DNA of 64,000 nt from an uncultured delta proteobacterium (lineage in GTDB: Bacteria; Desulfobacterota; Syntrophia; Syntrophales; UBA8958), in assembly GCA_903885795.1 (NCBI GenBank), contig CAISJV010000082.1:1-64000 (forward strand), written 5' to 3'. The notes beneath the pieces are model-generated. The model did no database searches. It was not told the origin of the DNA and saw only the letters and a list, made by a program, of their open reading frames with translations. The position numbers were made by a program, and so were the translations under genes. Below, in pieces: positions 1 through 64,000 of this stretch; position 1 is the stretch's first letter, and the number at the start of each line of letters is the position of its first letter.

Positions 1-90
1 GACTTTGACGATCGTGCCATGGCATTGAATATGGGGGGAAAGTCGCAATTTTCAGAGATTGATTTTTCTGATGACCGAGGGTATCGTCAT
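1..90 (+). repeat. Diverged direct repeat, copy 1 (copy 2 at 1271-1360)
   Basis: Bases 1-90 and 1271-1360 align without gaps, with about 72 of 90 identities by hand. The strongest shared block is AGATTGATTTTTCTGATGA. The repeats flank the GNAT-like gene, as expected from an old tandem duplication. Confidence 0.6.
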
Positions 91-168
91 TTCACTGAAC
101 TCATGGAGACGATTATCTTTATGAATATTCTCCATTTTCAGTCGGAAATGAATGATGATCCCTTTTAA
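1..168 (+). CDS. C-terminal end of an unidentified gene cut by the window edge
   Basis: An open frame runs from the first base to a TAA at 166-168, giving 55 residues with no start codon in view, so this is probably the tail of a longer protein. It carries the segment FDDRAMALNMGGKS followed by FSEIDFSDDRGY. No family is recognised. The first 90 bases are similar (72 of 90 by hand alignment) to bases 1271-1360 downstream of the next gene, with many changes at third codon positions, so the frame was once under protein-level selection. Confidence 0.45.
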   Translation, partial: DFDDRAMALNMGGKSQFSEIDFSDDRGYRHFTELMETIIFMNILHFQSEMNDDPF

Positions 169-219
169 GATCCTCAAGTGAAGTAATAATAAATATGCAG
201 TAAAGACGGGGTGATGTTC

Positions 220-1248
220 ATGAAACAGGGCCATAACGGAGAAGAACCGCGGCGGCAGGAATCTTTTCAGGTGGACTATTTCAAGCCCACAGATGCTGTC
301 GGTATTGTCAATCTCTTCCACGCCGTATATGGCGATGATTATCCCATCCGGCTCTTCTACGATCCGGAGGCCATTATTGCCGCCAATGAGAAAGGAAATT
401 ATTACTCTATAGTCGTCCGGTCGCATTCCGGAGAGGTAATCGGGATCCATCACCTCTTTCGCTCGTCTCCCTACCCAATGCTCTACGAGAACGGCGCCGG
501 CTTGGTTCTGAAGGAATACCGGAATGCTGGCATCAACAAGGAGTTGATGCGCTTCATCTACGAAGATTTTGTGCCATCTATGGCGAACATTCAGGAAACA
601 TGGGGGGAGGCAGTCTGTTATCATCCATACATCCAAAAGGGCGCAGCGTCTTTCAAGCATGTATGGACCGCCATCGAAGTGGCCCTCATGCCCGCCGAAA
701 CCTATGGTAAGGAAAAAAAGACCTCCGAGCGTGTGGCGACCGTCAATGGCTTCCGCTGTTATCAGCCGAAACCGCACATGATCTACCTGCCAGCTCCCTA
801 CGAAAATGAGTTGCGCTGGACCTACGAAAGGCTTGACGATGTCCGCGACATCCGATTATCGGAGAGCAAGACACCCTTTGAAAAGGTAACGGAAACTGAA
901 TTGATCACCTTTGATTTTGCCGGTGTTGCCCGTATCATGGTTAAGGAAATTGGCAAGGATTTCCAGCACTGCCTGGACAACCTGGAAAAAGAGTGTAAGG
1001 CGAAAAACACCGTGGTCTTCGAGATTTATGTAAATCTTGCATGTCCTTGGGTCGGAGAAGCTGTGGATGAACTCCGTCTCCGGGGATACTTTGTGAGCGG
1101 TGCATTCCCGCGCTGGTTTGACACTGACGGTTTCATGATGCAGAAAATCCTCTGTCCACCAGATTTTGATGCCATTATCCTAGTTGCCGATGAAGCAAAA
1201 CAACTGCTCGAAATTATCCGCAAAGACTGGGAACGGACAATTGCCTAA
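220..1248 (+). CDS. GNAT-like acetyltransferase family protein
   Basis: Protein of about 342 residues. The first half reads like a GNAT fold: an early helix-strand segment (DAVGIVNLFHAVYG), a central strand IGIHHLF, and the acetyl-CoA-loop-like GLVLKEYRNAGINKELM near residue 100. The second half has a second, less recognisable alpha/beta domain ending in a REGYF-like strand region (ELRLRGYFVSG). The substrate is unknown. Starts are possible at 211 (GTG), 214 and 220; 220 is preferred because it sits eight bases after the purine-rich ACGGGG. It lies between two related gene tails, suggesting a locus built by duplication of a gene unit. Confidence 0.6.
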   Translation: MKQGHNGEEPRRQESFQVDYFKPTDAVGIVNLFHAVYGDDYPIRLFYDPEAIIAANEKGNYYSIVVRSHSGEVIGIHHLFRSSPYPMLYENGAGLVLKEYRNAGINKELMRFIYEDFVPSMANIQETWGEAVCYHPYIQKGAASFKHVWTAIEVALMPAETYGKEKKTSERVATVNGFRCYQPKPHMIYLPAPYENELRWTYERLDDVRDIRLSESKTPFEKVTETELITFDFAGVARIMVKEIGKDFQHCLDNLEKECKAKNTVVFEIYVNLACPWVGEAVDELRLRGYFVSGAFPRWFDTDGFMMQKILCPPDFDAIILVADEAKQLLEIIRKDWERTIA

Positions 1249-1270
1249 AATACCTTCAAATACAAAGTGT

Positions 1271-1402
1271 GGGTTTGGCGATCGTGCCGTGGCCTTGAAT
1301 ACGGATGGAAAGTTGCATTTCTCAAAGATTGATTTTTCTGATGATAGTGGGTATTATTATACTCTTTATTACGCTGATCGCAGCAAGACTGCATGGGATT
1401 GA
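1271..1402 (+). pseudogene. Orphan duplicate of the gene tail at 1-168
   Basis: The frame encoding GFGDRAVALNTDGKLHFSK and then IDFSDDSGYYY repeats the C-terminal segment seen at the window start. Here it follows the GNAT-like gene immediately and has no plausible start, apart from out-of-frame reading inside the end of that gene. After about 30 conserved codons the similarity is lost and the frame stops at 1402. It is best read as a duplicated gene remnant. Confidence 0.5.
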
Positions 1403-1574
1403 AGGGATTGATGTATCCCAGAAAATGACAGTGACGAATCAGCGTGGCAGTCTGATCATCGATGGAAAAGGTGTCGATGCTTCCTCAAATAGTACCGGCT
1501 GCAGTCATCACGGACCCGTGGCAAGGCCCCGGGATATATAAACAAGTGAGTCATCTTCAGAAGGAGGAACCTGT

Positions 1575-2027
1575 ATGAAAAAGGTAGTATTGTCCGCGGT
1601 ATGTGTGCTCGGTTTGATCTTCTTGATGGGGCAGATATCCTACAGTGCCGAGCGCGTTGTTATTTCCACAGGTAAGGCCCCGATGGCCATCGGCCCTTAT
1701 TCTCAGGCCATCAAGTACGGGGACATGCTCTTTGTCTCCGGTATGATTCCCATCGACCCCAAAACGAACGAGCTTTCCAAAGGTGACATCGAGGTCCAGG
1801 CAACGCTCGTCCTGGACAACATCAAGGCCGTTGTCGAGGCTGCTGGATACAGCATGAAGAATGTCCTCAAGGCTGAGGTCTTCATGAAAGACCTGAAGGA
1901 CTTCGGCAAATACAACGCTATTTACGTCAAGTACTTCCCCGAAAATCCACCGGCGCGATCCACCGTTCAGGCGGCAGCCCTGCCGCGGGATGTTCTCATT
2001 GAAATCTCTGTTACGTGCGGCAAGTAG
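1575..2027 (+). CDS. Exported RidA/YjgF family protein
   Basis: 150 residues. Residues 1-25 are a signal peptide (charged MKK, hydrophobic core VLSAVCVLGLIFLMG, cleavage near SYSA-ER). The rest is a full-length Rid domain: GPYSQA near residue 40, SGMIPIDP, and the conserved PARSTVQ arginine that in RidA enzymes binds the carboxylate of 2-aminoacrylate-type imines, followed by LIEISVTC. Cytoplasmic RidA hydrolyses reactive enamines/imines; a periplasmic copy would meet other substrates, so only the family is certain. AAGGAGG lies just before the ATG. It stands alone with no evident operon partner. Confidence 0.85.
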   Translation: MKKVVLSAVCVLGLIFLMGQISYSAERVVISTGKAPMAIGPYSQAIKYGDMLFVSGMIPIDPKTNELSKGDIEVQATLVLDNIKAVVEAAGYSMKNVLKAEVFMKDLKDFGKYNAIYVKYFPENPPARSTVQAAALPRDVLIEISVTCGK

Positions 2028-2035
2028 GACTGAAA

Positions 2036-2075
2036 GGCGGATTAGGGTACGAGGCCTCCTTTCCCCTGATCCGCC
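2036..2075 (+). terminator. Hairpin after the ridA-like gene
   Basis: GGCGGAT (2036-2042) pairs with ATCCGCC (2069-2075), nine bases after the RidA-like stop codon. There is no following T-run, so if it ends transcription it is not a classical intrinsic terminator. Confidence 0.35.
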
Positions 2076-2522
2076 GGACCGCTGTGCCGTTCGGTTCCAT
2101 CAATTTTTCTGTGGTTCCGTTCTAAACCACTGGAAATCCAGCGACCTCGCTGAACGTTTTGCTTCCTGAAAGCGAGCATCCAGCAATATTTACCGCCATA
2201 CTTAATTTCGAACGTTATTCAATAAGCTCGACATGGTCCGAACGTTAGACATAAGGACCACATTAGACTGCCCACCTCCAAGTATCCCTCAACATATCGA
2301 GGTTCCGCCAAATATTGAGGCTAAACGAATCATTTCATGCTTTTTGCTGTCCTCTCTCATTAGTCAAACAACATGTTATTAAAGGACTAATTAAAACTTC
2401 TGATTTTCCTTCAGTTATTGGCAGGTCTTTTGCTCTCACACTTTCATGATCATTGTCATCTCATCCAAGATCAACTTGAAGGTTGAAGAGATGAGGTAAG
2501 GTCAGTGATCATCCGAAGGGGA

Positions 2523-2600
2523 AGCTGATGTCAAAGCATCCGTACTAAGACGGATATTAGGAGGTTGGTCATGGATACTTTAATTTTAAGGACATCAGCT
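2523..2600 (+). promoter_or_regulatory. Structured leader candidate upstream of the crystallin gene
   Basis: AGCTGATGTC (2523-2532) is perfectly complementary to GACATCAGCT (2591-2600). The closed region contains a second perfect stem, ATCCGT (2538-2543) with ACGGAT (2550-2555) around a six-base loop, and a purine-rich AGGAGGTTGG segment. The element ends about 26 bases before the ribosome binding site of the next gene, a usual position for a cis-acting leader. It does not clearly match a riboswitch class I can recall. The rest of the gap 2028-2635 shows no gene. Confidence 0.4.
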
Positions 2601-2635
2601 CCATTAAGGATATTTCTATCAAACACGGAGGATAT

Positions 2636-3055
2636 ATGAAACCAACAGGAAGCCGTTCTATGAAGCATTTCGGATTAGTCATTTTTGTGATGGTTTTAGG
2701 TCTGATGAGTTCCAATCTATGGGCGCTGGAAAAACCGTTTTATGGAACTGGGGCCGTCTACGAGCTTTTAAATTATGGTGGTTGGTCATTCAATCTTTCT
2801 TCAGGCACGAATGAGTCGAACCTGTTGCATGCGGGAATGAACCAGTTTGGAGCGCCTGGTAAAAAAGCGGAACAGAACTTTTATCGTACGATTTCCTCTA
2901 TCCGCATCGGCGGTGGGATAAAGTGTGAGTTTTATAAGGATGTCAATTTCGAGGGTGACAAACTTGGTCCCCTTGGAGAAGGCGACTACCCGGACCTTCG
3001 CACGAATGGATGGAATGACAAAATTGGTTCGGTGAAATGTTATCCGGCTGATTGA
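2636..3055 (+). CDS. Exported beta/gamma-crystallin domain protein
   Basis: 139 residues. A signal peptide ends near NLWA-LEK; an internal start at 2660 would give a more typical signal length, but GGAGGATAT fits the ATG at 2636. The C-terminal half has a Greek-key pattern of the beta/gamma-crystallin type: CEFYKDVNFEGDKLG followed by GEGDYPDL and WNDKIGSVKCY, with the usual aromatic-x-x-x-x-aromatic-x-G spacing and the Ser in the D/N-K-I-G-S-V-K turn. Bacterial members often bind calcium and are secreted or surface proteins. The first half (VYELLNYGGWSFNL) may be a second, degenerate motif. Confidence 0.75.
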   Translation: MKPTGSRSMKHFGLVIFVMVLGLMSSNLWALEKPFYGTGAVYELLNYGGWSFNLSSGTNESNLLHAGMNQFGAPGKKAEQNFYRTISSIRIGGGIKCEFYKDVNFEGDKLGPLGEGDYPDLRTNGWNDKIGSVKCYPAD

Positions 3056-3771
3056 TGCCGATTATAAGGCCGTTGAGCCGAGAGAATTTATTCGTAGGTT
3101 AACTGTTCTCATCAGAATGAGTGAACAGGACAAATCGTATTTACGGTCACCTTTGCCGTCGTTTTGCTTTTGAGCCGCGTTAAACTGCCATTATGTAACC
3201 AAATCTGAAGGTGTGCTGGCAGAAATCTAGCGACTCCAAAGGCGTGGGTAGGGCGTAGTCTAAAATTGAGACAAGGCCAGTGGTGCTCTCCAGGAGCATC
3301 TACTAAGATGTTTCCCTGGCAACCAAACCAAAAGGAGAGAATCTCCTGTGCAGTATATGTATCAGAAAGACCCTTTTGGTGATTTTCTCTGGGTTCAATC
3401 TTCACGCCCACATCCTCGTGTCTGACAGCTGTTTTTGCACAAAGCATAATCCATTAGTTGAAATGGTAATCCTCACCTCTTCTCTAAACGAGGAGCTATT
3501 GATAAAGTAGGTGCGTTCAATAAGCAGTACGCGTTTTTCGGTTAAGGATTATGGGTTGAACTATGCTACAAAATCAAACCAACCTACCTTATTGACTTCA
3601 ATAAAAACATTGCTTTTTGCAGCATCAAGGGCAAAGATTAGTACGAAAAGACCCATTTTTTATGAAAAAGAATATATTTAAGAAAATGCATATTATCTTA
3701 AAAAACAGAAATAACTTCCTTGAAGTCAATGATGGACTGATTTTGAGAATTATTAGAGAGCACAAACGGTA
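3056..3771. other. Gene-free stretch
   Basis: About 715 bases with no convincing gene. A minus-strand open frame of 111 codons (3112-3447) exists but has no ribosome binding site and no recognisable motif. The right half (3470-3771) is AT-rich. No tRNA, IS end or clear terminator was seen. Confidence 0.4.
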
Positions 3772-4340
3772 ATGCTTAAGATGATGGCTGTCGGCCCATT
3801 TCAGGCCAACTGTTATATATTGGGATGTAAAAAGACCATGGAGGGGTTGTCATTGACCCTGGGGGTGAGGCATTTCGCATTGTGAAAGAAGTATCCAATG
3901 CTGGTCTCAGGATCAAATATATCCTAATCACCCATGGCCATATGGATCACACAGGTGCGGCGAAGGAGCTAAAGGGTATTATAAAGGCCCCTGTATGGAT
4001 ACATAGCCTTGATTCTCCCGGACTTGGTTTCCCACCTGATGGGACACTTTTTGATGGACAGGAAATTGAAGTCGGCACATATAGGATAAAGGTGATCCAT
4101 ACACCTGGGCATTCTCGCGGCGGTGTATGTCTTTACGCGCCAGGCGCTGTCTTTACTGGGGATACACTTTTTCCCGGTTCTATAGGGCGCACCGACTTTC
4201 CTGGAGGCGATCAAAAGAAACTGATTAAGGGAGTAATGGAAAAGATATTTCCTCTTGGAGATGATTTGCGCGTATATCCGGGGCATGGGCCTGCCTCCAC
4301 TATAGGTCAGGAGAGACTGAGAAATCCATTTTTCAAGTGA
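3772..4340 (+). pseudogene. Metallo-beta-lactamase-fold hydrolase (glyoxalase II-like), frameshifted
   Basis: The ATG at 3772 opens MLKMMAVGPFQANCYILGC, the classic start of small glyoxalase II-like MBL proteins, but that frame closes early. One G added to the GGGG run at 3843-3846 joins it to VVIDPGGEAFRIVKEV and the rest of the enzyme. The downstream frame has THGHMDHTGA (HxHxDH), PGHSRGGVC, the metal ligand in TGDTLF and YPGHGP, so the catalytic core is complete and would total about 190 residues. It is either a genuine frameshift mutant or a one-base sequencing error. The likely role is hydrolysis of thioester-type substrates such as S-lactoylglutathione analogues; the true substrate is unknown. 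Confidence 0.75.
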
Positions 4341-4446
4341 CGATCCCCAAGATAAAAAATTATAGTGGAAGTAACTTATGAACCGAGATATGGCCAATAT
4401 AGTTATTTATTTCAAAGCAGCATGGTTACTGAGATAGTTTAAAACA

Positions 4447-5022
4447 ATGATCTTTCGGCTCACATTAAAACTATCAAAAAAAGTCGGTTTCACTTCTTTA
4501 CCGGCTCTTCCATCCGATAAGAATTTGAATCCCTTGATGGACTGGAACGCAAATTTGTTCACAGTGCAGCGCACCCAATATATAATCCTGACAAACACTG
4601 CATCACTATACTCCATGGTCATGCATGGTCGGGGGATTACTAATGACAGGCAGTTGATTCGAGAAGTATTGTCCTTTATGAAGGAGTTCATGACCATCGA
4701 TGGGAATAAAGCAATATTTGAAAAGTTCATCGAACCAGAGGTTAAGAATATATTCTTCTCTAAGATAGTTGACAGGCGAGTTGCGGGGTCAATGAACGAT
4801 CTTATATTTCAGGCGAAGTTCCATCTTATCGAGAGGCATAAATCGCCATTGGATGTTTCATTTCTGCTCAATGAATCTCCGATGTCGTATTTAAGCTACA
4901 GTCGTCCCAAAATTGAATTCCAGAAATTACATTTTGAAGATGGAGTTTCATCAGGTAATGGGCAAAAAGAGAATAACGTGATTCACATTAACTTCGTTCG
5001 ACCACCCACAACAAAATATTGA
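4447..5022 (+). CDS. DUF6933 family protein
   Basis: 191 residues. The N-terminal part matches my memory of DUF6933: MIFRLTLKLSKKVG, a PALPSD loop, DWNANLF, and QYIILTNTASLYSMVMHGRGI. No catalytic motif is known for this family and I infer no function. The protein is soluble with no signal peptide. The last 40 residues are low in conserved features. It stands alone, with 106 bases to the MBL gene and a convergent gene downstream. Confidence 0.65.
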   Translation: MIFRLTLKLSKKVGFTSLPALPSDKNLNPLMDWNANLFTVQRTQYIILTNTASLYSMVMHGRGITNDRQLIREVLSFMKEFMTIDGNKAIFEKFIEPEVKNIFFSKIVDRRVAGSMNDLIFQAKFHLIERHKSPLDVSFLLNESPMSYLSYSRPKIEFQKLHFEDGVSSGNGQKENNVIHINFVRPPTTKY

Positions 5023-5149
5023 TTTTCGTCCACAAACAAATATTGCCTCTTCTTTGAACATTTTAGTGGCCTGGTCTGAGCACTGCCGAACGAAATCTAC
5101 TACACAAAGCCATTTTCCCAAATTCACGCTTTCAATAGTGGATATCCAT

Positions 5150-5857
5150 TTATTTCACCGGCGCTGCGAGTAGTTTTTCAATCGCGGGGATGTCCGCGCC
5201 GGCGACGATATTCCCGTCAATAATAAAGAAGGGCGTTCCTTCAACGCCGAGCCGCATCCCCTGATCCCGGTGGGTCTTCATCAGGGCGATCACTTCGGCA
5301 TTCTCACAGGGCGTCAGGGTTTTATTATCAAGCTGGCCGCTGAAGGCCTCCTTGTAGGCCCCAACACGGTCAGTCGCGCAGAGGATATGCTGGACCTTGT
5401 CCGCTGATGTCTTGGAGAGGGGAAAGAAAAAGATATAACGCGTCGTATCCTCCTTTTGGGCCAGAAACTGGAAAGCCTTGCGGCAGTATGAACAGTTGGG
5501 ATCTGTAAACTCTATCACCGTATGTCGGCCGGCGCCGATCTTTAACGCCTTGTCGAGGGGAATGGTCTTTACCCTTTCCATGAGTATTTCATCTCTTCGC
5601 TGCTGGGTCAGATTCCTCCCCTGTTTGGTGATGATATCCCCTGCAACAAGACACTCCGCCTCCGGGGCGTAATAGATGAGACCCTTATCCGTTAAAACTT
5701 CGTAGATCCCCTTTATGGGGGCCGGTTGAAGGCGCTCAACCTTTATATTCGGAAAATTATTCTTTAATGAGGTCTCCGGGCTTAAATCGGCCCCCCACGC
5801 CGCGGCGCTGGTAAAAATAAAGCCTGCAATCGTGGTAATCATTATTTTTTTTGACAT
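5150..5857 (-). CDS. Periplasmic thiol:disulfide interchange protein, DsbC/DsbG-like
   Basis: 235 residues from the ATG at 5857, which follows AAGGAG at a good distance; an upstream in-frame ATG at 5914 would precede the signal peptide and is unlikely. The signal peptide ends near AAAWG-AD. Residues 24-100 resemble the DsbC dimerisation domain (ASPET-SLKNNFPNIKV, IYEVLTDKGLIYY). The thioredoxin-fold catalytic domain has CSYC at residues 122-125 and the cis-proline loop GVEGTPFF. The family isomerises or reduces misformed disulfides and depends on DsbD-like electron supply. No dsbD is in the window. Confidence 0.88.
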   Translation of the reverse strand: MSKKIMITTIAGFIFTSAAAWGADLSPETSLKNNFPNIKVERLQPAPIKGIYEVLTDKGLIYYAPEAECLVAGDIITKQGRNLTQQRRDEILMERVKTIPLDKALKIGAGRHTVIEFTDPNCSYCRKAFQFLAQKEDTTRYIFFFPLSKTSADKVQHILCATDRVGAYKEAFSGQLDNKTLTPCENAEVIALMKTHRDQGMRLGVEGTPFFIIDGNIVAGADIPAIEKLLAAPVK

Positions 5858-5943
5858 TTTTTCTCCTTCATGGCCGAGACGGGCAGGGCATCCTAACGCA
5901 CCCTGGGTCGTCAACGACTTGATAGTGACGGCGTTGCCGCCTG

Positions 5944-6387
5944 TTATTTCTCGACTGTCCGACTCACGGCGGCACTGTTATTTATCAGGGAAAGAATGTT
6001 CTTATTATTTTCCCGGCGGTACTCGACCCGGTCCATGAGCTGTCTGACAAAATAAATACCCAGCCCACCAATATGGCGCTCATCAATATTCAGCGAAATA
6101 TCGGGATCATCGGACGACAATATGTTGAATGGGATTCCCGAATCCATGATTTCGATGGTTAAGGTTCCCTCCGGACCGGTGCGGCAGGATATTTTCACCT
6201 CCCCCGATTCGCCGGGGTAAGCATAATTGAAGATGTTTACCAGCACCTCTTCCACGCAAAGTTCTATTTCGCTTAGCCGTCTGGAATCAAAGCCCAACCT
6301 TCTGGTAAAGGATGAGATAAAGGCAACGGATTTCTGGAGAGAACTCAGATGGGCAAGGACAACGATATTTTGTACATTATCATCCAT
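5944..6387 (-). CDS. Anti-sigma factor-type serine kinase, RsbW-like ATPase
   Basis: 147 residues of a single GHKL/HATPase domain. The N-box-like ELCVEEVLVNIFNYAY, the G1 motif MDSGIPFN and the G2 motif GGLGIYFVRQLMD are all visible. Proteins of this type phosphorylate a STAS antagonist and bind a sigma factor or another target. The gene follows the STAS gene with nine bases between them on the same strand, so the two form a partner-switching pair. No sigma factor or PP2C phosphatase gene adjoins them, so the controlled target is unknown. Confidence 0.85.
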   Translation of the reverse strand: MDDNVQNIVVLAHLSSLQKSVAFISSFTRRLGFDSRRLSEIELCVEEVLVNIFNYAYPGESGEVKISCRTGPEGTLTIEIMDSGIPFNILSSDDPDISLNIDERHIGGLGIYFVRQLMDRVEYRRENNKNILSLINNSAAVSRTVEK

Positions 6388-6396
6388 AGAAAACGG

Positions 6397-6729
6397 TCAA
6401 AACTGTTTCAGGGCGTCTTCCTCAGTATCGTATATGGTAAAGATAGATCCGAAGCCTGAAATCTTGAAAACATCCTTGACCGGTCCGTGGAGCTCCGAAA
6501 AAACCATCTTTCCTTCTTTGGTCTTCAGAACCTTGGCAATGGACAGGATGCTGCGGAGACCTGCGCTACTGATATATTCCAACTGGTTCATCTTGATTAG
6601 GAAGTTCTTTTCCCCGGCCGCGATCGATTCTGAAAGGTTTTTTTCAAAATCCGGGGCGGTGACGGCGTCAATTCTGCCGCTGACGGAAATAACCAACACA
6701 TCCTTTTCTTTTTTCTTATTGATTTCCAT
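6397..6729 (-). CDS. STAS-domain anti-sigma factor antagonist
   Basis: 110 residues. A typical SpoIIAA/RsbV-like STAS domain: DVLVISVSGRIDAVTAPDFE at the start and LEYISSAGLRSILSI, which contains the serine normally phosphorylated by the partner kinase. GAGGAG precedes the ATG at a good distance. It is the first gene of a two-gene unit with the RsbW-like kinase downstream and is divergent from pdxS. It probably releases the kinase from its target when unphosphorylated. Confidence 0.88.
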   Translation of the reverse strand: MEINKKKEKDVLVISVSGRIDAVTAPDFEKNLSESIAAGEKNFLIKMNQLEYISSAGLRSILSIAKVLKTKEGKMVFSELHGPVKDVFKISGFGSIFTIYDTEEDALKQF

Positions 6730-6827
6730 AAGCGCTCCTCAATCTCGGGATTTGGCGAAAATTACGGCGAAATTCCTGGCACATTTTGCAAACAATGTCA
6801 AAGGCAATTTCTTTTGACGAATTGCTC

Positions 6828-6856
6828 TTGACGAGACCCTTGGATTGTCATACATT
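6828..6856 (+). promoter_or_regulatory. Sigma70-type promoter of pdxST
   Basis: TTGACG at 6828-6833 and TACATT at 6851-6856 are separated by 17 bases. Transcription would start near 6863, about 30 bases before the pdxS start codon. Confidence 0.6.
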
Positions 6857-6893
6857 TTGCCTATAATTGAAACAAATGGGGAGGCTTTACAAG

Positions 6894-7775
6894 ATGGATA
6901 CAAAAAGGTACGAATTGAACGTCCAGTTAGCCCAGATGCTCAAAGGCGGCGTCATCATGGATGTGACCAACGTCGAACAGGCAAAGATCGCCGAAGACGC
7001 AGGTGCTGTTGCCGTAATGGCACTGGAGCGGGTACCATCGGACATCAGGACCCAGGGCGGTGTGGCACGGATGTCTGATCCAACGATGATCGCAGAAATC
7101 AAACGAGCTGTTTCAGTCCCGGTCATGGCAAAAGCGCGGATCGGTCATTTTGTAGAAGCCCAGGTACTCGAGGCCATGAATATCGATTACATCGATGAGA
7201 GCGAGGTCCTCACTCCCGCCGACGAAGAATGTCACATCGATAAGACAAAGTTTTCCATTCCCTTTGTATGCGGCGCCAGAAACCTGGGGGAAGCCCTGCG
7301 CCGCATAGCCGAGGGGGCGGCGATGATCCGCACGAAGGGCGAAGCCGGGACAGGCAACGTCGTCGAGGCTGTCCGTCATATGCGAACCATGAACCGGGAA
7401 ATCCGTCAACTCCTCAGCATGCCCCTCGAAGAGGTGACCGGTTACGCCAAGGTTAATGGCATACCCTATGAACAGGCTCTGAAGGTGAGGAAACTTGGCC
7501 GTCTGCCCGTGGTCAATTTCGCCGCCGGGGGCCTCGCCACACCCGCCGACGCCGCCTTGATGATGCAGCTGGGTTGTGACGGTGTTTTCGTCGGTTCCGG
7601 TATTTTCAAGTCCTCCGATCCCGCGAGACGAGCCCGGGCCATTGTCAAGGCCACCGCCTATTTCCGCGATCCCCTGAAGATTCTGGAGGCATCCATGGAT
7701 CTCGGCGAAGCAATGCCAGGGCTGGAAATCAGCGCCATTCCCGAAAATCAGTTGCTGGCCGGTCGGGGCTGGTAA
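6894..7775 (+). CDS. pdxS: Pyridoxal 5'-phosphate synthase, lyase subunit PdxS
   Basis: 293 residues from the ATG at 6894 (GGGGAGG upstream); the longer frame from 6867 lacks a binding site. PdxS builds PLP from ribose 5-phosphate, glyceraldehyde 3-phosphate and ammonia supplied by PdxT, acting as a 12-mer. The sequence is highly conserved: [13 protein letters not shown], the Schiff-base lysine in [10 protein letters not shown], the second lysine in [12 protein letters not shown], and the phosphate-binding GVFVGSGIF near the end. pdxT follows 22 bases downstream, giving a complete DXP-independent vitamin B6 pathway. Confidence 0.97.
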
Positions 7776-7797
7776 TGGTCTTACCGGCGCTGCAATC

Positions 7798-8442
7798 ATG
7801 ATCGGGGTTCTCGATCTACAGGGGGATGTTGTCGAGCATCTCGATCATCTGGAACGTCTGGGGGTGGTCGCACGACGGGTCAAGGACCCCTCACACCTTC
7901 ATAATCTCAAGGGACTGATCATTCCGGGAGGCGAGAGTACCTGTCTGTCCCGTCTCCTGAGGATCTTCGAGATCGACACGGCCATTATGGAGGCCTGCAA
8001 GCGGGGCGTAAAGATCTGGGGGACCTGCGCTGGGGCTATCCTCCTGGCCACGCAAATTGTGGGTGAAAAGGCTTATCTGGGACTGATCGATATGGAGATC
8101 GAGCGCAACAGCTTCGGGAGCCAGCTCGACAGCTTTGCCGCTGTGGCCTCCATTCCCAAGGTGTCAAGCGAGCCCGTTCCCCTCACCTTTATCCGTGCCC
8201 CCAAAATAAGAAGCGTGGGACCGGGCGTGGAGATCCTTCTCCGGATGGACGATTACATTGCCGCCGCCGAAACGGAGGGTATTCTCGCAACGGTCTTTCA
8301 TCCGGAATTAACGAACAATTTTGCTTTCCACCGCTACTTTTCCCGAAAATGCGGTCTGTTAGCGGGGGAGTCCCCGCTTCTTGCCGACCCCACCTGGAAA
8401 CCTACCAGCTGGACGCGCCTCGCACGCATCAGTACAGGGTGA
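7798..8442 (+). CDS. pdxT: Pyridoxal 5'-phosphate synthase, glutaminase subunit PdxT
   Basis: 214 residues of a class I glutamine amidotransferase that feeds ammonia to PdxS. IGVLDLQGDVVEHLDHL at the start, PGGESTCL (oxyanion loop), the nucleophile cysteine in WGTCAGAILLA and the His-Glu dyad in ATVFHPELTN are all present. It is slightly longer than usual at the C-terminus (residues 190-214 after RYFSRKCG have no family counterpart I recall). It forms an operon with pdxS and ends three bases before a convergent gene. Confidence 0.96.
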   Translation: MIGVLDLQGDVVEHLDHLERLGVVARRVKDPSHLHNLKGLIIPGGESTCLSRLLRIFEIDTAIMEACKRGVKIWGTCAGAILLATQIVGEKAYLGLIDMEIERNSFGSQLDSFAAVASIPKVSSEPVPLTFIRAPKIRSVGPGVEILLRMDDYIAAAETEGILATVFHPELTNNFAFHRYFSRKCGLLAGESPLLADPTWKPTSWTRLARISTG

Positions 8443-8445
8443 TCG

Positions 8446-9132
8446 TCATGATTGGATCAGCAGGATTTTTTGTTTGATTTTATCTGCTTTTTCACTTTCC
8501 TGCCGTTGCTCATAAAAAGCCTGCAGGCGGTTTAAATAGACCAGGAGGGCCTTTTTCCACCCCTGCCGGGAAGCGGCTTCCACCGCCCCATTAAGCAGTT
8601 CCTCGTTATCATACCCGTAACGCACCAGGAGCCCCGTCATGACCAGCCGTGAAAGAGGATCTTCGATCTTCCGGACATCCGCAGCAAGACTATCCCTTCT
8701 GGCGGCAAGAACATCGGCGACGGTCTGGGTATATTGGGGAGGAAGCAGGTTCCGGTTCGTCTGTGAAAAGTTTCCCTTCAGGAAGGAGTAAAACCCGGCG
8801 TTCACAGGGTCCGGTTCCGCAGTCTGGATTTTCAGAAAGTCGTCATCCCGAAAAGATTCCAAAAGGGCAACCTGCACGGCATACCGGTTCAGATAGGCCT
8901 TGGCTAAGAGATTGAGATCCCCGCTTTTTTTGATCTCTTCTACGGCACACTGGAAGTGTAAATCGGCCATTCCCTCCTTTCCTTCCAGATAGGCTTTCTT
9001 GAAATCCTCCATCTGATTGAAGCTGACATACGTCCAATCCGGTATGGGCTGAGAGCCGCCACAACTCATGAGGAGGATCGTGAGCAGCATGACTGGAAGT
9101 ACACTCCTCATCGTAATTTTATTTCCTTTCAT
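8446..9132 (-). CDS. Lipoprotein of the MCE transport operon, helical
   Basis: 228 residues with a lipoprotein signal (VMLLTILLMS-C) placing it on a membrane facing the periplasm. The mature part is alpha-helical and charged, with segments like AYLNRYAVQVALLESF and VYLNRLQAFYEQRQESEK that suggest TPR-like helical hairpins. No family is recognised. A second start (9111) with an AAGGAAA upstream is possible. It is the last gene of the unit behind MlaE, the degenerate ATPase and MlaD, so it probably assists that lipid transporter, perhaps as an outer-membrane partner. Confidence 0.65.
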   Translation of the reverse strand: MKGNKITMRSVLPVMLLTILLMSCGGSQPIPDWTYVSFNQMEDFKKAYLEGKEGMADLHFQCAVEEIKKSGDLNLLAKAYLNRYAVQVALLESFRDDDFLKIQTAEPDPVNAGFYSFLKGNFSQTNRNLLPPQYTQTVADVLAARRDSLAADVRKIEDPLSRLVMTGLLVRYGYDNEELLNGAVEAASRQGWKKALLVYLNRLQAFYEQRQESEKADKIKQKILLIQS

Positions 9133-9173
9133 AATTGTTACCTGTAAACAATTGGTGGCAATAAAATGCCTCT

Positions 9174-10106
9174 CTAGGGCAGTTTAATTTTTGGCTCGGA
9201 TTTAAACGGTATTTTCTGATCCAGCTCGTTAATCAACCGGTTGAGGGAATTCACGGTTGTGTCAACCTCACTTCTGAAGATCTTTAAATCCTTTGTCGCT
9301 TCCTCTGCATTTGAACTGATTTTAGTAACATTGTCAAGGGTTTTGCCAATCTTGCCTAGATTGATGACCAGTTCCCTGAGGATCTTGATAGCCAGAGGAA
9401 TGATGCCGTCCTTCCCGTAGAGTTCCTCATCCGTTTTTTTAAGTAGCTGATCCACCTGATCGGTAATATTTCTGGCATTCTGCAGGGCGGCATGAATGTT
9501 CCGGACGCTTTTTTCATCTCCCAAGGCCATCTCCAGGACGGATTTCTTGGAAGACAGAGATCCTGTTAATTCCCGGGCATTTTTAAGAATATGGCTCATG
9601 TCCCCTTGCGGGTCAGCGAGAGCACTGGTCAACCGTTCGACATTGTCCGTAATCATGGCTACCTGTTCCAGGATAGGCTGAATATTTTGGATTGCATCAT
9701 TGATGTCATTGACTTCCGTCAAAATAGCAATGGAATTGGAGGTCAACGGAGAACTGCCCAGGTTTGTCGTAGTTACCGTGAACTTCGGAGAACCGATGAG
9801 GGGCTTTTCAAGGACGAATTTACTATCGGAGCGCATCCATTTGGCGTGTTGGGTTGGTACTCTGACCTTCATCATAACCATCCCCTTGTCGCTGAGTTCC
9901 AGTTCCGCAATCTTGCCGATCTTGAACCCGGAAAAATAGAGCGGCATACCTACGGATAAACCGTCTCCCGTCCGCGAGGAAAGGGTGTAGGTATTCTCCG
10001 GCTGAAAAATACCCTTTTTATAGGCCATATAACCGAGGCCGGCAAGGATAAGCAGCACTGTCAAAACTATGAAAAGGCCCACTCTCCATTCCGTTTTAAG
10101 CGCCAT
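9174..10106 (-). CDS. MlaD/MCE-domain substrate-binding protein
   Basis: 310 residues. One N-terminal membrane segment (VGLFIVLTVLLILAGLGYMAY) is followed by an MCE domain at about residues 38-115 (TGDGLSVGMPLYFSGFKIGK, VRVPTQHAKWM, LEKPLIGSPKFTV). The remainder is a long coiled coil (DNVERLTSALADPQGD to SEVDTTVNSLNRLINELDQ) as in PqiB/Mce proteins that span the periplasm. MCE proteins bind lipids as hexameric rings and work with an MlaE-type permease. The gene overlaps the upstream ATPase-like gene by 11 bases and has GGAGG before its ATG. Confidence 0.9.
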   Translation of the reverse strand: MALKTEWRVGLFIVLTVLLILAGLGYMAYKKGIFQPENTYTLSSRTGDGLSVGMPLYFSGFKIGKIAELELSDKGMVMMKVRVPTQHAKWMRSDSKFVLEKPLIGSPKFTVTTTNLGSSPLTSNSIAILTEVNDINDAIQNIQPILEQVAMITDNVERLTSALADPQGDMSHILKNARELTGSLSSKKSVLEMALGDEKSVRNIHAALQNARNITDQVDQLLKKTDEELYGKDGIIPLAIKILRELVINLGKIGKTLDNVTKISSNAEEATKDLKIFRSEVDTTVNSLNRLINELDQKIPFKSEPKIKLP

Positions 10107-10566
10107 GGATCATTCCTCCTGTGTACCGCTCTTCATTCCAGAGATAGTCAAAGATATGGCATTCCTGAAACAAGTCATCCACTGACGTGAGGACATCACG
10201 AATAAAGCTTGTGTCATCAAGGTCCGGCATGATTTTGAAGGGTCTGTCTATAACCACGACAGCGTCTTCAACCATTACCGCTCTCAGGACCATGGCGCAA
10301 AACCGCTGTTCCTCTAAAAGTACGGGATTTCTCTTCTCAGCAATATCTTCAAGTTGCAACTTCTTTAAGCCCATCTTTACAATATCTTCCGCCTCGCGAA
10401 CTGAAAGGTGCCCGTGATACTGTTTGATCAAGGCGACATTGCTCAGCACGCTGAGATTGGATATCAGGGGAGCATCGAGGGAGACCAAACCCAGGCGGCG
10501 TTCTTCCTGCGACATGATATCAGCAAGTTCTCGCTCCAGCAGTTCTCCACCGCTGTAGAATCTCAA
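10096..10566 (-). CDS. Degenerate MlaF-like ABC ATPase without Walker A
   Basis: 156 residues occupying the slot where an MlaF ATPase is expected, but it lacks the first 70 or so residues including Walker A. What remains aligns with the second half of an ABC ATPase: LISNLSVLSNVAL corresponds to the region after the Q-loop, LLEEQRFCAMVLRA stands where LSGGQ...ARA should be, and VVVIDRPF replaces Walker B hhhhDEP with no catalytic glutamate. It starts at TTG overlapping the mlaE stop (TTGA), so translation is coupled and no 5' part is hidden upstream. ATP hydrolysis is very unlikely; it may be a structural or regulatory subunit. Confidence 0.7.
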   Translation of the reverse strand: MRFYSGGELLERELADIMSQEERRLGLVSLDAPLISNLSVLSNVALIKQYHGHLSVREAEDIVKMGLKKLQLEDIAEKRNPVLLEEQRFCAMVLRAVMVEDAVVVIDRPFKIMPDLDDTSFIRDVLTSVDDLFQECHIFDYLWNEERYTGGMIHGA

Positions 10567-11363
10567 ATGAATTTTTCGATCAATGACATGACGATTAATG
10601 AGACCACCTCGATAATCATAATTGCAATAAAAACATTTACCATACCATGCAGAACGGAAACGGGAATGCTGGTCAGCTCATCTGTGGCGCGCATGCCATA
10701 ACGGATGGGGATCATGACAATAAAAAATCCCATCGTCGCACATTTAATCGACATCACGATGAGATCAGAAAAATTCGCCGACACCAGAAGAACCGTCACA
10801 TAGTCATTCATACTCATATCAAATAGCAGGGCCGAAAAGATAAGACCACTGGTAAGAACGACGATGGAAAACAGCCAACTAAGCAATACGATCGAAAGGA
10901 TACCGCAGAGAATACGCGGCAGGAAAAGATAATTGATCACATCGATCCGAAAGACATGCAGGGTATTCAGCTCTTTATTGACCTTCATGACGGCGATTTC
11001 TGCATTGACGGCCGAGCTTGAACGCAGGGCGATCAGGAGGACTGTGATGAAGGGGGCAAATTCCGTAACCACAAAACCCATGAGTAGCTGGCCAAAATAG
11101 TCAAACAGACCCAAGTGGATCAGATACTGGCCGATGATACCGATGACAATTGCCCCAAAACCGGCTGCTACAGTTAAAAAAAGAGGCAGGATCTGGACAG
11201 AGGTAAAATAGATCTGATTGATCAGGACCATGCGAACCGCACTGTTATAAGCCCGGACATCAAACATTCGAGCGAGGATTTTAATGGCAAAAGCAAGAGT
11301 GTCCAGGAAAGAACTGAAGGCATGCAGGCCTGATCTGCCGATTTGCTCGATGGCTGTCGTCAT
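10563..11363 (-). CDS. MlaE-type ABC transporter permease
   Basis: About 266 residues from the ATG at 11363; the open frame extends upstream to a TTG at 11450 but has no binding site there. Family features: an amphipathic N-terminal helix, FTSVQILPLFLTVAAGFGAI, the TEFAPFITVLLIALRSSSAVNAEI segment typical of MlaE (usually GR.G.A..AEI), and several later membrane helices. It forms the inner-membrane channel of an MCE lipid-transport system, with the ATPase-like gene and mlaD downstream in overlapping order. Confidence 0.88.
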   Translation of the reverse strand: MTTAIEQIGRSGLHAFSSFLDTLAFAIKILARMFDVRAYNSAVRMVLINQIYFTSVQILPLFLTVAAGFGAIVIGIIGQYLIHLGLFDYFGQLLMGFVVTEFAPFITVLLIALRSSSAVNAEIAVMKVNKELNTLHVFRIDVINYLFLPRILCGILSIVLLSWLFSIVVLTSGLIFSALLFDMSMNDYVTVLLVSANFSDLIVMSIKCATMGFFIVMIPIRYGMRATDELTSIPVSVLHGMVNVFIAIMIIEVVSLIVMSLIEKFI

Positions 11364-11456
11364 GGCTGTTTCCAGTTTAAGTAGTATCACGAAAGGCAAG
11401 TCATACTGCCGCTTCCGTTCCTTATACCATGTTTGCAAAATAAGCCTCAAGGAGGA

Positions 11457-12163
11457 TTATTTTGTCAGCACCAAAAGAAAAAAGGGGCCGGGGGCCGCTT
11501 GAGTGATCGTGTCGCTGAATCCGGCCCTTATGGCGATGGTTTTTAACTCCTCCGCGGTGTAGCTCTTCCCGAAGACGACATTTCTCAGGCACCACCGCAT
11601 CAGCGCACCCCAGATGTACCATGCCCGGTAATGTTCTGAAAAGGCAAGGAGCGCTTCCGGAGATACAGACCTGTCGGCCTCGGAGATAAAGGCTTGTCCC
11701 CCAGAACGAAGGACCCGTCTGATCTCGGATAGCCCCCGAGCTGGATCGGGCCAGTGTTTAATGGAATTGACGCTTACAACCATGTCGAAGGCAGCCTCTG
11801 AAAAGGGAAGCGCCATGGCGTTGCCCTGCTGGAAGCTACAATTGAGAACCTGTTCCTTCTTTTTCAGACGATTCGCGGCCCGCACCTGCATCATGGCATA
11901 ATCGATTCCGACTACGACGGCGTCCGGATTCGCCTTAGCCAGACGAAGACTCACCACTCCCTCACCTGCACCAACATCGAGAATCCGGGCAGGAGCGCCC
12001 TTGCACGCAAGCATGATTACAGCATCAAAATAATCCGCTGCAGCTTTAAAAATCAAGCGGTTGTATACCGGTCCCTGAAAGAGATCCCATGCCCACGCCG
12101 AGTCATGAATCCGCTTTAGGAGACCTTTATTAGCTGGTGTGATGGCGATACCCCTTTATCCAT
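11457..12163 (-). CDS. Class I SAM-dependent methyltransferase, probable frameshift near the start
   Basis: The catalytic body is intact: ILDVGAGEGVVSLRLA (SAM-binding motif I), VVGIDYAMMQVRAANRL, FQQGNAMALPFSEAAFDMVVS (motif IV region) and RRVLRSGGQAFISE. The open frame begins at 12056, yet coding similarity continues upstream (IHDSAWAWDLFQGPVYNR) with no start codon. One extra base in the run at 12151-12154 would link it to the ATG at 12163 (MDKGG...). Substrate unknown. It precedes the mlaE gene by 93 bases on the same strand and may share its transcript. Confidence 0.75.
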
Positions 12164-12313
12164 AGGACCATGTTCGGCTCTCTCTATACCGTCCATGCTG
12201 CAACGGGTGTTCTTGTCTGAAATTGCACTTGCTCTTCTCGCAGTCGTTTATGTTTATGTTGTTTCATTTAGCCCTGTCAAGGGCCTTTTGTCTGATCTTT
12301 TTTTGTTCCCTTC

Positions 12314-12342
12314 TTGACGGCACGGGTAAATGTCCCTATAGT
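12314..12342 (+). promoter_or_regulatory. Sigma70-type promoter of the FAH-family gene
   Basis: TTGACG (12314-12319) and TATAGT (12337-12342) have a 17-base spacer; the start codon lies about 30 bases after the -10 element. Confidence 0.6.
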
Positions 12343-12372
12343 TCAAGTCACCAACACCTTAAGGAGAATCCC

Positions 12373-13191
12373 ATGAAGATATACCGATGTCTTACGGAAG
12401 ATGGTCAGATACATTACGGTTTGCATAGTTCTGAAGCCTTCGGGACAATGCAGGTTCTTGAGGGAGAAATCTTTAACTCTCTCACACCTACGGACAAGCA
12501 TTTGAAGATCTTGGCATATTTGCCCCCGGTGACGCCGCCGAATATTTTCGCCCTTGGATTCAGTTATCGCAAACATGCTGATGAAATAGGGACAAATGTA
12601 TCTCCCTACCCGGTAGTCTTCATAAAGGCTAACACGAGTCTTACCGGGCATGAAACCACTATCTTGCTTCCGACCGCAGGACCGGATCAGGTGGATTACG
12701 AGGGAGAACTCGCCGTTATCATCGGGAAGGCTGGGAAAAACATCAAGTTGTCAGAAGCAATGAATCATGTCTTCGGCTACACCTGCGCCAATGATGTAAG
12801 CGCTCGGGATTGGCAATTTGAAAAACAGAAAGGGCAGTGGACCAGAGGAAAGGGATTTGACACTTTTTGCCCTTTAGGTCCCTGTCTAGTCACCAGAGAT
12901 GAGATTCCGAACCCCAACCTTCTTAGCATCAGGACGATGGTCAATGATCAGGTTGTCCAGGATGCCAGCACTGCCGAAATGATTTATGATATCGCGACCA
13001 TTGTCAGCGATTTGAGTCAGTCCCTGACATTGCTGCCGGGAACGGTAATTCTGACCGGAACACCGGAAGGCGTAGGCTTTACAAGGCAACCGCCCCTCTT
13101 CCTCCGGGAAGGTGATCGTGTGACTGTCACAATCGAAGGCATTGGAACCCTGACCAACGCGGTGGAGAGAGAATTATTATCCGTTTCATAG
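12373..13191 (+). CDS. Fumarylacetoacetate hydrolase family protein
   Basis: 272 residues from the ATG at 12373, which has AAGGAG upstream and lies just after a good promoter; the longer frame from 12223 would include the promoter. FAH-fold signatures: NIFALGFSYRKHADE, the metal ligands in VDYEGELAVIIGKAG, NDVSARDWQF, and the C-terminal LTGTPEGVGF. Relatives hydrolyse or decarboxylate beta-diketo or 2-oxo acids (acylpyruvases, oxaloacetate decarboxylases, 2-hydroxyhepta-dienedioate isomerases). The exact substrate cannot be told. Confidence 0.9.
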   Translation: MKIYRCLTEDGQIHYGLHSSEAFGTMQVLEGEIFNSLTPTDKHLKILAYLPPVTPPNIFALGFSYRKHADEIGTNVSPYPVVFIKANTSLTGHETTILLPTAGPDQVDYEGELAVIIGKAGKNIKLSEAMNHVFGYTCANDVSARDWQFEKQKGQWTRGKGFDTFCPLGPCLVTRDEIPNPNLLSIRTMVNDQVVQDASTAEMIYDIATIVSDLSQSLTLLPGTVILTGTPEGVGFTRQPPLFLREGDRVTVTIEGIGTLTNAVERELLSVS

Positions 13192-13309
13192 ATATTGAAT
13201 TTTCCCGGGATGTGTGATAGGGCGCAGCTCCTAATAACAAATCAGCAGATGATAGTTTCATGGTCGCTCAGTTGTAAATCATAAATAATTCGGAGGATAC
13301 ATTAAATCC

Positions 13310-14782
13310 ATGGCAAACAAGAACCGTAAGACCTTTTTCATGTTTCTCCTGGCTTGCATGATAGGGTTTTTCATTGTCTCAGTTGTGGAAGTACTACGGT
13401 CCTCTTTCCTTGTACCAACCGGGACGGATGTACAGACAGCCGCGGCGGTATCGCCTGGTGACAACTCCAGAACGCCGGGCTCATTTGCCGATCTGACGGA
13501 GAAGGTCAAACCGTCCGTCGTCAACATCGGCACCACAAAAGTAATAAGAGGAGGCATGCGTTCTCCTTTCGGAGGCGGTGCGCCTTTTGATCGCTATTTC
13601 GGTGACGAATTCTTTGATCGCTTCTTCGGAGACGCACCAAGACGAGAATTCAAGCAACAAAGTCTCGGGTCCGGTTTCATTATCAGTTCCGACGGTTACA
13701 TCTTTACAAATAATCATGTTGTGGAACATGCAGATAAAATCATCGTCAAATTGTCTGACAGCAGAGAGTACGAAGCGAAGATCATTGGTAAAGACGCGAA
13801 GACAGACATCGCCCTGATCAAGATCAAACCCAGCGAAAGCTTGCCTGTTGCGGAAATTGGCGATTCAGATAAGCTCCGCGTCGGGGATTGGGTGCTCGCA
13901 ATCGGCAATCCCTTCGGCCTCGAACAGACCGTAACGGCAGGTATTGTCAGCGCTAAAGGCCGGGTCATCGGCGCCGGTCCGTATGATAATTTCATCCAAA
14001 CCGATGCCTCCATCAACCCGGGTAACAGCGGCGGACCGCTTTTCAACATGGAAGGAAAGGTGATCGGCATCAATACCGCTATAGTAGCCCAAGGACAGGG
14101 TATCGGTTTTGCCATACCTATAAGCATGGCAAAAAACATCCTTCCCGATTTGAAATCCAAGGGAAAGGTTTCACGGGGATGGATGGGTGTTTCCGTACAG
14201 GATATTACAGAAGAAATGGCCAGATCACTCCAGTTGAAGGAACGCAGAGGCGCCATAATCTCTGAAGTATTTAAAGGAGACCCGGCGGAGCGCGCCGGAA
14301 TAAGGGCCGGTGACGTAGTTACGGAAATAAATGGCAGGAAGATCAAAGACACCCATGAATTGCTGCTCGCCATCGCTTCTTTCCATGTCGGTGACAAAGT
14401 CAATATCAAGGTTATCCGTGATGGCAGAGAAATGACCTTCCTAGTGACTGTGGTCGAGCGGAGGGACCAACCGGAAGTGGCAGCGGCAAAGGGCAACAGT
14501 CATGAACAATTTGGCCTTGCCGTCGAGGACATTACGCCGGAAATCGCCCGATATTTAGGAATTCCCAAGAAAACCGGGATCATTGTGGTCCGTGTGCAGA
14601 GCGGCAGCCCTGCCGATGAGGTGGGAATTCAACCTCAAGACATTATCCTGCAGGTCAACAAGACAAAGATTGCTTCCGTGAAAGAATACATTCGCGAAGT
14701 CAGCAAGAAGGCAAACAAAGAAAGCATCATTCTCCTGATCAAGAGAGGACAGACGACGTACTTTGTGGCCCTGCGCAAATAG
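13310..14782 (+). CDS. Periplasmic serine protease, HtrA/DegP family (Do)
   Basis: 490 residues. An N-terminal hydrophobic segment (FFMFLLACMIGFFIVSVVEV) anchors or exports it. The trypsin-like domain has the triad His in TNNHVVEHA, Asp in KTDIALIKI and Ser in NPGNSGGPLF. Two PDZ domains follow (about residues 285-375, beginning RGWMGVSVQDI, and 395-490, with SPADEVGIQPQDIIL). The family degrades or refolds misfolded envelope proteins. It is monocistronic, followed by a repeat element. The glycine-rich loop FGGGAPFDRYFGDEFFDRFF between strands is typical of Do proteases. Confidence 0.95.
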   Translation: MANKNRKTFFMFLLACMIGFFIVSVVEVLRSSFLVPTGTDVQTAAAVSPGDNSRTPGSFADLTEKVKPSVVNIGTTKVIRGGMRSPFGGGAPFDRYFGDEFFDRFFGDAPRREFKQQSLGSGFIISSDGYIFTNNHVVEHADKIIVKLSDSREYEAKIIGKDAKTDIALIKIKPSESLPVAEIGDSDKLRVGDWVLAIGNPFGLEQTVTAGIVSAKGRVIGAGPYDNFIQTDASINPGNSGGPLFNMEGKVIGINTAIVAQGQGIGFAIPISMAKNILPDLKSKGKVSRGWMGVSVQDITEEMARSLQLKERRGAIISEVFKGDPAERAGIRAGDVVTEINGRKIKDTHELLLAIASFHVGDKVNIKVIRDGREMTFLVTVVERRDQPEVAAAKGNSHEQFGLAVEDITPEIARYLGIPKKTGIIVVRVQSGSPADEVGIQPQDIILQVNKTKIASVKEYIREVSKKANKESIILLIKRGQTTYFVALRK

Positions 14783-14794
14783 GACAAACTCGCA

Positions 14795-14960
14795 AAAAGT
14801 CGCCACAACTGTCACCCCGGCCCCGTATCGCAGTGGGGGGTAAACTCCAGCCGGGTTCAGAACGTAATGAAAATCCTGGGCTCCGGATCACGCCTGCCCC
14901 GTACCGGATACGGGGTCTGGAGTCGCAAAAACGACGTTTTTTGACTTTTGTGAGACCGTC
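14795..14960 (+). repeat. Dispersed intergenic repeat, copy behind htrA
   Basis: Begins with GCAAAAAGTCGCCAC and contains TGTCACCCCGGCC, CCCGTATCGCAGT and CCGTACCGGATACGGGG. The same building blocks occur at 44891-45060, also immediately after a stop codon. GC-rich inverted segments (CCCCGTA...TACGGGG) would form hairpins. Confidence 0.55.
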
Positions 14961-14981
14961 ATTACTCATTTTCCCGCTGGT

Positions 14982-15647
14982 ATGAATAAGAAAAAACGGC
15001 TCACAGCTCAGTGGATTCTCGCCGCCTACCATGCCCTGAATGATCACTTCGGAAACCTTTACTGGTGGCCCGGAGATTCTCCCCTGGAAGTCATCGTCGG
15101 GGCAATCCTGACCCAGAATACGGCCTGGCAAAACGTGGAAAAGGCCATTGCCAACCTGAAGGCAGCACACCTGCTTTCCGCGGAGGCGCTGCTGGCGATG
15201 CCTGAATCCGATCTTGCCGAACTAATACGACCTTCTGGATACTACAATGTCAAGGCCCGACGACTGAAATCCTTCTTTACTTTTCTTCAGGATAGTTTTC
15301 ATGGAAACCTGGATGTCATGCTTGGGGAAGAAGCCGCATCTCTTCGTGAAAAGCTGCTGCAGGTCAGAGGCATTGGCGAGGAGACGGCCGACAGTATTCT
15401 CCTCTATGCGGGCGGAAAACCGGTCTTTGTAGTGGATGCCTACACTCGCAGGATACTGATGCGGCACGGAGTTATCGGGGAAAGGTTTGCTTACGGGGAG
15501 ATACAGCGCCTCTTCATGGAGCATCTCCCCCATGACGCCCCTCTTTACAATCAATACCACGCCCTATTGGTCAACACGGGCAAGAACTACTGCAAGACAA
15601 AACCCCGATGCCAGGCATGCCCCCTAAACGATCTGAATGATCCGTAA
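14982..15647 (+). CDS. Endonuclease III-like HhH-GPD DNA glycosylase
   Basis: 221 residues. The helix-hairpin-helix LLQVRGIGEETADSILLYAGG and the catalytic aspartate of the GPD loop (VFVVDAYTRRI) are clear; the lysine of endonuclease III is not evident at the usual place, which fits the endonuclease III-related/3-methyladenine glycosylase branch. QNTAWQNVEKAI is the usual N-terminal core. The C-terminal Fe-S motif has only three of four cysteines (YCKTKPRCQACPL), the protein ending ten residues later. The role would be removal of damaged bases. Confidence 0.85.
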   Translation: MNKKKRLTAQWILAAYHALNDHFGNLYWWPGDSPLEVIVGAILTQNTAWQNVEKAIANLKAAHLLSAEALLAMPESDLAELIRPSGYYNVKARRLKSFFTFLQDSFHGNLDVMLGEEAASLREKLLQVRGIGEETADSILLYAGGKPVFVVDAYTRRILMRHGVIGERFAYGEIQRLFMEHLPHDAPLYNQYHALLVNTGKNYCKTKPRCQACPLNDLNDP

Positions 15648-15676
15648 GTATCTGAAACTCCACAATAATGGTGATT

Positions 15677-15692
15677 TGTTTCACGTGAAACA
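15677..15692 (+). promoter_or_regulatory. parS: parS centromere site
   Basis: TGTTTCACGTGAAACA is a perfect 16-base palindrome identical to the consensus chromosomal parS bound by ParB/Spo0J. It lies between the ends of two convergent genes, about 33.6 kb from parAB, inside the origin-proximal zone where such sites are expected. ParB would load here and spread. Confidence 0.93.
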
Positions 15693-15754
15693 GCCCCCTG
15701 TCTCACTCATCATCCGGTCAGGTCCTGTGCCTCTTCCATCGCATTGCGGCATCC

Positions 15755-16519
15755 TTATGCCAGCATGCCGCCGTCCACAGGAATGCAGGCCCCTGTTGTA
15801 TAAGATGCGGCATCAGAGACAAGATAGAGGACTAGTCCCGTCATCTCCTCCGGTTGGCCCGCCCGGTTTAGGGGGATCATGGGGAGGATGATTTTCATGA
15901 TCTCGGGACTCTGGATCATGAGTGCGGAAAATTTTGTGTCCGTCAGGCCGGGGAGAATGGCATTGACTCGGATATGGAAAGGCGCCAGTTCCTTGGCAAA
16001 AGACTGTGTCATGGAGATGATGCCCGCCTTGGTTATGGAATAGATTCCTTGAAAGGGTGCGGGCCGTACACCATTCACAGAGGCAACATTCACGATGACC
16101 CCGCTGCCTTTCTCCTTCATGATTTTCGCCGCATGCTGGCTCATGAAGAAATATCCTTTCAGATTGACATCCACCGTCTTGTCCCATGCCTTCTCGTCGG
16201 CGCTGAGAACGTCTCCGAAGAAGGGATTTGTCCCCGCGTTGTTTACCAGTATATCCAGCTTGCCGTATTCGCTCCGTACCTGGTCAAATAGTTGATCTAT
16301 CTGACTCATTTCACCTAAGTGACAAGCAAAAGCAGCGGCCTTCCCTCCCCCGGCCACAATCTCTTCTGCGACCCTTTTTACTCCCTCAACCCGCCGCGCC
16401 GTCAGGATTACTTTTGCACCATGCTCTGCAAGTGTTTTGGCAATAGCCTCCCCGATTCCTCGACTCGCACCCGTAACTAATGCGGTGCGTCCCTCCAGAG
16501 AAAATATGTCTTTCTTCAT
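15755..16519 (-). CDS. SDR-family oxidoreductase
   Basis: 254 residues. Classical short-chain dehydrogenase: TGASRGIGEAIAKTL (nucleotide loop; ARR at the end of strand 2 favours NADP(H)), LVNNAGTNPFF, the catalytic Ser in VNVASVNG and YSITK (Tyr, Lys), and PVDGGMLA at the end. As the last gene of the acyl-CoA ligase/acyl-CoA dehydrogenase/kinase unit it probably oxidises a 3-hydroxyacyl-CoA or related intermediate, the place LvaD holds in the levulinate pathway. The parS site lies just beyond its stop codon. Confidence 0.9.
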   Translation of the reverse strand: MKKDIFSLEGRTALVTGASRGIGEAIAKTLAEHGAKVILTARRVEGVKRVAEEIVAGGGKAAAFACHLGEMSQIDQLFDQVRSEYGKLDILVNNAGTNPFFGDVLSADEKAWDKTVDVNLKGYFFMSQHAAKIMKEKGSGVIVNVASVNGVRPAPFQGIYSITKAGIISMTQSFAKELAPFHIRVNAILPGLTDTKFSALMIQSPEIMKIILPMIPLNRAGQPEEMTGLVLYLVSDAASYTTGACIPVDGGMLA

Positions 16520-16732
16520 CCGTTCTCCTCCTTCTTCTACTCCGCGTTATGACAGATTTTCAGATTATGCATAGTCGCAGAAAAATGGTTCGCAGGCGAC
16601 GAATCAAATCTTTTTCGCCCTTCCGAGTTTGAATTTAACGTCCGGTAATTAGACATCATTATATTCTATGTAATGCTAAGCAAAAATATTTTTGAGCTGC
16701 AGCGAAGCCATTTTTCAAAGGTTCCATAGCTA

Positions 16733-17800
16733 CTATATTTCCCCCGTCTTAATCACTTGCAGCGACTTCTTTTCCAGGACATGGACGGCAAAGATCAGCA
16801 TGCCGAATCTCTTATCCTTCGTCTGTCCGTGGTAGAAACGATAATATATCTGCTGGGCGATTACAGCGAGGCGAAACAGTCCGAAGGTATAGTAAAAATC
16901 CATGTTCCCTTCCAGCAGACCCATCTTGGTGCAGTAATTTTTGATCACCTCTTCCCTGGTCATCATCCCTTCCAAGTGAGTGGGAATCAGGCGGATTGCC
17001 TGCATCTCCTGAGGATCATCGCTGTTGATCCAATATGCCAGCGCCCCCCCGAGATCCATAAGGGGATCTCCGATGGTGGCCATCTCCCAGTCGAGGACGC
17101 CGATTATTCGCAAGGGATTGTCCGGGGCAAGGACGACGTTATCAAAGCGGTAATCGTTGTGAATCACTGCGGGCGCCGGCGCTGTTTCTGGCATCCGCTC
17201 ATGTAGCCAGGCCATGATCGCTTCACAATCAGGGGCATCCGGCGTTCGTGCCCCTCGATAGCGTTTCGACCAACCTTCCACCTGTCTGCTCACATATCCC
17301 TCCGGTCTCCCCAGTTCCGTCAACGTTGTGTCTTTGTAATCTACATGATGCAGTTCGACAAAAACATCGATGAGCTGTTCGCAAAGTATTCTGGCCTCCT
17401 CTTTAGACAGGGTCAAGCCTTGGGGCAGTTCCTTGCGGGGAATGATCCCTTTCAATCGCTCCATAACGTAGAACGGACAGCCCATAACGGTTTCATCCTC
17501 TGTATACGCAAAGGCCTCCGGGCAATAGGGAAAATGGGGTCGCAACGCCTTCAGTACTCGATATTCCCGTCCCATGTCATGTGCCGTTCGTACCTTGCTG
17601 CCGAATGGCGGTCGCCTCAGGACGAATTCACGATCTCCGGCAGTGATTAAATATGTAAGATTCGAATGCCCGCTTGGAAACTGGGTAATCGATATTTCTC
17701 CGGCCAAGCCGGGAATGGCGTCCTTCAAATAATTGTCAATCCGGCGAAGGTCTAGTTCTTCCCCCTCCCGAACAGGCTTGGCAGCATCAATTATGCTCAT
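16733..17800 (-). CDS. APH-like kinase, ACAD10/11-associated type
   Basis: 355 residues of an aminoglycoside phosphotransferase/choline kinase fold. Visible are the nucleotide loop FPSGHSNLTYLI, REFVLRRPPFG, the catalytic HNDYRFDN (214-221) and metal-binding VLDWEMATIGDP (D237). FVLRRPPFG and GDPLMDLGG are typical of the kinase domain fused to acyl-CoA dehydrogenase in ACAD10/ACAD11 and of LvaA, enzymes that phosphorylate the hydroxyl of 4-hydroxyacyl-CoAs. Its neighbour here is a stand-alone acyl-CoA dehydrogenase with matching features. AAGGAAGGA precedes the ATG. Substrate is inferred from context only. Confidence 0.85.
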   Translation of the reverse strand: MSIIDAAKPVREGEELDLRRIDNYLKDAIPGLAGEISITQFPSGHSNLTYLITAGDREFVLRRPPFGSKVRTAHDMGREYRVLKALRPHFPYCPEAFAYTEDETVMGCPFYVMERLKGIIPRKELPQGLTLSKEEARILCEQLIDVFVELHHVDYKDTTLTELGRPEGYVSRQVEGWSKRYRGARTPDAPDCEAIMAWLHERMPETAPAPAVIHNDYRFDNVVLAPDNPLRIIGVLDWEMATIGDPLMDLGGALAYWINSDDPQEMQAIRLIPTHLEGMMTREEVIKNYCTKMGLLEGNMDFYYTFGLFRLAVIAQQIYYRFYHGQTKDKRFGMLIFAVHVLEKKSLQVIKTGEI

Positions 17801-18053
17801 ATCGTTCCTTCCTTTTTACCCCCCTATGATCTGCACCTGCAAAACGAGGCATGAAAATCCATGATCTCATATCGTTCCAACGCTCTCGCGTGGTAACGAT
17901 ACCGTAATCTTTACTTCATCCCGCCTTTCATTTTATCTGAGATGGTATAATCATCTACCTTATTTCATTAACATATAAACCCCTTCAACTAGAGGGAAAT
18001 GATGGGGACAGCTCTGCGCATTCATTCTGATCCCTCTTTGTTACGGATGCCAA

Positions 18054-19244
18054 TCAAGCGCGCTTCATGATCCGCTTTGCCACCGACATCTTGTGGACTT
18101 CATCGGCTCCGTCATAAATCCGCGCCGCCCGTTCATGACGATAGAAAAAGGCAATGATCGTGTCATCAGTCATGCCCAGACCGCCGTGGACCTGGAGGGC
18201 CCGGTCGATAACTTTCTGGAGTACATCAGCCACGTAAAACTTGATGAGGGAAATATCGTCTCGCGCCTCTTTGGCGCCGAGGTTTTCAATCTTCCAGGCC
18301 GCATGAAGGGTCATCAGCCGGGCCGCCTGGATCTCCGCCGCCGACTCGGCTACCCAGGACTGAATAATCTGCCTGGTCGCGAGGGTCTTGCCGTCCATCG
18401 CTATCACCCGTTGGACGGCACGCCGACACATCATCTCCAGGGACCGCTGGCAGATGCCGATCCAGCGCATGCAGTGGTGAATCCTTCCCGGTCCCAGCCT
18501 TTCCTGGGCGATGACAAACCCCCATCCTTCCGGACCCAAAAGATTTTTCTGCGGAACCCGGCAGGATTGATAAAGGATTTCCGCGTGGCTGAAGTAATCG
18601 CTGCCGGCGTGACCCATGACGGAGATGTTGCGCACCAGATTGAAACCGGGGGTGTCGGTCGGAACGATGATCATGCTGGCCCGGAGGTGCGGCGCCTCCT
18701 CTGGATTGGTCACCGCCATAACGATGGCGAAGGCAGACCCGTCTGCAGCCGTGCTGTACCATTTCTGACCATTGATTACATAATCCTCTCCGTCCTTTAC
18801 GGCCGTCGTATCCATCATGACGGGGTTTGAGCCCGGCATATCAACTTCGGTCATGGAAAAACAACTCCGGATTTTCCCTTCCACAAGAGGCGCCAGATAT
18901 TGCGCCTTCTGGGCCTCCGTCCCGTATTTGTGGAGGATCTCGATATTTCCCGCGTCGGGGGCTTGACACCCGAAGACGTAATGGCCAAGGGGGCTTCTGC
19001 CCAGAACTTCCGATACGAGGCCGTGCTCCACGAGATCCAGTCCCATGCCACCAAATTCTTTGGGATGGTTCGGGGCCCATAGCTCCATCTGCTTGACCAT
19101 ACGGCGCTTTTCCTCCAACTCCGGCAGGAGGTCCCGAAATTCCTTCCTTAAAAACTCCGGCTCCAGAGGTATCAATTCCTTCTCGACAAATTCCCGCATC
19201 ATGCCGATGATGACCTGCATCTTTTCAGAAATTGCGAAATCCAT
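18054..19244 (-). CDS. Acyl-CoA dehydrogenase, ACAD10/11-like
   Basis: 396 residues, FAD-dependent. MTEVDMPGSNPVMM corresponds to the FAD/substrate segment and NGQKWYSTAAD to the next core motif; ALQVHGGLGMTDD is the usual C-terminal signature. The position of the catalytic glutamate (YEG in classical enzymes) is Asp378 in YDGADEVH, a variant typical of the ACAD10/11 branch rather than of straight-chain acyl-CoA dehydrogenases. It is flanked by an APH-like kinase and a histidine phosphatase, with 18 bases to the latter. It may eliminate phosphate from a phosphorylated hydroxyacyl-CoA instead of simply oxidising. Confidence 0.88.
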   Translation of the reverse strand: MDFAISEKMQVIIGMMREFVEKELIPLEPEFLRKEFRDLLPELEEKRRMVKQMELWAPNHPKEFGGMGLDLVEHGLVSEVLGRSPLGHYVFGCQAPDAGNIEILHKYGTEAQKAQYLAPLVEGKIRSCFSMTEVDMPGSNPVMMDTTAVKDGEDYVINGQKWYSTAADGSAFAIVMAVTNPEEAPHLRASMIIVPTDTPGFNLVRNISVMGHAGSDYFSHAEILYQSCRVPQKNLLGPEGWGFVIAQERLGPGRIHHCMRWIGICQRSLEMMCRRAVQRVIAMDGKTLATRQIIQSWVAESAAEIQAARLMTLHAAWKIENLGAKEARDDISLIKFYVADVLQKVIDRALQVHGGLGMTDDTIIAFFYRHERAARIYDGADEVHKMSVAKRIMKRA

Positions 19245-19262
19245 ATATGCTCCTTCTTTCTT

Positions 19263-19973
19263 TTACCGGTACGTGACCAGCGAGGAATCGTTCTCCAGGT
19301 CCAGATGGGCACGGTTATTAAAAGACGTCAGACTGATCTGCTCGGTGTTGTAGACGAAGGACGAAACCGACGTGTTGACGATATGCCAGACCACTCGGAG
19401 GGTCCCCTTGTCAGAGATGCCCGTGGCCATTTGGAAAGCCGCCGAAATGGGCCCTCCGGACGTAAAGACCATCGCCGTTTTCCCCCTGCCGTTTTCTGCC
19501 ATAACCCTGCTCATTCCCCTTGCCACCCTTTCCCGGAATTCCTGCCAGGAGGTAACCCCGGGAATTTCTTTGCCCCCCTCAATCCAGCGGAGGATCACCT
19601 TCTCAAAAATCCGTTGAAAGGCCTTTTGGTCCGTATAGAAAAGGGCCATGTCCGCTTCCATGGCCGGATCGCCTTTTGCTATATCCCTGACCAGGGCCTT
19701 GAGAATACCTTTGGAGTCATATTCGTTGAACTCCGGCAGGATTTGCAGGGCCGGCACCGACTTCCCCGCCTCACGATAACAGGAAAGTACCTTTTCGGCC
19801 GTATCGATCTGCCGCTTCATCTCTCCCGCATAGACGCTGTTGAATTTCTGGTCGATTGTTAACAAATATTGTGCCAGAATTTCCGACTGGATAAATCCCC
19901 TTTCGGATAACCGATCATAATGATCCGTCCCAAAGCTAGCCTGGCCATGACGAATCAGGTACAGGGCACTCAT
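19263..19973 (-). CDS. Histidine phosphatase superfamily protein
   Basis: 236 residues. The RHG motif LYLIRHGQASFG sits at the N-terminus with the phospho-accepting histidine; downstream conserved features include the acid in LPEFNEYDSKG and the second histidine region TAMVFTSGGPI, where the usual VSHGG is replaced by FTSGG, so the second catalytic histidine is missing. That makes full phosphatase activity uncertain. Its ATG overlaps the stop of the acyl-CoA ligase (ATGA), so the two are translationally coupled. A role in removing phosphate from a pathway intermediate or a side product is possible. Confidence 0.78.
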   Translation of the reverse strand: MSALYLIRHGQASFGTDHYDRLSERGFIQSEILAQYLLTIDQKFNSVYAGEMKRQIDTAEKVLSCYREAGKSVPALQILPEFNEYDSKGILKALVRDIAKGDPAMEADMALFYTDQKAFQRIFEKVILRWIEGGKEIPGVTSWQEFRERVARGMSRVMAENGRGKTAMVFTSGGPISAAFQMATGISDKGTLRVVWHIVNTSVSSFVYNTEQISLTSFNNRAHLDLENDSSLVTYR

Positions 19974-22180
19974 GACGGCCTGCCGTCGTCCCGGGTACTT
20001 TCCCGTGCCAGCCAGGCCTGATAGTCTACCATCTTCGCCAGGGCCTTGACCGCCCGCTCCGGGGTTAGAAAGGCTACCCCCTTGTAGGCGCTCCCCGGCA
20101 CATCCGTGACGGTCCTGGTATTTTCGTCCTCGAGAAGAATCACCCCCAGGATTGGTTTCCCATAAGTTTCCATAAGTTGAGCACTCTTTTCATAAAATGC
20201 CCGCTCTCCCAAGGCTTCCCTTTCCATGCCCATATTCAGGAATTCTTTTGGATAGTTCGGGTCCGCCGATGATACGGACTTGATCATGTTATTTACAAAA
20301 TACGCCCTGCCCACAGCTCCAAGGTGGATAACGGCGTCACACTGATCCCACTTTACCAGGGTCTCCAGAACCTTCAGGGGCAGGGCGGGATCGAACTGTC
20401 CAACCAGATCCACAGGATTGGAGCGACTCCAGTAGGGCGGTAGGATCTTGTCAATTTCCGCGATGACGTCATCGGTCAGATGGGGCACTTCGAGACCAGA
20501 TTCGACACAAAGGTCCGTAGCCACAACCCCCCAGCCACCGCCCAGGGTCAACATGGCCACCCGCTTCCCTCTCGGAAGAGGCAGCGAAGAAAATGCCGCC
20601 GACAGATCAAGGAGATCCGTGGGATGCTCCGCAACTACCACCCCTGTCTGGCGGCAGGCGGCATTGAAGATTTTAATATTGGAGGCCATGGCCCCCGTGT
20701 GGCTAGCGGCGGCCCGGTTACCCGCCTCGGTGCGTCCCCCCTTGAGCACTATCACCGGCTTTTTCCTGGCCACCCGTCGGGCGGCGGTAAAGAAGCGCCT
20801 TCCGTCTTTTATGCTTTCTATATAGAGGACTACTGTCTTTGTCACGTCATCGATTTCAAAGCCGTACAGATAATCCTCAATCGTAATCATGGCCTCGTTT
20901 CCTGATCCGGAGAAGGCACGGATCCCGATTCCTTCCCGCTCGGCAAAGGCCAGAAGCTGGGTCCCCAGATTTCCCGATTGGGCCACCAGCCCGATCGAGC
21001 CGGCCTTGGGCCAGACGGGGGTTCCGGTACAATAGAATTTTCGGTGGGGATTGATGATACCCATGGTGTTCGGTCCCAGAATCACAATCCCCGCCTCAGC
21101 GGCTGCTTTTACCAGATCCCCTTCCATTTCGCGCCCTTCCTCACCCATTTCACTGAACCCAGAGGAAATAAGGAGCATATATTTGATTCCCTTGGCTTTG
21201 AACTTGGGGATTATCCCCAGGACCTGGGCCGCGGGCAGGGTTACGACGCCCAGGTCCACTTTTCCCGGGATTTCGGCGATGGAAGGATAGACCTTCCGCC
21301 CCGCAATATCTTGACCTTTGGCATTCACCAGATAAATCTCCCCTTCATATCCCCCCGTCACCAGATCGGTCAGGAGTAGATGCCCCCATTTGCCGAGCTG
21401 ACCGGAGGCTCCGATGAAAGCAACGGAATGAGGGTGAAATATCCGGGCGATATCCTCTGTTTTTACGGGCGGTCTCTCCGCCCCTGCCGCCGCCGGCCGC
21501 ACTCCCAGAACAATCAGGGCGTCGACGGCACATACTGAGCCATCAGGTCTGATCAGGAGGGGATTGATATCCACCTCGGTAATCTCAGACTGTTCCATAC
21601 CCAGGCGGGACAGACCGGTGATCGTTTGAACGAGCTGCTCCCGCCTAGCCGCTTCCTCCCCGCGGAAGGGTCCCAACAAGGCCTTGGACCGCAATTCATC
21701 GAGCATTATCCCGGCCTGCACATCGCTTATCGGCGCTACTCGGAACACGGCATCACCAAGGGCCTCGGTAAATATTCCCCCTAATCCGAACATGACGACG
21801 GGTCCGAACAGGGGATCACAGAACAAACCCGCCACAAACTCCCTTCTCCCATTTATCATGGGCTGGATGAGGAATCCTTCGAGATCCTGTCCGGCGCCCT
21901 TAACAATTTTCCCGGCGCCTTCCCGTACCTGCTTATGGTCTTGCAGATTCAGGCATACCAGTCCTCTTTCCGTTTTATGGGCCAGACGCGAACCGAGCCC
22001 CTTGAGAACAACCGGGTAGCCAAACCTTTCCGCCGCCGTCATTGCTTCCTCCACTGAGGATACAACTGCTTCCTCCACGACGGGGACGCCATACTCTTTC
22101 AATATTTTCTTGGATTCTGCCTCGGTGAGGGTCTTTCTTCCTGCGGCATTTGCCTTTCTGATGACATCATAATTGTTCAT
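19970..22180 (-). CDS. Acyl-CoA ligase (ADP-forming), beta-alpha fusion
   Basis: 736 residues. Residues 1-225 are an ATP-grasp domain (YPVVLKGLGSRLAHKTERG, FGLGGIFTEALGDAVFRVAP, EVDINPLLI). From about 248 follow the CoA-binding domain (SVAFIGASGQLGKWG), the ligase domain (SGFSEMGEEG, LGPNTMGIINP, LVAQSGNLG) and GRTEAGNRAAASHTGAMA, whose histidine is the phosphorylated residue. The beta part precedes the alpha part, opposite to the more common order. The enzyme interconverts acyl-CoA plus ADP/Pi with acid plus ATP; it would activate the operon substrate or conserve energy, as in syntrophs. First gene of the five-gene minus-strand unit. Confidence 0.92.
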   Translation of the reverse strand: MNNYDVIRKANAAGRKTLTEAESKKILKEYGVPVVEEAVVSSVEEAMTAAERFGYPVVLKGLGSRLAHKTERGLVCLNLQDHKQVREGAGKIVKGAGQDLEGFLIQPMINGRREFVAGLFCDPLFGPVVMFGLGGIFTEALGDAVFRVAPISDVQAGIMLDELRSKALLGPFRGEEAARREQLVQTITGLSRLGMEQSEITEVDINPLLIRPDGSVCAVDALIVLGVRPAAAGAERPPVKTEDIARIFHPHSVAFIGASGQLGKWGHLLLTDLVTGGYEGEIYLVNAKGQDIAGRKVYPSIAEIPGKVDLGVVTLPAAQVLGIIPKFKAKGIKYMLLISSGFSEMGEEGREMEGDLVKAAAEAGIVILGPNTMGIINPHRKFYCTGTPVWPKAGSIGLVAQSGNLGTQLLAFAEREGIGIRAFSGSGNEAMITIEDYLYGFEIDDVTKTVVLYIESIKDGRRFFTAARRVARKKPVIVLKGGRTEAGNRAAASHTGAMASNIKIFNAACRQTGVVVAEHPTDLLDLSAAFSSLPLPRGKRVAMLTLGGGWGVVATDLCVESGLEVPHLTDDVIAEIDKILPPYWSRSNPVDLVGQFDPALPLKVLETLVKWDQCDAVIHLGAVGRAYFVNNMIKSVSSADPNYPKEFLNMGMEREALGERAFYEKSAQLMETYGKPILGVILLEDENTRTVTDVPGSAYKGVAFLTPERAVKALAKMVDYQAWLARESTRDDGRPS

Positions 22181-22465
22181 TACTACTCTCCTTGATGACT
22201 TTCAGCGATCGCCCTGCCTCTCAAGGACGCGATGATTATGTAAGGCTTACGGTTCCTTGCATGTCGGGCCACGTGCTTATCATAGGTAGTCCATAACTGC
22301 AAATATCATCTACTTTATCCTGATATTTATTGACTTTTCCCGTTGATGAGGCTACGGTTCCCACAATATTGCGTTGAGTTCACAGACGTGCCGTGTTTTC
22401 TGCTCCATCTGTGTCCGATGCTTACCATTAACAATCTCTATTGATGCTGAAAGGAGGATTTAGTT

Positions 22466-22774
22466 ATGTTTGATGCGTTAAGAAAGGCCGTGCTGTTCGG
22501 TGCCGGACTGGCCGTCATGACGACCGAAAAGATGAAGGATTTTGCTGATGAGCTGGTAAAGCGCGGGGAAATGTCGGAGAAAGAAGCCAGAGAAGCTCTG
22601 AAGGACTGGATGGAGAAGTCGAAGCAGGCCCGCAAGGACATCGAAGAAAAGACTGAGTCGGCAGTTAACAATATCCTGAACCGGATGAATATTCCATCGC
22701 GCTCTGAACTCGATGAACTCAAGGAACGTCTGGCCAAGCTGGAACAGACCAAAAAGACCAAAGAAACGGCCTAA
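22466..22774 (+). CDS. Phasin-like/coiled-coil protein
   Basis: 102 residues: a short hydrophobic start (AVLFGAGLAVMTTEKM) and then a charged amphipathic helix with FADELVKRGEMSEKEAREAL and a C-terminal heptad-like SELDELKERLAKLEQ. This matches the small polyhydroxyalkanoate granule-associated (PhaF/PhaI-type) phasin-like proteins. AAGGAGG precedes the ATG. The UbiB-like kinase gene starts eight bases after the stop. No PHA synthase gene is in the window, so a granule role is unproved. Confidence 0.7.
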   Translation: MFDALRKAVLFGAGLAVMTTEKMKDFADELVKRGEMSEKEAREALKDWMEKSKQARKDIEEKTESAVNNILNRMNIPSRSELDELKERLAKLEQTKKTKETA

Positions 22775-22782
22775 CGTCAACA

Positions 22783-24477
22783 ATGCGTCTTCGCAGGCTT
22801 GGCAGCATCGCCCGGACCTACCGGAACATTAACCGTTACCGTCAGATACTGACGGTCTTGTTCAGGTATGGTTTCGACGGGATTATTGATCGTCTGAATC
22901 TGGGCCGCTACATTGAGATGGGAGTGCGCCTTGTTTCCCGGAAAAAGCGGGAGGAAGTTGAATCTCTTAGCAATTACGAACGTTTGCGCATGGCCTGCGA
23001 GGAACTGGGTCCTACCTTCGTAAAAATGGGTCAGGTCCTTTCCACCCGCCCGGACTTGATCCCCATCGAAATGGTGGAGGAACTCTCCAAACTCCAGGAT
23101 GATGTCCAGCCTTTTCCCTTTGCCGAAGCCAGGACAATAATCGAAGAGGAACTAAAGGCCCCCCTGGAGGATATTTTCGCAGCTTTTGACGAGACCCCGA
23201 TTGCGGCCGCCTCCATCGCCCAGGTCCACCGGGCCCGTCTGATCACGGGAGAGGACGTGGCCGTCAAGATTCAGCGTCCGGGGATCCCGAAGACCATCGG
23301 CGAAGATCTGGGCATCCTCTTTCAGTTGGCCGGAATGCTGGAACATTACATCGAGGAGCTTCGCCTCTATCGCCCCACCCGGATTGTAGAAGAATTCGCC
23401 CGGACGATCCGCAAGGAAATCAACTTTAACCTCGAGGCTTCCCACACCGAACGCTTTGCCCGACAGTTCCGTGGAAATCCCGCCATCTACGTTCCCAAGG
23501 TCTTCCATCATGCCTCGACGGAGCGGCTGTTGACAATGGAGTACATCGAAGGGATCAAAATCAGCGAAGTTGCCCTCCTCGAAGAGAGAGGTTACGATCG
23601 GACCCTGCTGGCCGCCCGGGGGACGGATCTCATTCTGGAGCAGGTCTTCATTCACGGGTTCTTTCACGCCGATCCCCATCCCGGCAATATGCTCGTTCTC
23701 CCCGGCAATGTGATCTGCATCCTCGATTTCGGCATGATGGGCCATATCGACGCCCGGGATCGTGAACATTTCACGGAGGTAATCATGGGGTATGTCTATC
23801 GGGACATCCCCAAGATCACCGACGCCGTGCTGAAAATCGTTGAATATCATGACGAATTGGAACGGCGTGCCCTGGAGCGGGATATCACTACCTTCGCCGA
23901 TCTCCATCTCTACAAGCCCCTCAAGGATATCCGCGTCGGAGAGATCCTCGAAGACCTCCTTGATCTCATCTCCCGCCATCAACTCCGGTTGCCGCCGGAC
24001 ATCTTTTTCATGATCAAGGCCATGATTCAGGTGGAGAGCATCGGCCTTCAGTTGGACCCGGGCTTCGATGTTACCGCCAAGGTCCGCCCCTTCATCAAGC
24101 GCCTCATCACGAAGCGTCTCCAGCCGAAACAGCTCCTCATGCAGGCCTTCGATTCCACTACTACCCTGCTGGGCCATATCCGCGATCTTCCTGAGGATAT
24201 TCTCGTTACCCTGCGGCAGTTCCGTCAGGGCAAGCTTAGTATGGCCTTTGAACATAAAGGCTTGGAACATATCATCTTTGAGCTCAACCGCGCCTCCAAC
24301 CGTCTCGCCTTCGCCCTGATCATCGCCGCAATCGTTATCGGCTCTTCCTTCATTCTCGCCGCCGGAATCGGCCCGTCTTTTTTAGGCTTGTCCATCATCG
24401 GACTTATTGGTTTCTCCGTTGCCGGCGTCCTCGGCCTGGCCCTCCTTGTCTTTATCATCCGATCCGGAATCCTGTAG
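22783..24477 (+). CDS. AarF/UbiB/ABC1-family atypical kinase
   Basis: 564 residues. The family's KxGQ motif (VKMGQVLSTRPDLIP), Ala-rich loop (AAASIAQVHRARL), ATP-binding lysine (VAVKIQRPG), catalytic loop (FHADPHPGNMLV) and metal-binding ILDFGMMG are all present. The C-terminus has two membrane helices (LAFALIIAAIVIGSSFILAA; GLSIIGLIGFSVAGVLGLAL). UbiB proteins are ATPases or kinases supporting isoprenoid quinone synthesis and lipid homeostasis. Coupled to the phasin-like gene upstream and eight bases from mutM downstream. Confidence 0.93.
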   Translation: MRLRRLGSIARTYRNINRYRQILTVLFRYGFDGIIDRLNLGRYIEMGVRLVSRKKREEVESLSNYERLRMACEELGPTFVKMGQVLSTRPDLIPIEMVEELSKLQDDVQPFPFAEARTIIEEELKAPLEDIFAAFDETPIAAASIAQVHRARLITGEDVAVKIQRPGIPKTIGEDLGILFQLAGMLEHYIEELRLYRPTRIVEEFARTIRKEINFNLEASHTERFARQFRGNPAIYVPKVFHHASTERLLTMEYIEGIKISEVALLEERGYDRTLLAARGTDLILEQVFIHGFFHADPHPGNMLVLPGNVICILDFGMMGHIDARDREHFTEVIMGYVYRDIPKITDAVLKIVEYHDELERRALERDITTFADLHLYKPLKDIRVGEILEDLLDLISRHQLRLPPDIFFMIKAMIQVESIGLQLDPGFDVTAKVRPFIKRLITKRLQPKQLLMQAFDSTTTLLGHIRDLPEDILVTLRQFRQGKLSMAFEHKGLEHIIFELNRASNRLAFALIIAAIVIGSSFILAAGIGPSFLGLSIIGLIGFSVAGVLGLALLVFIIRSGIL

Positions 24478-24485
24478 GTTAGCGC

Positions 24486-25265
24486 ATGCCCGAACTTCCG
24501 GAAGTGGAAACCCTTTGTCGTCAGCTCAAGCAGGTAATCCTGGGAGATCAGGTCCGAGCCGTCACCATCTACGACACCAAGATCACCTATTTTCCAGCGA
24601 TGATCGGCAGACAGATAAAAGACATCCGACGCCGGGGCAAGGGACTGGAAATCGATCTGGGCGGCCCGGTTGTCCACCTCCACTTGCGCATGTCCGGGCG
24701 GCTCTTCTGGCAGCGTGATTTTGGCTTACGCCCCCCTCACACCCGGTATAGTATCGATTTTGAACAGGGCCAGCTTTTATGTATCGATCCCCGCCGTTTT
24801 GCCACGCTGGACCTTCGACACGACTATGAGGAGGGAAAAACTTCCATCCCCAATCTTCTAGACGGAATCGATCTCGACCCTATCTGCCTAAAGGCCCAGC
24901 GACGGCGCCTTCCCATCAAGGCCTTTCTCCTGGATCAACAGATCCTGCCGGGAATGGGCAATATCTATGCCTGCGAAATTCTTTTTGAATCAGCTATAAA
25001 CCCGTGGCGGCCGACCTGCGACGTTACCCCGGAAGAATGGCAGAAGATTAAAACGGCAAGCAATGATATTCTTAAAATAGCCGTTACATGCCGCGGAACG
25101 AGCATATCCGACTGGCGGGATCTCTTCGGCCAGAAGGGTGAATACCAGCACCGGCTGAAGGTTTATGGCCAGGCGGGCGAGACCTGCCCGCGCTGCAACG
25201 GTCAGATCGAACGCCAAAAGCTCAGCGGCCGGGGAACCTATTACTGCCCTTCCTGTCAGAAGTAA
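24486..25265 (+). CDS. mutM: Formamidopyrimidine-DNA glycosylase
   Basis: 259 residues. Starts with MPELPEVETL, where Pro2 is the Schiff-base nucleophile and Glu3 the acid; the DNA-binding lysine is in RRGKGLEIDL; VVHLHLRMSGRLF and GNIYACEILFESAINP are family core; the C-terminal zinc finger is CPRCNGQIERQKLSGRGTYY then CPSC. It excises 8-oxoguanine and formamidopyrimidines and cleaves the abasic site. All catalytic parts are intact. It is the third gene of a unit with the phasin-like and UbiB genes. Confidence 0.97.
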   Translation: MPELPEVETLCRQLKQVILGDQVRAVTIYDTKITYFPAMIGRQIKDIRRRGKGLEIDLGGPVVHLHLRMSGRLFWQRDFGLRPPHTRYSIDFEQGQLLCIDPRRFATLDLRHDYEEGKTSIPNLLDGIDLDPICLKAQRRRLPIKAFLLDQQILPGMGNIYACEILFESAINPWRPTCDVTPEEWQKIKTASNDILKIAVTCRGTSISDWRDLFGQKGEYQHRLKVYGQAGETCPRCNGQIERQKLSGRGTYYCPSCQK

Positions 25266-25413
25266 GAGCTCATTGGGTGGATTGATTTCCTTAGGCCACA
25301 CAGGTGTAAGGCATTGATCTTATGAGGTAAGACGCTACAGCACTCACCAACAAGCATGTCGGTTTTTTCTTAATGATATCGTGATGTTAATTGTGATTCC
25401 GGCGGAATCTTTT

Positions 25414-25659
25414 TCAAATTGCCGCTATTTTTTCGTACAGTGTCTCTGGGGCTACGTCCGCGCCATTCGGCCAGGAGATTGTTCCGCCTTCTATCGTTGC
25501 CTTCCGGAAAAATACCTTGTCTCGAAGCGGCTCAAAAACGGGTCCTCTTCCGACATATTCTGAGAAATCTATGTCACCACTCTTGCCATCGTCAAAGACA
25601 ACACGATAGACAAACCCTCCTCGATATTCTATTTTTATCACGTCGTTCATGTTCCACAT
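25414..25659 (-). CDS. DUF2442 domain protein
   Basis: 81 residues: VIKIEYRGGFVYRVVFDDGKS, DFSEYVGRGPVFEPLRD, and TISWPNGADVAPETLYEKI match the compact DUF2442 fold. Such proteins commonly follow a DUF4160 gene, as here with eight bases between them. The pair is often listed as a candidate toxin-antitoxin module, but no activity is established. GAGGTG lies upstream of the ATG. Confidence 0.85.
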   Translation of the reverse strand: MWNMNDVIKIEYRGGFVYRVVFDDGKSGDIDFSEYVGRGPVFEPLRDKVFFRKATIEGGTISWPNGADVAPETLYEKIAAI

Positions 25660-25667
25660 GATTCACC

Positions 25668-25928
25668 TCACTCCAAAGGAGCAATTTTCTTGACTTCCTT
25701 CCCTGCCCTTGCCAGTTCCCAATCTTCTTCAAGTTCGTTAAGGCGGATGTCTATCCAATCCCTGACGAGTCTTGTTGCTGTTTTTGAATTCAAGCTTCCC
25801 TTCATAACGTTGCCGTTAAAATCAAAAACCCCCTTATGTCCCTGATACTCAGCATGAAAGTGCGGAGGGTCATGTTCATCAAAGAACATTCTAATGATAA
25901 TTCCGAAAAACCTGCAAATCTCCGGCAT
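25668..25928 (-). CDS. DUF4160 domain protein
   Basis: 86 residues: MPEICRFFGIIIRMFFDEHD, PPHFHAEYQGHKGVFD and RLVRDWIDIRLNELEEDWELA are the hallmarks of DUF4160. The conserved HDPPHFHAEY histidines suggest metal or nucleic-acid binding, but no function is proved. It is the first gene of a two-gene unit with the DUF2442 gene. Confidence 0.88.
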   Translation of the reverse strand: MPEICRFFGIIIRMFFDEHDPPHFHAEYQGHKGVFDFNGNVMKGSLNSKTATRLVRDWIDIRLNELEEDWELARAGKEVKKIAPLE

Positions 25929-26018
25929 AAGTCATCCTTCCATTTTTCACTACTAACGCGCGGCGTGACCGTTTGTCTTTGAAGCGTAGCAAAAAGCCCG
26001 CCCGTGTTAGTGCTGTTT

Positions 26019-26549
26019 TTAGATGTTACCGATTTTCTTAAGAACACGGCCGTAGTCTTCGCTTAGAGAATCTAAGATGCATAGAAATCCTTGTGGGTCA
26101 AAGCCGTGAAATCCCTCCCACTCGTCACCAGGTTTCCGTACCGGGTAGCGGAACAGGATGCTCGGCAAGGGATAGTCCTTCTTTAGCGCCTCAATCTCCG
26201 TCTCTGTCATTCCAAGTTGCTCCGTCTTAAACGGCACATCGAACCGAAATTCGGAGTTTGGATAGGCTACTCTATAGCTGACCTCTAAAGCTTCAAGACG
26301 GTGATGCACAAAATCAGCTTTGGGTTCCTTCACCAGAATTGCACCCTTCAAAAATAATTCTACCGAATGTGCAGCAAGCATCATTACAACGCATGCATTA
26401 GGCCATGTGCGGTTACTTACGTTATCTTTCATGCGAAGGCACATGTCGGTACTTGCCTGGAGATACGCTTTCGCATATTCGATATAGCGCATGGGCTCAG
26501 TGTGCTTTGCGATTTGCCAATTGCCAATCATTTCAAGATTTTCACACAT
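26019..26549 (-). CDS. HEPN-like helical protein
   Basis: 176 residues. VMMLAAHSVELFLKGAIL followed by FVHHRLEALEVSYR resembles HEPN-domain proteins, in which a helix with a histidine-containing pattern is followed by an H-x-L-x-x-L segment. The canonical R-x4-6-H ribonuclease motif is not evident, so it may be a non-catalytic member. The rest is unassigned (KDYPLPSILFRYPVRKPGDE). No partner gene is obvious, though it sits between DUF4160/DUF2442 and TPR genes on the same strand. Confidence 0.5.
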   Translation of the reverse strand: MCENLEMIGNWQIAKHTEPMRYIEYAKAYLQASTDMCLRMKDNVSNRTWPNACVVMMLAAHSVELFLKGAILVKEPKADFVHHRLEALEVSYRVAYPNSEFRFDVPFKTEQLGMTETEIEALKKDYPLPSILFRYPVRKPGDEWEGFHGFDPQGFLCILDSLSEDYGRVLKKIGNI

Positions 26550-26667
26550 CTGAACACGCCATTTATATTCCCTTGTTCACGCCCTATTTCGCAGCGTATA
26601 ATGACATCTTAAACTGATCGGGACAAAAACCTTCTTTCGCTACATAATGGGTGTTCCACATCCCGAA

Positions 26668-28272
26668 TCAACGGCAGTAACCCTTGCCATTAGCCCATTT
26701 GTAACCTATACAAACCCCCAGTTCACATGCCTTGCGGAGGGAAGAGCAACCCTCCTGTTTGTTGCCTCCGAGAAGGATGCCATTAACCCCCCGGTTGTTG
26801 TGGGCCTCGGCATAATCTGGTTTCAAGCGGATGGCCTCGTCATAGTCCGCGATAGCCAGTTTGTACAGTTCCAAGTGATCGTACGCATACCCCCGGTCGT
26901 AATAAGCACGTGCGATACGTTTTGAACCTGAATCAAATCCCTGTGCTTCGGCCATCTGCAAAGCCTTCGTCATTACTCTTATTCGTTCACTGTAGTCTTT
27001 TATAGCTTTCTCGTACTGACCCAACTTATCATATGCATCGCCTCGGTATTCTAATGCTCGCTCGCGGTCAAGTGAGGCTATATCATTAAGGGCTAAACCC
27101 TCTTTCCAATCGTGATCGTGATCGATGAGTACATTGTAGTTTTCAATGGCTTTTGGGTAATCACCTAAATTTGCGTATGCCTCCGCACGTAACCAATACG
27201 GCATCTCACTGCTATAAGGTTTTATAAGTCTTGCTAATGCGTCATAATCCAGAATGGCCTTTTTATACTGACCCACGCGATTATAGGCAACCCCGCGATT
27301 ATGATATGCAGCTGGTTTATGCGGGTTTCGCCTGACAGCCTCATCGAGATCCTGGAATGCAAGCTTTTGCTTACCTGATTTGAGATAAGCCTCTGCTCGT
27401 TGGTTGTAAGCCTCGATATTATCCGGCTGTACCTTGATCGCTTTGCTGAAATCTTGGAATGCTCGTTTTTGCTGACCTAATTCCAGATACGCCCATGCTC
27501 GTCTGTAATAAGCCGCACTATCGCGTGGTGCAAGACGAATAACCTGATTGTAGTCTTGGATTGCCTGATCATACTGTTCTATCACAGAATAATCCTCTCC
27601 CCGTAGCTTGTATGCTTCCAGGAAGTCTGGATAAAGGCGAATGGCCTCGTTCAGATATTTTATCCGTCCCTCAGCGGGAAGTGGTCCCGTTCCCTCTCCG
27701 CGCTGAGCCTTCTCAAGCCATTCTAATGCTGTCAGCTCACGGGAAACTTTCTGAAACTGCTTCTTTAATTTCTTAGTATCTTGACTTTTGGGGGCAGGTT
27801 GTCGGTTTTCCTCTTCGAGTTTTGCCAACCGCTGAAGTAAATCCCTAACCTGGGATTGGGATTGTTTGAGTTGCTCTATGTGCGTTTTGTCCTGGAGCAT
27901 TTTCCTGACACGATCTTCAAGAATCGACGGGTCTACATTAACCTTCACAACTACTTCAATCCCGAATCCGTCCCCGCTGACATAGTTCTTCTGAGAAATA
28001 ACTTCTGCCTGCAAAACGCCCGCAGTCAGTGCTAGTATTTCATCTTTATCAACTTTTGCGTCTTTTACGATTGTCAGGGCTTCCACATAAACCCCCGCCA
28101 TTTCCAATGCTTCCCGCTTCGCCTTGGCTATAGCGGCGATTCGGGCGTCATCTGCTGACTGACTGCCTCCGAAAGCTTGCTTGACGGTTTGGGTGATGGT
28201 TTGGATTTCTCCAATGGCTGGGACGGGGGGGAGTAACAAAAGAATCAAAAAGGTGGCGAGGATAGTTCTCAC
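26668..28272 (-). CDS. Exported TPR-repeat protein
   Basis: 534 residues starting at GTG (28272) with AGGAGG six bases upstream. Signal peptide ends near VPAIG-EI. Residues 25-125 resemble the N-terminal FlgT/LPP20-like domain (AKREALEMAGVYVEALTIVK, VLQAEVISQKNY). A coiled coil (LKQSQSQVRDLLQRLAKLEE) precedes about eight tetratricopeptide repeats (IQDYNQVIRLAPRDSAAYYR, AFQDFSKAIKVQPDNIEAYN and others), ending with a Sel1-like CSSLRKACELGVCIGYKWA. It probably forms a periplasmic scaffold; no specific partner is seen. Confidence 0.85.
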   Translation of the reverse strand: MRTILATFLILLLLPPVPAIGEIQTITQTVKQAFGGSQSADDARIAAIAKAKREALEMAGVYVEALTIVKDAKVDKDEILALTAGVLQAEVISQKNYVSGDGFGIEVVVKVNVDPSILEDRVRKMLQDKTHIEQLKQSQSQVRDLLQRLAKLEEENRQPAPKSQDTKKLKKQFQKVSRELTALEWLEKAQRGEGTGPLPAEGRIKYLNEAIRLYPDFLEAYKLRGEDYSVIEQYDQAIQDYNQVIRLAPRDSAAYYRRAWAYLELGQQKRAFQDFSKAIKVQPDNIEAYNQRAEAYLKSGKQKLAFQDLDEAVRRNPHKPAAYHNRGVAYNRVGQYKKAILDYDALARLIKPYSSEMPYWLRAEAYANLGDYPKAIENYNVLIDHDHDWKEGLALNDIASLDRERALEYRGDAYDKLGQYEKAIKDYSERIRVMTKALQMAEAQGFDSGSKRIARAYYDRGYAYDHLELYKLAIADYDEAIRLKPDYAEAHNNRGVNGILLGGNKQEGCSSLRKACELGVCIGYKWANGKGYCR

Positions 28273-28351
28273 AAAAACCTCCTGCGATTTGTCTTTGTCG
28301 AGAAGTAAGGGAAAACTCTTTGAATGTCAACAAGATTCCGGCCGATAGAAC

Positions 28352-29476
28352 TCATCCCAAATTCCCTCCCAGTTCCGCTTCAATCTCCTCAATCGTTGGC
28401 AGGCTGGATTTGAATTCATCTGGTAGGGATTGGGTGATTTGCCTTTCCCACTGGGCAACACCGATAGGCTTGCCGTAACCAGCCAGCGAATATTCAACCA
28501 CCATCTGTTCCTTATCCTTGACCAGCAAAAGACCAACCGATGGCTTGTCATCCGGATGCCGCAACAGATCATCCACCACATTCAGATAAAAGTTGAGCTG
28601 GCTGACATGACCTGGTTCGAATTTGCCCGCCTTCAGTTCAATCACCACATAACAGCGGAGCTTGAGATGGTAAAACAGCAGGTCGAGATAAAAGTCGCTG
28701 CCGCCAACCTCCAGCGGAACCTGCCGCCCCACGAAGGCGAAACCCTGGCCAAGCTCCAGCATAAACCGCTGGATATGGTCGATTAATTTTTGTTCCAGTT
28801 CGGCTTCGCGGCGCGGATCGGCCGTGCCCAGGAAGTCAAAAATGTAGGGGTCTTTGAAAATCTGGGCAGCCATGTCCGAATCAACTGGCGGGAGGGCAAC
28901 AGCGAAGTTGCTGATCGCCTTGCCTTGCCGCTCGTGCAGACGGGTTTCTATCTGAATGACCAGCATATCCTTGCCCATGCCAAGCTCCAGAGCCTTTTGG
29001 GCATACCAGAGCCTGGTTTCCGGGTCGCTGAGCTTATCCAGCAGGGTCAGATTGCTGCGCCAAGGCAATTGTGCAACGGTGCGTTGCACAATTGCCCGGT
29101 CCGGCCAGGCATCCGCAAATGTCCGCATATACTTGAGATTTCGCGGTGAGAATCCGGTCATATCGGGGAAGGCTTTTTTCAGGTCATAGGAGAGTCGGTC
29201 GATGACCTTGGTTCCCCAACCTTCTTGATTTTGACGTTCAAGAATGGATTGGCCGATGTCCCAATACATGAGCACCATGGCGGAGTTGGCAGACAACACC
29301 GCTCTGATGCGCTCGCGGGCGATACGTTCTTTCAATCCCGCAAAGAACGCCGCATATCCTGCGGGCATTTCCAGCAGGCTCGCCGGCACGGGCATCATCA
29401 CTTCAGGTTTTGAAGAGCCTCTTGTTTTTCGGACATTATCGGTTCTCTTTATGATTTCCTTATTTTTTTTCATCAT
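28352..29476 (-). CDS. YhcG/DUF1016 family PD-(D/E)XK nuclease protein
   Basis: 374 residues. The DUF1016 N-terminal domain (SAMVLMYWDIGQSILERQ, GWGTKVIDRLSYDLKKAFPD) is followed by the YhcG C-terminal nuclease domain with the PD-(D/E)XK core in GGSDFYLDLLFYHLKLRCYV then VIELKAGKFEPGHVSQ, where D, E and K are present. YhcG-type proteins are found near restriction systems and mobile elements, but their biological role is unsettled. It is isolated, with about 80 bases before the TPR gene on the same strand. GGGGGG upstream serves as binding site. Confidence 0.9.
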   Translation of the reverse strand: MMKKNKEIIKRTDNVRKTRGSSKPEVMMPVPASLLEMPAGYAAFFAGLKERIARERIRAVLSANSAMVLMYWDIGQSILERQNQEGWGTKVIDRLSYDLKKAFPDMTGFSPRNLKYMRTFADAWPDRAIVQRTVAQLPWRSNLTLLDKLSDPETRLWYAQKALELGMGKDMLVIQIETRLHERQGKAISNFAVALPPVDSDMAAQIFKDPYIFDFLGTADPRREAELEQKLIDHIQRFMLELGQGFAFVGRQVPLEVGGSDFYLDLLFYHLKLRCYVVIELKAGKFEPGHVSQLNFYLNVVDDLLRHPDDKPSVGLLLVKDKEQMVVEYSLAGYGKPIGVAQWERQITQSLPDEFKSSLPTIEEIEAELGGNLG

Positions 29477-29620
29477 CCCCCCAAAGGGTTCGTCAGATTC
29501 ATCTTGGTATTCCCGTAGTTAACATCGCTCACTATATGTGCTTTATATCATACAATAAACTCATATTATTTACAATCGGCAATTTTTTTATATTCCAGAG
29601 GTTAAAGCCCCCTTGATTCC

Positions 29621-30292
29621 ATGCTCAAAGTGTGTAAAGTGGCCTCCATGAAATGTTTCTCCTGTCCATCATTTGGCGAACCTGTAAAAACCCATTTTCC
29701 CACTAAAAATATTTCCTCGCTTATCTGCCTGTTTTTGATTGGTTTATTCTTTTTTGTGCCGGTCACGGCGATGGCGGATCCTCTGGAAATTCGGATCGGC
29801 AAAGATACCCTCCAATCCTTCATCGATGCTGCTTTCCCCCTGACCATTAAGCAGGAGATCATCATCCTCGACGCTATCAAAGTGCCGTTGGCGGTAACCC
29901 TGTCAAATCCCGGAAAATTGCAGTTTGATAAACGGGAAGACACCAAGACCACGGCCCTGACTATCGCCATGGATTTCGATGTGACCAGCAGCTCCGGACT
30001 GATTCAACAGGTCCGCGGCAGGGTGAACGGCCACATCAGTATATCTCTCTCCCCGGGACAGGAAGACATCCTCCTTGCCTTCCAGGGAATCCAGTTGGAT
30101 ATCTCTCCCTTGCTGAAGCTCGTCATCGCACCCTTATCCAAGCCCGTCAAGGTTCCTCTTCCGAAGATCATCCCTATCAAGATTCAGGACAATACTGTTT
30201 ACGGACGCTTCCAGGACCTCTCATTAACCGTTGATGGTGAGGTTCTGACTGTGAAGGGACAGGTCTATTTCTCAAAGAAACCGGACAAATGA
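29621..30292 (+). CDS. Exported protein of unknown function
   Basis: About 223 residues if translated from the ATG at 29621; an internal start at 29648 is equally possible. A long N-terminal region contains a hydrophobic export signal (SSLICLFLIGLFFFVPVTAMA-DP). The mature part has alternating strands (IVTLSNPGKLQF, GHISISLSPGQEDILLAFQG, LSLTVDGEVLTVKGQVYF), resembling beta-rich lipid-binding or DUF1439/DUF4403-like periplasmic proteins, but no family can be assigned. It runs opposite to the neighbouring flavoprotein gene and ends 29 bases before that gene's stop. Confidence 0.6.
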   Translation: MLKVCKVASMKCFSCPSFGEPVKTHFPTKNISSLICLFLIGLFFFVPVTAMADPLEIRIGKDTLQSFIDAAFPLTIKQEIIILDAIKVPLAVTLSNPGKLQFDKREDTKTTALTIAMDFDVTSSSGLIQQVRGRVNGHISISLSPGQEDILLAFQGIQLDISPLLKLVIAPLSKPVKVPLPKIIPIKIQDNTVYGRFQDLSLTVDGEVLTVKGQVYFSKKPDK

Positions 30293-30321
30293 ATTTGATC
30301 CCCACTCTGCCCCCCATGTCA

Positions 30322-31428
30322 CTACAAGCTACGCGGCTTTTTTCTCAACCAACGCCATGCCGCAATGAGCAGGTCCGGATGGTGGAGACCGACTTTCATT
30401 CTGATCCAGGGTTTTCTCATCGTCGCCGCTTGGAGCAGGTCATCGAAGTCCCCAAAGCTAAGGCGACGCATCTTTTTGATAATCAATGTTTCCAGGGTAA
30501 TTTTGTCTTTCATCAGCGCCAGCAGATTATTTCGATATGCGGCAACCCCCTGTTTCCCCTTCAATATTGTCTCCACCGCCAGGACCCCGCTGATACAGGC
30601 AAGATCAATCCCACCACCGTGGAGAGGCGAGGTAAGACCCGCCGCATCCCCGACCAGAAGAATATTTTCATGGACCAGGTCGGGAAGGATAGAGGCGGGA
30701 ATCAGCCCGCCCCCTTTCTTGAGGACGGTCGCCTTCCCCAGGGATTCTCTTTCCAAAACTTCATGAAGTAAACTCTTTATATCTAAAGTGAATTGCCTGT
30801 CAGCGCCTCCTGCATAAACCACTCCTACGTTCGCTGTCTGTTCATCCCTGGGGAAAATCCAGTAATAACCCGGGAGATATTCCGGCTTGATATGGGATAT
30901 GAATCCGACCTTGATCGTCTGCCGCAGGTGGGAAAAATCACCCTCCAGGACGTATTGATGGGCCAACAGACATTCCCGCTGATATTCCCGGGAAAATCCA
31001 TAGGCTCGAGACGTCACAGATGGCGCACCGCTCGCATCGAGGACCCAATCGTAATTGGTTTTTATTTCCACTAGCTTATGGGCGCTGATTTTTTCTCCCG
31101 TGCGAATGTCAACGCCGAGATTCGCCGCCTTTATTGCCAGATGCCGCTGCCAGGCGCGGCGATCCATCATCCAGAGGTTGCGGTAATCCCGGATGGCCAG
31201 CCGATGAACGCCCTGCGCCTCAAAGAGGATTGTCTCCACTCTATAGAGCAGACCGGCCTCGGGTTTTTCAAGGAGCCCCAGGGAATCAAAGATGCATTCG
31301 CCGCAGACGATATGATCGCCGATTTCTCCCTTCTCGAAGAGGACGACCTCCATACCCTGCCGGGCGGCGGCAATCGCCCCATACAGGCCTCCCGGCCCGC
31401 CGCCGATAATCGCCAGACGTAGGCCCAT
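30322..31428 (-). CDS. FAD-dependent oxidoreductase, geranylgeranyl reductase-like
   Basis: 368 residues. The N-terminal FAD-binding loop is IIGGGPGGLYGAIAAARQG and the second FAD motif is ILLVGDAAGLTSPLHGGGI, typical of the geranylgeranyl reductase/FixC family. GYYWIFPRDEQTANVGVV is a core strand segment of the group. Members saturate polyprenyl chains or act as flavin dehydrogenases of lipids and quinones. The electron donor and substrate are unknown. The gene stands alone. Confidence 0.85.
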   Translation of the reverse strand: MGLRLAIIGGGPGGLYGAIAAARQGMEVVLFEKGEIGDHIVCGECIFDSLGLLEKPEAGLLYRVETILFEAQGVHRLAIRDYRNLWMMDRRAWQRHLAIKAANLGVDIRTGEKISAHKLVEIKTNYDWVLDASGAPSVTSRAYGFSREYQRECLLAHQYVLEGDFSHLRQTIKVGFISHIKPEYLPGYYWIFPRDEQTANVGVVYAGGADRQFTLDIKSLLHEVLERESLGKATVLKKGGGLIPASILPDLVHENILLVGDAAGLTSPLHGGGIDLACISGVLAVETILKGKQGVAAYRNNLLALMKDKITLETLIIKKMRRLSFGDFDDLLQAATMRKPWIRMKVGLHHPDLLIAAWRWLRKKPRSL

Positions 31429-31614
31429 GATCGGTTATCCTAACCCTTTCCCCTGGCAGGCGATCTGGGCATAGCCCTCGGGCATCGATTTTCTTATAGC
31501 TTCTTCTGACATATTATTCCGTTTCAAAATCAAAGCGCTATCTTTGTTGGCATCGTCATCGGCTCCTTAAATAATATGCGGCACGCAATCATGCAACTTT
31601 TATTATTAAAATCT

Positions 31615-31644
31615 TTGACAAAACCAGCCTCGAAAGGATAGCTT
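31615..31644 (+). promoter_or_regulatory. Putative promoter of the TauE/SafE gene
   Basis: A perfect TTGACA (31615-31620) is followed 18 bases later by TAGCTT (31639-31644). The start codon is about 44 bases downstream. Confidence 0.4.
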
Positions 31645-31687
31645 AACAAGCCTGACCTTGGGGGCATGCCTGAATTTGAGGGGATAA

Positions 31688-32410
31688 ATGGAAACACTGG
31701 TCTATCTTGTCGTCATTATGCTGCTGGCCGGGTTTATCCAGGGATTTTCGGGCTTTGGCTCCGTTCTTCTCTCCCTGCCGCTGCTCGCCCTTTTTTTGGA
31801 TGTCAAGACAGCCATCCCCCTTGTGGCGCTGATGGGCGTCATACTGACCATCTTTCTCCTTATTCCCCTCTGGAAAGATCTGGAATGGCCCCGGATATGG
31901 CCGCTTTTAATCGGGGCCCTGCCCGGCGTTCCCATAGGCATCTTTATACTGAAATCGCTAAACAGTCGATTTCTTCTTACTTTTCTGGGATTGATTCTGG
32001 TCTGTTATTCCTCGTATAGCCTGCTCTTCAAGGTGGCCGGTCGAGAGCTGAACATACGCTGGGCCTATTTCAGCGGGTTTCTGGGAGGCTGCTTCGGCGG
32101 CGCCTTCAGCGCGGCGGGACCGCCGGTAATTGTTTATGTCTCCATCCAGTCCTGGCGCAAAGAACTTATAAAATCTACCCTGCAGGGGTTTTTTCTTGTC
32201 TCCGGCCTGATGGTCATTATCGGCCAGACCTTCACCGGTCTGATAACCGCTCAGGTGCTCAAACTTTTTCTCTACTCCCTCGCTCCCCTTGCCCTGGGGA
32301 CTTATACCGGTCATTTCTTTTTCGGAAAGATCCGGGAAGAGACCTACCGCCGGGTCATCCTGATCCTGCTGCTCTGCCTCGGCGTGTTCACCATCTGGAA
32401 TGCCGCTTAG
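31688..32410 (+). CDS. TauE/SafE family membrane transporter
   Basis: 240 residues with about eight hydrophobic helices. The N-terminal GFIQGFSGFGSVLLSLPLLAL and the mid-protein GFLGGCFGGAFSAAGPPVIV are the duplicated TauE/SafE family motifs. Such carriers export or import sulfite, sulfonates or organic acids such as sulfoacetate. GAGGGGA sits just before the ATG, and a promoter lies upstream. No sulfur-metabolism gene adjoins it, so the substrate is unknown. Confidence 0.9.
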   Translation: METLVYLVVIMLLAGFIQGFSGFGSVLLSLPLLALFLDVKTAIPLVALMGVILTIFLLIPLWKDLEWPRIWPLLIGALPGVPIGIFILKSLNSRFLLTFLGLILVCYSSYSLLFKVAGRELNIRWAYFSGFLGGCFGGAFSAAGPPVIVYVSIQSWRKELIKSTLQGFFLVSGLMVIIGQTFTGLITAQVLKLFLYSLAPLALGTYTGHFFFGKIREETYRRVILILLLCLGVFTIWNAA

Positions 32411-32560
32411 AGTTTGTCCGTAAATAACATTGTCCGAGGATCACGGGAAGATTTCCTTTCAGCTTTATATGGATAAGACGGGCCGGATGTGATATAGGCG
32501 CTCCCAATAATCACTACACGCTACATCTTTTTTCATCCTAAAATGCTTGGAGGCGAGTCT

Positions 32561-32860
32561 ATGGAAATCAAGATGCCCATCAAATTTCACGGCAACTATG
32601 TACTTTCGATCCGCAGCGGCGATCAGGAGGACCGGGAACGCTGCCAGAAGCTGACGATCCGACAGCTTGCCACGGAAGAACAGCAGCATGCCTACAAGAA
32701 TCTGTCCCCCGAAGAGACGCCCACCCACCAGATCACCTTTTACGATTTCGGGTGCAAGCGGATCATCGAGGGAATTATCAAGGAGAACGCTGAGGACAAG
32801 GCTTCCTTCCTGGTCAAGGAAAAGGAATACACCTTCATGCCCTTTGTACCCAGAGGCTGA
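32561..32860 (+). CDS. Small protein of unknown function
   Basis: 99 residues from the ATG at 32561, which has GGAGG at a good distance. Soluble and charged, no signal peptide. PIKFHGNYVLSIRSGDQED and FYDFGCKRIIEGIIKENAED are its most ordered segments. I do not recognise a family. It is followed 59 bases later by another small unknown gene on the same strand. Confidence 0.5.
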   Translation: MEIKMPIKFHGNYVLSIRSGDQEDRERCQKLTIRQLATEEQQHAYKNLSPEETPTHQITFYDFGCKRIIEGIIKENAEDKASFLVKEKEYTFMPFVPRG

Positions 32861-32919
32861 AGTCACAAGAAATATTAGAATTATTCACAACAGGGCCTTC
32901 TGGGCGCAGAGGAACATCC

Positions 32920-33198
32920 ATGCAGGCATACAGAATTCACAAGTTGATCATTGTCGCCGATATTAAAGAAGAAGCCTGTGACTTCTATCGCCAGGAAATA
33001 GGCGGCCTGCCAGATGTGATCGACATTGTTGATATGATTGAAGAGCTGCCCTCCTCGATGGAAGTGTGCTGTGACGACGGGACCGTTAAAACGATCAAAA
33101 CACGCATCAACGAGGAGATGGACGCCCGCAATGCTTGGCTGAATATGGGCGTCCCCTGCGATCTCCACTGGCCATTTGTCATCGGAACCCTGCCGTAA
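32920..33198 (+). CDS. Small protein of unknown function
   Basis: 92 residues. HKLIIVADIKEEACDFYRQE followed by CCDDGTVKTIKTRINEEMDA gives an alpha/beta pattern; a Cys pair (CC) and a second Cys near the end (VPCDLHW) could bind metal. No family recognised. Reasonable AGAGGA upstream. The gene is on the same strand as the 99-residue gene before it, and converges with the TrpF-like gene. Confidence 0.5.
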   Translation: MQAYRIHKLIIVADIKEEACDFYRQEIGGLPDVIDIVDMIEELPSSMEVCCDDGTVKTIKTRINEEMDARNAWLNMGVPCDLHWPFVIGTLP

Positions 33199-33310
33199 CA
33201 GACCAGCAATGATTCACACAATGTCATTGACTTAAGCGCTATGACGCCCCTCTTTATCCAAAGGGGGATTTGAAAGAGAAAAATCCTTAACTCAACGATA
33301 TTGGGGATTC

Positions 33311-34147
33311 TCACATATCGCTCCGTATTATCGAGGCCCCCATTAAGCTTTTCTCCGCCCGGCGAGCTTCGGCTATAAGGCGCTGCACTCTTTTGAAATC
33401 CTTACGAAAACGTATGGGCAGACCCTGCGGATCCAGGGCGTTGGTCCGGGTGCAACTGTCCACCCCGGCCGGAAGCGTCCTGGTAATCGCCACTGCTACA
33501 TTTTCCGGCCCCAGTCCCCCCGCCAGGATCACGGGCAGAGGACTTTTCTGCACCAGCCACGCCGCCAGCTCCCAATCACAAGTAGCGCCAGTGATGCCCA
33601 CAAAACCCGTTACCGGCTGCAGGGCGTCGCTTCCGTCCCCACCCGACACTCCGAAAACCGTATCGGTCATGAAGAAATCGCTGACGGGGGAAAAGAATTC
33701 GACGAAGGCGGCAATCCCGTCACGGAGCCCTGATTTCAGCCCCGGCGACATCCCAGGCCGGGTGGGAGCAATGGGCACAGAGCGGATAATTGCTGTTTTT
33801 GGAAACTTCTCCTTCACAACCTCTTGAAGTTTATAGAGTTCCTCCAGCCAGCGTGTCCGGGCAGTTTTCGCATCCGTCCGGAGGGGAATGTTTTCGCAAA
33901 AATGGATAATATCCGGCTCGTAATAGTCCAGAACCCGCAACACTTCATCCTCTGCACTGAATAGCGGGATCAGGCTGCTTTTTGCTGATGTCCCCGCTGT
34001 CAATCTGACCACCTCCCGGATGGCCGGATCGCGCCATTTTTTCCGATCCAGGATCACGCTGCCGATATGATCGACGCCCAACTCGATTAGTTGTTCCGCC
34101 TCCCCCGGATACTGGACTTCGTAAATCTGAACAATGATTTTCTGCAT
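33311..34147 (-). CDS. Divergent TrpF-like TIM-barrel protein
   Basis: 278 residues from the ATG at 34147 (AGGGAG upstream). VILAGGLGPENVAVAI and GVDSCTRTN correspond to the phosphate-binding end of phosphoribosylanthranilate isomerase, with IGSVILDRKKW and PDIIHFCE as earlier barrel strands. The N-terminal KICG motif with the catalytic cysteine of real TrpF is absent (MQKIIVQIYEVQYPG instead), and the protein is longer than TrpF, so it probably catalyses something else. It is transcribed away from the cobamide operon and shares its upstream region. Confidence 0.6.
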   Translation of the reverse strand: MQKIIVQIYEVQYPGEAEQLIELGVDHIGSVILDRKKWRDPAIREVVRLTAGTSAKSSLIPLFSAEDEVLRVLDYYEPDIIHFCENIPLRTDAKTARTRWLEELYKLQEVVKEKFPKTAIIRSVPIAPTRPGMSPGLKSGLRDGIAAFVEFFSPVSDFFMTDTVFGVSGGDGSDALQPVTGFVGITGATCDWELAAWLVQKSPLPVILAGGLGPENVAVAITRTLPAGVDSCTRTNALDPQGLPIRFRKDFKRVQRLIAEARRAEKSLMGASIIRSDM

Positions 34148-34358
34148 GTCTCCCTCTACTCTGCGGTCTTGATACGTTGCTGCTTCATCATGCCTTACTA
34201 CCTGCCCAGACCTACTATGTTTTCCCGCCGGGTTCAAGACCTATCATGGGCGATTCGTCCTCCCGGGCCAGCCGGGCGCCATCATTCTGCCTTACGCATT
34301 TCTTGACAAGACCCCGCCTCTGTGTTACCCAGCTATGCAATTTAAGGAATGAAATAAA

Positions 34359-35198
34359 ATGCTTATCCCGTCCCGAACGCTTCCGGCGCTGAAGGGTCGC
34401 TTACCCTTTCGCCTCGGCACGACCTCCTATATACTGCCTGACGTCATTGTCCCCAATGTCCGGTTTACAGGACCTTTTGTTGACGAAGTGGAGCTGGTCC
34501 TGTTTGAGAGCCGCTTTACGGACAATTTGCCAACACATAAAGAAATCGATGAGTTGAACAGCCTGGGCCGGGAATACGACCTGTCCTACAACGTGCATCT
34601 GCCAACGGACGTTTTTTTGGGCCATCCCGATTCAGAAATTCGCCAACAAGCCTGCAACACGATCCTGGGCTTTTACGAGCGCACCCTGCCCCTCAACCCA
34701 ACCTTATACGTCCTGCATCTGGAAAAGAACCCGCCGGGGGAATCAAAACATGATAATACCTCGGATTGGCAAGGTAATCTCCTCTCTTCCCTCGAATATC
34801 TCTTCGAACGGGGTATGCAGAGCAACTTGCTCGGCATCGAAAACATCGATTATCCCTTCCGGTGGATTTATCCGCTTATCAGAGAGTTTACCCTCAACGT
34901 ATGCCTTGATATCGGCCACCTCCTGGTGCAGCAGGAAGACCTGACCGCATACCTAGAAGCATATAACGAGGAGATCGCTATGGTGCACCTCCACGGCGTG
35001 GCAGGCCGGAAGGATCACCGGTCCCTGCAGGAGATATCTCACAACGACTGGCATATCATTTCAGAATTCTTGATAAATTATCGCGGCGGCGTATCCCTTG
35101 AGGTGTTTTCCCTTGAAGACCTGACCACCTCGATGGAGAGAATGTCCACCTTACTGACCTCCGCAATCGAAAGCGGAAATCCTGAGAGGAGAGCTTAA
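34359..35198 (+). CDS. cbiR: Cobamide-remodelling phosphodiesterase CbiR
   Basis: 279 residues of the sugar phosphate isomerase/AP endonuclease 2 TIM-barrel superfamily. RLGTTSYILPDVIVPNVRF, DEVELVLFESR, YNVHLPTDVFLG, LGIENIDYPF, CLDIGHLLVQ and MVHLHGVAGRKDHRSL contain the His, Glu and Asp ligands of that fold and agree with CbiR, first described in Akkermansia. CbiR cleaves the nucleotide loop of cobamides to give cobinamide phosphate, so the cell can attach a new lower ligand. Its last base is the first base of cobU, and cobT, cobS and cbiB follow, which fits that role. Confidence 0.82.
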   Translation: MLIPSRTLPALKGRLPFRLGTTSYILPDVIVPNVRFTGPFVDEVELVLFESRFTDNLPTHKEIDELNSLGREYDLSYNVHLPTDVFLGHPDSEIRQQACNTILGFYERTLPLNPTLYVLHLEKNPPGESKHDNTSDWQGNLLSSLEYLFERGMQSNLLGIENIDYPFRWIYPLIREFTLNVCLDIGHLLVQQEDLTAYLEAYNEEIAMVHLHGVAGRKDHRSLQEISHNDWHIISEFLINYRGGVSLEVFSLEDLTTSMERMSTLLTSAIESGNPERRA

Positions 35199-35788
35199 TG
35201 GCGGAAATAATCCTGGTCACCGGGGGAAGCCGCAGCGGCAAAAGCACCTTCGCCCAGCAACTGGCTGAATCTATTTCCGAAACAAGGATATACCTTGCTA
35301 CCTGCCCGGTCGTAGACGGGGAAATGGCGGACCGGATCGAGAAACACCGCCGGGACCGGCAAGACCGTCGCTGGCACACCATTGAAGAAGAAATCGACCT
35401 GGTCGGCACCCTTGGTCAGGTAGCGTGGGAAGGGAGCGGGAAGGGAGCAGGAGAAACGGAAGGTCAGCGGCAGGGGGTCATCCTCGTTGATTGCCTTACC
35501 CTCTGGATCAATAATCTCCTCTACCAGGCCGAAAGACGAGGCGCTTCTCTCTCCGAAGACGAGATCGTCGCGGCATCCCAGGAAGTCCTGCAGGCAGCGC
35601 GATCATGTAAGGGCACCGTTATCTTCGTCAGCAACGAGGTTGGGCTGGGCATCGTTCCCGATCATTTCTCGGGACGGCTTTTCCGTGACCTCGCCGGACG
35701 ATGCAACCAGGTCTTTGCCAGGGAGGCCGACACCGTGGTTTTCATGGTCAGCGGCATCCCCATGTGGATCAAAGGAAAGCGCGCATGA
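35198..35788 (+). CDS. cobU: Adenosylcobinamide kinase/guanylyltransferase CobU
   Basis: 196 residues. The P-loop is VTGGSRSGKSTFAQQL; the guanylyl-accepting histidine region is DRIEKHRRDRQDR; NEVGLGIVPDHFSGR is the conserved C-terminal motif. The enzyme phosphorylates adenosylcobinamide and converts it to adenosylcobinamide-GDP, the acceptor for CobS. Its start overlaps the cbiR stop. The mid-section (EGSGKGAGETEGQRQ) is a short low-complexity insertion not usual in CobU. The enzyme is otherwise complete. Confidence 0.95.
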   Translation: MAEIILVTGGSRSGKSTFAQQLAESISETRIYLATCPVVDGEMADRIEKHRRDRQDRRWHTIEEEIDLVGTLGQVAWEGSGKGAGETEGQRQGVILVDCLTLWINNLLYQAERRGASLSEDEIVAASQEVLQAARSCKGTVIFVSNEVGLGIVPDHFSGRLFRDLAGRCNQVFAREADTVVFMVSGIPMWIKGKRA

Positions 35789-35900
35789 TGAGTATCCATC
35801 CCCACTCCACCTCTCTCCTTGAAGGGGAGGGGGAACATAACGCAATTAATTCATGAACGTATAAGGTCATTTTCAGACGAAAGGAGTTGCAAGTAAATAT

Positions 35901-36965
35901 ATGAGATTGCTTGAAACGATCATCCAGCAGATCCCCCGCGTCGATGGGGATGCCCGCTCCGCAGCCCGGACGCGGCTTGAACAGTTGACCATGCCTTACT
36001 GGGCCCTCGGCCGCCTTATGGACCTGGCCGAAGAACTTGCGGGAATGACAGGGCAAATGCCCCCGGTCGTGGCGCGGAAAACCATCGTCACCATGGCGGC
36101 GGATCACGGGATAACCGCCCAGGGGGTAAGCGGTTATCCCCGGGAAGTCACCGTGCAGATGGTGCACAATATTGTGAACGGCGGGGCGAGTATCAATGCC
36201 CTGGCCCGCCTGGCAGGGGCCAGGCTCGTGGTTGTAGACATGGGGGTGGCCGGCGATCTTTCGGAGCTGGCCCAAAAGGGACATATCATCTCGAAAAAAA
36301 TCGGCAATGGAACGATGGACATGACCAGGGGACCGGCCATGAGTCGCGAAGAGGCTCTCCAGGCCATCGAGGCAGGGATCGAGATCGCCCGGGAGCTGGG
36401 AGCGACGACGGACATCTTCGGGACCGGAGAAATGGGGATCGGGAACACCACTCCGAGCAGCGCCCTTGTTTCCATATATGGTCGCATTCCGGTCAGCGCG
36501 GTCACCGGTCGGGGCACGGGGATTAACGACCAACAACTGGCCAACAAGATTGCCATGATCGAAAAGGCTATTCAAATCAATGCCCCGGACATGACGGACC
36601 CCCTCGATATTCTTTCGAAAGTGGGAGGATTCGAGATCGCCGGGATTGCCGGCCTGATCCTTGGGGCCGCCTCACAGCGGAAACCCGTCCTGGTGGATGG
36701 GTTTATCTCCACGGCGGGGGCGCTGATCGCCGCCCATATCGAACCGCTCACCAAGGATTTTATGATCGCTTCTCATCGGAGCATGGAGATCGGCCACCGG
36801 ATCGCCCTGGACTGTCTGGGTAAAAAGCCGCTCCTCGATCTGGATCTCCGCCTGGGAGAGGGAACAGGGGCGGCGTTGGCCATGCCCTTTGTCGAGGCGG
36901 CGGTGCGGATTCTGACGGAAGTGGCCACCTTCACCGAGGCCAGCGTTTCCAAGGCTGATCAATGA
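35901..36965 (+). CDS. cobT: Nicotinate-nucleotide--dimethylbenzimidazole phosphoribosyltransferase CobT
   Basis: 354 residues. TMAADHGITAQGVSGYP, MVHNIVNGGASINALAR, TDIFGTGEMGIGNTTPS and the C-terminal LRLGEGTGAALAM with the catalytic glutamate are all typical. It makes alpha-ribazole phosphate from a lower-ligand base and nicotinate mononucleotide; a spectrum of benzimidazoles or purines may be used. AAAGGAG lies upstream of the ATG. Within the cbiR-cobU-cobT-cobS-cbiB operon it supplies the new lower ligand. Confidence 0.97.
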   Translation: MRLLETIIQQIPRVDGDARSAARTRLEQLTMPYWALGRLMDLAEELAGMTGQMPPVVARKTIVTMAADHGITAQGVSGYPREVTVQMVHNIVNGGASINALARLAGARLVVVDMGVAGDLSELAQKGHIISKKIGNGTMDMTRGPAMSREEALQAIEAGIEIARELGATTDIFGTGEMGIGNTTPSSALVSIYGRIPVSAVTGRGTGINDQQLANKIAMIEKAIQINAPDMTDPLDILSKVGGFEIAGIAGLILGAASQRKPVLVDGFISTAGALIAAHIEPLTKDFMIASHRSMEIGHRIALDCLGKKPLLDLDLRLGEGTGAALAMPFVEAAVRILTEVATFTEASVSKADQ

Positions 36966-37154
36966 AACACCATTGATGACGAGATAGCAAAAACTAATTT
37001 CCCCCTCCCCTTCAAGAATCAGCTTGGGGATGGGCAATATGCGATCTATTCCAAACCTGTAACTCCCTCTCCTTTTAAGAGGAGGGACAGGGTGGGCAAA
37101 GAGTTTCCAGAGAAGGAAGAAAATGAATTCTATAGGTTACGAGCACATTTCCCC

Positions 37155-37895
37155 ATGAAAGCTTTTTTTGCGGCAATCCAATTTCTGACCGTCATCCCTT
37201 TACCGGGAGCAAAAAACATCCGGGAGGCGGATATCGAGAGGTGTGCGCCCTTCTTCCCCGTCGTGGGCCTGCTGATCGGCTGCCTGGTTGCCCTGTTTGA
37301 CTATTTCGTCTCCGGCCTTTTTCCGTCTCTACCCGCCGCCGTCCTGACGGTCCTGGTGCTCCTGACCATTACCGGCGGCCTCCACATGGACGGCCTCGCC
37401 GATACCGCCGACGGCGTCTTCAGCGTCCGGTCCCGGGAAAGGATGCTGGAGATCATGCGGGACAGCCGCATTGGCGCCATGGGGGTTCTGGCCATTGTCT
37501 TCATTATCGCCCTGAAAATCGCCGCCCTGGTTCCCCTGCCCCTCCCGCAACGCCTGGCAATCCTCGTTTTGATGCCCATCGGCGGCCGTTTCGCCATGCT
37601 CCTGATGCTGACGGCCCTGCCCTACGCCCGCAAAGACGGGGGCCTGGCGACATTATTCATCGCCCGACGCTCCTGGCTGAATCCTGTTTTTGCAATGATT
37701 TTTTTAGGGGCTGCCGGATGGTTTATCGGCGCCTGGATGGGGTTGGTCGCCGCTCTGGCGGCAGTTGTCGCCGCCGGCTTGGTATCCTGTTACATCTACC
37801 GCAAATTGGGCGGCTTTACCGGCGATACCATCGGCGCCGCGTCCGAAATTACGGAAACGATCATCGCCCTGGCCGGTCTGGCTTTCATTCACTGA
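37155..37895 (+). CDS. cobS: Adenosylcobinamide-GDP ribazoletransferase CobS
   Basis: 246 residues from the ATG at 37155, where similarity to CobS begins (MKAFFAAIQFLTVIPLPG); the frame is open to 37092 without similarity. The acidic metal-binding motif is MDGLADTADGVFS; six or seven hydrophobic helices follow, including LVAALAAVVAAGLVSCYIY. It joins adenosylcobinamide-GDP to alpha-ribazole phosphate in the inner membrane. cbiB starts 30 bases after the stop codon. Confidence 0.93.
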   Translation: MKAFFAAIQFLTVIPLPGAKNIREADIERCAPFFPVVGLLIGCLVALFDYFVSGLFPSLPAAVLTVLVLLTITGGLHMDGLADTADGVFSVRSRERMLEIMRDSRIGAMGVLAIVFIIALKIAALVPLPLPQRLAILVLMPIGGRFAMLLMLTALPYARKDGGLATLFIARRSWLNPVFAMIFLGAAGWFIGAWMGLVAALAAVVAAGLVSCYIYRKLGGFTGDTIGAASEITETIIALAGLAFIH

Positions 37896-37925
37896 CGACC
37901 AAGCTGGGCATGGGGTTAGGTTTTT

Positions 37926-38870
37926 ATGTCTCTTGAATATCAAATCCTCATAGCCGTGCTCCTGGATCTGATCTGCGGAGATCCCCGGTGGTTTCCCCAT
38001 CCGGTGAAGTTTATCGGACGCTTTGCCCTTTTCTGTGAGCCCGCTTGCCGGAAAGGAGTCCCCAATCCACGCATGGCCGGGGTGATCGCAGTTATGTTCG
38101 TATTGTCGGCAACCGCCGGTATTTCCTGGGGTATTGTCTTCATGGGAGGCTTGATTCACCCCTGGCTGGGAGATGTCATCTCTATCCTGCTTATCTACAC
38201 CACCCTGGCCGCTAAGGATCTCTCCCGACATAGCATGGAGGTCTATGAGAGCCTCAAGGAGGGGGATCTGCCCGAGGCGAGGCGGCGGGTGGGCAGAATT
38301 GTGGGGCGGGACACAGCTGTCCTCGATGAACAAGGCGTTGTCCGGGCTACCGTGGAGAGCGTCGCTGAAAACACTGCCGACGGCGTGACGGCCCCCCTGC
38401 TTTTCGCCTTCCTCGGCGGTCCGGTCGGGGCGCTTCTTTACAAGGCCGTCAATACCCTCGATTCAACCTTCGGCTACAAAAACGAGCGCTACCGGGAGTT
38501 CGGCTGGGCCGCCGCCCGTCTGGACGATCTGATCAACTACATTCCCGCCCGCCTGACAGCGATCCTCATTCCCATCGCCGCCGTTCTTGCGGGCTTAAAT
38601 GCCCGTAATTCCATAAAGATTCTCTTTCGCGACCACCGCCGCCACCCCAGTCCCAACTCGGGCTACCTGGAGGCGGCCATGGCCGGGGCTCTCGGCGTCC
38701 AACTTGGGGGCCTGAACTATTATTTCGGCCAGCCTTCGCAGCGGCCAACCATGGGAGATTCCCTGCGCCCCCTCGAAAACCGGGATATCGTCAGAGTCAA
38801 CACTCTGATGTTCGTTACTTACGCCCTGCTGCTGGCAGGATGCATGGCTTTCCTAATCTGGAGATCATGA
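37926..38870 (+). CDS. cbiB: Adenosylcobinamide-phosphate synthase CbiB/CobD
   Basis: 314 residues, membrane protein. DLICGDPRWFPHPVKFIG at the N-terminus, GRIVGRDTAVLDEQGVVR, ATVESVAENTADGVTAPLLF, and FGYKNERYREFGWAAARLDD are its signature segments. It attaches (R)-1-amino-2-propanol phosphate or ethanolamine phosphate to adenosylcobyric acid. In an organism taking up cobyric acid or remodelling cobinamides, this with cobU/T/S completes nucleotide loop assembly. It is the last gene of the operon. No cobC, btuFCD or corrin-ring genes are in the window. Confidence 0.94.
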   Translation: MSLEYQILIAVLLDLICGDPRWFPHPVKFIGRFALFCEPACRKGVPNPRMAGVIAVMFVLSATAGISWGIVFMGGLIHPWLGDVISILLIYTTLAAKDLSRHSMEVYESLKEGDLPEARRRVGRIVGRDTAVLDEQGVVRATVESVAENTADGVTAPLLFAFLGGPVGALLYKAVNTLDSTFGYKNERYREFGWAAARLDDLINYIPARLTAILIPIAAVLAGLNARNSIKILFRDHRRHPSPNSGYLEAAMAGALGVQLGGLNYYFGQPSQRPTMGDSLRPLENRDIVRVNTLMFVTYALLLAGCMAFLIWRS

Positions 38871-39220
38871 AACTGACCAATACTGCTTTAGGCTGGTATG
38901 CAATTACAGGTATGGCATAAAGCTGATTTTCGACCCTATAAGGTCAAAAGCCGAATGGGGAAATCCGGCTCCTGACCGCCGGTCATTTTCCGCGGGGCAA
39001 AACTTTTTGGTAGTCGGTCGTTTTCTCATTAATATCATAAGTTTGTGGAGCGTCGATTCTCGACACTCAAAAAATACTGCCCCTTCGCCTCTTCACTTCA
39101 TCAGTCAAAAACGGCAAAATGTTTCGTAAATTCGCTTTACAATTCCAACAGATAACCTCTGCCGGCGCTCCGGCAGACTTTCATAAAAGAAAGTGGCCGT
39201 AGCTTTCATTTCTATTTATT
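38871..39220. other. Gene-free stretch
   Basis: About 350 bases between cbiB and the alpha/beta hydrolase. Contains an imperfect palindromic region (CCGAATGGGGAAATCCGGC, about 38951-38970) but no gene, no cobalamin riboswitch and no clear terminator with a T-run. Confidence 0.4.
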
Positions 39221-40108
39221 TCAAACGTTGGCTTGCACAGCATGCTTAGAAATGGCATCTACTATTTCTGCCCAAACCCCTTTTGGCATGTCATGCCCCA
39301 TTCCATTAATTATCAATAATTTTGCTCCCCGTATTACCCGAGCTGTATCTTTTCCTCCTTCGACCGGTATCAGCGGATCATCAGCCCCATGAATTACAAG
39401 TGTTGGAACCTTAATTGATGAAAGCGACGCTCTGCGATCGCCATTGGCAATAAGAGCTATGTTTTGACGTGCCATTCCCTGCGGGTAGTATGAACGATCA
39501 TAGCTCTTCTCCATGAACGTTCGGGCTCTCTCTTCCTCAAATGGAAATCCGGGACTCCAGATCGTCCGCCATATGTTCATATTGTGCTCAACATATGCTC
39601 CACGTTCCTCTGGTGCAGGCGCGAGAACAGCAGTAAGTGCCTCCGGTTTCCCCGGCGGAAGATCAGGATTTCCTGTGGTCGACATTATTGAAGTGAGGCT
39701 CAGGACATGTTTTGGATGTCGATAGGCGATAACCTGGGCGATCATACCGCCCATTGAAAGGCCGCAAATATGCGCCTTCTCAATGCCTAAAGCATTAAGT
39801 AAACCAACGGCGTCATCTGCCATATCATCAAGAGAATATGCCGATTCCACAGGCTTACCTTCCATGGCAGCCCTGATTGCAGCCAGAAAGTCAGGAATTC
39901 CTGCTTCTGCAAATTTTGTCGAAAGACCTGTATCCCGGTTGTCAAACCGAATCACAAAGTAATCTTTTTTTGCTAATAACTCGCAGAATTCGACCTCCCA
40001 AAAAATCATCTGAGCACCATTACCTGCAATTAATAATAATACCGGGAATGAACTATCACCGAAAGTATCATATTCAATCTGGATTCCATTAGCCGTCACA
40101 TTAGGCAT
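39221..40108 (-). CDS. Alpha/beta-hydrolase fold protein
   Basis: 295 residues. The nucleophile elbow is CGLSMGGMIAQVIAY (Ser), with VLLIAGNGAQMIFWE as oxyanion region, the acid in VIHGADDPLIPVEGG, and His in INGMGHDMPKGVW. Typical of the epoxide hydrolase/esterase group of the superfamily, with a lid region between strands 6 and 7. The substrate is unknown. It begins an accessory island of small unrelated genes (GNAT, VapBC, HigBA). Confidence 0.88.
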   Translation of the reverse strand: MPNVTANGIQIEYDTFGDSSFPVLLLIAGNGAQMIFWEVEFCELLAKKDYFVIRFDNRDTGLSTKFAEAGIPDFLAAIRAAMEGKPVESAYSLDDMADDAVGLLNALGIEKAHICGLSMGGMIAQVIAYRHPKHVLSLTSIMSTTGNPDLPPGKPEALTAVLAPAPEERGAYVEHNMNIWRTIWSPGFPFEEERARTFMEKSYDRSYYPQGMARQNIALIANGDRRASLSSIKVPTLVIHGADDPLIPVEGGKDTARVIRGAKLLIINGMGHDMPKGVWAEIVDAISKHAVQANV

Positions 40109-40132
40109 TGCTTACTCCTTTTCCGGTTAATA

Positions 40133-40678
40133 TCACGAATTACCATGTTTATCTTGACCCGCTTGTTGGCCATCCGCCATGAATCCGTCGTGGAAAGCGA
40201 CAGTGCCCTGCGGAGCATGCCCGTCGAAAGACAGAGCGAAGAAGAACTCCGGTGGCACTCCCTCATGCGTAAGTCCAGACATGTTCTTGAACCCGAATTT
40301 CCTGTAGTAATTCGGATGTCCCACGAGGCAACATCCTTGAGCATTCATATCTTTCAGACGTGACAACCCTTCTTTTATCAGTGCTTTGCCGATGCCCTTC
40401 CGCTGTTGCTCCGGCAAAACGGAAACAGGTCCAAGTCCATACCAGTTCGGTGTGCCGTCGGAAATGGTCACGGGGGAGAAAGCAATATGACCTATCACGC
40501 GGCCATCCATTTCTGCGATTAGCGATACCGTAAGAGCTTTTGCGGCACGTAGCGCCTTGATGATGAACTGCTCTGTGTGGTTGCTGATCTCCAAGGTCTT
40601 GAACGCTGCACTAGTCACCTCTGTTATCGCGCAAACATCGTCATGCGTCTCGTTCCTGATAACGATCTTTGGATTCAT
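40133..40678 (-). CDS. GNAT N-acetyltransferase, YhbS-like
   Basis: 181 residues from the ATG at 40678 (the frame extends 10 codons upstream without a better site). RNETHDDVCAITEVTSAAFK, VIGHIAFSPVTI, WYGLGPVSVLPEQQRKGIGK (acetyl-CoA loop QRKGIGKAL) and CCLVGHPNYYRKFGFKN fit the YhbS-type GNAT group. The substrate is unknown. The gene lies 24 bases upstream of the alpha/beta-hydrolase on the same strand and may be co-transcribed with it. Confidence 0.88.
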   Translation of the reverse strand: MNPKIVIRNETHDDVCAITEVTSAAFKTLEISNHTEQFIIKALRAAKALTVSLIAEMDGRVIGHIAFSPVTISDGTPNWYGLGPVSVLPEQQRKGIGKALIKEGLSRLKDMNAQGCCLVGHPNYYRKFGFKNMSGLTHEGVPPEFFFALSFDGHAPQGTVAFHDGFMADGQQAGQDKHGNS

Positions 40679-40888
40679 GGTCTCATATTCCTCTTTCTTG
40701 CTGGCCAACGTGCGAATCTGCCATCGCGCCGCGATCAGCTTCAGCGATTTGTTCGACGGTTTTATTCTTCAAAAAGAAGGCCCAGAGTGAATTCATCTAC
40801 TTTGTCTTCATCATAGTTCATTTGTTCTCCTTGCCTCGAACGCGAAAGCTAAGGGGCGCGAGATACGAGCGGCCGATGGATTGATTCG

Positions 40889-41284
40889 TTATATGTCGAT
40901 TATTGACAATCCTAAGTGCTTAACCATTGGGTCGAAATCCCTGTCGTCATGTAATAATATTAGCTGGTGGTGAATGCAAAAAGTTCCAATAATGACGTCT
41001 ATGGTCTTTCTCACCGTCACGCCTTTTCTCCTCAGGAATCTATAATTCATAGCGCTCTCTAACGCCAATTCCCGTCCCCCCATGGGCATAAATGGGATGC
41101 CTAAGAGAAGCTCCCTGGCTGTTTTGAAGTCTTTATCGCTTTGAAACCCTTGTAATACTTCGGTTAGGATCAGATCTCCTATGATGATGGGTGTATTTCC
41201 AAGTGAAGCATCCAGCCAGTCCGTCTGTGCTGTTTTGTTTCCGTTGAAGTAGTCAATCCAGACGGACGAATCAATGAGAATCAT
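40889..41284 (-). CDS. vapC: PIN-domain ribonuclease toxin VapC
   Basis: 131 residues. The PIN active-site acids are visible: Asp in ILIDSSVWIDYF, Glu in DLILTEVLQGF, Asp in TIDVIIGTFC and a later Asp in LLHDDRDFDPM. VapC toxins cleave tRNA or rRNA when released from the antitoxin. The start overlaps the antitoxin stop by four bases (ATGA), the standard order antitoxin-toxin. Confidence 0.92.
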   Translation of the reverse strand: MILIDSSVWIDYFNGNKTAQTDWLDASLGNTPIIIGDLILTEVLQGFQSDKDFKTARELLLGIPFMPMGGRELALESAMNYRFLRRKGVTVRKTIDVIIGTFCIHHQLILLHDDRDFDPMVKHLGLSIIDI

Positions 41285-41475
41285 TTATCCAGCCTCATCT
41301 CATCGAGATTACCGGACCATTTCAGTTTTCCTCGAAAATTCCTGATTTCTTTTTGACTTTGCATCTGCACTAACAGTTTCAGCCCCTCTTCTATGACATC
41401 TTTTTTTGTCCTAAGACCGGATACCTTGAGAGCGGATTCCATCAGAGCGTCATTTATCACGACATTCGTCCTCAT
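41281..41475 (-). CDS. vapB: VapB-type antitoxin
   Basis: 64 residues. MRTNVVINDALMESALKVSG and TKKDVIEEGLKLLVQMQ form a ribbon-helix-helix fold of the DUF2191/VapB kind, and the C-terminal LKWSGNLDEMRLDK is the toxin-binding tail. CAGGAGAT precedes the ATG. A near-palindrome just upstream (41490-41515) is the likely autoregulatory operator. Confidence 0.9.
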   Translation of the reverse strand: MRTNVVINDALMESALKVSGLRTKKDVIEEGLKLLVQMQSQKEIRNFRGKLKWSGNLDEMRLDK

Positions 41476-41489
41476 TTTTTATCTCCTGT

Positions 41490-41515
41490 GTGTATATATT
41501 TTAAATATCATACAC
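41490..41515 (-). promoter_or_regulatory. VapB operator and promoter region
   Basis: GTGTATATATTTTAAATA with ATCATACAC forms a 26-base imperfect inverted repeat. On the coding strand it contains TATGAT, a good -10 element, directly before the binding site of vapB. RHH antitoxins bind such palindromes to repress their own operon. Confidence 0.45.
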
Positions 41516-41694
41516 ATTAATTGGGCTTTTTAAAAGATTTATTACTGGGGCACATAACGGGGAGTATCTCGCGAGCCACTTCAGAGCTCTGAAGTGGCTT
41601 AAGTTTACGTCATTATTAATAATTTTACGACACTCTTCACCGTTTTCACTTTTCCCTGGCGGCCCGTTTATGGGGCTGTGCTTTCTTCCTGTTC

Positions 41695-41775
41695 CTACAA
41701 ACCAAACTTCTCTTTCGCCCATTTGCGTAAGGTATGGGGCTGGATACACAGAAGTTTTGCCGCATCTTCATGCTG
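41695..41775 (-). pseudogene. Orphan C-terminal HTH fragment
   Basis: Downstream of higA, in another frame, 26 codons read QHEDAAKLLCIQPHTLRKWA and then KEKFGL before a stop. This is a helix-turn-helix end of the Fis/excisionase kind. No upstream portion joins it, so it is a remnant of another DNA-binding protein. Confidence 0.4.
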
Positions 41776-42085
41776 CCTGCATCGGCCTGATGGCGTCCAA
41801 AGTGGTTTTTTCGAGAGATTCCGTCTCGTAAAGATCCAGCGCTCGCTGGGCGTTCAACCAGAACTCGGGGGAATTGCCGAAGAGACGGGACAGGCGAAGC
41901 GCCATGGATGGACTGACAGCCCGGCGTTCGCGCAGAAGTTCATTGACGGTCTGTCGCGAAACCTGCAGCTCCGCGGCCAGGCGAGCTGCCGTCAAGCCAT
42001 AATCAGGGAGGTAGTCTTCCCTAAGCATTTCGCCGGGATGGGTGGGCTTTATCTTTCTTTTTTCATCATTGGCAATAACGGTCAT
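41768..42085 (-). CDS. higA: HigA-type antitoxin
   Basis: 105 residues from the ATG at 42085; upstream in-frame codons overlap higB and are unlikely. KPTHPGEMLREDYLPDYGLT, AARLAAELQVSRQTVNELLR (helix-turn-helix) and GNSPEFWLNAQRALDLYETE are standard HigA features. It neutralises HigB and represses the operon. Ten bases separate it from higB, which comes first as usual in HigBA modules. Confidence 0.95.
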   Translation of the reverse strand: MTVIANDEKRKIKPTHPGEMLREDYLPDYGLTAARLAAELQVSRQTVNELLRERRAVSPSMALRLSRLFGNSPEFWLNAQRALDLYETESLEKTTLDAIRPMQAA

Positions 42086-42095
42086 AGCAACCTCA

Positions 42096-42377
42096 TCAGT
42101 GATAATCGGTGATTTCGACGTTGTATGCGTCGCCGTCCATAAAATTGAAACAAATTCTCCATTGGTCATTGATGGAAATGGCATACTGACCCTCCCGATC
42201 ACCCGACAGGGCATGCAGGCGATTTCCCGGAGGCGCCTTCAAATCATCAATACTGTTTGCGTAATCAATATATTCCAGTCGCCGGACAGCCCTTTTGATC
42301 AAGTCCGCGGAGATGCGTTTTGATCTCCCTGTTGTGTAGAGTACCTGAGTATGTTTGTCAGCGAATGTTTTGATCAT
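42096..42377 (-). CDS. higB: HigB/RelE-family toxin
   Basis: 93 residues. MIKTFADKHTQVLYTTGRSK, RRLEYIDYANSIDDLKAPPG, NRLHALSGDREGQYAISIND and WRICFNFMDGDAYNVEI fit HigB; the catalytic-type R and H are in the ND-QWRICF region. A ribosome-dependent mRNA interferase. No Shine-Dalgarno sequence precedes the ATG and the promoter lies almost on the start, so the mRNA may be leaderless. Confidence 0.95.
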   Translation of the reverse strand: MIKTFADKHTQVLYTTGRSKRISADLIKRAVRRLEYIDYANSIDDLKAPPGNRLHALSGDREGQYAISINDQWRICFNFMDGDAYNVEITDYH

Positions 42378-42384
42378 TGGAATA

Positions 42385-42413
42385 TTCGTAACGCATCACG
42401 TGACAGATGTCAA
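42385..42413 (-). promoter_or_regulatory. Promoter of higBA
   Basis: On the minus strand TTGACA (42413-42408) is followed after 17 bases by TACGAA (42390-42385). The spacer contains the palindrome ATCACGTGA, a possible HigA operator. Transcription would start about at the higB ATG. Confidence 0.45.
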
Positions 42414-42442
42414 GCGGTAATGATTGATGATTCTTATTTTAT

Positions 42443-42470
42443 TTGACTATCCCGTCTTAATATGTATGAT
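42443..42470 (+). promoter_or_regulatory. Promoter of the Kdo8N/LPS operon
   Basis: TTGACT (42443-42448) and TATGAT (42465-42470) with a 16-base spacer precede the kdnB-like gene, whose ATG lies at 42498 after AAGGTGAC. Confidence 0.5.
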
Positions 42471-42497
42471 ACGACAAAATAAAAAAAGGTGACTACG

Positions 42498-43655
42498 ATG
42501 CATAAAATATTTTCTTTTACCGGGGCCCGGAAGATCGTCTTCGGCAATGGCTCTTTTCAGCAGCTTCCCGAACATATCCGGGAATTACAGGCCAAGCGGC
42601 CCCTGATCGTCCTAGACAAGCAACTGGCTGCCACAGGGATGAAGGAGCAAGTAGTTGAATTGCTGAAGAAAAGCGGCATGGATTGCCAGATTTTCGACAA
42701 GGTCGATCCGGAACCGAAAATCTCGCTGGCCGATGAAGGGGCGAAGCTGGCCCTGAAGGCCAAGTGTGATATTATCGTCGGCATCGGCGGTGGCAGCGCC
42801 ATGGACGTGGCCAAGGCCATTGCCGTCCTGGCCGCCAACAAAGGCAAGGCCGTCGATTATCTCGGCCTGAACAAGGTCCCCGGTCCGGGGCTCCCCAGTA
42901 TCATGATCCCGACCACGGCCGGCACAGGCAGCGAGGTCACCTTCACTTCCGTCTTCGTTCGGCCAGACCTTAAAAGGAAGGAGGGCATGAACAGTCCCTT
43001 TCTTTACCCTGACCTGGCCCTTTTGGATCCACTGTTGACCGTGAGTCTGCCCCCCGGTCCCACGGCCTCCACAGGAATTGACGCTTTATGCCACGCCATC
43101 GAATCCTATACTTCCATCAACGCCTCACCCATAAGCGAGCTGCTCTCTCTGGAGGCCATCGCCCTAATCTCGGAAAATCTGCGGACAGCCGTTCATGACG
43201 GGACCAACATCGCCGCCCGGGAAAAGATGCTTTTGGGCAGCCTATATGCCGGTCTGGGTCTGGCCAATGCCGGGGTTACCGCCGTTCATTCCCTGTCTTA
43301 CCCGCTGGGTGGGAGGTATGGCATCCCCCACGGTCTGGCCAACACAGTCCTGCTGCCCCACGTCATGTCCTTCAATATTTCCGGGGCACAGGAAAAGTTC
43401 GTGGATATTGCCGAGGCAATGGGAGAGATGGTCGAAGGCCTGCCCCTCCGGGAAGCGGCCTATTTAGCCGTGGAAGCGGTCAACGCCCTTGTCGAAGACT
43501 GCGGAATTCAAACCAATCTGGAGGATCTGGGCATCTCGGAAGATGACTTTGAGGAGATGGCCAAAATCGCCATGACCGTTGCCCGCCCCCTGGCGAATAA
43601 CCCCCGGCAGGTGACCCTGGAAGACGCCGTCGCGATCTACGAGGACGCGTTTTAA
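42498..43655 (+). CDS. Iron-containing alcohol dehydrogenase, KdnB-like 3-deoxy-octulosonate 8-oxidase
   Basis: 385 residues of the class III Fe-dependent dehydrogenase family: GARKIVFGNGSF, the NAD loop VGIGGGSAMDVAKAIAVL, PTTAGTGSEVTFTSV, and the metal ligands in STGIDALCHAIESY and LSYPLGGRYGIPHGLANTVL. Directly followed (32 bases) by a KdnA-like aminotransferase and soon by KdsB, so it is proposed to oxidise carbon 8 of Kdo for amination, as KdnB does in Shewanella. In isolation it could equally be an alcohol dehydrogenase. The start is 42498; a GTG at 42489 lies inside the binding site. Confidence 0.8.
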   Translation: MHKIFSFTGARKIVFGNGSFQQLPEHIRELQAKRPLIVLDKQLAATGMKEQVVELLKKSGMDCQIFDKVDPEPKISLADEGAKLALKAKCDIIVGIGGGSAMDVAKAIAVLAANKGKAVDYLGLNKVPGPGLPSIMIPTTAGTGSEVTFTSVFVRPDLKRKEGMNSPFLYPDLALLDPLLTVSLPPGPTASTGIDALCHAIESYTSINASPISELLSLEAIALISENLRTAVHDGTNIAAREKMLLGSLYAGLGLANAGVTAVHSLSYPLGGRYGIPHGLANTVLLPHVMSFNISGAQEKFVDIAEAMGEMVEGLPLREAAYLAVEAVNALVEDCGIQTNLEDLGISEDDFEEMAKIAMTVARPLANNPRQVTLEDAVAIYEDAF

Positions 43656-43687
43656 TCAAGAACAGAAAATAAGGAGGACAGGTCGCT

Positions 43688-44890
43688 ATGGCCGGTTTTG
43701 AGGTTTTCGGCAAGGAAGAAAGACAAGAAGTTATGGACGTCATGGAAACAGGCGTCCTGATGCGTTACGGATTTGATGCGGAACGGAAGGGGATCTTCAA
43801 GGTCCGCCAGTTTGAACAGGAAGTCGCCGCCTATTGCGGGGCCGGGTATGCCCTGGGGGTCACCTCCGGCTCGTCGGCCCTCAAGGTTGCCCTGACAGCC
43901 CTGGATGTTGGCCCCGGCGATGAAGTAATCGTCCCGGCCTTCACCTTCATCGCCACCTACGAGGCGGTCCTGGAGGCGGGCGCCATCCCCGTCATGGCCG
44001 ACATCGACGATTCCCTTAACCTTGATCCCGTTGATATCATTAATAAACTTACCCCCTACACCAAGGCGGTCATCCCCGTACATATGTGCGGCGCCCCGGC
44101 GAACATCGAGCGGATCGTCGCCGTCGCCCGTAAATCCAATCTCCTCGTTCTGGAAGACACCGCCCAGGCCGTCGGGGCCTCTTATCAGGGGAAAAAACTG
44201 GGCACTTTCGGCGATATGGGCATTTTCAGCTTCGATTACTACAAAACCATTACCTCCGGGGAAGGGGGCATGGTCATCACGGACAGCAAGGAACTCTATG
44301 ACCGCTCCGACTGGTACCACGACCACGGCCACGATCATAACTTCAAGGTCAGCCGGGCCATGGAAGGGAGATCCATTCTCGGCTTCAATTATCGGATGAA
44401 CGAACTCCAGGGCGCCGTCGGTCTGGCCCAGTTCCGGAAACTGGACATGATTATCGCCGCGCAGAAGAAAAACAAGAATGCTGTCAAGGAGTTATTGAAG
44501 GACGTGGCGGGACTGGAATTCCGGAATATCCCCGATACCGCCGGGGATACGGCTACCTTTTTGGGGTTCAACCTCCCCGACGCGGCAGCAACAGAACGTT
44601 TTCAGGCCGCCCTGGCGGCGGAAGGTGTGGACATGGTCTGCTTCAAGAGGAATAAGTGGCACTATGTCCCGAACTGGGAACACCTCCTGGCCTGGGCCAC
44701 GGCGAATTCAAAGAAATTCCCCTTTACCTATCCTGCTTACCGGGGCAAGGTGGACTACAGCATCGGCCTGATTCCCAAGGCGGAAGACATCCTGGGGCGG
44801 ACACTCTTCATGGGTATCCCGATCAAGATGTCAGAGGAAAAGCTGGATAAGATCGGTCAGGGCATCAAAAAGGCAGCCCTGAATATTTGA
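43688..44890 (+). CDS. kdnA: DegT-family aminotransferase, 8-amino-3,8-dideoxy-octulosonate synthase KdnA
   Basis: 400 residues, PLP-dependent. The N-terminus MAGFEVFGKEERQEVMDVME and GVLMRYGFDAERKGIFKVRQ closely recalls KdnA of Shewanella (GFELFG...EV.DVME.G...RYNFD). TSGSSALKVALTALDVG, VIPVHMCGAPANIERIV, LVLEDTAQAVGASYQGK and the lysine in FSFDYYKTITSGEGGM are the usual DegT catalytic segments. YHDHGHDHNFKV is another KdnA-type region. The enzyme would use glutamate to place an amino group on C8 of the Kdo aldehyde, giving Kdo8N. AAGGAGG lies upstream. Confidence 0.85.
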   Translation: MAGFEVFGKEERQEVMDVMETGVLMRYGFDAERKGIFKVRQFEQEVAAYCGAGYALGVTSGSSALKVALTALDVGPGDEVIVPAFTFIATYEAVLEAGAIPVMADIDDSLNLDPVDIINKLTPYTKAVIPVHMCGAPANIERIVAVARKSNLLVLEDTAQAVGASYQGKKLGTFGDMGIFSFDYYKTITSGEGGMVITDSKELYDRSDWYHDHGHDHNFKVSRAMEGRSILGFNYRMNELQGAVGLAQFRKLDMIIAAQKKNKNAVKELLKDVAGLEFRNIPDTAGDTATFLGFNLPDAAATERFQAALAAEGVDMVCFKRNKWHYVPNWEHLLAWATANSKKFPFTYPAYRGKVDYSIGLIPKAEDILGRTLFMGIPIKMSEEKLDKIGQGIKKAALNI

Positions 44891-45060
44891 CGAGCCCGCA
44901 AAAAGTCACATTTGCCGTCACCCCGGCGAAAGCCGGGGTCCAAACGTCGTCCCGGCCCCGTATCGCGGTACGGGGTAAGCTGCAGCCGGGAACCATGAAC
45001 AATAAACTGGATTCCGCCCCGGTTTTCACCGGGGTGACGAACTGGAATGACAAAACGAGA
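44891..45060 (+). repeat. Dispersed intergenic repeat, copy behind kdnA
   Basis: GCAAAAAGTCACATTTGCC, GTCACCCCGGCGAAAGCCGG, CCCGTATCGCGGTACGGGG and CCCCGGTTTTCACCGGGG occur here; the same units are present at 14795-14960. The GC-rich arms can form hairpins (CCCCGGCGAAAGCCGGGG). It follows the stop codon of kdnA directly. Confidence 0.6.
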
Positions 45061-45068
45061 GGTAATTT

Positions 45069-46040
45069 ATGATCGTTGTCACCGGCGGGGCCGGCTTCAT
45101 CGGCAGCGCCTTTGTCTGGAAACTCAACCAGCAGGGCATCGAAAACATTGTCATTGTGGACAACCTCGGAAAATCCGAGAAGTGGAAGAATCTCGTAAAC
45201 TTACGCTTTATCGAATATATCCACAAAGACGACTTCCTCCAGATGATTTACGCCGATCAGGTCCCCTTTACGGCTCGGGCCATCATCCACCTGGGGGCGT
45301 GTTCCTCAACGACGGAAAGGGACGCTGACTACCTTTGGCGGAACAATTATCTCTACACCTGCCGGCTGGCCGACTGGGCGATCCGCAACGGAATCCGCTT
45401 CATCTACGCCAGCTCCGCCGCCACTTACGGCGACGGCGCCCAGGGCTTCTCCGACGACGACGCCCTCACGCCCACCCTCAAACCCATCAATATGTATGGC
45501 TATTCCAAGCAGGTCTTCGATCTCTGGACCCTGCGCCGGGAGGCGGAAAAGCAGATCGCCGGGATCAAGTTCTTCAATGTCTTCGGCCCTAATGAGTACC
45601 ACAAGGGGGATATGACCTCCGTTATTTTCAAGGCCTTTCATCAGATCCGCGCCACCGGCCAGGTCCGCCTCTTCAAATCCCACCGGCCCGAATATGCCGA
45701 CGGGGGACAACTACGTGATTTCGTTTATGTAAAGGACTGCATCGAGGTAATGTGGTGGCTCCTGGAAAACAGAGAGGCCAACGGCATCTTCAACGTGGGC
45801 ACGGGCAAATCCCGGAGCTGGAACGATCTGATCAACGCCGTTTTTGGGGCCATGGAATTGCCCGCCCGGATAGAGTACTTCGACATGCCCGAGGGATTAC
45901 GTAATCAATATCAGTACTTTACCGAGGCAAAAATGGACAAGCTCCAGGCCACCGGCTGTCCGGTCTCCTTCCGCGCCCTCGAAGATTCCGTCCGGGACTA
46001 CGTGACCGGCCACCTGATGCAGGCCGACCCATACCTGTAG
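45069..46040 (+). CDS. hldD: ADP-L-glycero-D-manno-heptose 6-epimerase
   Basis: 323 residues. NAD-binding loop VVTGGAGFIGSAFVWKLN, VDNLGKSEKWKNLV, the catalytic SSAATYGDGAQGF and MYGYSKQVFDLW (Tyr-Lys), and NVFGPNEYHKGDMTSV identify HldD (RfaD). It converts ADP-D-glycero- to ADP-L-glycero-manno-heptose for the LPS inner core. GAGAGG lies before the ATG. Two bases separate its stop from kdsB. Confidence 0.96.
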   Translation: MIVVTGGAGFIGSAFVWKLNQQGIENIVIVDNLGKSEKWKNLVNLRFIEYIHKDDFLQMIYADQVPFTARAIIHLGACSSTTERDADYLWRNNYLYTCRLADWAIRNGIRFIYASSAATYGDGAQGFSDDDALTPTLKPINMYGYSKQVFDLWTLRREAEKQIAGIKFFNVFGPNEYHKGDMTSVIFKAFHQIRATGQVRLFKSHRPEYADGGQLRDFVYVKDCIEVMWWLLENREANGIFNVGTGKSRSWNDLINAVFGAMELPARIEYFDMPEGLRNQYQYFTEAKMDKLQATGCPVSFRALEDSVRDYVTGHLMQADPYL

Positions 46041-46042
46041 AG

Positions 46043-46780
46043 ATGAAAGTCGTCTGTATTATCCCCTCAAGATATGAATCATCCCGGTTTCCCGGCAAAC
46101 CGCTGGCGGATCTGTGCGGTAAACCCATGATCCAGCATGTTTATGAGCGGGTTCTCCAGTCGGGGTTTGTTTCCCTGACGGCAGTGGCTACGGACGACCA
46201 ACGGATCTTCGACGCCGTGATTGCCTTCGGCGGTAAAGCTGTTCTGACTGCTGCCGTCCACCCCTCGGGAACGGACCGGATTCACGAGGCTGCCTCGCTC
46301 CTCCAGCTTGACGACGAGGACATTGTCGTGAATATCCAGGGGGATCAGCCGCTCTTCAACCCCATCCAGATCGAGGAAGTCGTGCAACCCCTCCGGGATG
46401 ATCCCTCCATTCCCATGTCCACGCTCATCTACCGCATCGTCCGTGAGGAGGAAATCGGCCACCCCAACGCCGTCAAGACGGTTTTTGACACCTGCGGCTT
46501 TGCCCTCTATTTTTCCCGGGCCACGGTACCCTATGTCCGGGATCGGGACAAGCAGGCCGACTATTATAAACACCACGGGATTTACGCCTACCGCAGGCAT
46601 TTTCTGCGGACCTTTGCGAGCTTACCCGTAGGAAAGCTTGAAAATTTAGAATCTCTTGAGCAGCTCCGGGCCCTGGAATATGGCTATAAAATCAAGGTAG
46701 TGGAAACGCTTCTGGATTCCGTGGAAGTAGATACGCCGGTGGAACTGGAGCGCGTCCGCCAATTACTGCTCCGAGGATGA
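46043..46780 (+). CDS. kdsB: 3-deoxy-manno-octulosonate cytidylyltransferase KdsB
   Basis: 245 residues. IPSRYESSRFPGKPLADLCG, KPMIQHVYERVL, VQGDQPLFNPIQIEEVV and GIYAYRRHFLRTFASLP are KdsB signatures, with GDQP binding metal. It makes CMP-Kdo; in organisms with KdnA/KdnB the enzyme prefers or requires 8-amino-Kdo. The neighbouring kdnA and KdnB-like genes make Kdo8N the likely substrate. Confidence 0.97.
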   Translation: MKVVCIIPSRYESSRFPGKPLADLCGKPMIQHVYERVLQSGFVSLTAVATDDQRIFDAVIAFGGKAVLTAAVHPSGTDRIHEAASLLQLDDEDIVVNIQGDQPLFNPIQIEEVVQPLRDDPSIPMSTLIYRIVREEEIGHPNAVKTVFDTCGFALYFSRATVPYVRDRDKQADYYKHHGIYAYRRHFLRTFASLPVGKLENLESLEQLRALEYGYKIKVVETLLDSVEVDTPVELERVRQLLLRG

Positions 46781-46810
46781 AACGTACATAAAGAAAGCAT
46801 AGAATTCATT

Positions 46811-47731
46811 ATGGTCGATCTTGAATACCTGAAAAACATAAACTTGGTCTCCATCCCCAGGATGCAGCAGTTTATACGCACCTTCATGCTGGGACCAAAC
46901 TTCAACATTTTCCAGAAGGTGGATATTGTTTTTGAAAATCTGGAAAATATCCCCAAAGGGCAGAACGTCTTCTTCGCCATGAACCATACGGACCGGTTCA
47001 ACTATTGGCCTTTCCAATATAAATTGTCGTATTTATTACACTATCCATGGACTACCGTTTGGGTGAAAGGCAAATACTACCGCAACAAGTGGCTCGGCCG
47101 GGGGCTTGACCTTTGTAACCTCATCCCCGTTCCTTCCCTGGGCTATCTGATTGAGGAGTTCTACACCAGGAAATTCAACCGGCGGATCGACCGGGAAGAA
47201 TACCGGAAGGTCCGCGATGCCATTAACGGCAGAGATGTCGAAACGGATGAATATGCCGCGAACGTTGCGGAAACGGTCCGCCTCTTCGGGGACGGCTTCA
47301 TCGAATTCATCCGCGACTACTATGAACAGGTTATGGAGAAAGTGGCGGAACTCACCCGGTTCGCCCTCTTCGAAAAGGGCCTGAGCATTATTATCTTTCC
47401 TGAGGGAACCCGGGGAACCCAACTGGGGGAGGGCAGGACCGGCATCGCCCAGGTAGCCCTCCACACCGGGAAAATGGTGGTCCCTATCGGCTGTAACAAT
47501 TCCGATCAGGTATATCCCGACAGCCTCCCCTTCGCCAGATCGGGCCAGATCGTCTATCGTATCGGGGAACCATTTTCCGTGGAAGATCGGCTGAAGCCGT
47601 TCCGGATTGACGAACCCTTCCGGTTGTTGTCCCGGGAATCCCAGCAGCGATATAAAGACCGGTTTGAAGGGGCGACGACGGTCATTATGGAAAGTATCAA
47701 TGCCCAACTCGATGAAGCCTACCGGAGATAG
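46811..47731 (+). CDS. PlsC-type 1-acylglycerol-3-phosphate acyltransferase-like protein
   Basis: 306 residues. The acyltransferase motif II-III FPEGTRGTQLGEGRTG and IGCNNSDQVYP are clear, but motif I is NHTDRFNYWPFQ, where the usual HxxxxD aspartate is replaced by Asn and an Asp is found at +2. The protein is larger than a standard PlsC, with a helical insert between motifs. It probably acylates a lysophospholipid or a lipid A precursor. It sits between kdsB and rsmG and overlaps rsmG by 20 bases. Confidence 0.78.
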   Translation: MVDLEYLKNINLVSIPRMQQFIRTFMLGPNFNIFQKVDIVFENLENIPKGQNVFFAMNHTDRFNYWPFQYKLSYLLHYPWTTVWVKGKYYRNKWLGRGLDLCNLIPVPSLGYLIEEFYTRKFNRRIDREEYRKVRDAINGRDVETDEYAANVAETVRLFGDGFIEFIRDYYEQVMEKVAELTRFALFEKGLSIIIFPEGTRGTQLGEGRTGIAQVALHTGKMVVPIGCNNSDQVYPDSLPFARSGQIVYRIGEPFSVEDRLKPFRIDEPFRLLSRESQQRYKDRFEGATTVIMESINAQLDEAYRR

Positions 47732-48395
47732 CCAGGACTCCGACCTGACAGATATTCTCCTTGAAGCTGCCGGGGAATTGGGCATTACCCTTGCTGAGCG
47801 GGAGCTTTCTCTCTTTAGGCTCTACAAGGAGGAACTGATCACATGGAACAGGATTGTCAGCCTCGTATCCGTTAAATCCCCTCTCGACATACCGATCAAG
47901 CATTTCATCGACTCCCTGACCGCCCTCCCCCTGCTGCCCCGGGAAGGAACTCGATTATTGGACATTGGCACGGGAGCGGGCTTCCCGGGCCTGCCCCTGA
48001 AGATCATTCGCCCGGACATAGATCTTTATCTCCTGGAGGCGTCGCGAAAAAAGGTCTCCTTTCTTAAAGAACTGATTCGCAAAGCAGGCCTGACGGGCGT
48101 GACGATTATTCATGAGCGGGTGGAACAGGTAATTAATAATGGGCGCCTCCAAGAATCCTTCGATTGCATGATCTCCCGGGCCGCCTTTAAGATGCCTGAA
48201 CTACTTAGTATGGGCCTACATTTTTTACGACCGGAGGGGCTGCTTCTGGCCATGAGAGGCCCCCGGGGAGAAGGAGCAAACCAAAATATCGGGCAAACTA
48301 TTGATAATAAAGAGTATTGCCTTGAAAAAATTGAGGATTTCCGTCTTCCCGTATCCGGGGTTTCCCGGAAAATTGTCCTCTATAAAAAACTCTAA
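47712..48395 (+). CDS. rsmG: 16S rRNA (guanine527-N7)-methyltransferase RsmG
   Basis: 227 residues from the ATG at 47712, inside the end of the preceding gene. SAM-binding LLDIGTGAGFPGLPLKI, the family HFIDSLTALPLLP segment, ISRAAFKMPELL and LLLAMRGPRGE define RsmG (GidB). It methylates G527 in 16S rRNA; loss gives low-level streptomycin resistance. In many bacteria rsmG lies beside parAB near the origin, as here. mnmE/mnmG, which usually precede it, are absent from the window. Confidence 0.94.
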   Translation: MKPTGDSQDSDLTDILLEAAGELGITLAERELSLFRLYKEELITWNRIVSLVSVKSPLDIPIKHFIDSLTALPLLPREGTRLLDIGTGAGFPGLPLKIIRPDIDLYLLEASRKKVSFLKELIRKAGLTGVTIIHERVEQVINNGRLQESFDCMISRAAFKMPELLSMGLHFLRPEGLLLAMRGPRGEGANQNIGQTIDNKEYCLEKIEDFRLPVSGVSRKIVLYKKL

Positions 48396-48515
48396 TAATT
48401 TCTATATCTTAAATAATAAATATTTATAAAAAACTCCTTTCAAAAAAGCTTCTTTTGTGGTAGCTTCCCCTAGAATGAGTCACCAGAAAAGTCTTGGGAA
48501 AAACCTCATAATATC

Positions 48516-49286
48516 ATGCGTAAAATCATAAGTATTGCCAATCAGAAGGGCGGAGTGGGAAAGACTACGACGGCCATTAATCTGGCCGCTTCTTTAGCCA
48601 CAGCGGAACAGCGCACCCTCCTTATCGATTGCGACTCCCAGGGCAACGCCTCCACCGGGGTTGGCATGGACAAAGCTCTGATCGGGGACAAAAATATCTA
48701 CCATAGCCTCGTGGGGCAGGCGCGTTTGGCGGACGTCATCAGGAAAACGCTGCTCCCCTATCTCGATGTGGCGCCGGCGGACCAGAACCTGGTCGGCGTG
48801 GAGATAGAATTCGTGGCCATGGAAAACCGGGAAAAGAAGCTGCGCGGTTTACTCCATGATCTTAAAGAGGATTATTCCTTTATTATTATTGATTGCCCGC
48901 CGTCCCTCGGTTTCCTGACGATCAACGCCCTGGCAGCCTCGGACTATCTGATCGTCCCCCTGCAGTGCGAATATTTCGCCATGGAAGGTCTCGGCAACTT
49001 GCTCAACACGCTCCGCCTGGTCCGGCAGAGTTACAATCCCACCTTGAATTTAGGGGGGATTCTCCTGACCATGTTCGACGCCCGGAACCTCCTTTCCCAC
49101 CGGGTGAGCGAGGATGTCCGGAAAAACTTCGGCGCCAAGGTATTTGACACGGTCATTCCTCGTAATGTGCGATTATCGGAAAGTCCGAGCCATGGACTCC
49201 CCATCATTCTCTACGACATCAAGTCTCGCGGCGCCATCGCCTATATGGATCTGGCCCGGGAGATCATGAAAAACGGGAGGTTATAA
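48516..49286 (+). CDS. parA: Chromosome-partitioning ATPase ParA/Soj
   Basis: 256 residues. Deviant Walker A KGGVGKTTTAINLA, Walker B FIIIDCPPSLGFL and LGGILLTMFDARNLLSHRV typical of Soj. Binds DNA non-specifically as an ATP dimer and moves ParB-parS complexes; its ATPase is stimulated by ParB. Its stop overlaps the parB start by one base. The weak upstream region (120 AT-rich bases, 48396-48515) might hold the promoter, but no clear element was found. Confidence 0.97.
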   Translation: MRKIISIANQKGGVGKTTTAINLAASLATAEQRTLLIDCDSQGNASTGVGMDKALIGDKNIYHSLVGQARLADVIRKTLLPYLDVAPADQNLVGVEIEFVAMENREKKLRGLLHDLKEDYSFIIIDCPPSLGFLTINALAASDYLIVPLQCEYFAMEGLGNLLNTLRLVRQSYNPTLNLGGILLTMFDARNLLSHRVSEDVRKNFGAKVFDTVIPRNVRLSESPSHGLPIILYDIKSRGAIAYMDLAREIMKNGRL

Positions 49287-50143
49287 TGTCAGTGAAACCA
49301 TCCCTCGGCAAGGGACTCGGGGCCATGTTCCCCAATCTTTTGAATGACCTTGGCAATAAACCGTCTTTTGTCATGTCCGGGATCGAGGAGCTTTTTCCCA
49401 ATCGTTTTCAGCCCCGCAAGGCCTTTCCCGAAAAGGAACAACGGGAACTGGTCGCCTCCATCAAAAAAAGCGGCATCATTCAACCGATTATTGTGCGCAA
49501 GGCAGACAATGGTTACGAGATCATTGCGGGAGAGCGGCGCTGGCGGGCAGCCCAGCAGGCCGGTTTGAATGAGGTGCCCGTTATCATTCGCGGGGCGGAA
49601 GACCAGGAAGTTGCTGAGCTTTCTCTCATTGAAAACCTGCAGCGGGAAGACCTGAATCCGATCGAAGAGGCCGAAGCATACCAGACCCTCATTCAGAAAT
49701 TCGGCGTCCTTCAGGAAGATCTTGCCAACCGGATCGGCAAGGACCGCTCGACGGTGGCCAATACCATCAGACTTTTAAAGCTCCCGGAAGAGGTGAAAAA
49801 GGCCGTTACGACAAAGGCCATCACCGGCGGTCACGCCCGGGCGCTCCTGCCATTTGACACGCCTGCGGAACAGCTGGAAGCGCTGAAGATCATCATTGCC
49901 AGGAATCTCAGCGTCAGGGAAACGGAAAGGCTCGTGGCCCTTGCCAGAAAAGACGCCTCCAGGGAAACAAAAACCACAAAGAAAAATCAATATATAACGG
50001 ATATGGAAAAGACGCTGACCGATCGTTTGCTCGCCGCGGTCAGGATTCAGCAGGGTCAGAAATCCGGGACCATCGCAATCCGCTTTTCTTCCCCGGATGA
50101 ACTGAATCGTCTCTTTAGAAGACTGGCCGATGCGGGTTCCTAA
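49286..50143 (+). CDS. parB: Chromosome-partitioning CTPase ParB/Spo0J
   Basis: 285 residues. The N-terminal KPSLGKGLGAMF binds ParA; QPRKAFPEKEQRELVASIK and EIIAGERRWRAAQQAG (CTP-binding GERRxRA) form the CTPase part; ENLQREDLNPIEEAEAYQTL, and the helix-turn-helix LANRIGKDRSTVANTIRLLK, which reads parS. The C-terminal zipper is RFSSPDELNRLFRRLAD. A perfect parS occurs at 15677. Confidence 0.97.
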   Translation: MSVKPSLGKGLGAMFPNLLNDLGNKPSFVMSGIEELFPNRFQPRKAFPEKEQRELVASIKKSGIIQPIIVRKADNGYEIIAGERRWRAAQQAGLNEVPVIIRGAEDQEVAELSLIENLQREDLNPIEEAEAYQTLIQKFGVLQEDLANRIGKDRSTVANTIRLLKLPEEVKKAVTTKAITGGHARALLPFDTPAEQLEALKIIIARNLSVRETERLVALARKDASRETKTTKKNQYITDMEKTLTDRLLAAVRIQQGQKSGTIAIRFSSPDELNRLFRRLADAGS

Positions 50144-50156
50144 TGAAATACACGAC

Positions 50157-50165
50157 TTATCCACA
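50157..50165 (+). promoter_or_regulatory. Consensus DnaA box upstream of dnaA
   Basis: TTATCCACA is a perfect DnaA box, 35 bases before the dnaA start codon, in the 56-base gap after parB. It fits autoregulation of dnaA and/or the origin. Confidence 0.85.
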
Positions 50166-50199
50166 GGTGTGCATAACGTTGTTGACGAGGGTTGATTAA

Positions 50200-51552
50200 T
50201 TGGACCAAACTTGGAAAGAAGCATATAATATAATTAAGGAAAACGTCAGCGAGCAGAATTTTGAGACCTGGATAAAACCCCTCAGAATTATGTCCATTGA
50301 TGAGCAGGATGCTCGCCTTGCCGTTCCCAACCGCTTTTTCCGGGACTGGTTGATGGATAATTACCAAAATGTGATAGCTGATTCCTTGCGGGCCGCCACG
50401 GGAAGAACCTATCATATCGACTTTGTGATCACCCATGAAAAAAGGCAGCAGGAAAGCATATCTCCGTCCATACCCGCAGAGAAGGAGGGCCGACAGCAGA
50501 AAAAAACGCTACGCTTGCAGCCTCTTAGCTCGTTGAATCCTAATTATACTTTTGAGCGTTTTGTCATCGGCGCTTCGAATCAGTTTGCCCATGCGGCCTC
50601 GATTGCCGTAGCGGAGCAGCCGGCAAAGAGTTACAATCCCCTTTTCATTTACGGGGGCGTCGGACTTGGGAAAACGCACCTTTTAAACGCCATCGGCCTT
50701 CATACCCTGACAACCAATCCCGATATGAACGTCGTTTATGTCTCTGCCGAGTCTTTTATGAATGAACTCATCAATTGCATTCGCTTCGACAAGATGCCAA
50801 AATTCAGGGAAAAATACCGAAACATCGACTGCCTGCTCATCGATGATATCCAGTTTATTGCCGGTAAGGAAAGGACCCAGGAAGAATTTTTTCACACCTT
50901 CAATACCCTCCACGATTCGGGAAAGCAGATCGTCGTCACCAGCGATAAATTCCCCAAGGAAATACCAAATCTTGAAAGTCGCCTCCGTTCCCGTTTCGAA
51001 TGGGGATTAATCGCCGATATTCAGCCCCCGGAAATTGAAACCAAGGTGGCCATCATTGAAAAAAAGGCTCAGGAGAACAGTATTAACCTTCCAGCCAATG
51101 TTGCTTATTATATTGCCTCCAACGCCGAATCAAATATCAGGGAGATGGAGGGATTTCTCCTCCGCACCGTCGCCTACGCATCCTTGAAACACCGCGAAAT
51201 AGATATGGAACTGGTTAAGGATGTCCTCAAGCACGTGATCAGCACCAATTCCAGACAGGAAGTTTCCATCGATGATATTATCAAGGTTGTGGGCGCGAAA
51301 CTCGAAGTGAAAACATCAGATATAAAATCTCGGAAGAAGAATAAAAATATCGTTGCCGCCCGGCAAATCTGTATGTACCTGGCAAGGAAGCTAACAAATT
51401 TATCTTTCCCTGATATTGGCGACAAGATTGGCGGCCGGGATCATTCTACCGTTATTTATTCATGTAACAAAGTCGAAAAACTTATTGAGACAGACATGAA
51501 AATGAAAAAGAGCATTGTAGATCTTGAGGAGGCAGTTAACAACATGTCATAA
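50200..51552 (+). CDS. dnaA: Chromosomal replication initiator DnaA
   Basis: 450 residues from TTG at 50200 (GAGG nine bases upstream). Domain I: EAYNIIKENVSEQNFETWIK; domain III AAA+: Walker A YGGVGLGKTHLLNAIG, Walker B CLLIDDIQFIAGKERTQEEF, sensor region VVTSDKFPKEIPNLESRLRS; domain IV: DIGDKIGGRDHSTVIYSCNK, the DNA-box reading signature. It opens the origin by binding DnaA boxes. A DnaA box lies directly upstream; dnaN follows. Confidence 0.99.
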   Translation: MDQTWKEAYNIIKENVSEQNFETWIKPLRIMSIDEQDARLAVPNRFFRDWLMDNYQNVIADSLRAATGRTYHIDFVITHEKRQQESISPSIPAEKEGRQQKKTLRLQPLSSLNPNYTFERFVIGASNQFAHAASIAVAEQPAKSYNPLFIYGGVGLGKTHLLNAIGLHTLTTNPDMNVVYVSAESFMNELINCIRFDKMPKFREKYRNIDCLLIDDIQFIAGKERTQEEFFHTFNTLHDSGKQIVVTSDKFPKEIPNLESRLRSRFEWGLIADIQPPEIETKVAIIEKKAQENSINLPANVAYYIASNAESNIREMEGFLLRTVAYASLKHREIDMELVKDVLKHVISTNSRQEVSIDDIIKVVGAKLEVKTSDIKSRKKNKNIVAARQICMYLARKLTNLSFPDIGDKIGGRDHSTVIYSCNKVEKLIETDMKMKKSIVDLEEAVNNMS

Positions 51553-51703
51553 CAATTCCGTCAAGAGGTTATCAACAGACAATCTCTTGAATATACGTTT
51601 AAAAACAGTTATTTAATTTCTTCATCCGGTTATGAACAAGGCTTTTTACTGATTCTAGTTATATTTTAAAAAAGAAAAACTTTAAAAAAGAAAGGAAGGA
51701 CTT
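51553..51703 (+). other. dnaA-dnaN intergenic region, origin candidate
   Basis: 151 bases, strongly AT-rich near the end (TTTTAAAAAAGAAAAACTTT). Contains TTATCAACA (51569-51577, one mismatch to the DnaA box) and TTATGAACA (51630-51638, two mismatches). It probably carries the unwinding element and weak boxes of a bipartite oriC together with the box upstream of dnaA. Confidence 0.5.
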
Positions 51704-52819
51704 ATGGAATTCAGCATCAATAGAAGCATCTTCCTGGATGGCATTCAGAGGACCCTGGGTGTTGTCGAACGCAAGACCACTATCCCGATACTGAACAATA
51801 TCCTCATCAGGACCCAGGACAATCAGATAAAGATTGTGGCTACAGATCGGGAAATTGGCCTGATCTCCCGGTATGATGCGAATATTGTCGTTCCTGGAGA
51901 TATTACCCTTTCCGCGAAGAAAATATATGAAATGATTCGTGAAACCGAGGGAGAAACCATCCACTTCATAAAGAATGACCAGCACCAGGTGACCTTGACC
52001 TGTAATAAAGCCGTTTACCGGATACCTGGCCTTCCGGCGGATGAATATCCCAATGTTGTCGATGTGGAAGATGTCACCCTGTACAAGGTATCGGGGGCGC
52101 TGCTTGCGGATCTGATCAGAAAAACTGCTTTTGCCGTTTCCACGGATGAGATCCGGGTTCACTTGAATGGCGTCTTTTTTGAGACGGAAGGGACGGGAGG
52201 AGAGGTTAGATTGAAGATGGTAGCCACGGATGGACATCGCCTGTCTGTGGTCCGCGGGCCGGCGGGCGTCACCGGGGGACTGGTGATGGAAAAAGGCGTC
52301 ATTATTCCGAGAAAGGGACTGATGGAGATTCGCAAAATCGTTGAAGATGAAAATGATGTCGATATCGGTTTCGACCATGGCATGTTCATTCTGAAAACAA
52401 AGAATCTTACGATCAAGGTAAGCTTGATCGATGGAGAATACCCTGATTACCACCGCGTAATACCTTCGGAAAAGGGCGTCTTGTTGCAGTTCGGCCGTGA
52501 TAAAGTCCTCCATGCCCTGAGAAGAATGAGTGTTATTTCCAGTGAACGCTACGCCGGGGTGATCATTGTTTTGGAAAATAACCGCATGATTTTAGATTCC
52601 AATAACCCCGATGTGGGGGAGGCAAATGATGAAATAGAGGTGTCTTACGAAGATCAGGAAATGAGGGTAAGCTATAATGTAAATTATCTGATCGACGCTA
52701 TCGACGTGATCGCTGAAAAAGAGGTTTCCTTTGAAATGAATGCCGGTATGAAACCAGGTATAATCAGGGGAGTGGGTAACGATGATTACCTGTGCATAGT
52801 GATGCCTCTGAAACTATAA
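51704..52819 (+). CDS. dnaN: DNA polymerase III beta sliding clamp
   Basis: 371 residues in the usual three-domain beta-clamp layout: MEFSINRSIFLDGIQRTLGV, ERKTTIPILNNILIRT in domain 1; FAVSTDEIRVHLNGVFFE and ATDGHRLSVVRG in domain 2; NYLIDAIDVIAEKEVSFEMN and the C-terminal DDYLCIVMPLKL, which ends in the motif that contacts clamp-binding peptides. It encircles DNA and tethers polymerase III. AAGGAAGG precedes the ATG. Confidence 0.98.
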   Translation: MEFSINRSIFLDGIQRTLGVVERKTTIPILNNILIRTQDNQIKIVATDREIGLISRYDANIVVPGDITLSAKKIYEMIRETEGETIHFIKNDQHQVTLTCNKAVYRIPGLPADEYPNVVDVEDVTLYKVSGALLADLIRKTAFAVSTDEIRVHLNGVFFETEGTGGEVRLKMVATDGHRLSVVRGPAGVTGGLVMEKGVIIPRKGLMEIRKIVEDENDVDIGFDHGMFILKTKNLTIKVSLIDGEYPDYHRVIPSEKGVLLQFGRDKVLHALRRMSVISSERYAGVIIVLENNRMILDSNNPDVGEANDEIEVSYEDQEMRVSYNVNYLIDAIDVIAEKEVSFEMNAGMKPGIIRGVGNDDYLCIVMPLKL

Positions 52820-52821
52820 AG

Positions 52822-52862
52822 AGACGGCATCGTAAAAAGTACGGATGCGGCGTGTGGGTTCA
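52822..52862 (+). repeat. Short dispersed repeat after dnaN
   Basis: GACGGCATCGTAAAAAGTAC and GGATGCGGCGTG. The same string type (GACGCAGCAAAAAGTCCAGA, TGCGGCGT) follows gyrB. Both share the AAAAAGT core with the larger repeats after htrA and kdnA. Confidence 0.45.
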
Positions 52863-52880
52863 TCAAGATTAAAAATATGA

Positions 52881-55343
<2,463 letters not shown>

Positions 55344-55505
55344 CGACGCAGCAAAAAGTCCAGATGCGGCGTTGCGCGTCGTCCTTCGTCACTGCGACGG
55401 ACAGTAAAGTCCGCCTCATTCCTCAGGACTCGCACGCCTTGCCTCTGGAGCTTTCTACTGCGTCGTCCGAATCCTGACTTTATAAACTCTGTAACTGTAT
55501 ATTTG
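55344..55505 (+). repeat. Dispersed repeat between gyrB and gyrA
   Basis: GACGACGCAGCAAAAAGTCC at the left and the inverted CTGCGTCGTCCGAATCCTGA near the right end (55457-55477) can pair: GACGACGCAG with CTGCGTCGTC is a perfect ten-base inverted repeat. The interior has CGTCGTCCTTCGTCACTGCGAC. A dispersed hairpin-forming extragenic element rather than a gene. Confidence 0.6.
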
Positions 55506-55519
55506 GAGTCTCAATAATT

Positions 55520-58030
55520 ATGGATGATCTCTTTCAAAAGAACCTCCCCGTCAATATCGAAGACGAAATGAAGAAGTCCTATATGGCTTATGCCATGACC
55601 GTCATCATCGGACGGGCCGTTCCCGACGTCCGGGACGGTTTGAAGCCCGTCCATCGCCGGGCGCTTTTCGCCATGCACGAGATGGGCAACCGCTGGAACC
55701 GGCCGTACAAGAAATCGGCCCGTATCGTCGGTGATATTATCGGTAAGTATCACCCCCACGGGGATACGGCGGCCTACGATACCATCGTGAGAATGGCTCA
55801 GGACTTCAGCATGCGTTATCTCCTCGTCGATGGCCAGGGTAACTTTGGTTCCGTGGACGGGGACCCCCCGGCGGCCATGCGGTATACGGAAATTCGCATG
55901 TCCAGGATTGCCGAGGAAATTCTAACCGATCTGGAAAAGGATACGGTTGATTTTATTCCCAATTACGACGAGTCTATGACGGAACCCGTGGTCATGCCGT
56001 CCAAGATCCCCACGATCCTCCTGAACGGCACCTCCGGCATCGCCGTGGGTGTGGCAACGAATATTCCCCCCCACAACCTCCGGGAGGTCATCGCGGGGAC
56101 GATTGCCCTCATCCGTAATCCCGACCTGAGCATTGATGATCTCATTGCCTATATCCCCGGGCCAGACTTCCCGACGGCCGGTTTTATCAACGGCAGGGAG
56201 GGAATCCTGTCGGCCTACCGGACGGGGCGGGGCAGCATCCGTGTCCGCGCCCGGGCCATGATCGAAAGAAACGCCCGGAACGACCGGGAGAGCATCGTGG
56301 TGACCGAACTTCCCTATCAGGTCAACAAGGCCAATCTTATTGAAAAGATATCGGAATTGGTCAAGGAAAAGAAGATCGAGGGTATCGCCGACCTGCGGGA
56401 CGAATCGGACCGGGACGGAATCCGCGTGGTCCTGGATCTGAAGCGGGACGAGATCTCGGGCGTCATCCTGAATCAACTCTACAAGCACACCCAGATGGAG
56501 ACATCCTTCAGTGTCATCATGCTGGCCATTGACAACAAGCAGCCCCGGGTCTTCAATCTCAAGGAAATCCTCAGGTGCTTTATTGATTTTCGGAAGCAGG
56601 TGGTCGTCCGGAGGACCCGCTTCGATCTGGCGAAGGCCACCGATCGCGCCCATATCCTGGACGGGCTGATTATCGCCCTGACCAATATCGACGCCGTCGT
56701 CGCCGTCATCAAGGCCTCGGCCAATCCCCAGGAGGCCAACGTCGCTCTCTGCGTGAATTTCGGCCTTACGGAGCTCCAGGCACGGGCGATTCTGGAGATG
56801 CGCCTCCAGCGCCTTACCGGTCTCGAACGGGATAAAATCGACGCCGAACATGCGGAATTGATGAAGCAGATAGCGTATTTGAAAGACATCCTTGAAAATC
56901 CCCACCGGGTTCTGGAGGTCATCATCGCGGAGTTGGAGGATGTCCAGACCCGCTTCGGCGATGAGCGGCGGACGGAGATCGTCGTCAGTCCCGATGAAAT
57001 CGACATCGAAGACATGATCGTCGAGGAAGACATGGTGGTGACGGTTTCCCACTCCGGGTACGTCAAACGGAACCCCGTCAGTCTCTACCGGAACCAGCGG
57101 CGGGGCGGGAGAGGTAAGATGGGGATGGGGACGAAGGAGGAAGATTTTGTGGTGAAGCTCTTTGTCGCCTCGACTCACCAGTATATCCTGATCTTTTCCA
57201 GCTTCGGAAAGGTTTACTGGCTCAAGGTGTACCAGATTCCCCAGGCCGGCCGGGCCGCGAAAGGCAAGGCCATTGTCAACCTGATCAGCCTGACCCAGGG
57301 GGAGCGGGTGGCCGCGATTCTCCCCGTCAAGGAGTTTGTGGCAGATCGTAATGTGGTCATGGTGACCAGACAGGGGGTAATCAAGAAGACCAACCTGGCG
57401 GCCTTTGCTCATCCCCGGAGCACCGGGATCATAGCCATCGGCATCGATGCGGGGGATGAACTCATGGATGTCCAGTTAACCCTTGGGAATCAGGATATAT
57501 TCCTGGGAACCCGCATGGGCATGGCTATCCGTTTCCATGAAGAAGACGTTCGGGAAATGGGACGGGGCGCCCGGGGAGTCCGGGGGATCATGCTCGCCCC
57601 GGAGGACACTGTCGTGGGTATGGAAATCCCTTCGGAAGGAAGCGGTATGGCCACCATTACCGAAAAGGGCTACGGCAAACGGACGACGGTCAGCGAATAC
57701 CGTCTCCAGACCCGGGGAGGCAAGGGGACAATCAATCTCCGGACGGCGCCCCGGGTGGGCAATGTCACCGGCATTTGCCAGGTGACGGGCGACGAAGACC
57801 TGATGCTCATCAGCGACGCCGGCAAGATCATCCGGGTCCGGGTGGAAGAGGTTTCCCTGATCCACCGCAGCACCCAAGGGGTAAGGTTGATCGATCTCGA
57901 TGAAAACGAACGCCTCGTCGGCATTGCCCGGGTGGAACGAGAAGATGAAATAGAGGAAATCCTTGAAAACGGCGTCGAGGAAACGGACGGTTCTCTTCCG
58001 GAAGCCGATCTCTTTGACGAAGAGCCCTGA
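55520..58030 (+). CDS. gyrA: DNA gyrase subunit A
   Basis: 836 residues. The breakage-reunion domain has [40 protein letters not shown] (the quinolone-resistance region, with no aspartate change at the usual Ser position: GDTAAYDT, so an Ala replaces Ser83), and the catalytic tyrosine in [10 protein letters not shown]. The C-terminal beta-pinwheel carries the GyrA box [11 protein letters not shown] and repeated RMGMAIRF-like blades. It cuts and religates DNA for supercoiling. Confidence 0.99.
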
Positions 58031-58046
58031 GTGCATTGGTACGGGG

Positions 58047-58502
58047 ATGGGCTATCGAATCCTTGATCATACCGCCGATATCGGCGTCGAGGTCCGTGGC
58101 GAAACCCTGGCGGATCTTTTCTCCCAGGCCGCCCTTGCCCTCGTTGATCTCCTGACGGACCGCTCCCTGCTCACCGGGGAGGCGGAAAGGATGATCCGTG
58201 TCGAAGGCTCCGACCTGGATGAACTGTGGGTAAACTATCTCCGCGAAGTCCTGTATCTTTTCAACGCCGACAATTTCCTTGTCAAAGAAATCCTGCAAAT
58301 AAATCGCAATTTACCGGTAATAACCCTTGAGGAATCTAAAGATAAAAGCGCAGGGGTAAGCCTTGAGGCGCATTTCTCCGGTGAAATATATAACCCCTGC
58401 CGCCATGCCGTCAATACCGAAATCAAAGCCGTAACCTACCACCGGGCCGAAGTAAAACAAACACCCGCGGGTTGGCAAGGGGTCTTCATCGTTGATGTTT
58501 GA
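58047..58502 (+). CDS. Archease
   Basis: 151 residues from the ATG at 58047, 16 bases after gyrA. YRILDHTADIGVEVRGETLA at the start (metal-binding DHTADIG), EGSDLDELWVNYLREVLYLF and the C-terminal VTYHRAEVKQT and FIVDV are typical of archease. It speeds the guanylation and turnover of RtcB and widens its nucleotide use. It is followed 12 bases later by rtcB. Confidence 0.95.
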   Translation: MGYRILDHTADIGVEVRGETLADLFSQAALALVDLLTDRSLLTGEAERMIRVEGSDLDELWVNYLREVLYLFNADNFLVKEILQINRNLPVITLEESKDKSAGVSLEAHFSGEIYNPCRHAVNTEIKAVTYHRAEVKQTPAGWQGVFIVDV

Positions 58503-58514
58503 GGGTAATACAAA

Positions 58515-59945
58515 ATGCTGAAAAAAATTGATGATTGCCGCTGGGAAGTGCCCATGACCGGGGGGATGAAAGTGCCCGGCGTCATCTATACGAGCGAGCG
58601 CCTCCTCAAAGACATGGGAAACGACGAAAGCCAGAAGCAGGTCGCCAATGTCGCCCATCTGCCGGGAATCGTGAAGTATTCCCTGGCCATGCCCGATGTC
58701 CACTGGGGCTACGGCTTCCCCATTGGCGGAGTGGCGGCCTTCGACATGGATTCCGGGATTATCTCCCCCGGCGGCGTTGGTTACGATATCAACTGCGGCT
58801 GCCGCCTCATGACCACCCGCCTGGCCTACGACGAAATCCGTGACAGCATTAAGGACCTGGTCACCGCCCTTTTCCAAAATATTCCCTCCGGCGTCGGGTC
58901 GAAGGGGAACCTGAAGCTATCTGTGAAGGAAGAGAAAAAGGTCCTCGAAGAAGGTTCCGGCTGGGCGGTCCGCCAGGGCTTCGGGACGCCTGAAGATCTG
59001 GAGACTACCGAAGACGGGGGACGGATGGAAAGGGCCGATCCGGATAAGGTCAGCGATCGGGCCCTGGAACGGGGACGGGAGCAGCTTGGCACCTTGGGAT
59101 CGGGAAACCACTTTCTGGAAATCGAAGTTGTGGAAGAGATCTTTGATCCCGTTGCTGCTGCGGCCTTCGGATTGGAGCTAAACCAGGTCGTTGTGATGAT
59201 TCACAGCGGTTCCCGGGGTTTGGGATACCAAGTATGTGACGATTATCTGGCCCGGATGGTCAAGCATAGCGGCGAGCTGGGTTTCCCCCTGCCGGACCGG
59301 CAACTGGCCTGCGCCTTCCTGAAAGACCGCCGGGGGCAGGATTACTACGCCGCCATGGCCGCGGCGGCCAACTACGCCTGGGCCAACCGCCAGATGCTCA
59401 TGCACTGGACCCGGGAAACCTTTGAAAAGACCTTACACAAAGGCCCTCGGGAAATCGGCATGAAGCTTCTCTATGATGTCTGCCACAACATCGCCAAGAT
59501 CGAAACCTTCCCCGTCGAGGGGAAACAGGTGCAGCTCTGTGTCCACCGGAAAGGGGCCACCCGGGCGCTGCCTCCCGGCCACGCCGCCCTGCCCGGGGCA
59601 TATCGCAAGGTCGGTCAGCCGGTTCTGATCCCCGGAAACATGGGTACGGGATCTTACGTCCTGGTCGGGACGGAGAAGGCCTACATGGACACCTTCGGCA
59701 GCGCCTGCCACGGGGCGGGCCGGGTCATGAGCCGCACCCAGGCCATGAAGGCCGGCAAAGGGCGCTCCATTCACCGGGAAATGGCCGATCTGGGCGTAAC
59801 GGTCATGGCCAGCGGCCGGGGTACCCTCAGCGAAGAGATGCCAGCAGCCTACAAGAACCTCGACGAAGTAGTCGCCGTCGTCCACAGGGCGGGCCTCGCC
59901 CGTAAGGTAGCCCGCCTCCGGGCCGTCGGCTGCATCAAGGGCTGA
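58515..59945 (+). CDS. rtcB: RNA-splicing ligase RtcB
   Basis: 476 residues. MPDVHWGYGFPIGGVAAFDM, GVGYDINCGCRLM (manganese-binding Cys), GTLGSGNHFLEIEVVEEIFD, MIHSGSRGLGYQV and ACHGAGRVMSRTQA (the histidine that carries GMP) are all intact. It joins 2',3'-cyclic phosphate ends with 5'-OH ends using GTP, in tRNA splicing or RNA repair. The archease-rtcB order following gyrA suggests a common transcript. Confidence 0.98.
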   Translation: MLKKIDDCRWEVPMTGGMKVPGVIYTSERLLKDMGNDESQKQVANVAHLPGIVKYSLAMPDVHWGYGFPIGGVAAFDMDSGIISPGGVGYDINCGCRLMTTRLAYDEIRDSIKDLVTALFQNIPSGVGSKGNLKLSVKEEKKVLEEGSGWAVRQGFGTPEDLETTEDGGRMERADPDKVSDRALERGREQLGTLGSGNHFLEIEVVEEIFDPVAAAAFGLELNQVVVMIHSGSRGLGYQVCDDYLARMVKHSGELGFPLPDRQLACAFLKDRRGQDYYAAMAAAANYAWANRQMLMHWTRETFEKTLHKGPREIGMKLLYDVCHNIAKIETFPVEGKQVQLCVHRKGATRALPPGHAALPGAYRKVGQPVLIPGNMGTGSYVLVGTEKAYMDTFGSACHGAGRVMSRTQAMKAGKGRSIHREMADLGVTVMASGRGTLSEEMPAAYKNLDEVVAVVHRAGLARKVARLRAVGCIKG

Positions 59946-60030
59946 ACCCGCCAATCTTCTATTAAAGCACTTATGCTCAATACCATGAGCAAGTCACTCA
60001 TCGTTTTGAGAAAAGTCAAGAATCGCTTTG

Positions 60031-60069
60031 CCCCCTTTTTTGCCCCAAGGCACCGCCGGGGCAAGGGGG
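60031..60069 (+). other. GC-rich hairpin after rtcB
   Basis: CCCCC (60031-60035) and TTGCCCC (60040-60046) pair with GGGGCAA (60058-60064) and GGGGG (60065-60069), with four bulged T bases on the left arm. No T-run follows, so its role, perhaps transcription end or mRNA 3' protection, is uncertain. The rest of 59946-60168 shows no gene. Confidence 0.4.
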
Positions 60070-60168
60070 ACAGAAGAACTCGTCTAGATAATTCATCAAT
60101 ATATACAAGTAATTTAATAACAGTCAGTGGCTTTGTAGCAGCTCATTTCTTGCCTTTTTTTACCCCTC

Positions 60169-60807
60169 TCAGGTACTGATACCCAGATCCCGCATCCTGA
60201 GGACGGCGCCGCCGCCAGTCCGCCACCGGCTTAATCACCAAAAACGGCAACGTCTTTCATGGAATAGCCCGCTTTCTTAAGCCCGGCGAAAACCGTGACG
60301 ACCTGTTGGATCACCTGCCCCCACCTGGCGTGAGGCGCCAGCGTATAATCCACCGAGATGACCCGACGCCCGGTGGCGTCCGGTCATCAATGCGCTGCTG
60401 CCGAGCATGGATCTGGCACTGTTGAAAACATAGGCGCCGCCATGGGTATGGATGATCACCGTGCCGTTGTCCTTCCAGCCCCTGGGTTTGATGTCCAGAA
60501 CAAGAACGCCGCCTATATTCTTTTCCTCAACAATCGGTTGCAAGCGGAGCAGCAAGGCTTTGTTACTTTTAAGACTGTTCACCTCTGCTGTTTGTTGCAA
60601 GGCTTTCCATTTCCCGATCTCGCCCGGTGCCGGCCACGCTGGATTCAGGTCCGGGTTGCGGAGCGTCCGCAAAAACTTCCCTGCTTCCCTAGACACAGTA
60701 CCGGGAACAGATATGTAGATCGTCTCCATCGCCTGGGCGGACAACGGGGCCGCCCAGGCGAGTACCAGAGCAAGTATTACGAACTGCGTACGGAGTATTT
60801 TCTTCAT
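60169..60807 (-). pseudogene. Exported alpha/beta-hydrolase fold-3 enzyme, multiply disrupted
   Basis: The start is sound: signal peptide VILALVLAWAAPLSAQA, then a mature domain with the oxyanion motif VIIHTHGGAYVFNSARS. An extra base at the CC of 60380-60381 breaks the frame; in the restored frame TGRRVISVDYTLAPHARWG continues. It then reaches FGD, where the codon of the nucleophile serine (GDSAGG) is TAA (60231-60233), followed by AGGGLAA. A further frameshift leads to AVLRMRDLGIST and a stop near 60169. With three lesions and a lost nucleophile this cannot be an active hydrolase. Confidence 0.85.
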
Positions 60808-60944
60808 AGAGTTTTCCTGCCAGGATTATTGATAATTGAGTTGAGTAGACCGGTTTATCACGATATTTAGGTTGAGGTTTGTTTTCTCCGTTTACCGCAT
60901 GGTTTCCCGGCGGTGCCACAATATTTCAACCATGTATCCATTGG

Positions 60945-61210
60945 CCCAGGCCCCTCACAGAGCCGGACTTGCGGATTTGCCGCTTCCTGCTCTTCAAGCA
61001 GATTCACAGACCTACGGCATAAATCCAAGATTTACCTCTTGGAATCTCTTGCCGCAATCTCCGATAGCCGATTCAGTTCCGTTGACAATGCTTTTATGGG
61101 CTCTGTGTCCTGCATTGTTTCCCCTCTTCGATACACCTGCCTGTCAACCCCTTCCCTCCACCGGCATTAGGGGATGCCTAAAAAGACACTTATGCCATCT
61201 TCAACCTTTC
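60945..61210 (-). mobile_element. Group II intron remnant (domain V-like element)
   Basis: On the minus strand 60992-60960 forms a 33-base hairpin closed by GAGC/GCTC with an inner GCGG/CCGC stem and the AGC triad near its 5' side, as in group II intron domain V. It is followed by TGTGAGGGGCCTGGGCC, the usual sequence after domain V. Upstream, an ATG at about 61111 opens MQDTEPIKALSTELNRLSE and stops after 27 codons, where an intron-encoded reverse transcriptase would begin. The RT gene itself is deleted. The 5' end of the intron cannot be fixed. Confidence 0.5.
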
Positions 61211-61213
61211 CGC

Positions 61214-61324
61214 TTATTGACCCGCTGTCGATTTGAATAACATTGGTTTTTTATCATCAGCAAAAGCTCCGATAGGTGAGGTGATCAGTAATAAAATAAT
61301 TGCAGTTAGTTTAACTATTTTCAT
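61214..61324 (-). CDS. Truncated signal-peptide ORF
   Basis: 36 residues with AAGGAGG at the ideal distance: a full signal peptide (KLTAIILLLITSPIGAFA-DD) and then KKPMLFKSTAGQ and a stop. A gene with so good a start but no mature domain looks like the 5' end of an exported-protein gene cut off by the intron remnant that begins right behind it. Confidence 0.5.
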   Translation of the reverse strand: MKIVKLTAIILLLITSPIGAFADDKKPMLFKSTAGQ

Positions 61325-61355
61325 GTAATCCTCCTTCACCGGATTCAACGGCCCT

Positions 61356-62615
61356 TTATTTATGGAACAACGGCTTTAAATTCACTTCCGTCCAGTCGGA
61401 GTATGTCATGGCCTTGACCCAGATTTTCAAGTCCGTCGGCACAGCCACAAACTGATAAATGTTTTTATCCTGCGGTGTGGCACCGCCTTTATCTTGCGGA
61501 ACATCCATCATAATTGAAGCATCAATTTTCCCCTTATTTCTTTCCGCCAGGTTTTTAAGGTTACCATATCTTTCTTTTGAGCCTTTTATCGCCTCCCTGT
61601 ATTCTGAAGCCGGCAAACTCCAGCCGGGACTGATAAAATGATTTGTGCCGATAAGCAGCCCATCCTTCCCCTGCCGTCTTTTTACATCATCTGTAGTCAT
61701 CTCATAATTAACTGCCCCGCCAGGGTAAGCAATGTTGTAGATGAGAGGGTAATGCATCCGTGAAGTCACAAGCGCTGCATCGAGACCTTCAACAGTCGTA
61801 CTATCAAACATTGCGCCTAAATCTTTTATCATGAAAGGGATACGTTTGCCAAAATATCACCCGGAATCGCCGCTCGAGACGCCATTATTATTTTCCAGAA
61901 TCAGCCCGCGACTATTAAAAACCTGAATTGAGCCAATTTGTCCCGGATAGGTTATTACTGCAGCTGAATTGGCAGCATCAGAGGGGTTATAGGCAACTAT
62001 AGTGATATGCCTGCTGAAAGCCCTGTAGAAAGAAGGAAAATCAAAATTCCTGCCCATTACCAGTTTGCCGTCCTTAGAATACCTGCTCCAGACTGAAATC
62101 TCGGAGCAGTGTCCGTTATCCCCTGACGCGGAACGGCAACGCAAAAAATAATCAAAAAATTCATTTAAGCCCGCAATCTTATTTATATCCATAGTGGATG
62201 TTTCCGACATTCCTTCGGCCAGTTCCTGAAAGCGTCTGGGATAAAGCCGGAACAACTGTGTAGCAAAACTCTCCAAGTCTATATCGGAACAGATTATTCC
62301 GTTTTTTGCATACTGGTTGTTAACTTCATTGTACATTTCCTTCATCGGACCCGCCAGAAGACGTCCATACTGGCGGCCCATCTGCCGGTATGTTCCTGAA
62401 AGCTCCAAGACATGAAATTTCCCTGCCGAATAAAGGTTCCCGCCTTCAAAAGAAGAAAGCAGTTGCATGCTCTTTTGTGAAGATGGGCTTTCTTGGGCTA
62501 TATCGTCAGCAAAGACAAAAGAGATGGAACAGCAAACGATAATGATTGACAATAACGCAACATGCATCCGGGCAAATCTTTTCCTGAAATTGCTTGTTGG
62601 AAGATATGTTTTCAT
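61356..62615 (-). pseudogene. C45-family acyltransferase/hydrolase (isopenicillin N acyltransferase-like), split by in-frame TGA
   Basis: Signal peptide near residues 18-37, then an Ntn-hydrolase fold: MGRQYGRLLAGPMKEMYNEV, and GHCSEISVWSRYSKDGKLVM (Cys170 as nucleophile), GRNFDFPSFYRAF and NNNGVSSGDSG before a TGA at 61857-61859. In the same frame, YFGKRIPF and MIKDLGAMFDSTTVEGLDAA continue to the normal end at 61356. Nothing else is broken, so a single substitution (for instance from TGG) or a sequencing error explains it. No clear SECIS hairpin follows the TGA. The family hydrolyses amide bonds of acylated amino acids or bile salts. Confidence 0.75.
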
Positions 62616-62639
62616 CTTTTACCCCTTTCTGTTGCCCGC

Positions 62640-63965
62640 CTACTGGAAAACCTCATCCAGCCAGTCGAACAGCTCCTGACTCATGAGGCTGCGGTTTTCC
62701 ATGATGCAGTGATTCGAGGCGCCCTCCTCGACCGGTGTGATGACCATTCTCTTCCTGGCATTCGGCAGAAGTTTGAAACAGAGATCGTTCTGCCTCTTGA
62801 TCTCAGGGCTCTGATACTCGCCGCTGGCCACCAGGATCAGGGCCGGCATAGCAATCTTGGCAGGATCGAAGCGCAGTGCCCGATTGGCCGCGACGAGCCC
62901 GGGCAGATCGTTTTTCTCCAAGCCGAACCGCCAGGCGATCCCCTCATTCAACCGCACCTTGAAGGAGGACCAGGTTCGTGTGACGTCCGGGGTAACCTTT
63001 GCCACGTCCATCTTACTGACACCGGCGCCGGCGTCCATCACGGCATTGTTCATGATCACTGCCTTGATGCGGTCGTCCTTCTCGGCAGCCATCGGTGCAA
63101 ACCCTCCCCCGCTGCTATAGCCGTAAATGGCAAGCCGCTGAGGATCGACATCCGGTCGGCGCAGGGCGTAATCGACAATCGCCTTGATGGGGGCCGCCAT
63201 ATCCGGACGGAAGAACTTCCCTTCCAACGGGAGCAGGCCCTGCCCGGGGATCTCCACGGAGAGATAGTTATAGCCACGGTCAAAGGTTTGGGGGGCTATA
63301 TAAAAGAAGTGGTCCTCGGCATAGGTTTCCGCGCCGCCGATGAAGATCAGCGTCTTGGCCGGCTTCTTGCCGGGGGCGGCCTTGCGGAAGTATCCGGGGA
63401 GGACCGTGCCCTCAAAGGGGATCTCGATGTACTCCAGCTGAGGACTTAGAAGCTTTCCCGCCTTTTTCAGCAGAGCCCGGCTCTTCAGTGCCGTCTCCTT
63501 GAACCGGGGGTCATCCGAAGGCATCGAGACCAGAGCTGTGTGGTAATAGTAAGAGGCCCGCTGTAACTGGTCCCGGGCACTCACAAAGTGGCCCCCGGCC
63601 AGAGATTTCTCGCCCCGGGCCTCGACCAATCGCGCCGTCTTGATCCATTCCGCCTGCCAACTGGCGTCGTCGCCATCCTTGATCTTGCTTGCGGTGTAGA
63701 AAGCCTCACCGATTTCACAACCATGATTCACCGTAGCGCCAAGGATCAGCGAGCCGAAGACATAGTCCATTTTCTCATCCTGAAAGTAAAACCGATAATA
63801 GCCGACGTGCGGGTCAACAGGCCTTTCCGGCGCCTTGGTTTCCTCCGACTTACTATCCGGGGCTTCCTTCTTTTCATCGGCACAAATGACGCCGGTTCCC
63901 CAATAACCTGCCAGGACCATGAACGACAAAAACATTACCGCAATAACACATAATTTCTTCAACAT
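62640..63965 (-). CDS. Exported alpha/beta-hydrolase
   Basis: 441 residues. Signal peptide (VIAVMFLSFMVLAGYWGTG). Residues 50-170 are a helical cap-type region (FGSLILGATVNHGCEIGEAF, ARDQLQRASYYYHTALVSMP). The catalytic domain from about 200 has LIFIGGAETYAEDHFFY, YLSVEIPGQGLLP, the nucleophile elbow LAIYGYSSGGGFAPM (Ser), and ALILVASGEYQSPEIKRQ and EEGASNHCIME (His). This resembles the 2,6-dihydroxy-pseudo-oxynicotine hydrolase/FrsA-like group. Intact. AAGGGGAT precedes the ATG; it heads the minus-strand cluster of exported hydrolases that continues with the C45 gene after 24 bases. Confidence 0.85.
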   Translation of the reverse strand: MLKKLCVIAVMFLSFMVLAGYWGTGVICADEKKEAPDSKSEETKAPERPVDPHVGYYRFYFQDEKMDYVFGSLILGATVNHGCEIGEAFYTASKIKDGDDASWQAEWIKTARLVEARGEKSLAGGHFVSARDQLQRASYYYHTALVSMPSDDPRFKETALKSRALLKKAGKLLSPQLEYIEIPFEGTVLPGYFRKAAPGKKPAKTLIFIGGAETYAEDHFFYIAPQTFDRGYNYLSVEIPGQGLLPLEGKFFRPDMAAPIKAIVDYALRRPDVDPQRLAIYGYSSGGGFAPMAAEKDDRIKAVIMNNAVMDAGAGVSKMDVAKVTPDVTRTWSSFKVRLNEGIAWRFGLEKNDLPGLVAANRALRFDPAKIAMPALILVASGEYQSPEIKRQNDLCFKLLPNARKRMVITPVEEGASNHCIMENRSLMSQELFDWLDEVFQ

Positions 63966-64000
63966 TTCCGATCCCCTTTTATATGTGATAGAATAATCTT

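Follow-up and report, generated by a model that had tools for sequence, protein, structure and literature searches.

In the MlaFEDB transporters of E. coli, P. aeruginosa and A. baumannii, the ABC ATPase MlaF is encoded beside mlaE and mlaD, and the coupling helix of the permease MlaE contacts MlaF (PMC7790496). Pqi and Let (PqiABC, LetAB) are MCE bridges without an ATPase domain (PMC12436622), Pqi being equipped in addition with an outer-membrane lipoprotein (PMC12436622, PMC10897342). The role of ATP hydrolysis in MCE transport, and of bridges that do without it, is treated as open for both systems (PMC10897342); passive movement, an unknown ATPase or the proton motive force are considered for PqiA, if it is a transporter (PMC10897342). 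The chimeric Mla-Pqi system Mpc of Brucella abortus combines an MlaE-type permease, a long MCE protein and an outer-membrane lipoprotein in one operon and retains an MlaF-like ATPase, MpcF (PMC12436622). The mycobacterial Mce operons come without an intact ATPase of their own, the intact ATPase MceG being encoded elsewhere (PMC9947336).

Here we describe an MCE operon in which a degenerate nucleotide-binding domain, referred to as the pseudo-NBD, accompanies the permease. The window, i.e. the whole stretch of DNA that was analysed, comprises 64,000 nt of an uncultured delta proteobacterium of the order Syntrophales (GenBank assembly GCA_903885795.1, contig CAISJV010000082.1, positions 1 to 64,000). 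The operon consists of four minus-strand genes: mlaE (10563..11363), the pseudo-NBD gene (10096..10599, counted from the start proposed below), mlaD (9174..10106) and a lipoprotein gene (8446..9132). The divergent permease has 266 aa when read from ATG (the ORF finder had placed the start at TTG 11450), and the 310-aa mlaD product carries an MCE domain (PF02470, E 3.7e-06). With an MlaE-family permease and an MCE-domain protein the locus meets the criterion for an Mla-type MCE system; that for a PqiA/LetA permease is not met, MlaE (PF02405, E 2.6e-41) being the sole Pfam family detected for the permease. The operon resembles Pqi and Let as an MCE bridge without an ATPase, but PqiA and LetA are not MlaE, whereas the window operon keeps an MlaE permease and a dead NBD. 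With Mpc it shares the MlaE-type permease, the long MCE protein and a lipoprotein encoded in the same operon, but Mpc retains its ATPase. The absence of an intact ATPase of its own is the likeness to the mycobacterial Mce operons; no orphan equivalent of MceG was found in the home genome, G000. No description of a degenerate MlaF was found in the titles and abstract openings of the open-licence PMC literature.

The initial annotation had reported a gene at 10096-10566 whose start overlaps the mlaE stop, and our ORF listing agrees (minus strand, TTG start at 10566, 156 aa). The gene occupies the MlaF position, between mlaE and mlaD. The description of its motifs also proved correct: there is no Walker A, LLEEQRF (10300..10320, minus strand) replaces the LSGGQ signature, and IDRP (10240..10251, minus strand) replaces the Walker B DEP, with the Asp retained and the catalytic Glu changed to Arg. 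Compared with MlaF, the pseudo-NBD lacks Walker A, the Q-loop Gln, LSGGQ and the catalytic Glu, and has an AUU/AUC start. Walker A (GxxGxGK[ST]) was absent from the truncated pseudo-NBD proteins, and the 22 truncated rows tabulated contained no Walker A, LSGGQ or DE pair; other truncated proteins deviate at the LSGGQ position, too. In the region of the H-loop His, HIFDYL is the aligned stretch, the alignment being uncertain there. A PLISN motif (10456..10470, minus strand) is invariant across the 24 rows of the alignment of truncated proteins (A1), where MlaF has ALFDS after the Q-loop, and 7 of the 16 invariant A1 columns fall in residues 44-57, just past the Q-loop position. A Pfam search with the pseudo-NBD gave no match. 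Among NCBIfam models, 38 matched at E up to 1 (best FtsE, 2.2e-05); the best 25 of the 38 are all ABC ATP-binding proteins, and the matches cover about the Q-loop to beyond Walker B. The MlaF equivalog NF008809 scored 15 bits and did not reach its cut-off of 441 bits; since none of 41 genomes of the order exceeds this cut-off, it is stricter than the order's own MlaF. In size, the pseudo-NBD (167 aa) compares with 248-414 aa for the three MlaF of the home genome.

The pseudo-NBD is predicted with confidence to have the ABC nucleotide-binding fold. Its AF2 model, calculated from A1 and from the ATT start, reached pLDDT 91.4 and pTM 0.88 and contains strands at residues 10-15, 36-39, 114-118 and 146-152 and helices at 18-31, 51-63, 67-80 and 96-108. 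A Foldseek search with the model gave 436 PDB matches at E <= 0.001, of which the best 50 are ABC domains. The 50 matches listed by VIA are ABC domains as well, many within 1 Z of one another; with MlaF (6xbd_I), Z was 13.5 and rmsd 3.1 for 156 aligned residues, model residues 1-161 lying on 28-210. Judging from the aligned ranges, without a residue-level structural alignment, strand 10-15 seems to be the P-loop strand and helix 18-31 the helix after it; the missing parts are inferred to be the P-loop itself and the N-terminal beta subdomain. The earlier comparison to the C-terminal half of an ABC ATPase is right in part only, as one further strand and one further helix are predicted in the extended N-terminus.

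A profile-profile comparison of the pseudo-NBD with the three MlaF of G000 gave a probability of 96% and E 4.4e-9, with no other ABC family as a control. For profiles of the pseudo-NBD family, amino-acid importers and LptB are better matches than MlaF. As MlaF does not stand out in the structural ranking either, the case for descent from it is built on gene position and on the intermediate series described below; the criterion of a slot between mlaE and mlaD, with intermediates, is met. The pseudo-NBD is like MlaF in its slot beside mlaE and mlaD and in its ABC fold, and its profile matches the MlaF encoded in its own genome.

The gene is conserved in homologous operons. Matches at E <1e-30 were obtained in 24 of 41 genomes of the order, and a 52-residue remnant was seen in G007. 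When 155 genomes of the order were searched with the A1 profile, 87 had strong homologues (E <= 1e-30) and 100 had a match at E <= 1e-8, the 13 additional genomes having weak matches to longer frames or, in one case, the G007 remnant. G097, which carries the locus, is presumably the cultivated Syntrophus aciditrophicus. This type of MlaE was assigned, by eye, to 26 of the 41 genomes: 24 of these, G004 included, have the truncated gene, G007 has the remnant and in G003 the locus ends at a contig break. Wherever the locus extends that far, the neighbours are mlaE and mlaD, except in the damaged G004 and G007. In G004 (L023, contig C77), one frame joins the pseudo-NBD to the end of MlaD, from about residue 194 onwards, and mlaE is split across frames, which points to a deletion or an assembly error. 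In G007 (L025, contig C164), the residues up to about 104 are missing, and the ATT start and the C-terminus form one frame of 56 aa. The damage in both genomes may be due either to assembly errors or to real losses. One assembly, G018 (listed contamination 5%), contains two differing copies of the pseudo-NBD (L015 on C3 and L129 on C321).

The pseudo-NBD gene is under purifying selection. With the mlaE overlap excluded, Nei-Gojobori omega had a median of 0.17 and a highest value of 0.42, the median for mlaE being 0.10 (136 candidate pairs, of which 60 were computed and 48 passed the dS filter; the pairs are non-independent). The deletions inside the gene in G007 and G004 could be taken to mean that it is a functionless, decaying remnant of mlaF, retained through its overlap with mlaE and mlaD. 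This is highly improbable, given the low omega outside the mlaE overlap, the open frame with invariant columns across the order and the confidently predicted fold. A local pseudogene is ruled out by the distribution across the order together with omega. Gene position and homology, together with the loss of motifs and the purifying selection, support the proposal that a pseudo-ATPase has replaced MlaF.

The overlap of the gene with mlaE stands, but TTG 10566 is probably not its start. A start 33 nt upstream, at an ATT codon (10597..10599, minus strand), would give 167 aa and a stop codon, with an overlap of 37 nt with mlaE. Five nucleotides before this ATT lies a Shine-Dalgarno-like GAGGTG (10605..10610, minus strand), read as Glu-Val codons in mlaE. 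In the first 26 loci inspected, the NBD frame was -1 relative to mlaE, and GAGGTN and ATT lay 5 nt apart within mlaE. The start-site set comprised 104 loci, 101 of them with the mlaE C-terminus (L009, L126 and L128 were left out) and 84 distinct. Among the distinct loci, ATT was found in 73 and ATC in 11, preceded by GAG in 84/84 and GTG in 78/84; 59 of the 84 were independent of the forming of the start-codon idea, and these had 48 ATT and 11 ATC. The overlap with mlaE is 22 nt at 75 loci, 37 nt at 8 and 25 nt at 1. Because the 5-nt spacing is also fixed by the mlaE codons, it is weak evidence alone. Wobble positions were compared over 253 codon columns of mlaE, leaving out those for Met/Trp and those with <70 sequences; median third-position conservation was 0.48. 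The three best-conserved third positions were G in the Glu codon (84/84), A before TT/TC (84/84) and G in the Val codon (79/84, including one GCG), while elsewhere in these mlaE genes GAG accounts for 28% of Glu, TCA for 11% of Ser and TTA for 13% of Leu codons. The 11 ATC loci have Ser TCG in mlaE where the others have Leu TTA; thus the mlaE residue has changed and the Ile codon of the other frame has been retained.

No ATG, GTG or TTG occurs between 8 codons before and 4 codons after the ATT/ATC at any of the 84 loci. As a control, 50 of 52 full-length NBD genes adjoining related or canonical MlaE have such a codon among the 8 that lead up to the corresponding position (the misses are L105 and L100). 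Still, the protein might start at a downstream ATG, GTG or TTG, with the conservation of ATT due to some other role in the mRNA: TTG 10566 is usable as a start in the window, and 76 of 81 loci have some ordinary start codon before PLISN (the remaining 3 of the 84 have no recognised motif). We find this improbable, since the first ordinary codon is scattered from 6 to 77 codons downstream of ATT/ATC, 5 of the 81 loci have none before the motif, and a start at TTG 10566 would remove part of the predicted strand 10-15. Programmed -1 frameshifting from mlaE, yielding an MlaE-NBD fusion with the Shine-Dalgarno-like sequence as stimulator, would fit the -1 frame and the conserved overlap. It appears quite improbable, as no slippery heptamer was found by eye in the junctions inspected, and the conserved bases are those of the Shine-Dalgarno-like stretch and a single Ile codon.

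An AUU/AUC start of the pseudo-NBD has strong support at the DNA level, where alone the criterion of a conserved non-canonical start codon with a Shine-Dalgarno sequence is met; its use in the cell is inferred and unproven. Translation would begin at AUU/AUC behind the Shine-Dalgarno sequence within mlaE, which may result in low output, coupling to mlaE and sensitivity to IF3, control by IF3 being again an inference. Known genes with such starts are infC, which is under IF3 control and begins with ATT in E. coli and with ATC in Streptomyces, and sigR, which begins with GTC (PMC5472188). The pseudo-NBD gene has the non-canonical start in common with these genes but belongs to a transporter operon and has its start inside an overlapping gene. 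It would add to the conserved examples of non-canonical initiation that annotation by ATG, GTG and TTG overlooks.

Longer NBDs were found in the pseudo-NBD slot of other genomes. Four genomes from two families of the order (G033, G021, G015 and G037) encode NBDs of 223-231 aa there, with letters such as ADRIDDAH at Walker A, without LSGGQ and with a LISN motif (LIGN in G015). Searching 395 genomes of the phylum with the group profile for MlaE gave matches at E <= 1e-30 in 61 of them, and the profile of full-length dead NBDs matched 11 genomes at E <= 1e-20; NBD neighbours were read for part of the 61 genomes only. Walker A is kept and LSGGQ changed in L154, L168, L170, L235, L236, L243, L246, L250 (where the NBD lies 986 nt from MlaE), L252, L253 and L255. 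Walker A is damaged in L155, L159, L164, L166, L231 and L232 and lost in L162. The NBDs of L156, L158, L160, L161, L163, L165, L167, L181, L237, L240, L242, L244, L245, L248 and L251 are full-length and dead, and those of L247, L249 and L254 are canonical. In most non-canonical NBDs, L240 and L251 being exceptions, a LISN-like motif takes the place of the LFDS of canonical MlaF. Six loci (L243, L246, L250, L252, L253 and L255) combine an intact Walker A with an LSLG-/LSLE-type signature and LISN and possibly represent a half-active class. An HMM search for an adjoining NBD found none at 7 phylum MlaE loci (L233, L234, L238, L241, L256, L257 and L258), although L256 is incomplete because its stretch ends there; for L230 and L239 the alignment was only partial. 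At L238, L241 and L258 the gene after MlaE presumably encodes a fructose-bisphosphatase-like protein.

Relatives with an intact Walker A in this slot, which according to the initial annotation would indicate a local pseudogene, do occur, but in other families of the phylum, and mostly lack LSGGQ. They form one end of a graded series and thus speak for ancestry, not for a local accident. We regard it as firmly established that the MlaF slot is occupied by a conserved pseudo-ATPase, which is under selection and belongs to a phylum-wide series of NBD decay. In a 56-row MlaE tree, support was 100/100 for the truncated clade, 97/99 for the dead full-length and 91/80 for the damaged group; the 16 canonical rows, all from this order, lie on one side of a 100/97 branch, and the three rows with only Walker A fall in two places. 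If the tree is rooted on the canonical side, these sequences imply two or more losses or breakages of Walker A, and probably three. The stem of the truncated clade is long (3.38), so its placement is unsure. We propose, tentatively and short of calling it probable, that in one branch of MlaE the ATPase was disabled stepwise, at least two independent times, to become a pure docking subunit of an ATP-independent lipid bridge, the P-loop being lost and an obligate AUU/AUC start arising within mlaE in this order. A scan of genome contigs with a single protein yielded 5 loci, and the profiles were not applied beyond the phylum.

The initial annotation had left two possibilities, an ATPase encoded elsewhere or none at all. 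Four MlaE are encoded in the home genome, and three of them adjoin an NBD with Walker A. In a search for MlaF in this genome, these NBDs were the top three of 49 matches (229, 202 and 162 bits), the next match reaching 121 bits, and no orphan MlaF was found among the 49. The MlaE coupling helix has a mean pairwise identity of 0.70 within the truncated group, vs. 0.58 for the rest of MlaE, and the canonical proteins gave similar values (0.71 vs. 0.57). Between the two groups, identity is 0.23 in the coupling helix and 0.20 in the rest of MlaE. This pattern would most likely reflect a dedicated partner, most likely the pseudo-NBD.

An MlaF-like ATPase is encoded elsewhere in 41 of 41 genomes tested (E <= 1e-38), which makes a borrowed ATPase possible: the canonical MlaF of another mla operon would energise this MlaE, with the pseudo-NBD as adaptor or regulator. 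A parallel is MceG, apparently common to Mce1 and Mce4 (PMC9947336). We regard such borrowing as unlikely, although worth keeping in mind. Each of the three best MlaF matches of G000 adjoins an MlaE of its own before the scores fall, and the coupling helix is hardly more alike between the groups than the rest of MlaE, so it is not constrained by a shared partner. In ABC dimers, LSGGQ is needed to complete the ATP site in trans; with this motif lost too, the pseudo-NBD could hardly do so, and a heterodimer with canonical MlaF is for the same reason unlikely. As a separate observation, one canonical MlaF match (G013:C1:388061-388825) contains an in-frame TAG.

Working without an ATPase is thus the favoured of the two possibilities, with neither proven. 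The explanation that we prefer, and consider somewhat probable, is that the pseudo-NBD is a non-catalytic descendant of MlaF that docks onto MlaE, as a subunit of an MCE lipid bridge lacking its own ATPase. It would retain the core of the ABC fold and the region adjoining the MlaE coupling helix, without the motifs for ATP binding, ATP hydrolysis and NBD dimerisation, and would most likely sit beneath the MlaE dimer as a structural or assembly subunit, although docking is inferred without experiment. MlaE, the pseudo-NBD, the long MlaD and, by inference, the lipoprotein would make up the bridge. Lipid movement through it may be passive or driven by a force other than ATP, possibilities that are also considered for Pqi and Let. 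The lack of an ATPase domain in these two systems (PMC12436622) supports ATP-free transport. On the other hand, Mce1 and Mce4 of M. tuberculosis were not stabilised when the MceG that they share carried Walker B mutations (PMC9947336), so that a dead NBD is insufficient there, which counts against a scaffold role. Transport without ATP, for which there is no experiment, is likely but remains open. That the ATPase motifs are gone while the permease, the MCE protein and the NBD scaffold remain under selection bears on the role of ATP in MCE transport.

The lipoprotein (228 aa; lipobox Cys codon at 9061-9063, minus strand) is predicted to be all-helical, the AF2 model having a pLDDT of 93.8. A Foldseek search with this model gave nothing at E <= 0.001 (best a TPR protein at 0.064, with BamD chains lower), and a Pfam search gave no match, the family expected of a PqiC being DUF330. 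In its all-helical prediction and weak TPR matches it differs from the Pqi lipoprotein; its identity with PqiC has no support from either search, though it is not excluded. By analogy with PqiC and MpcA, we can only guess that it might act as an outer-membrane dock for MlaD. A homologue of the lipoprotein was present at 64 of 68 loci searched, duplicates included.
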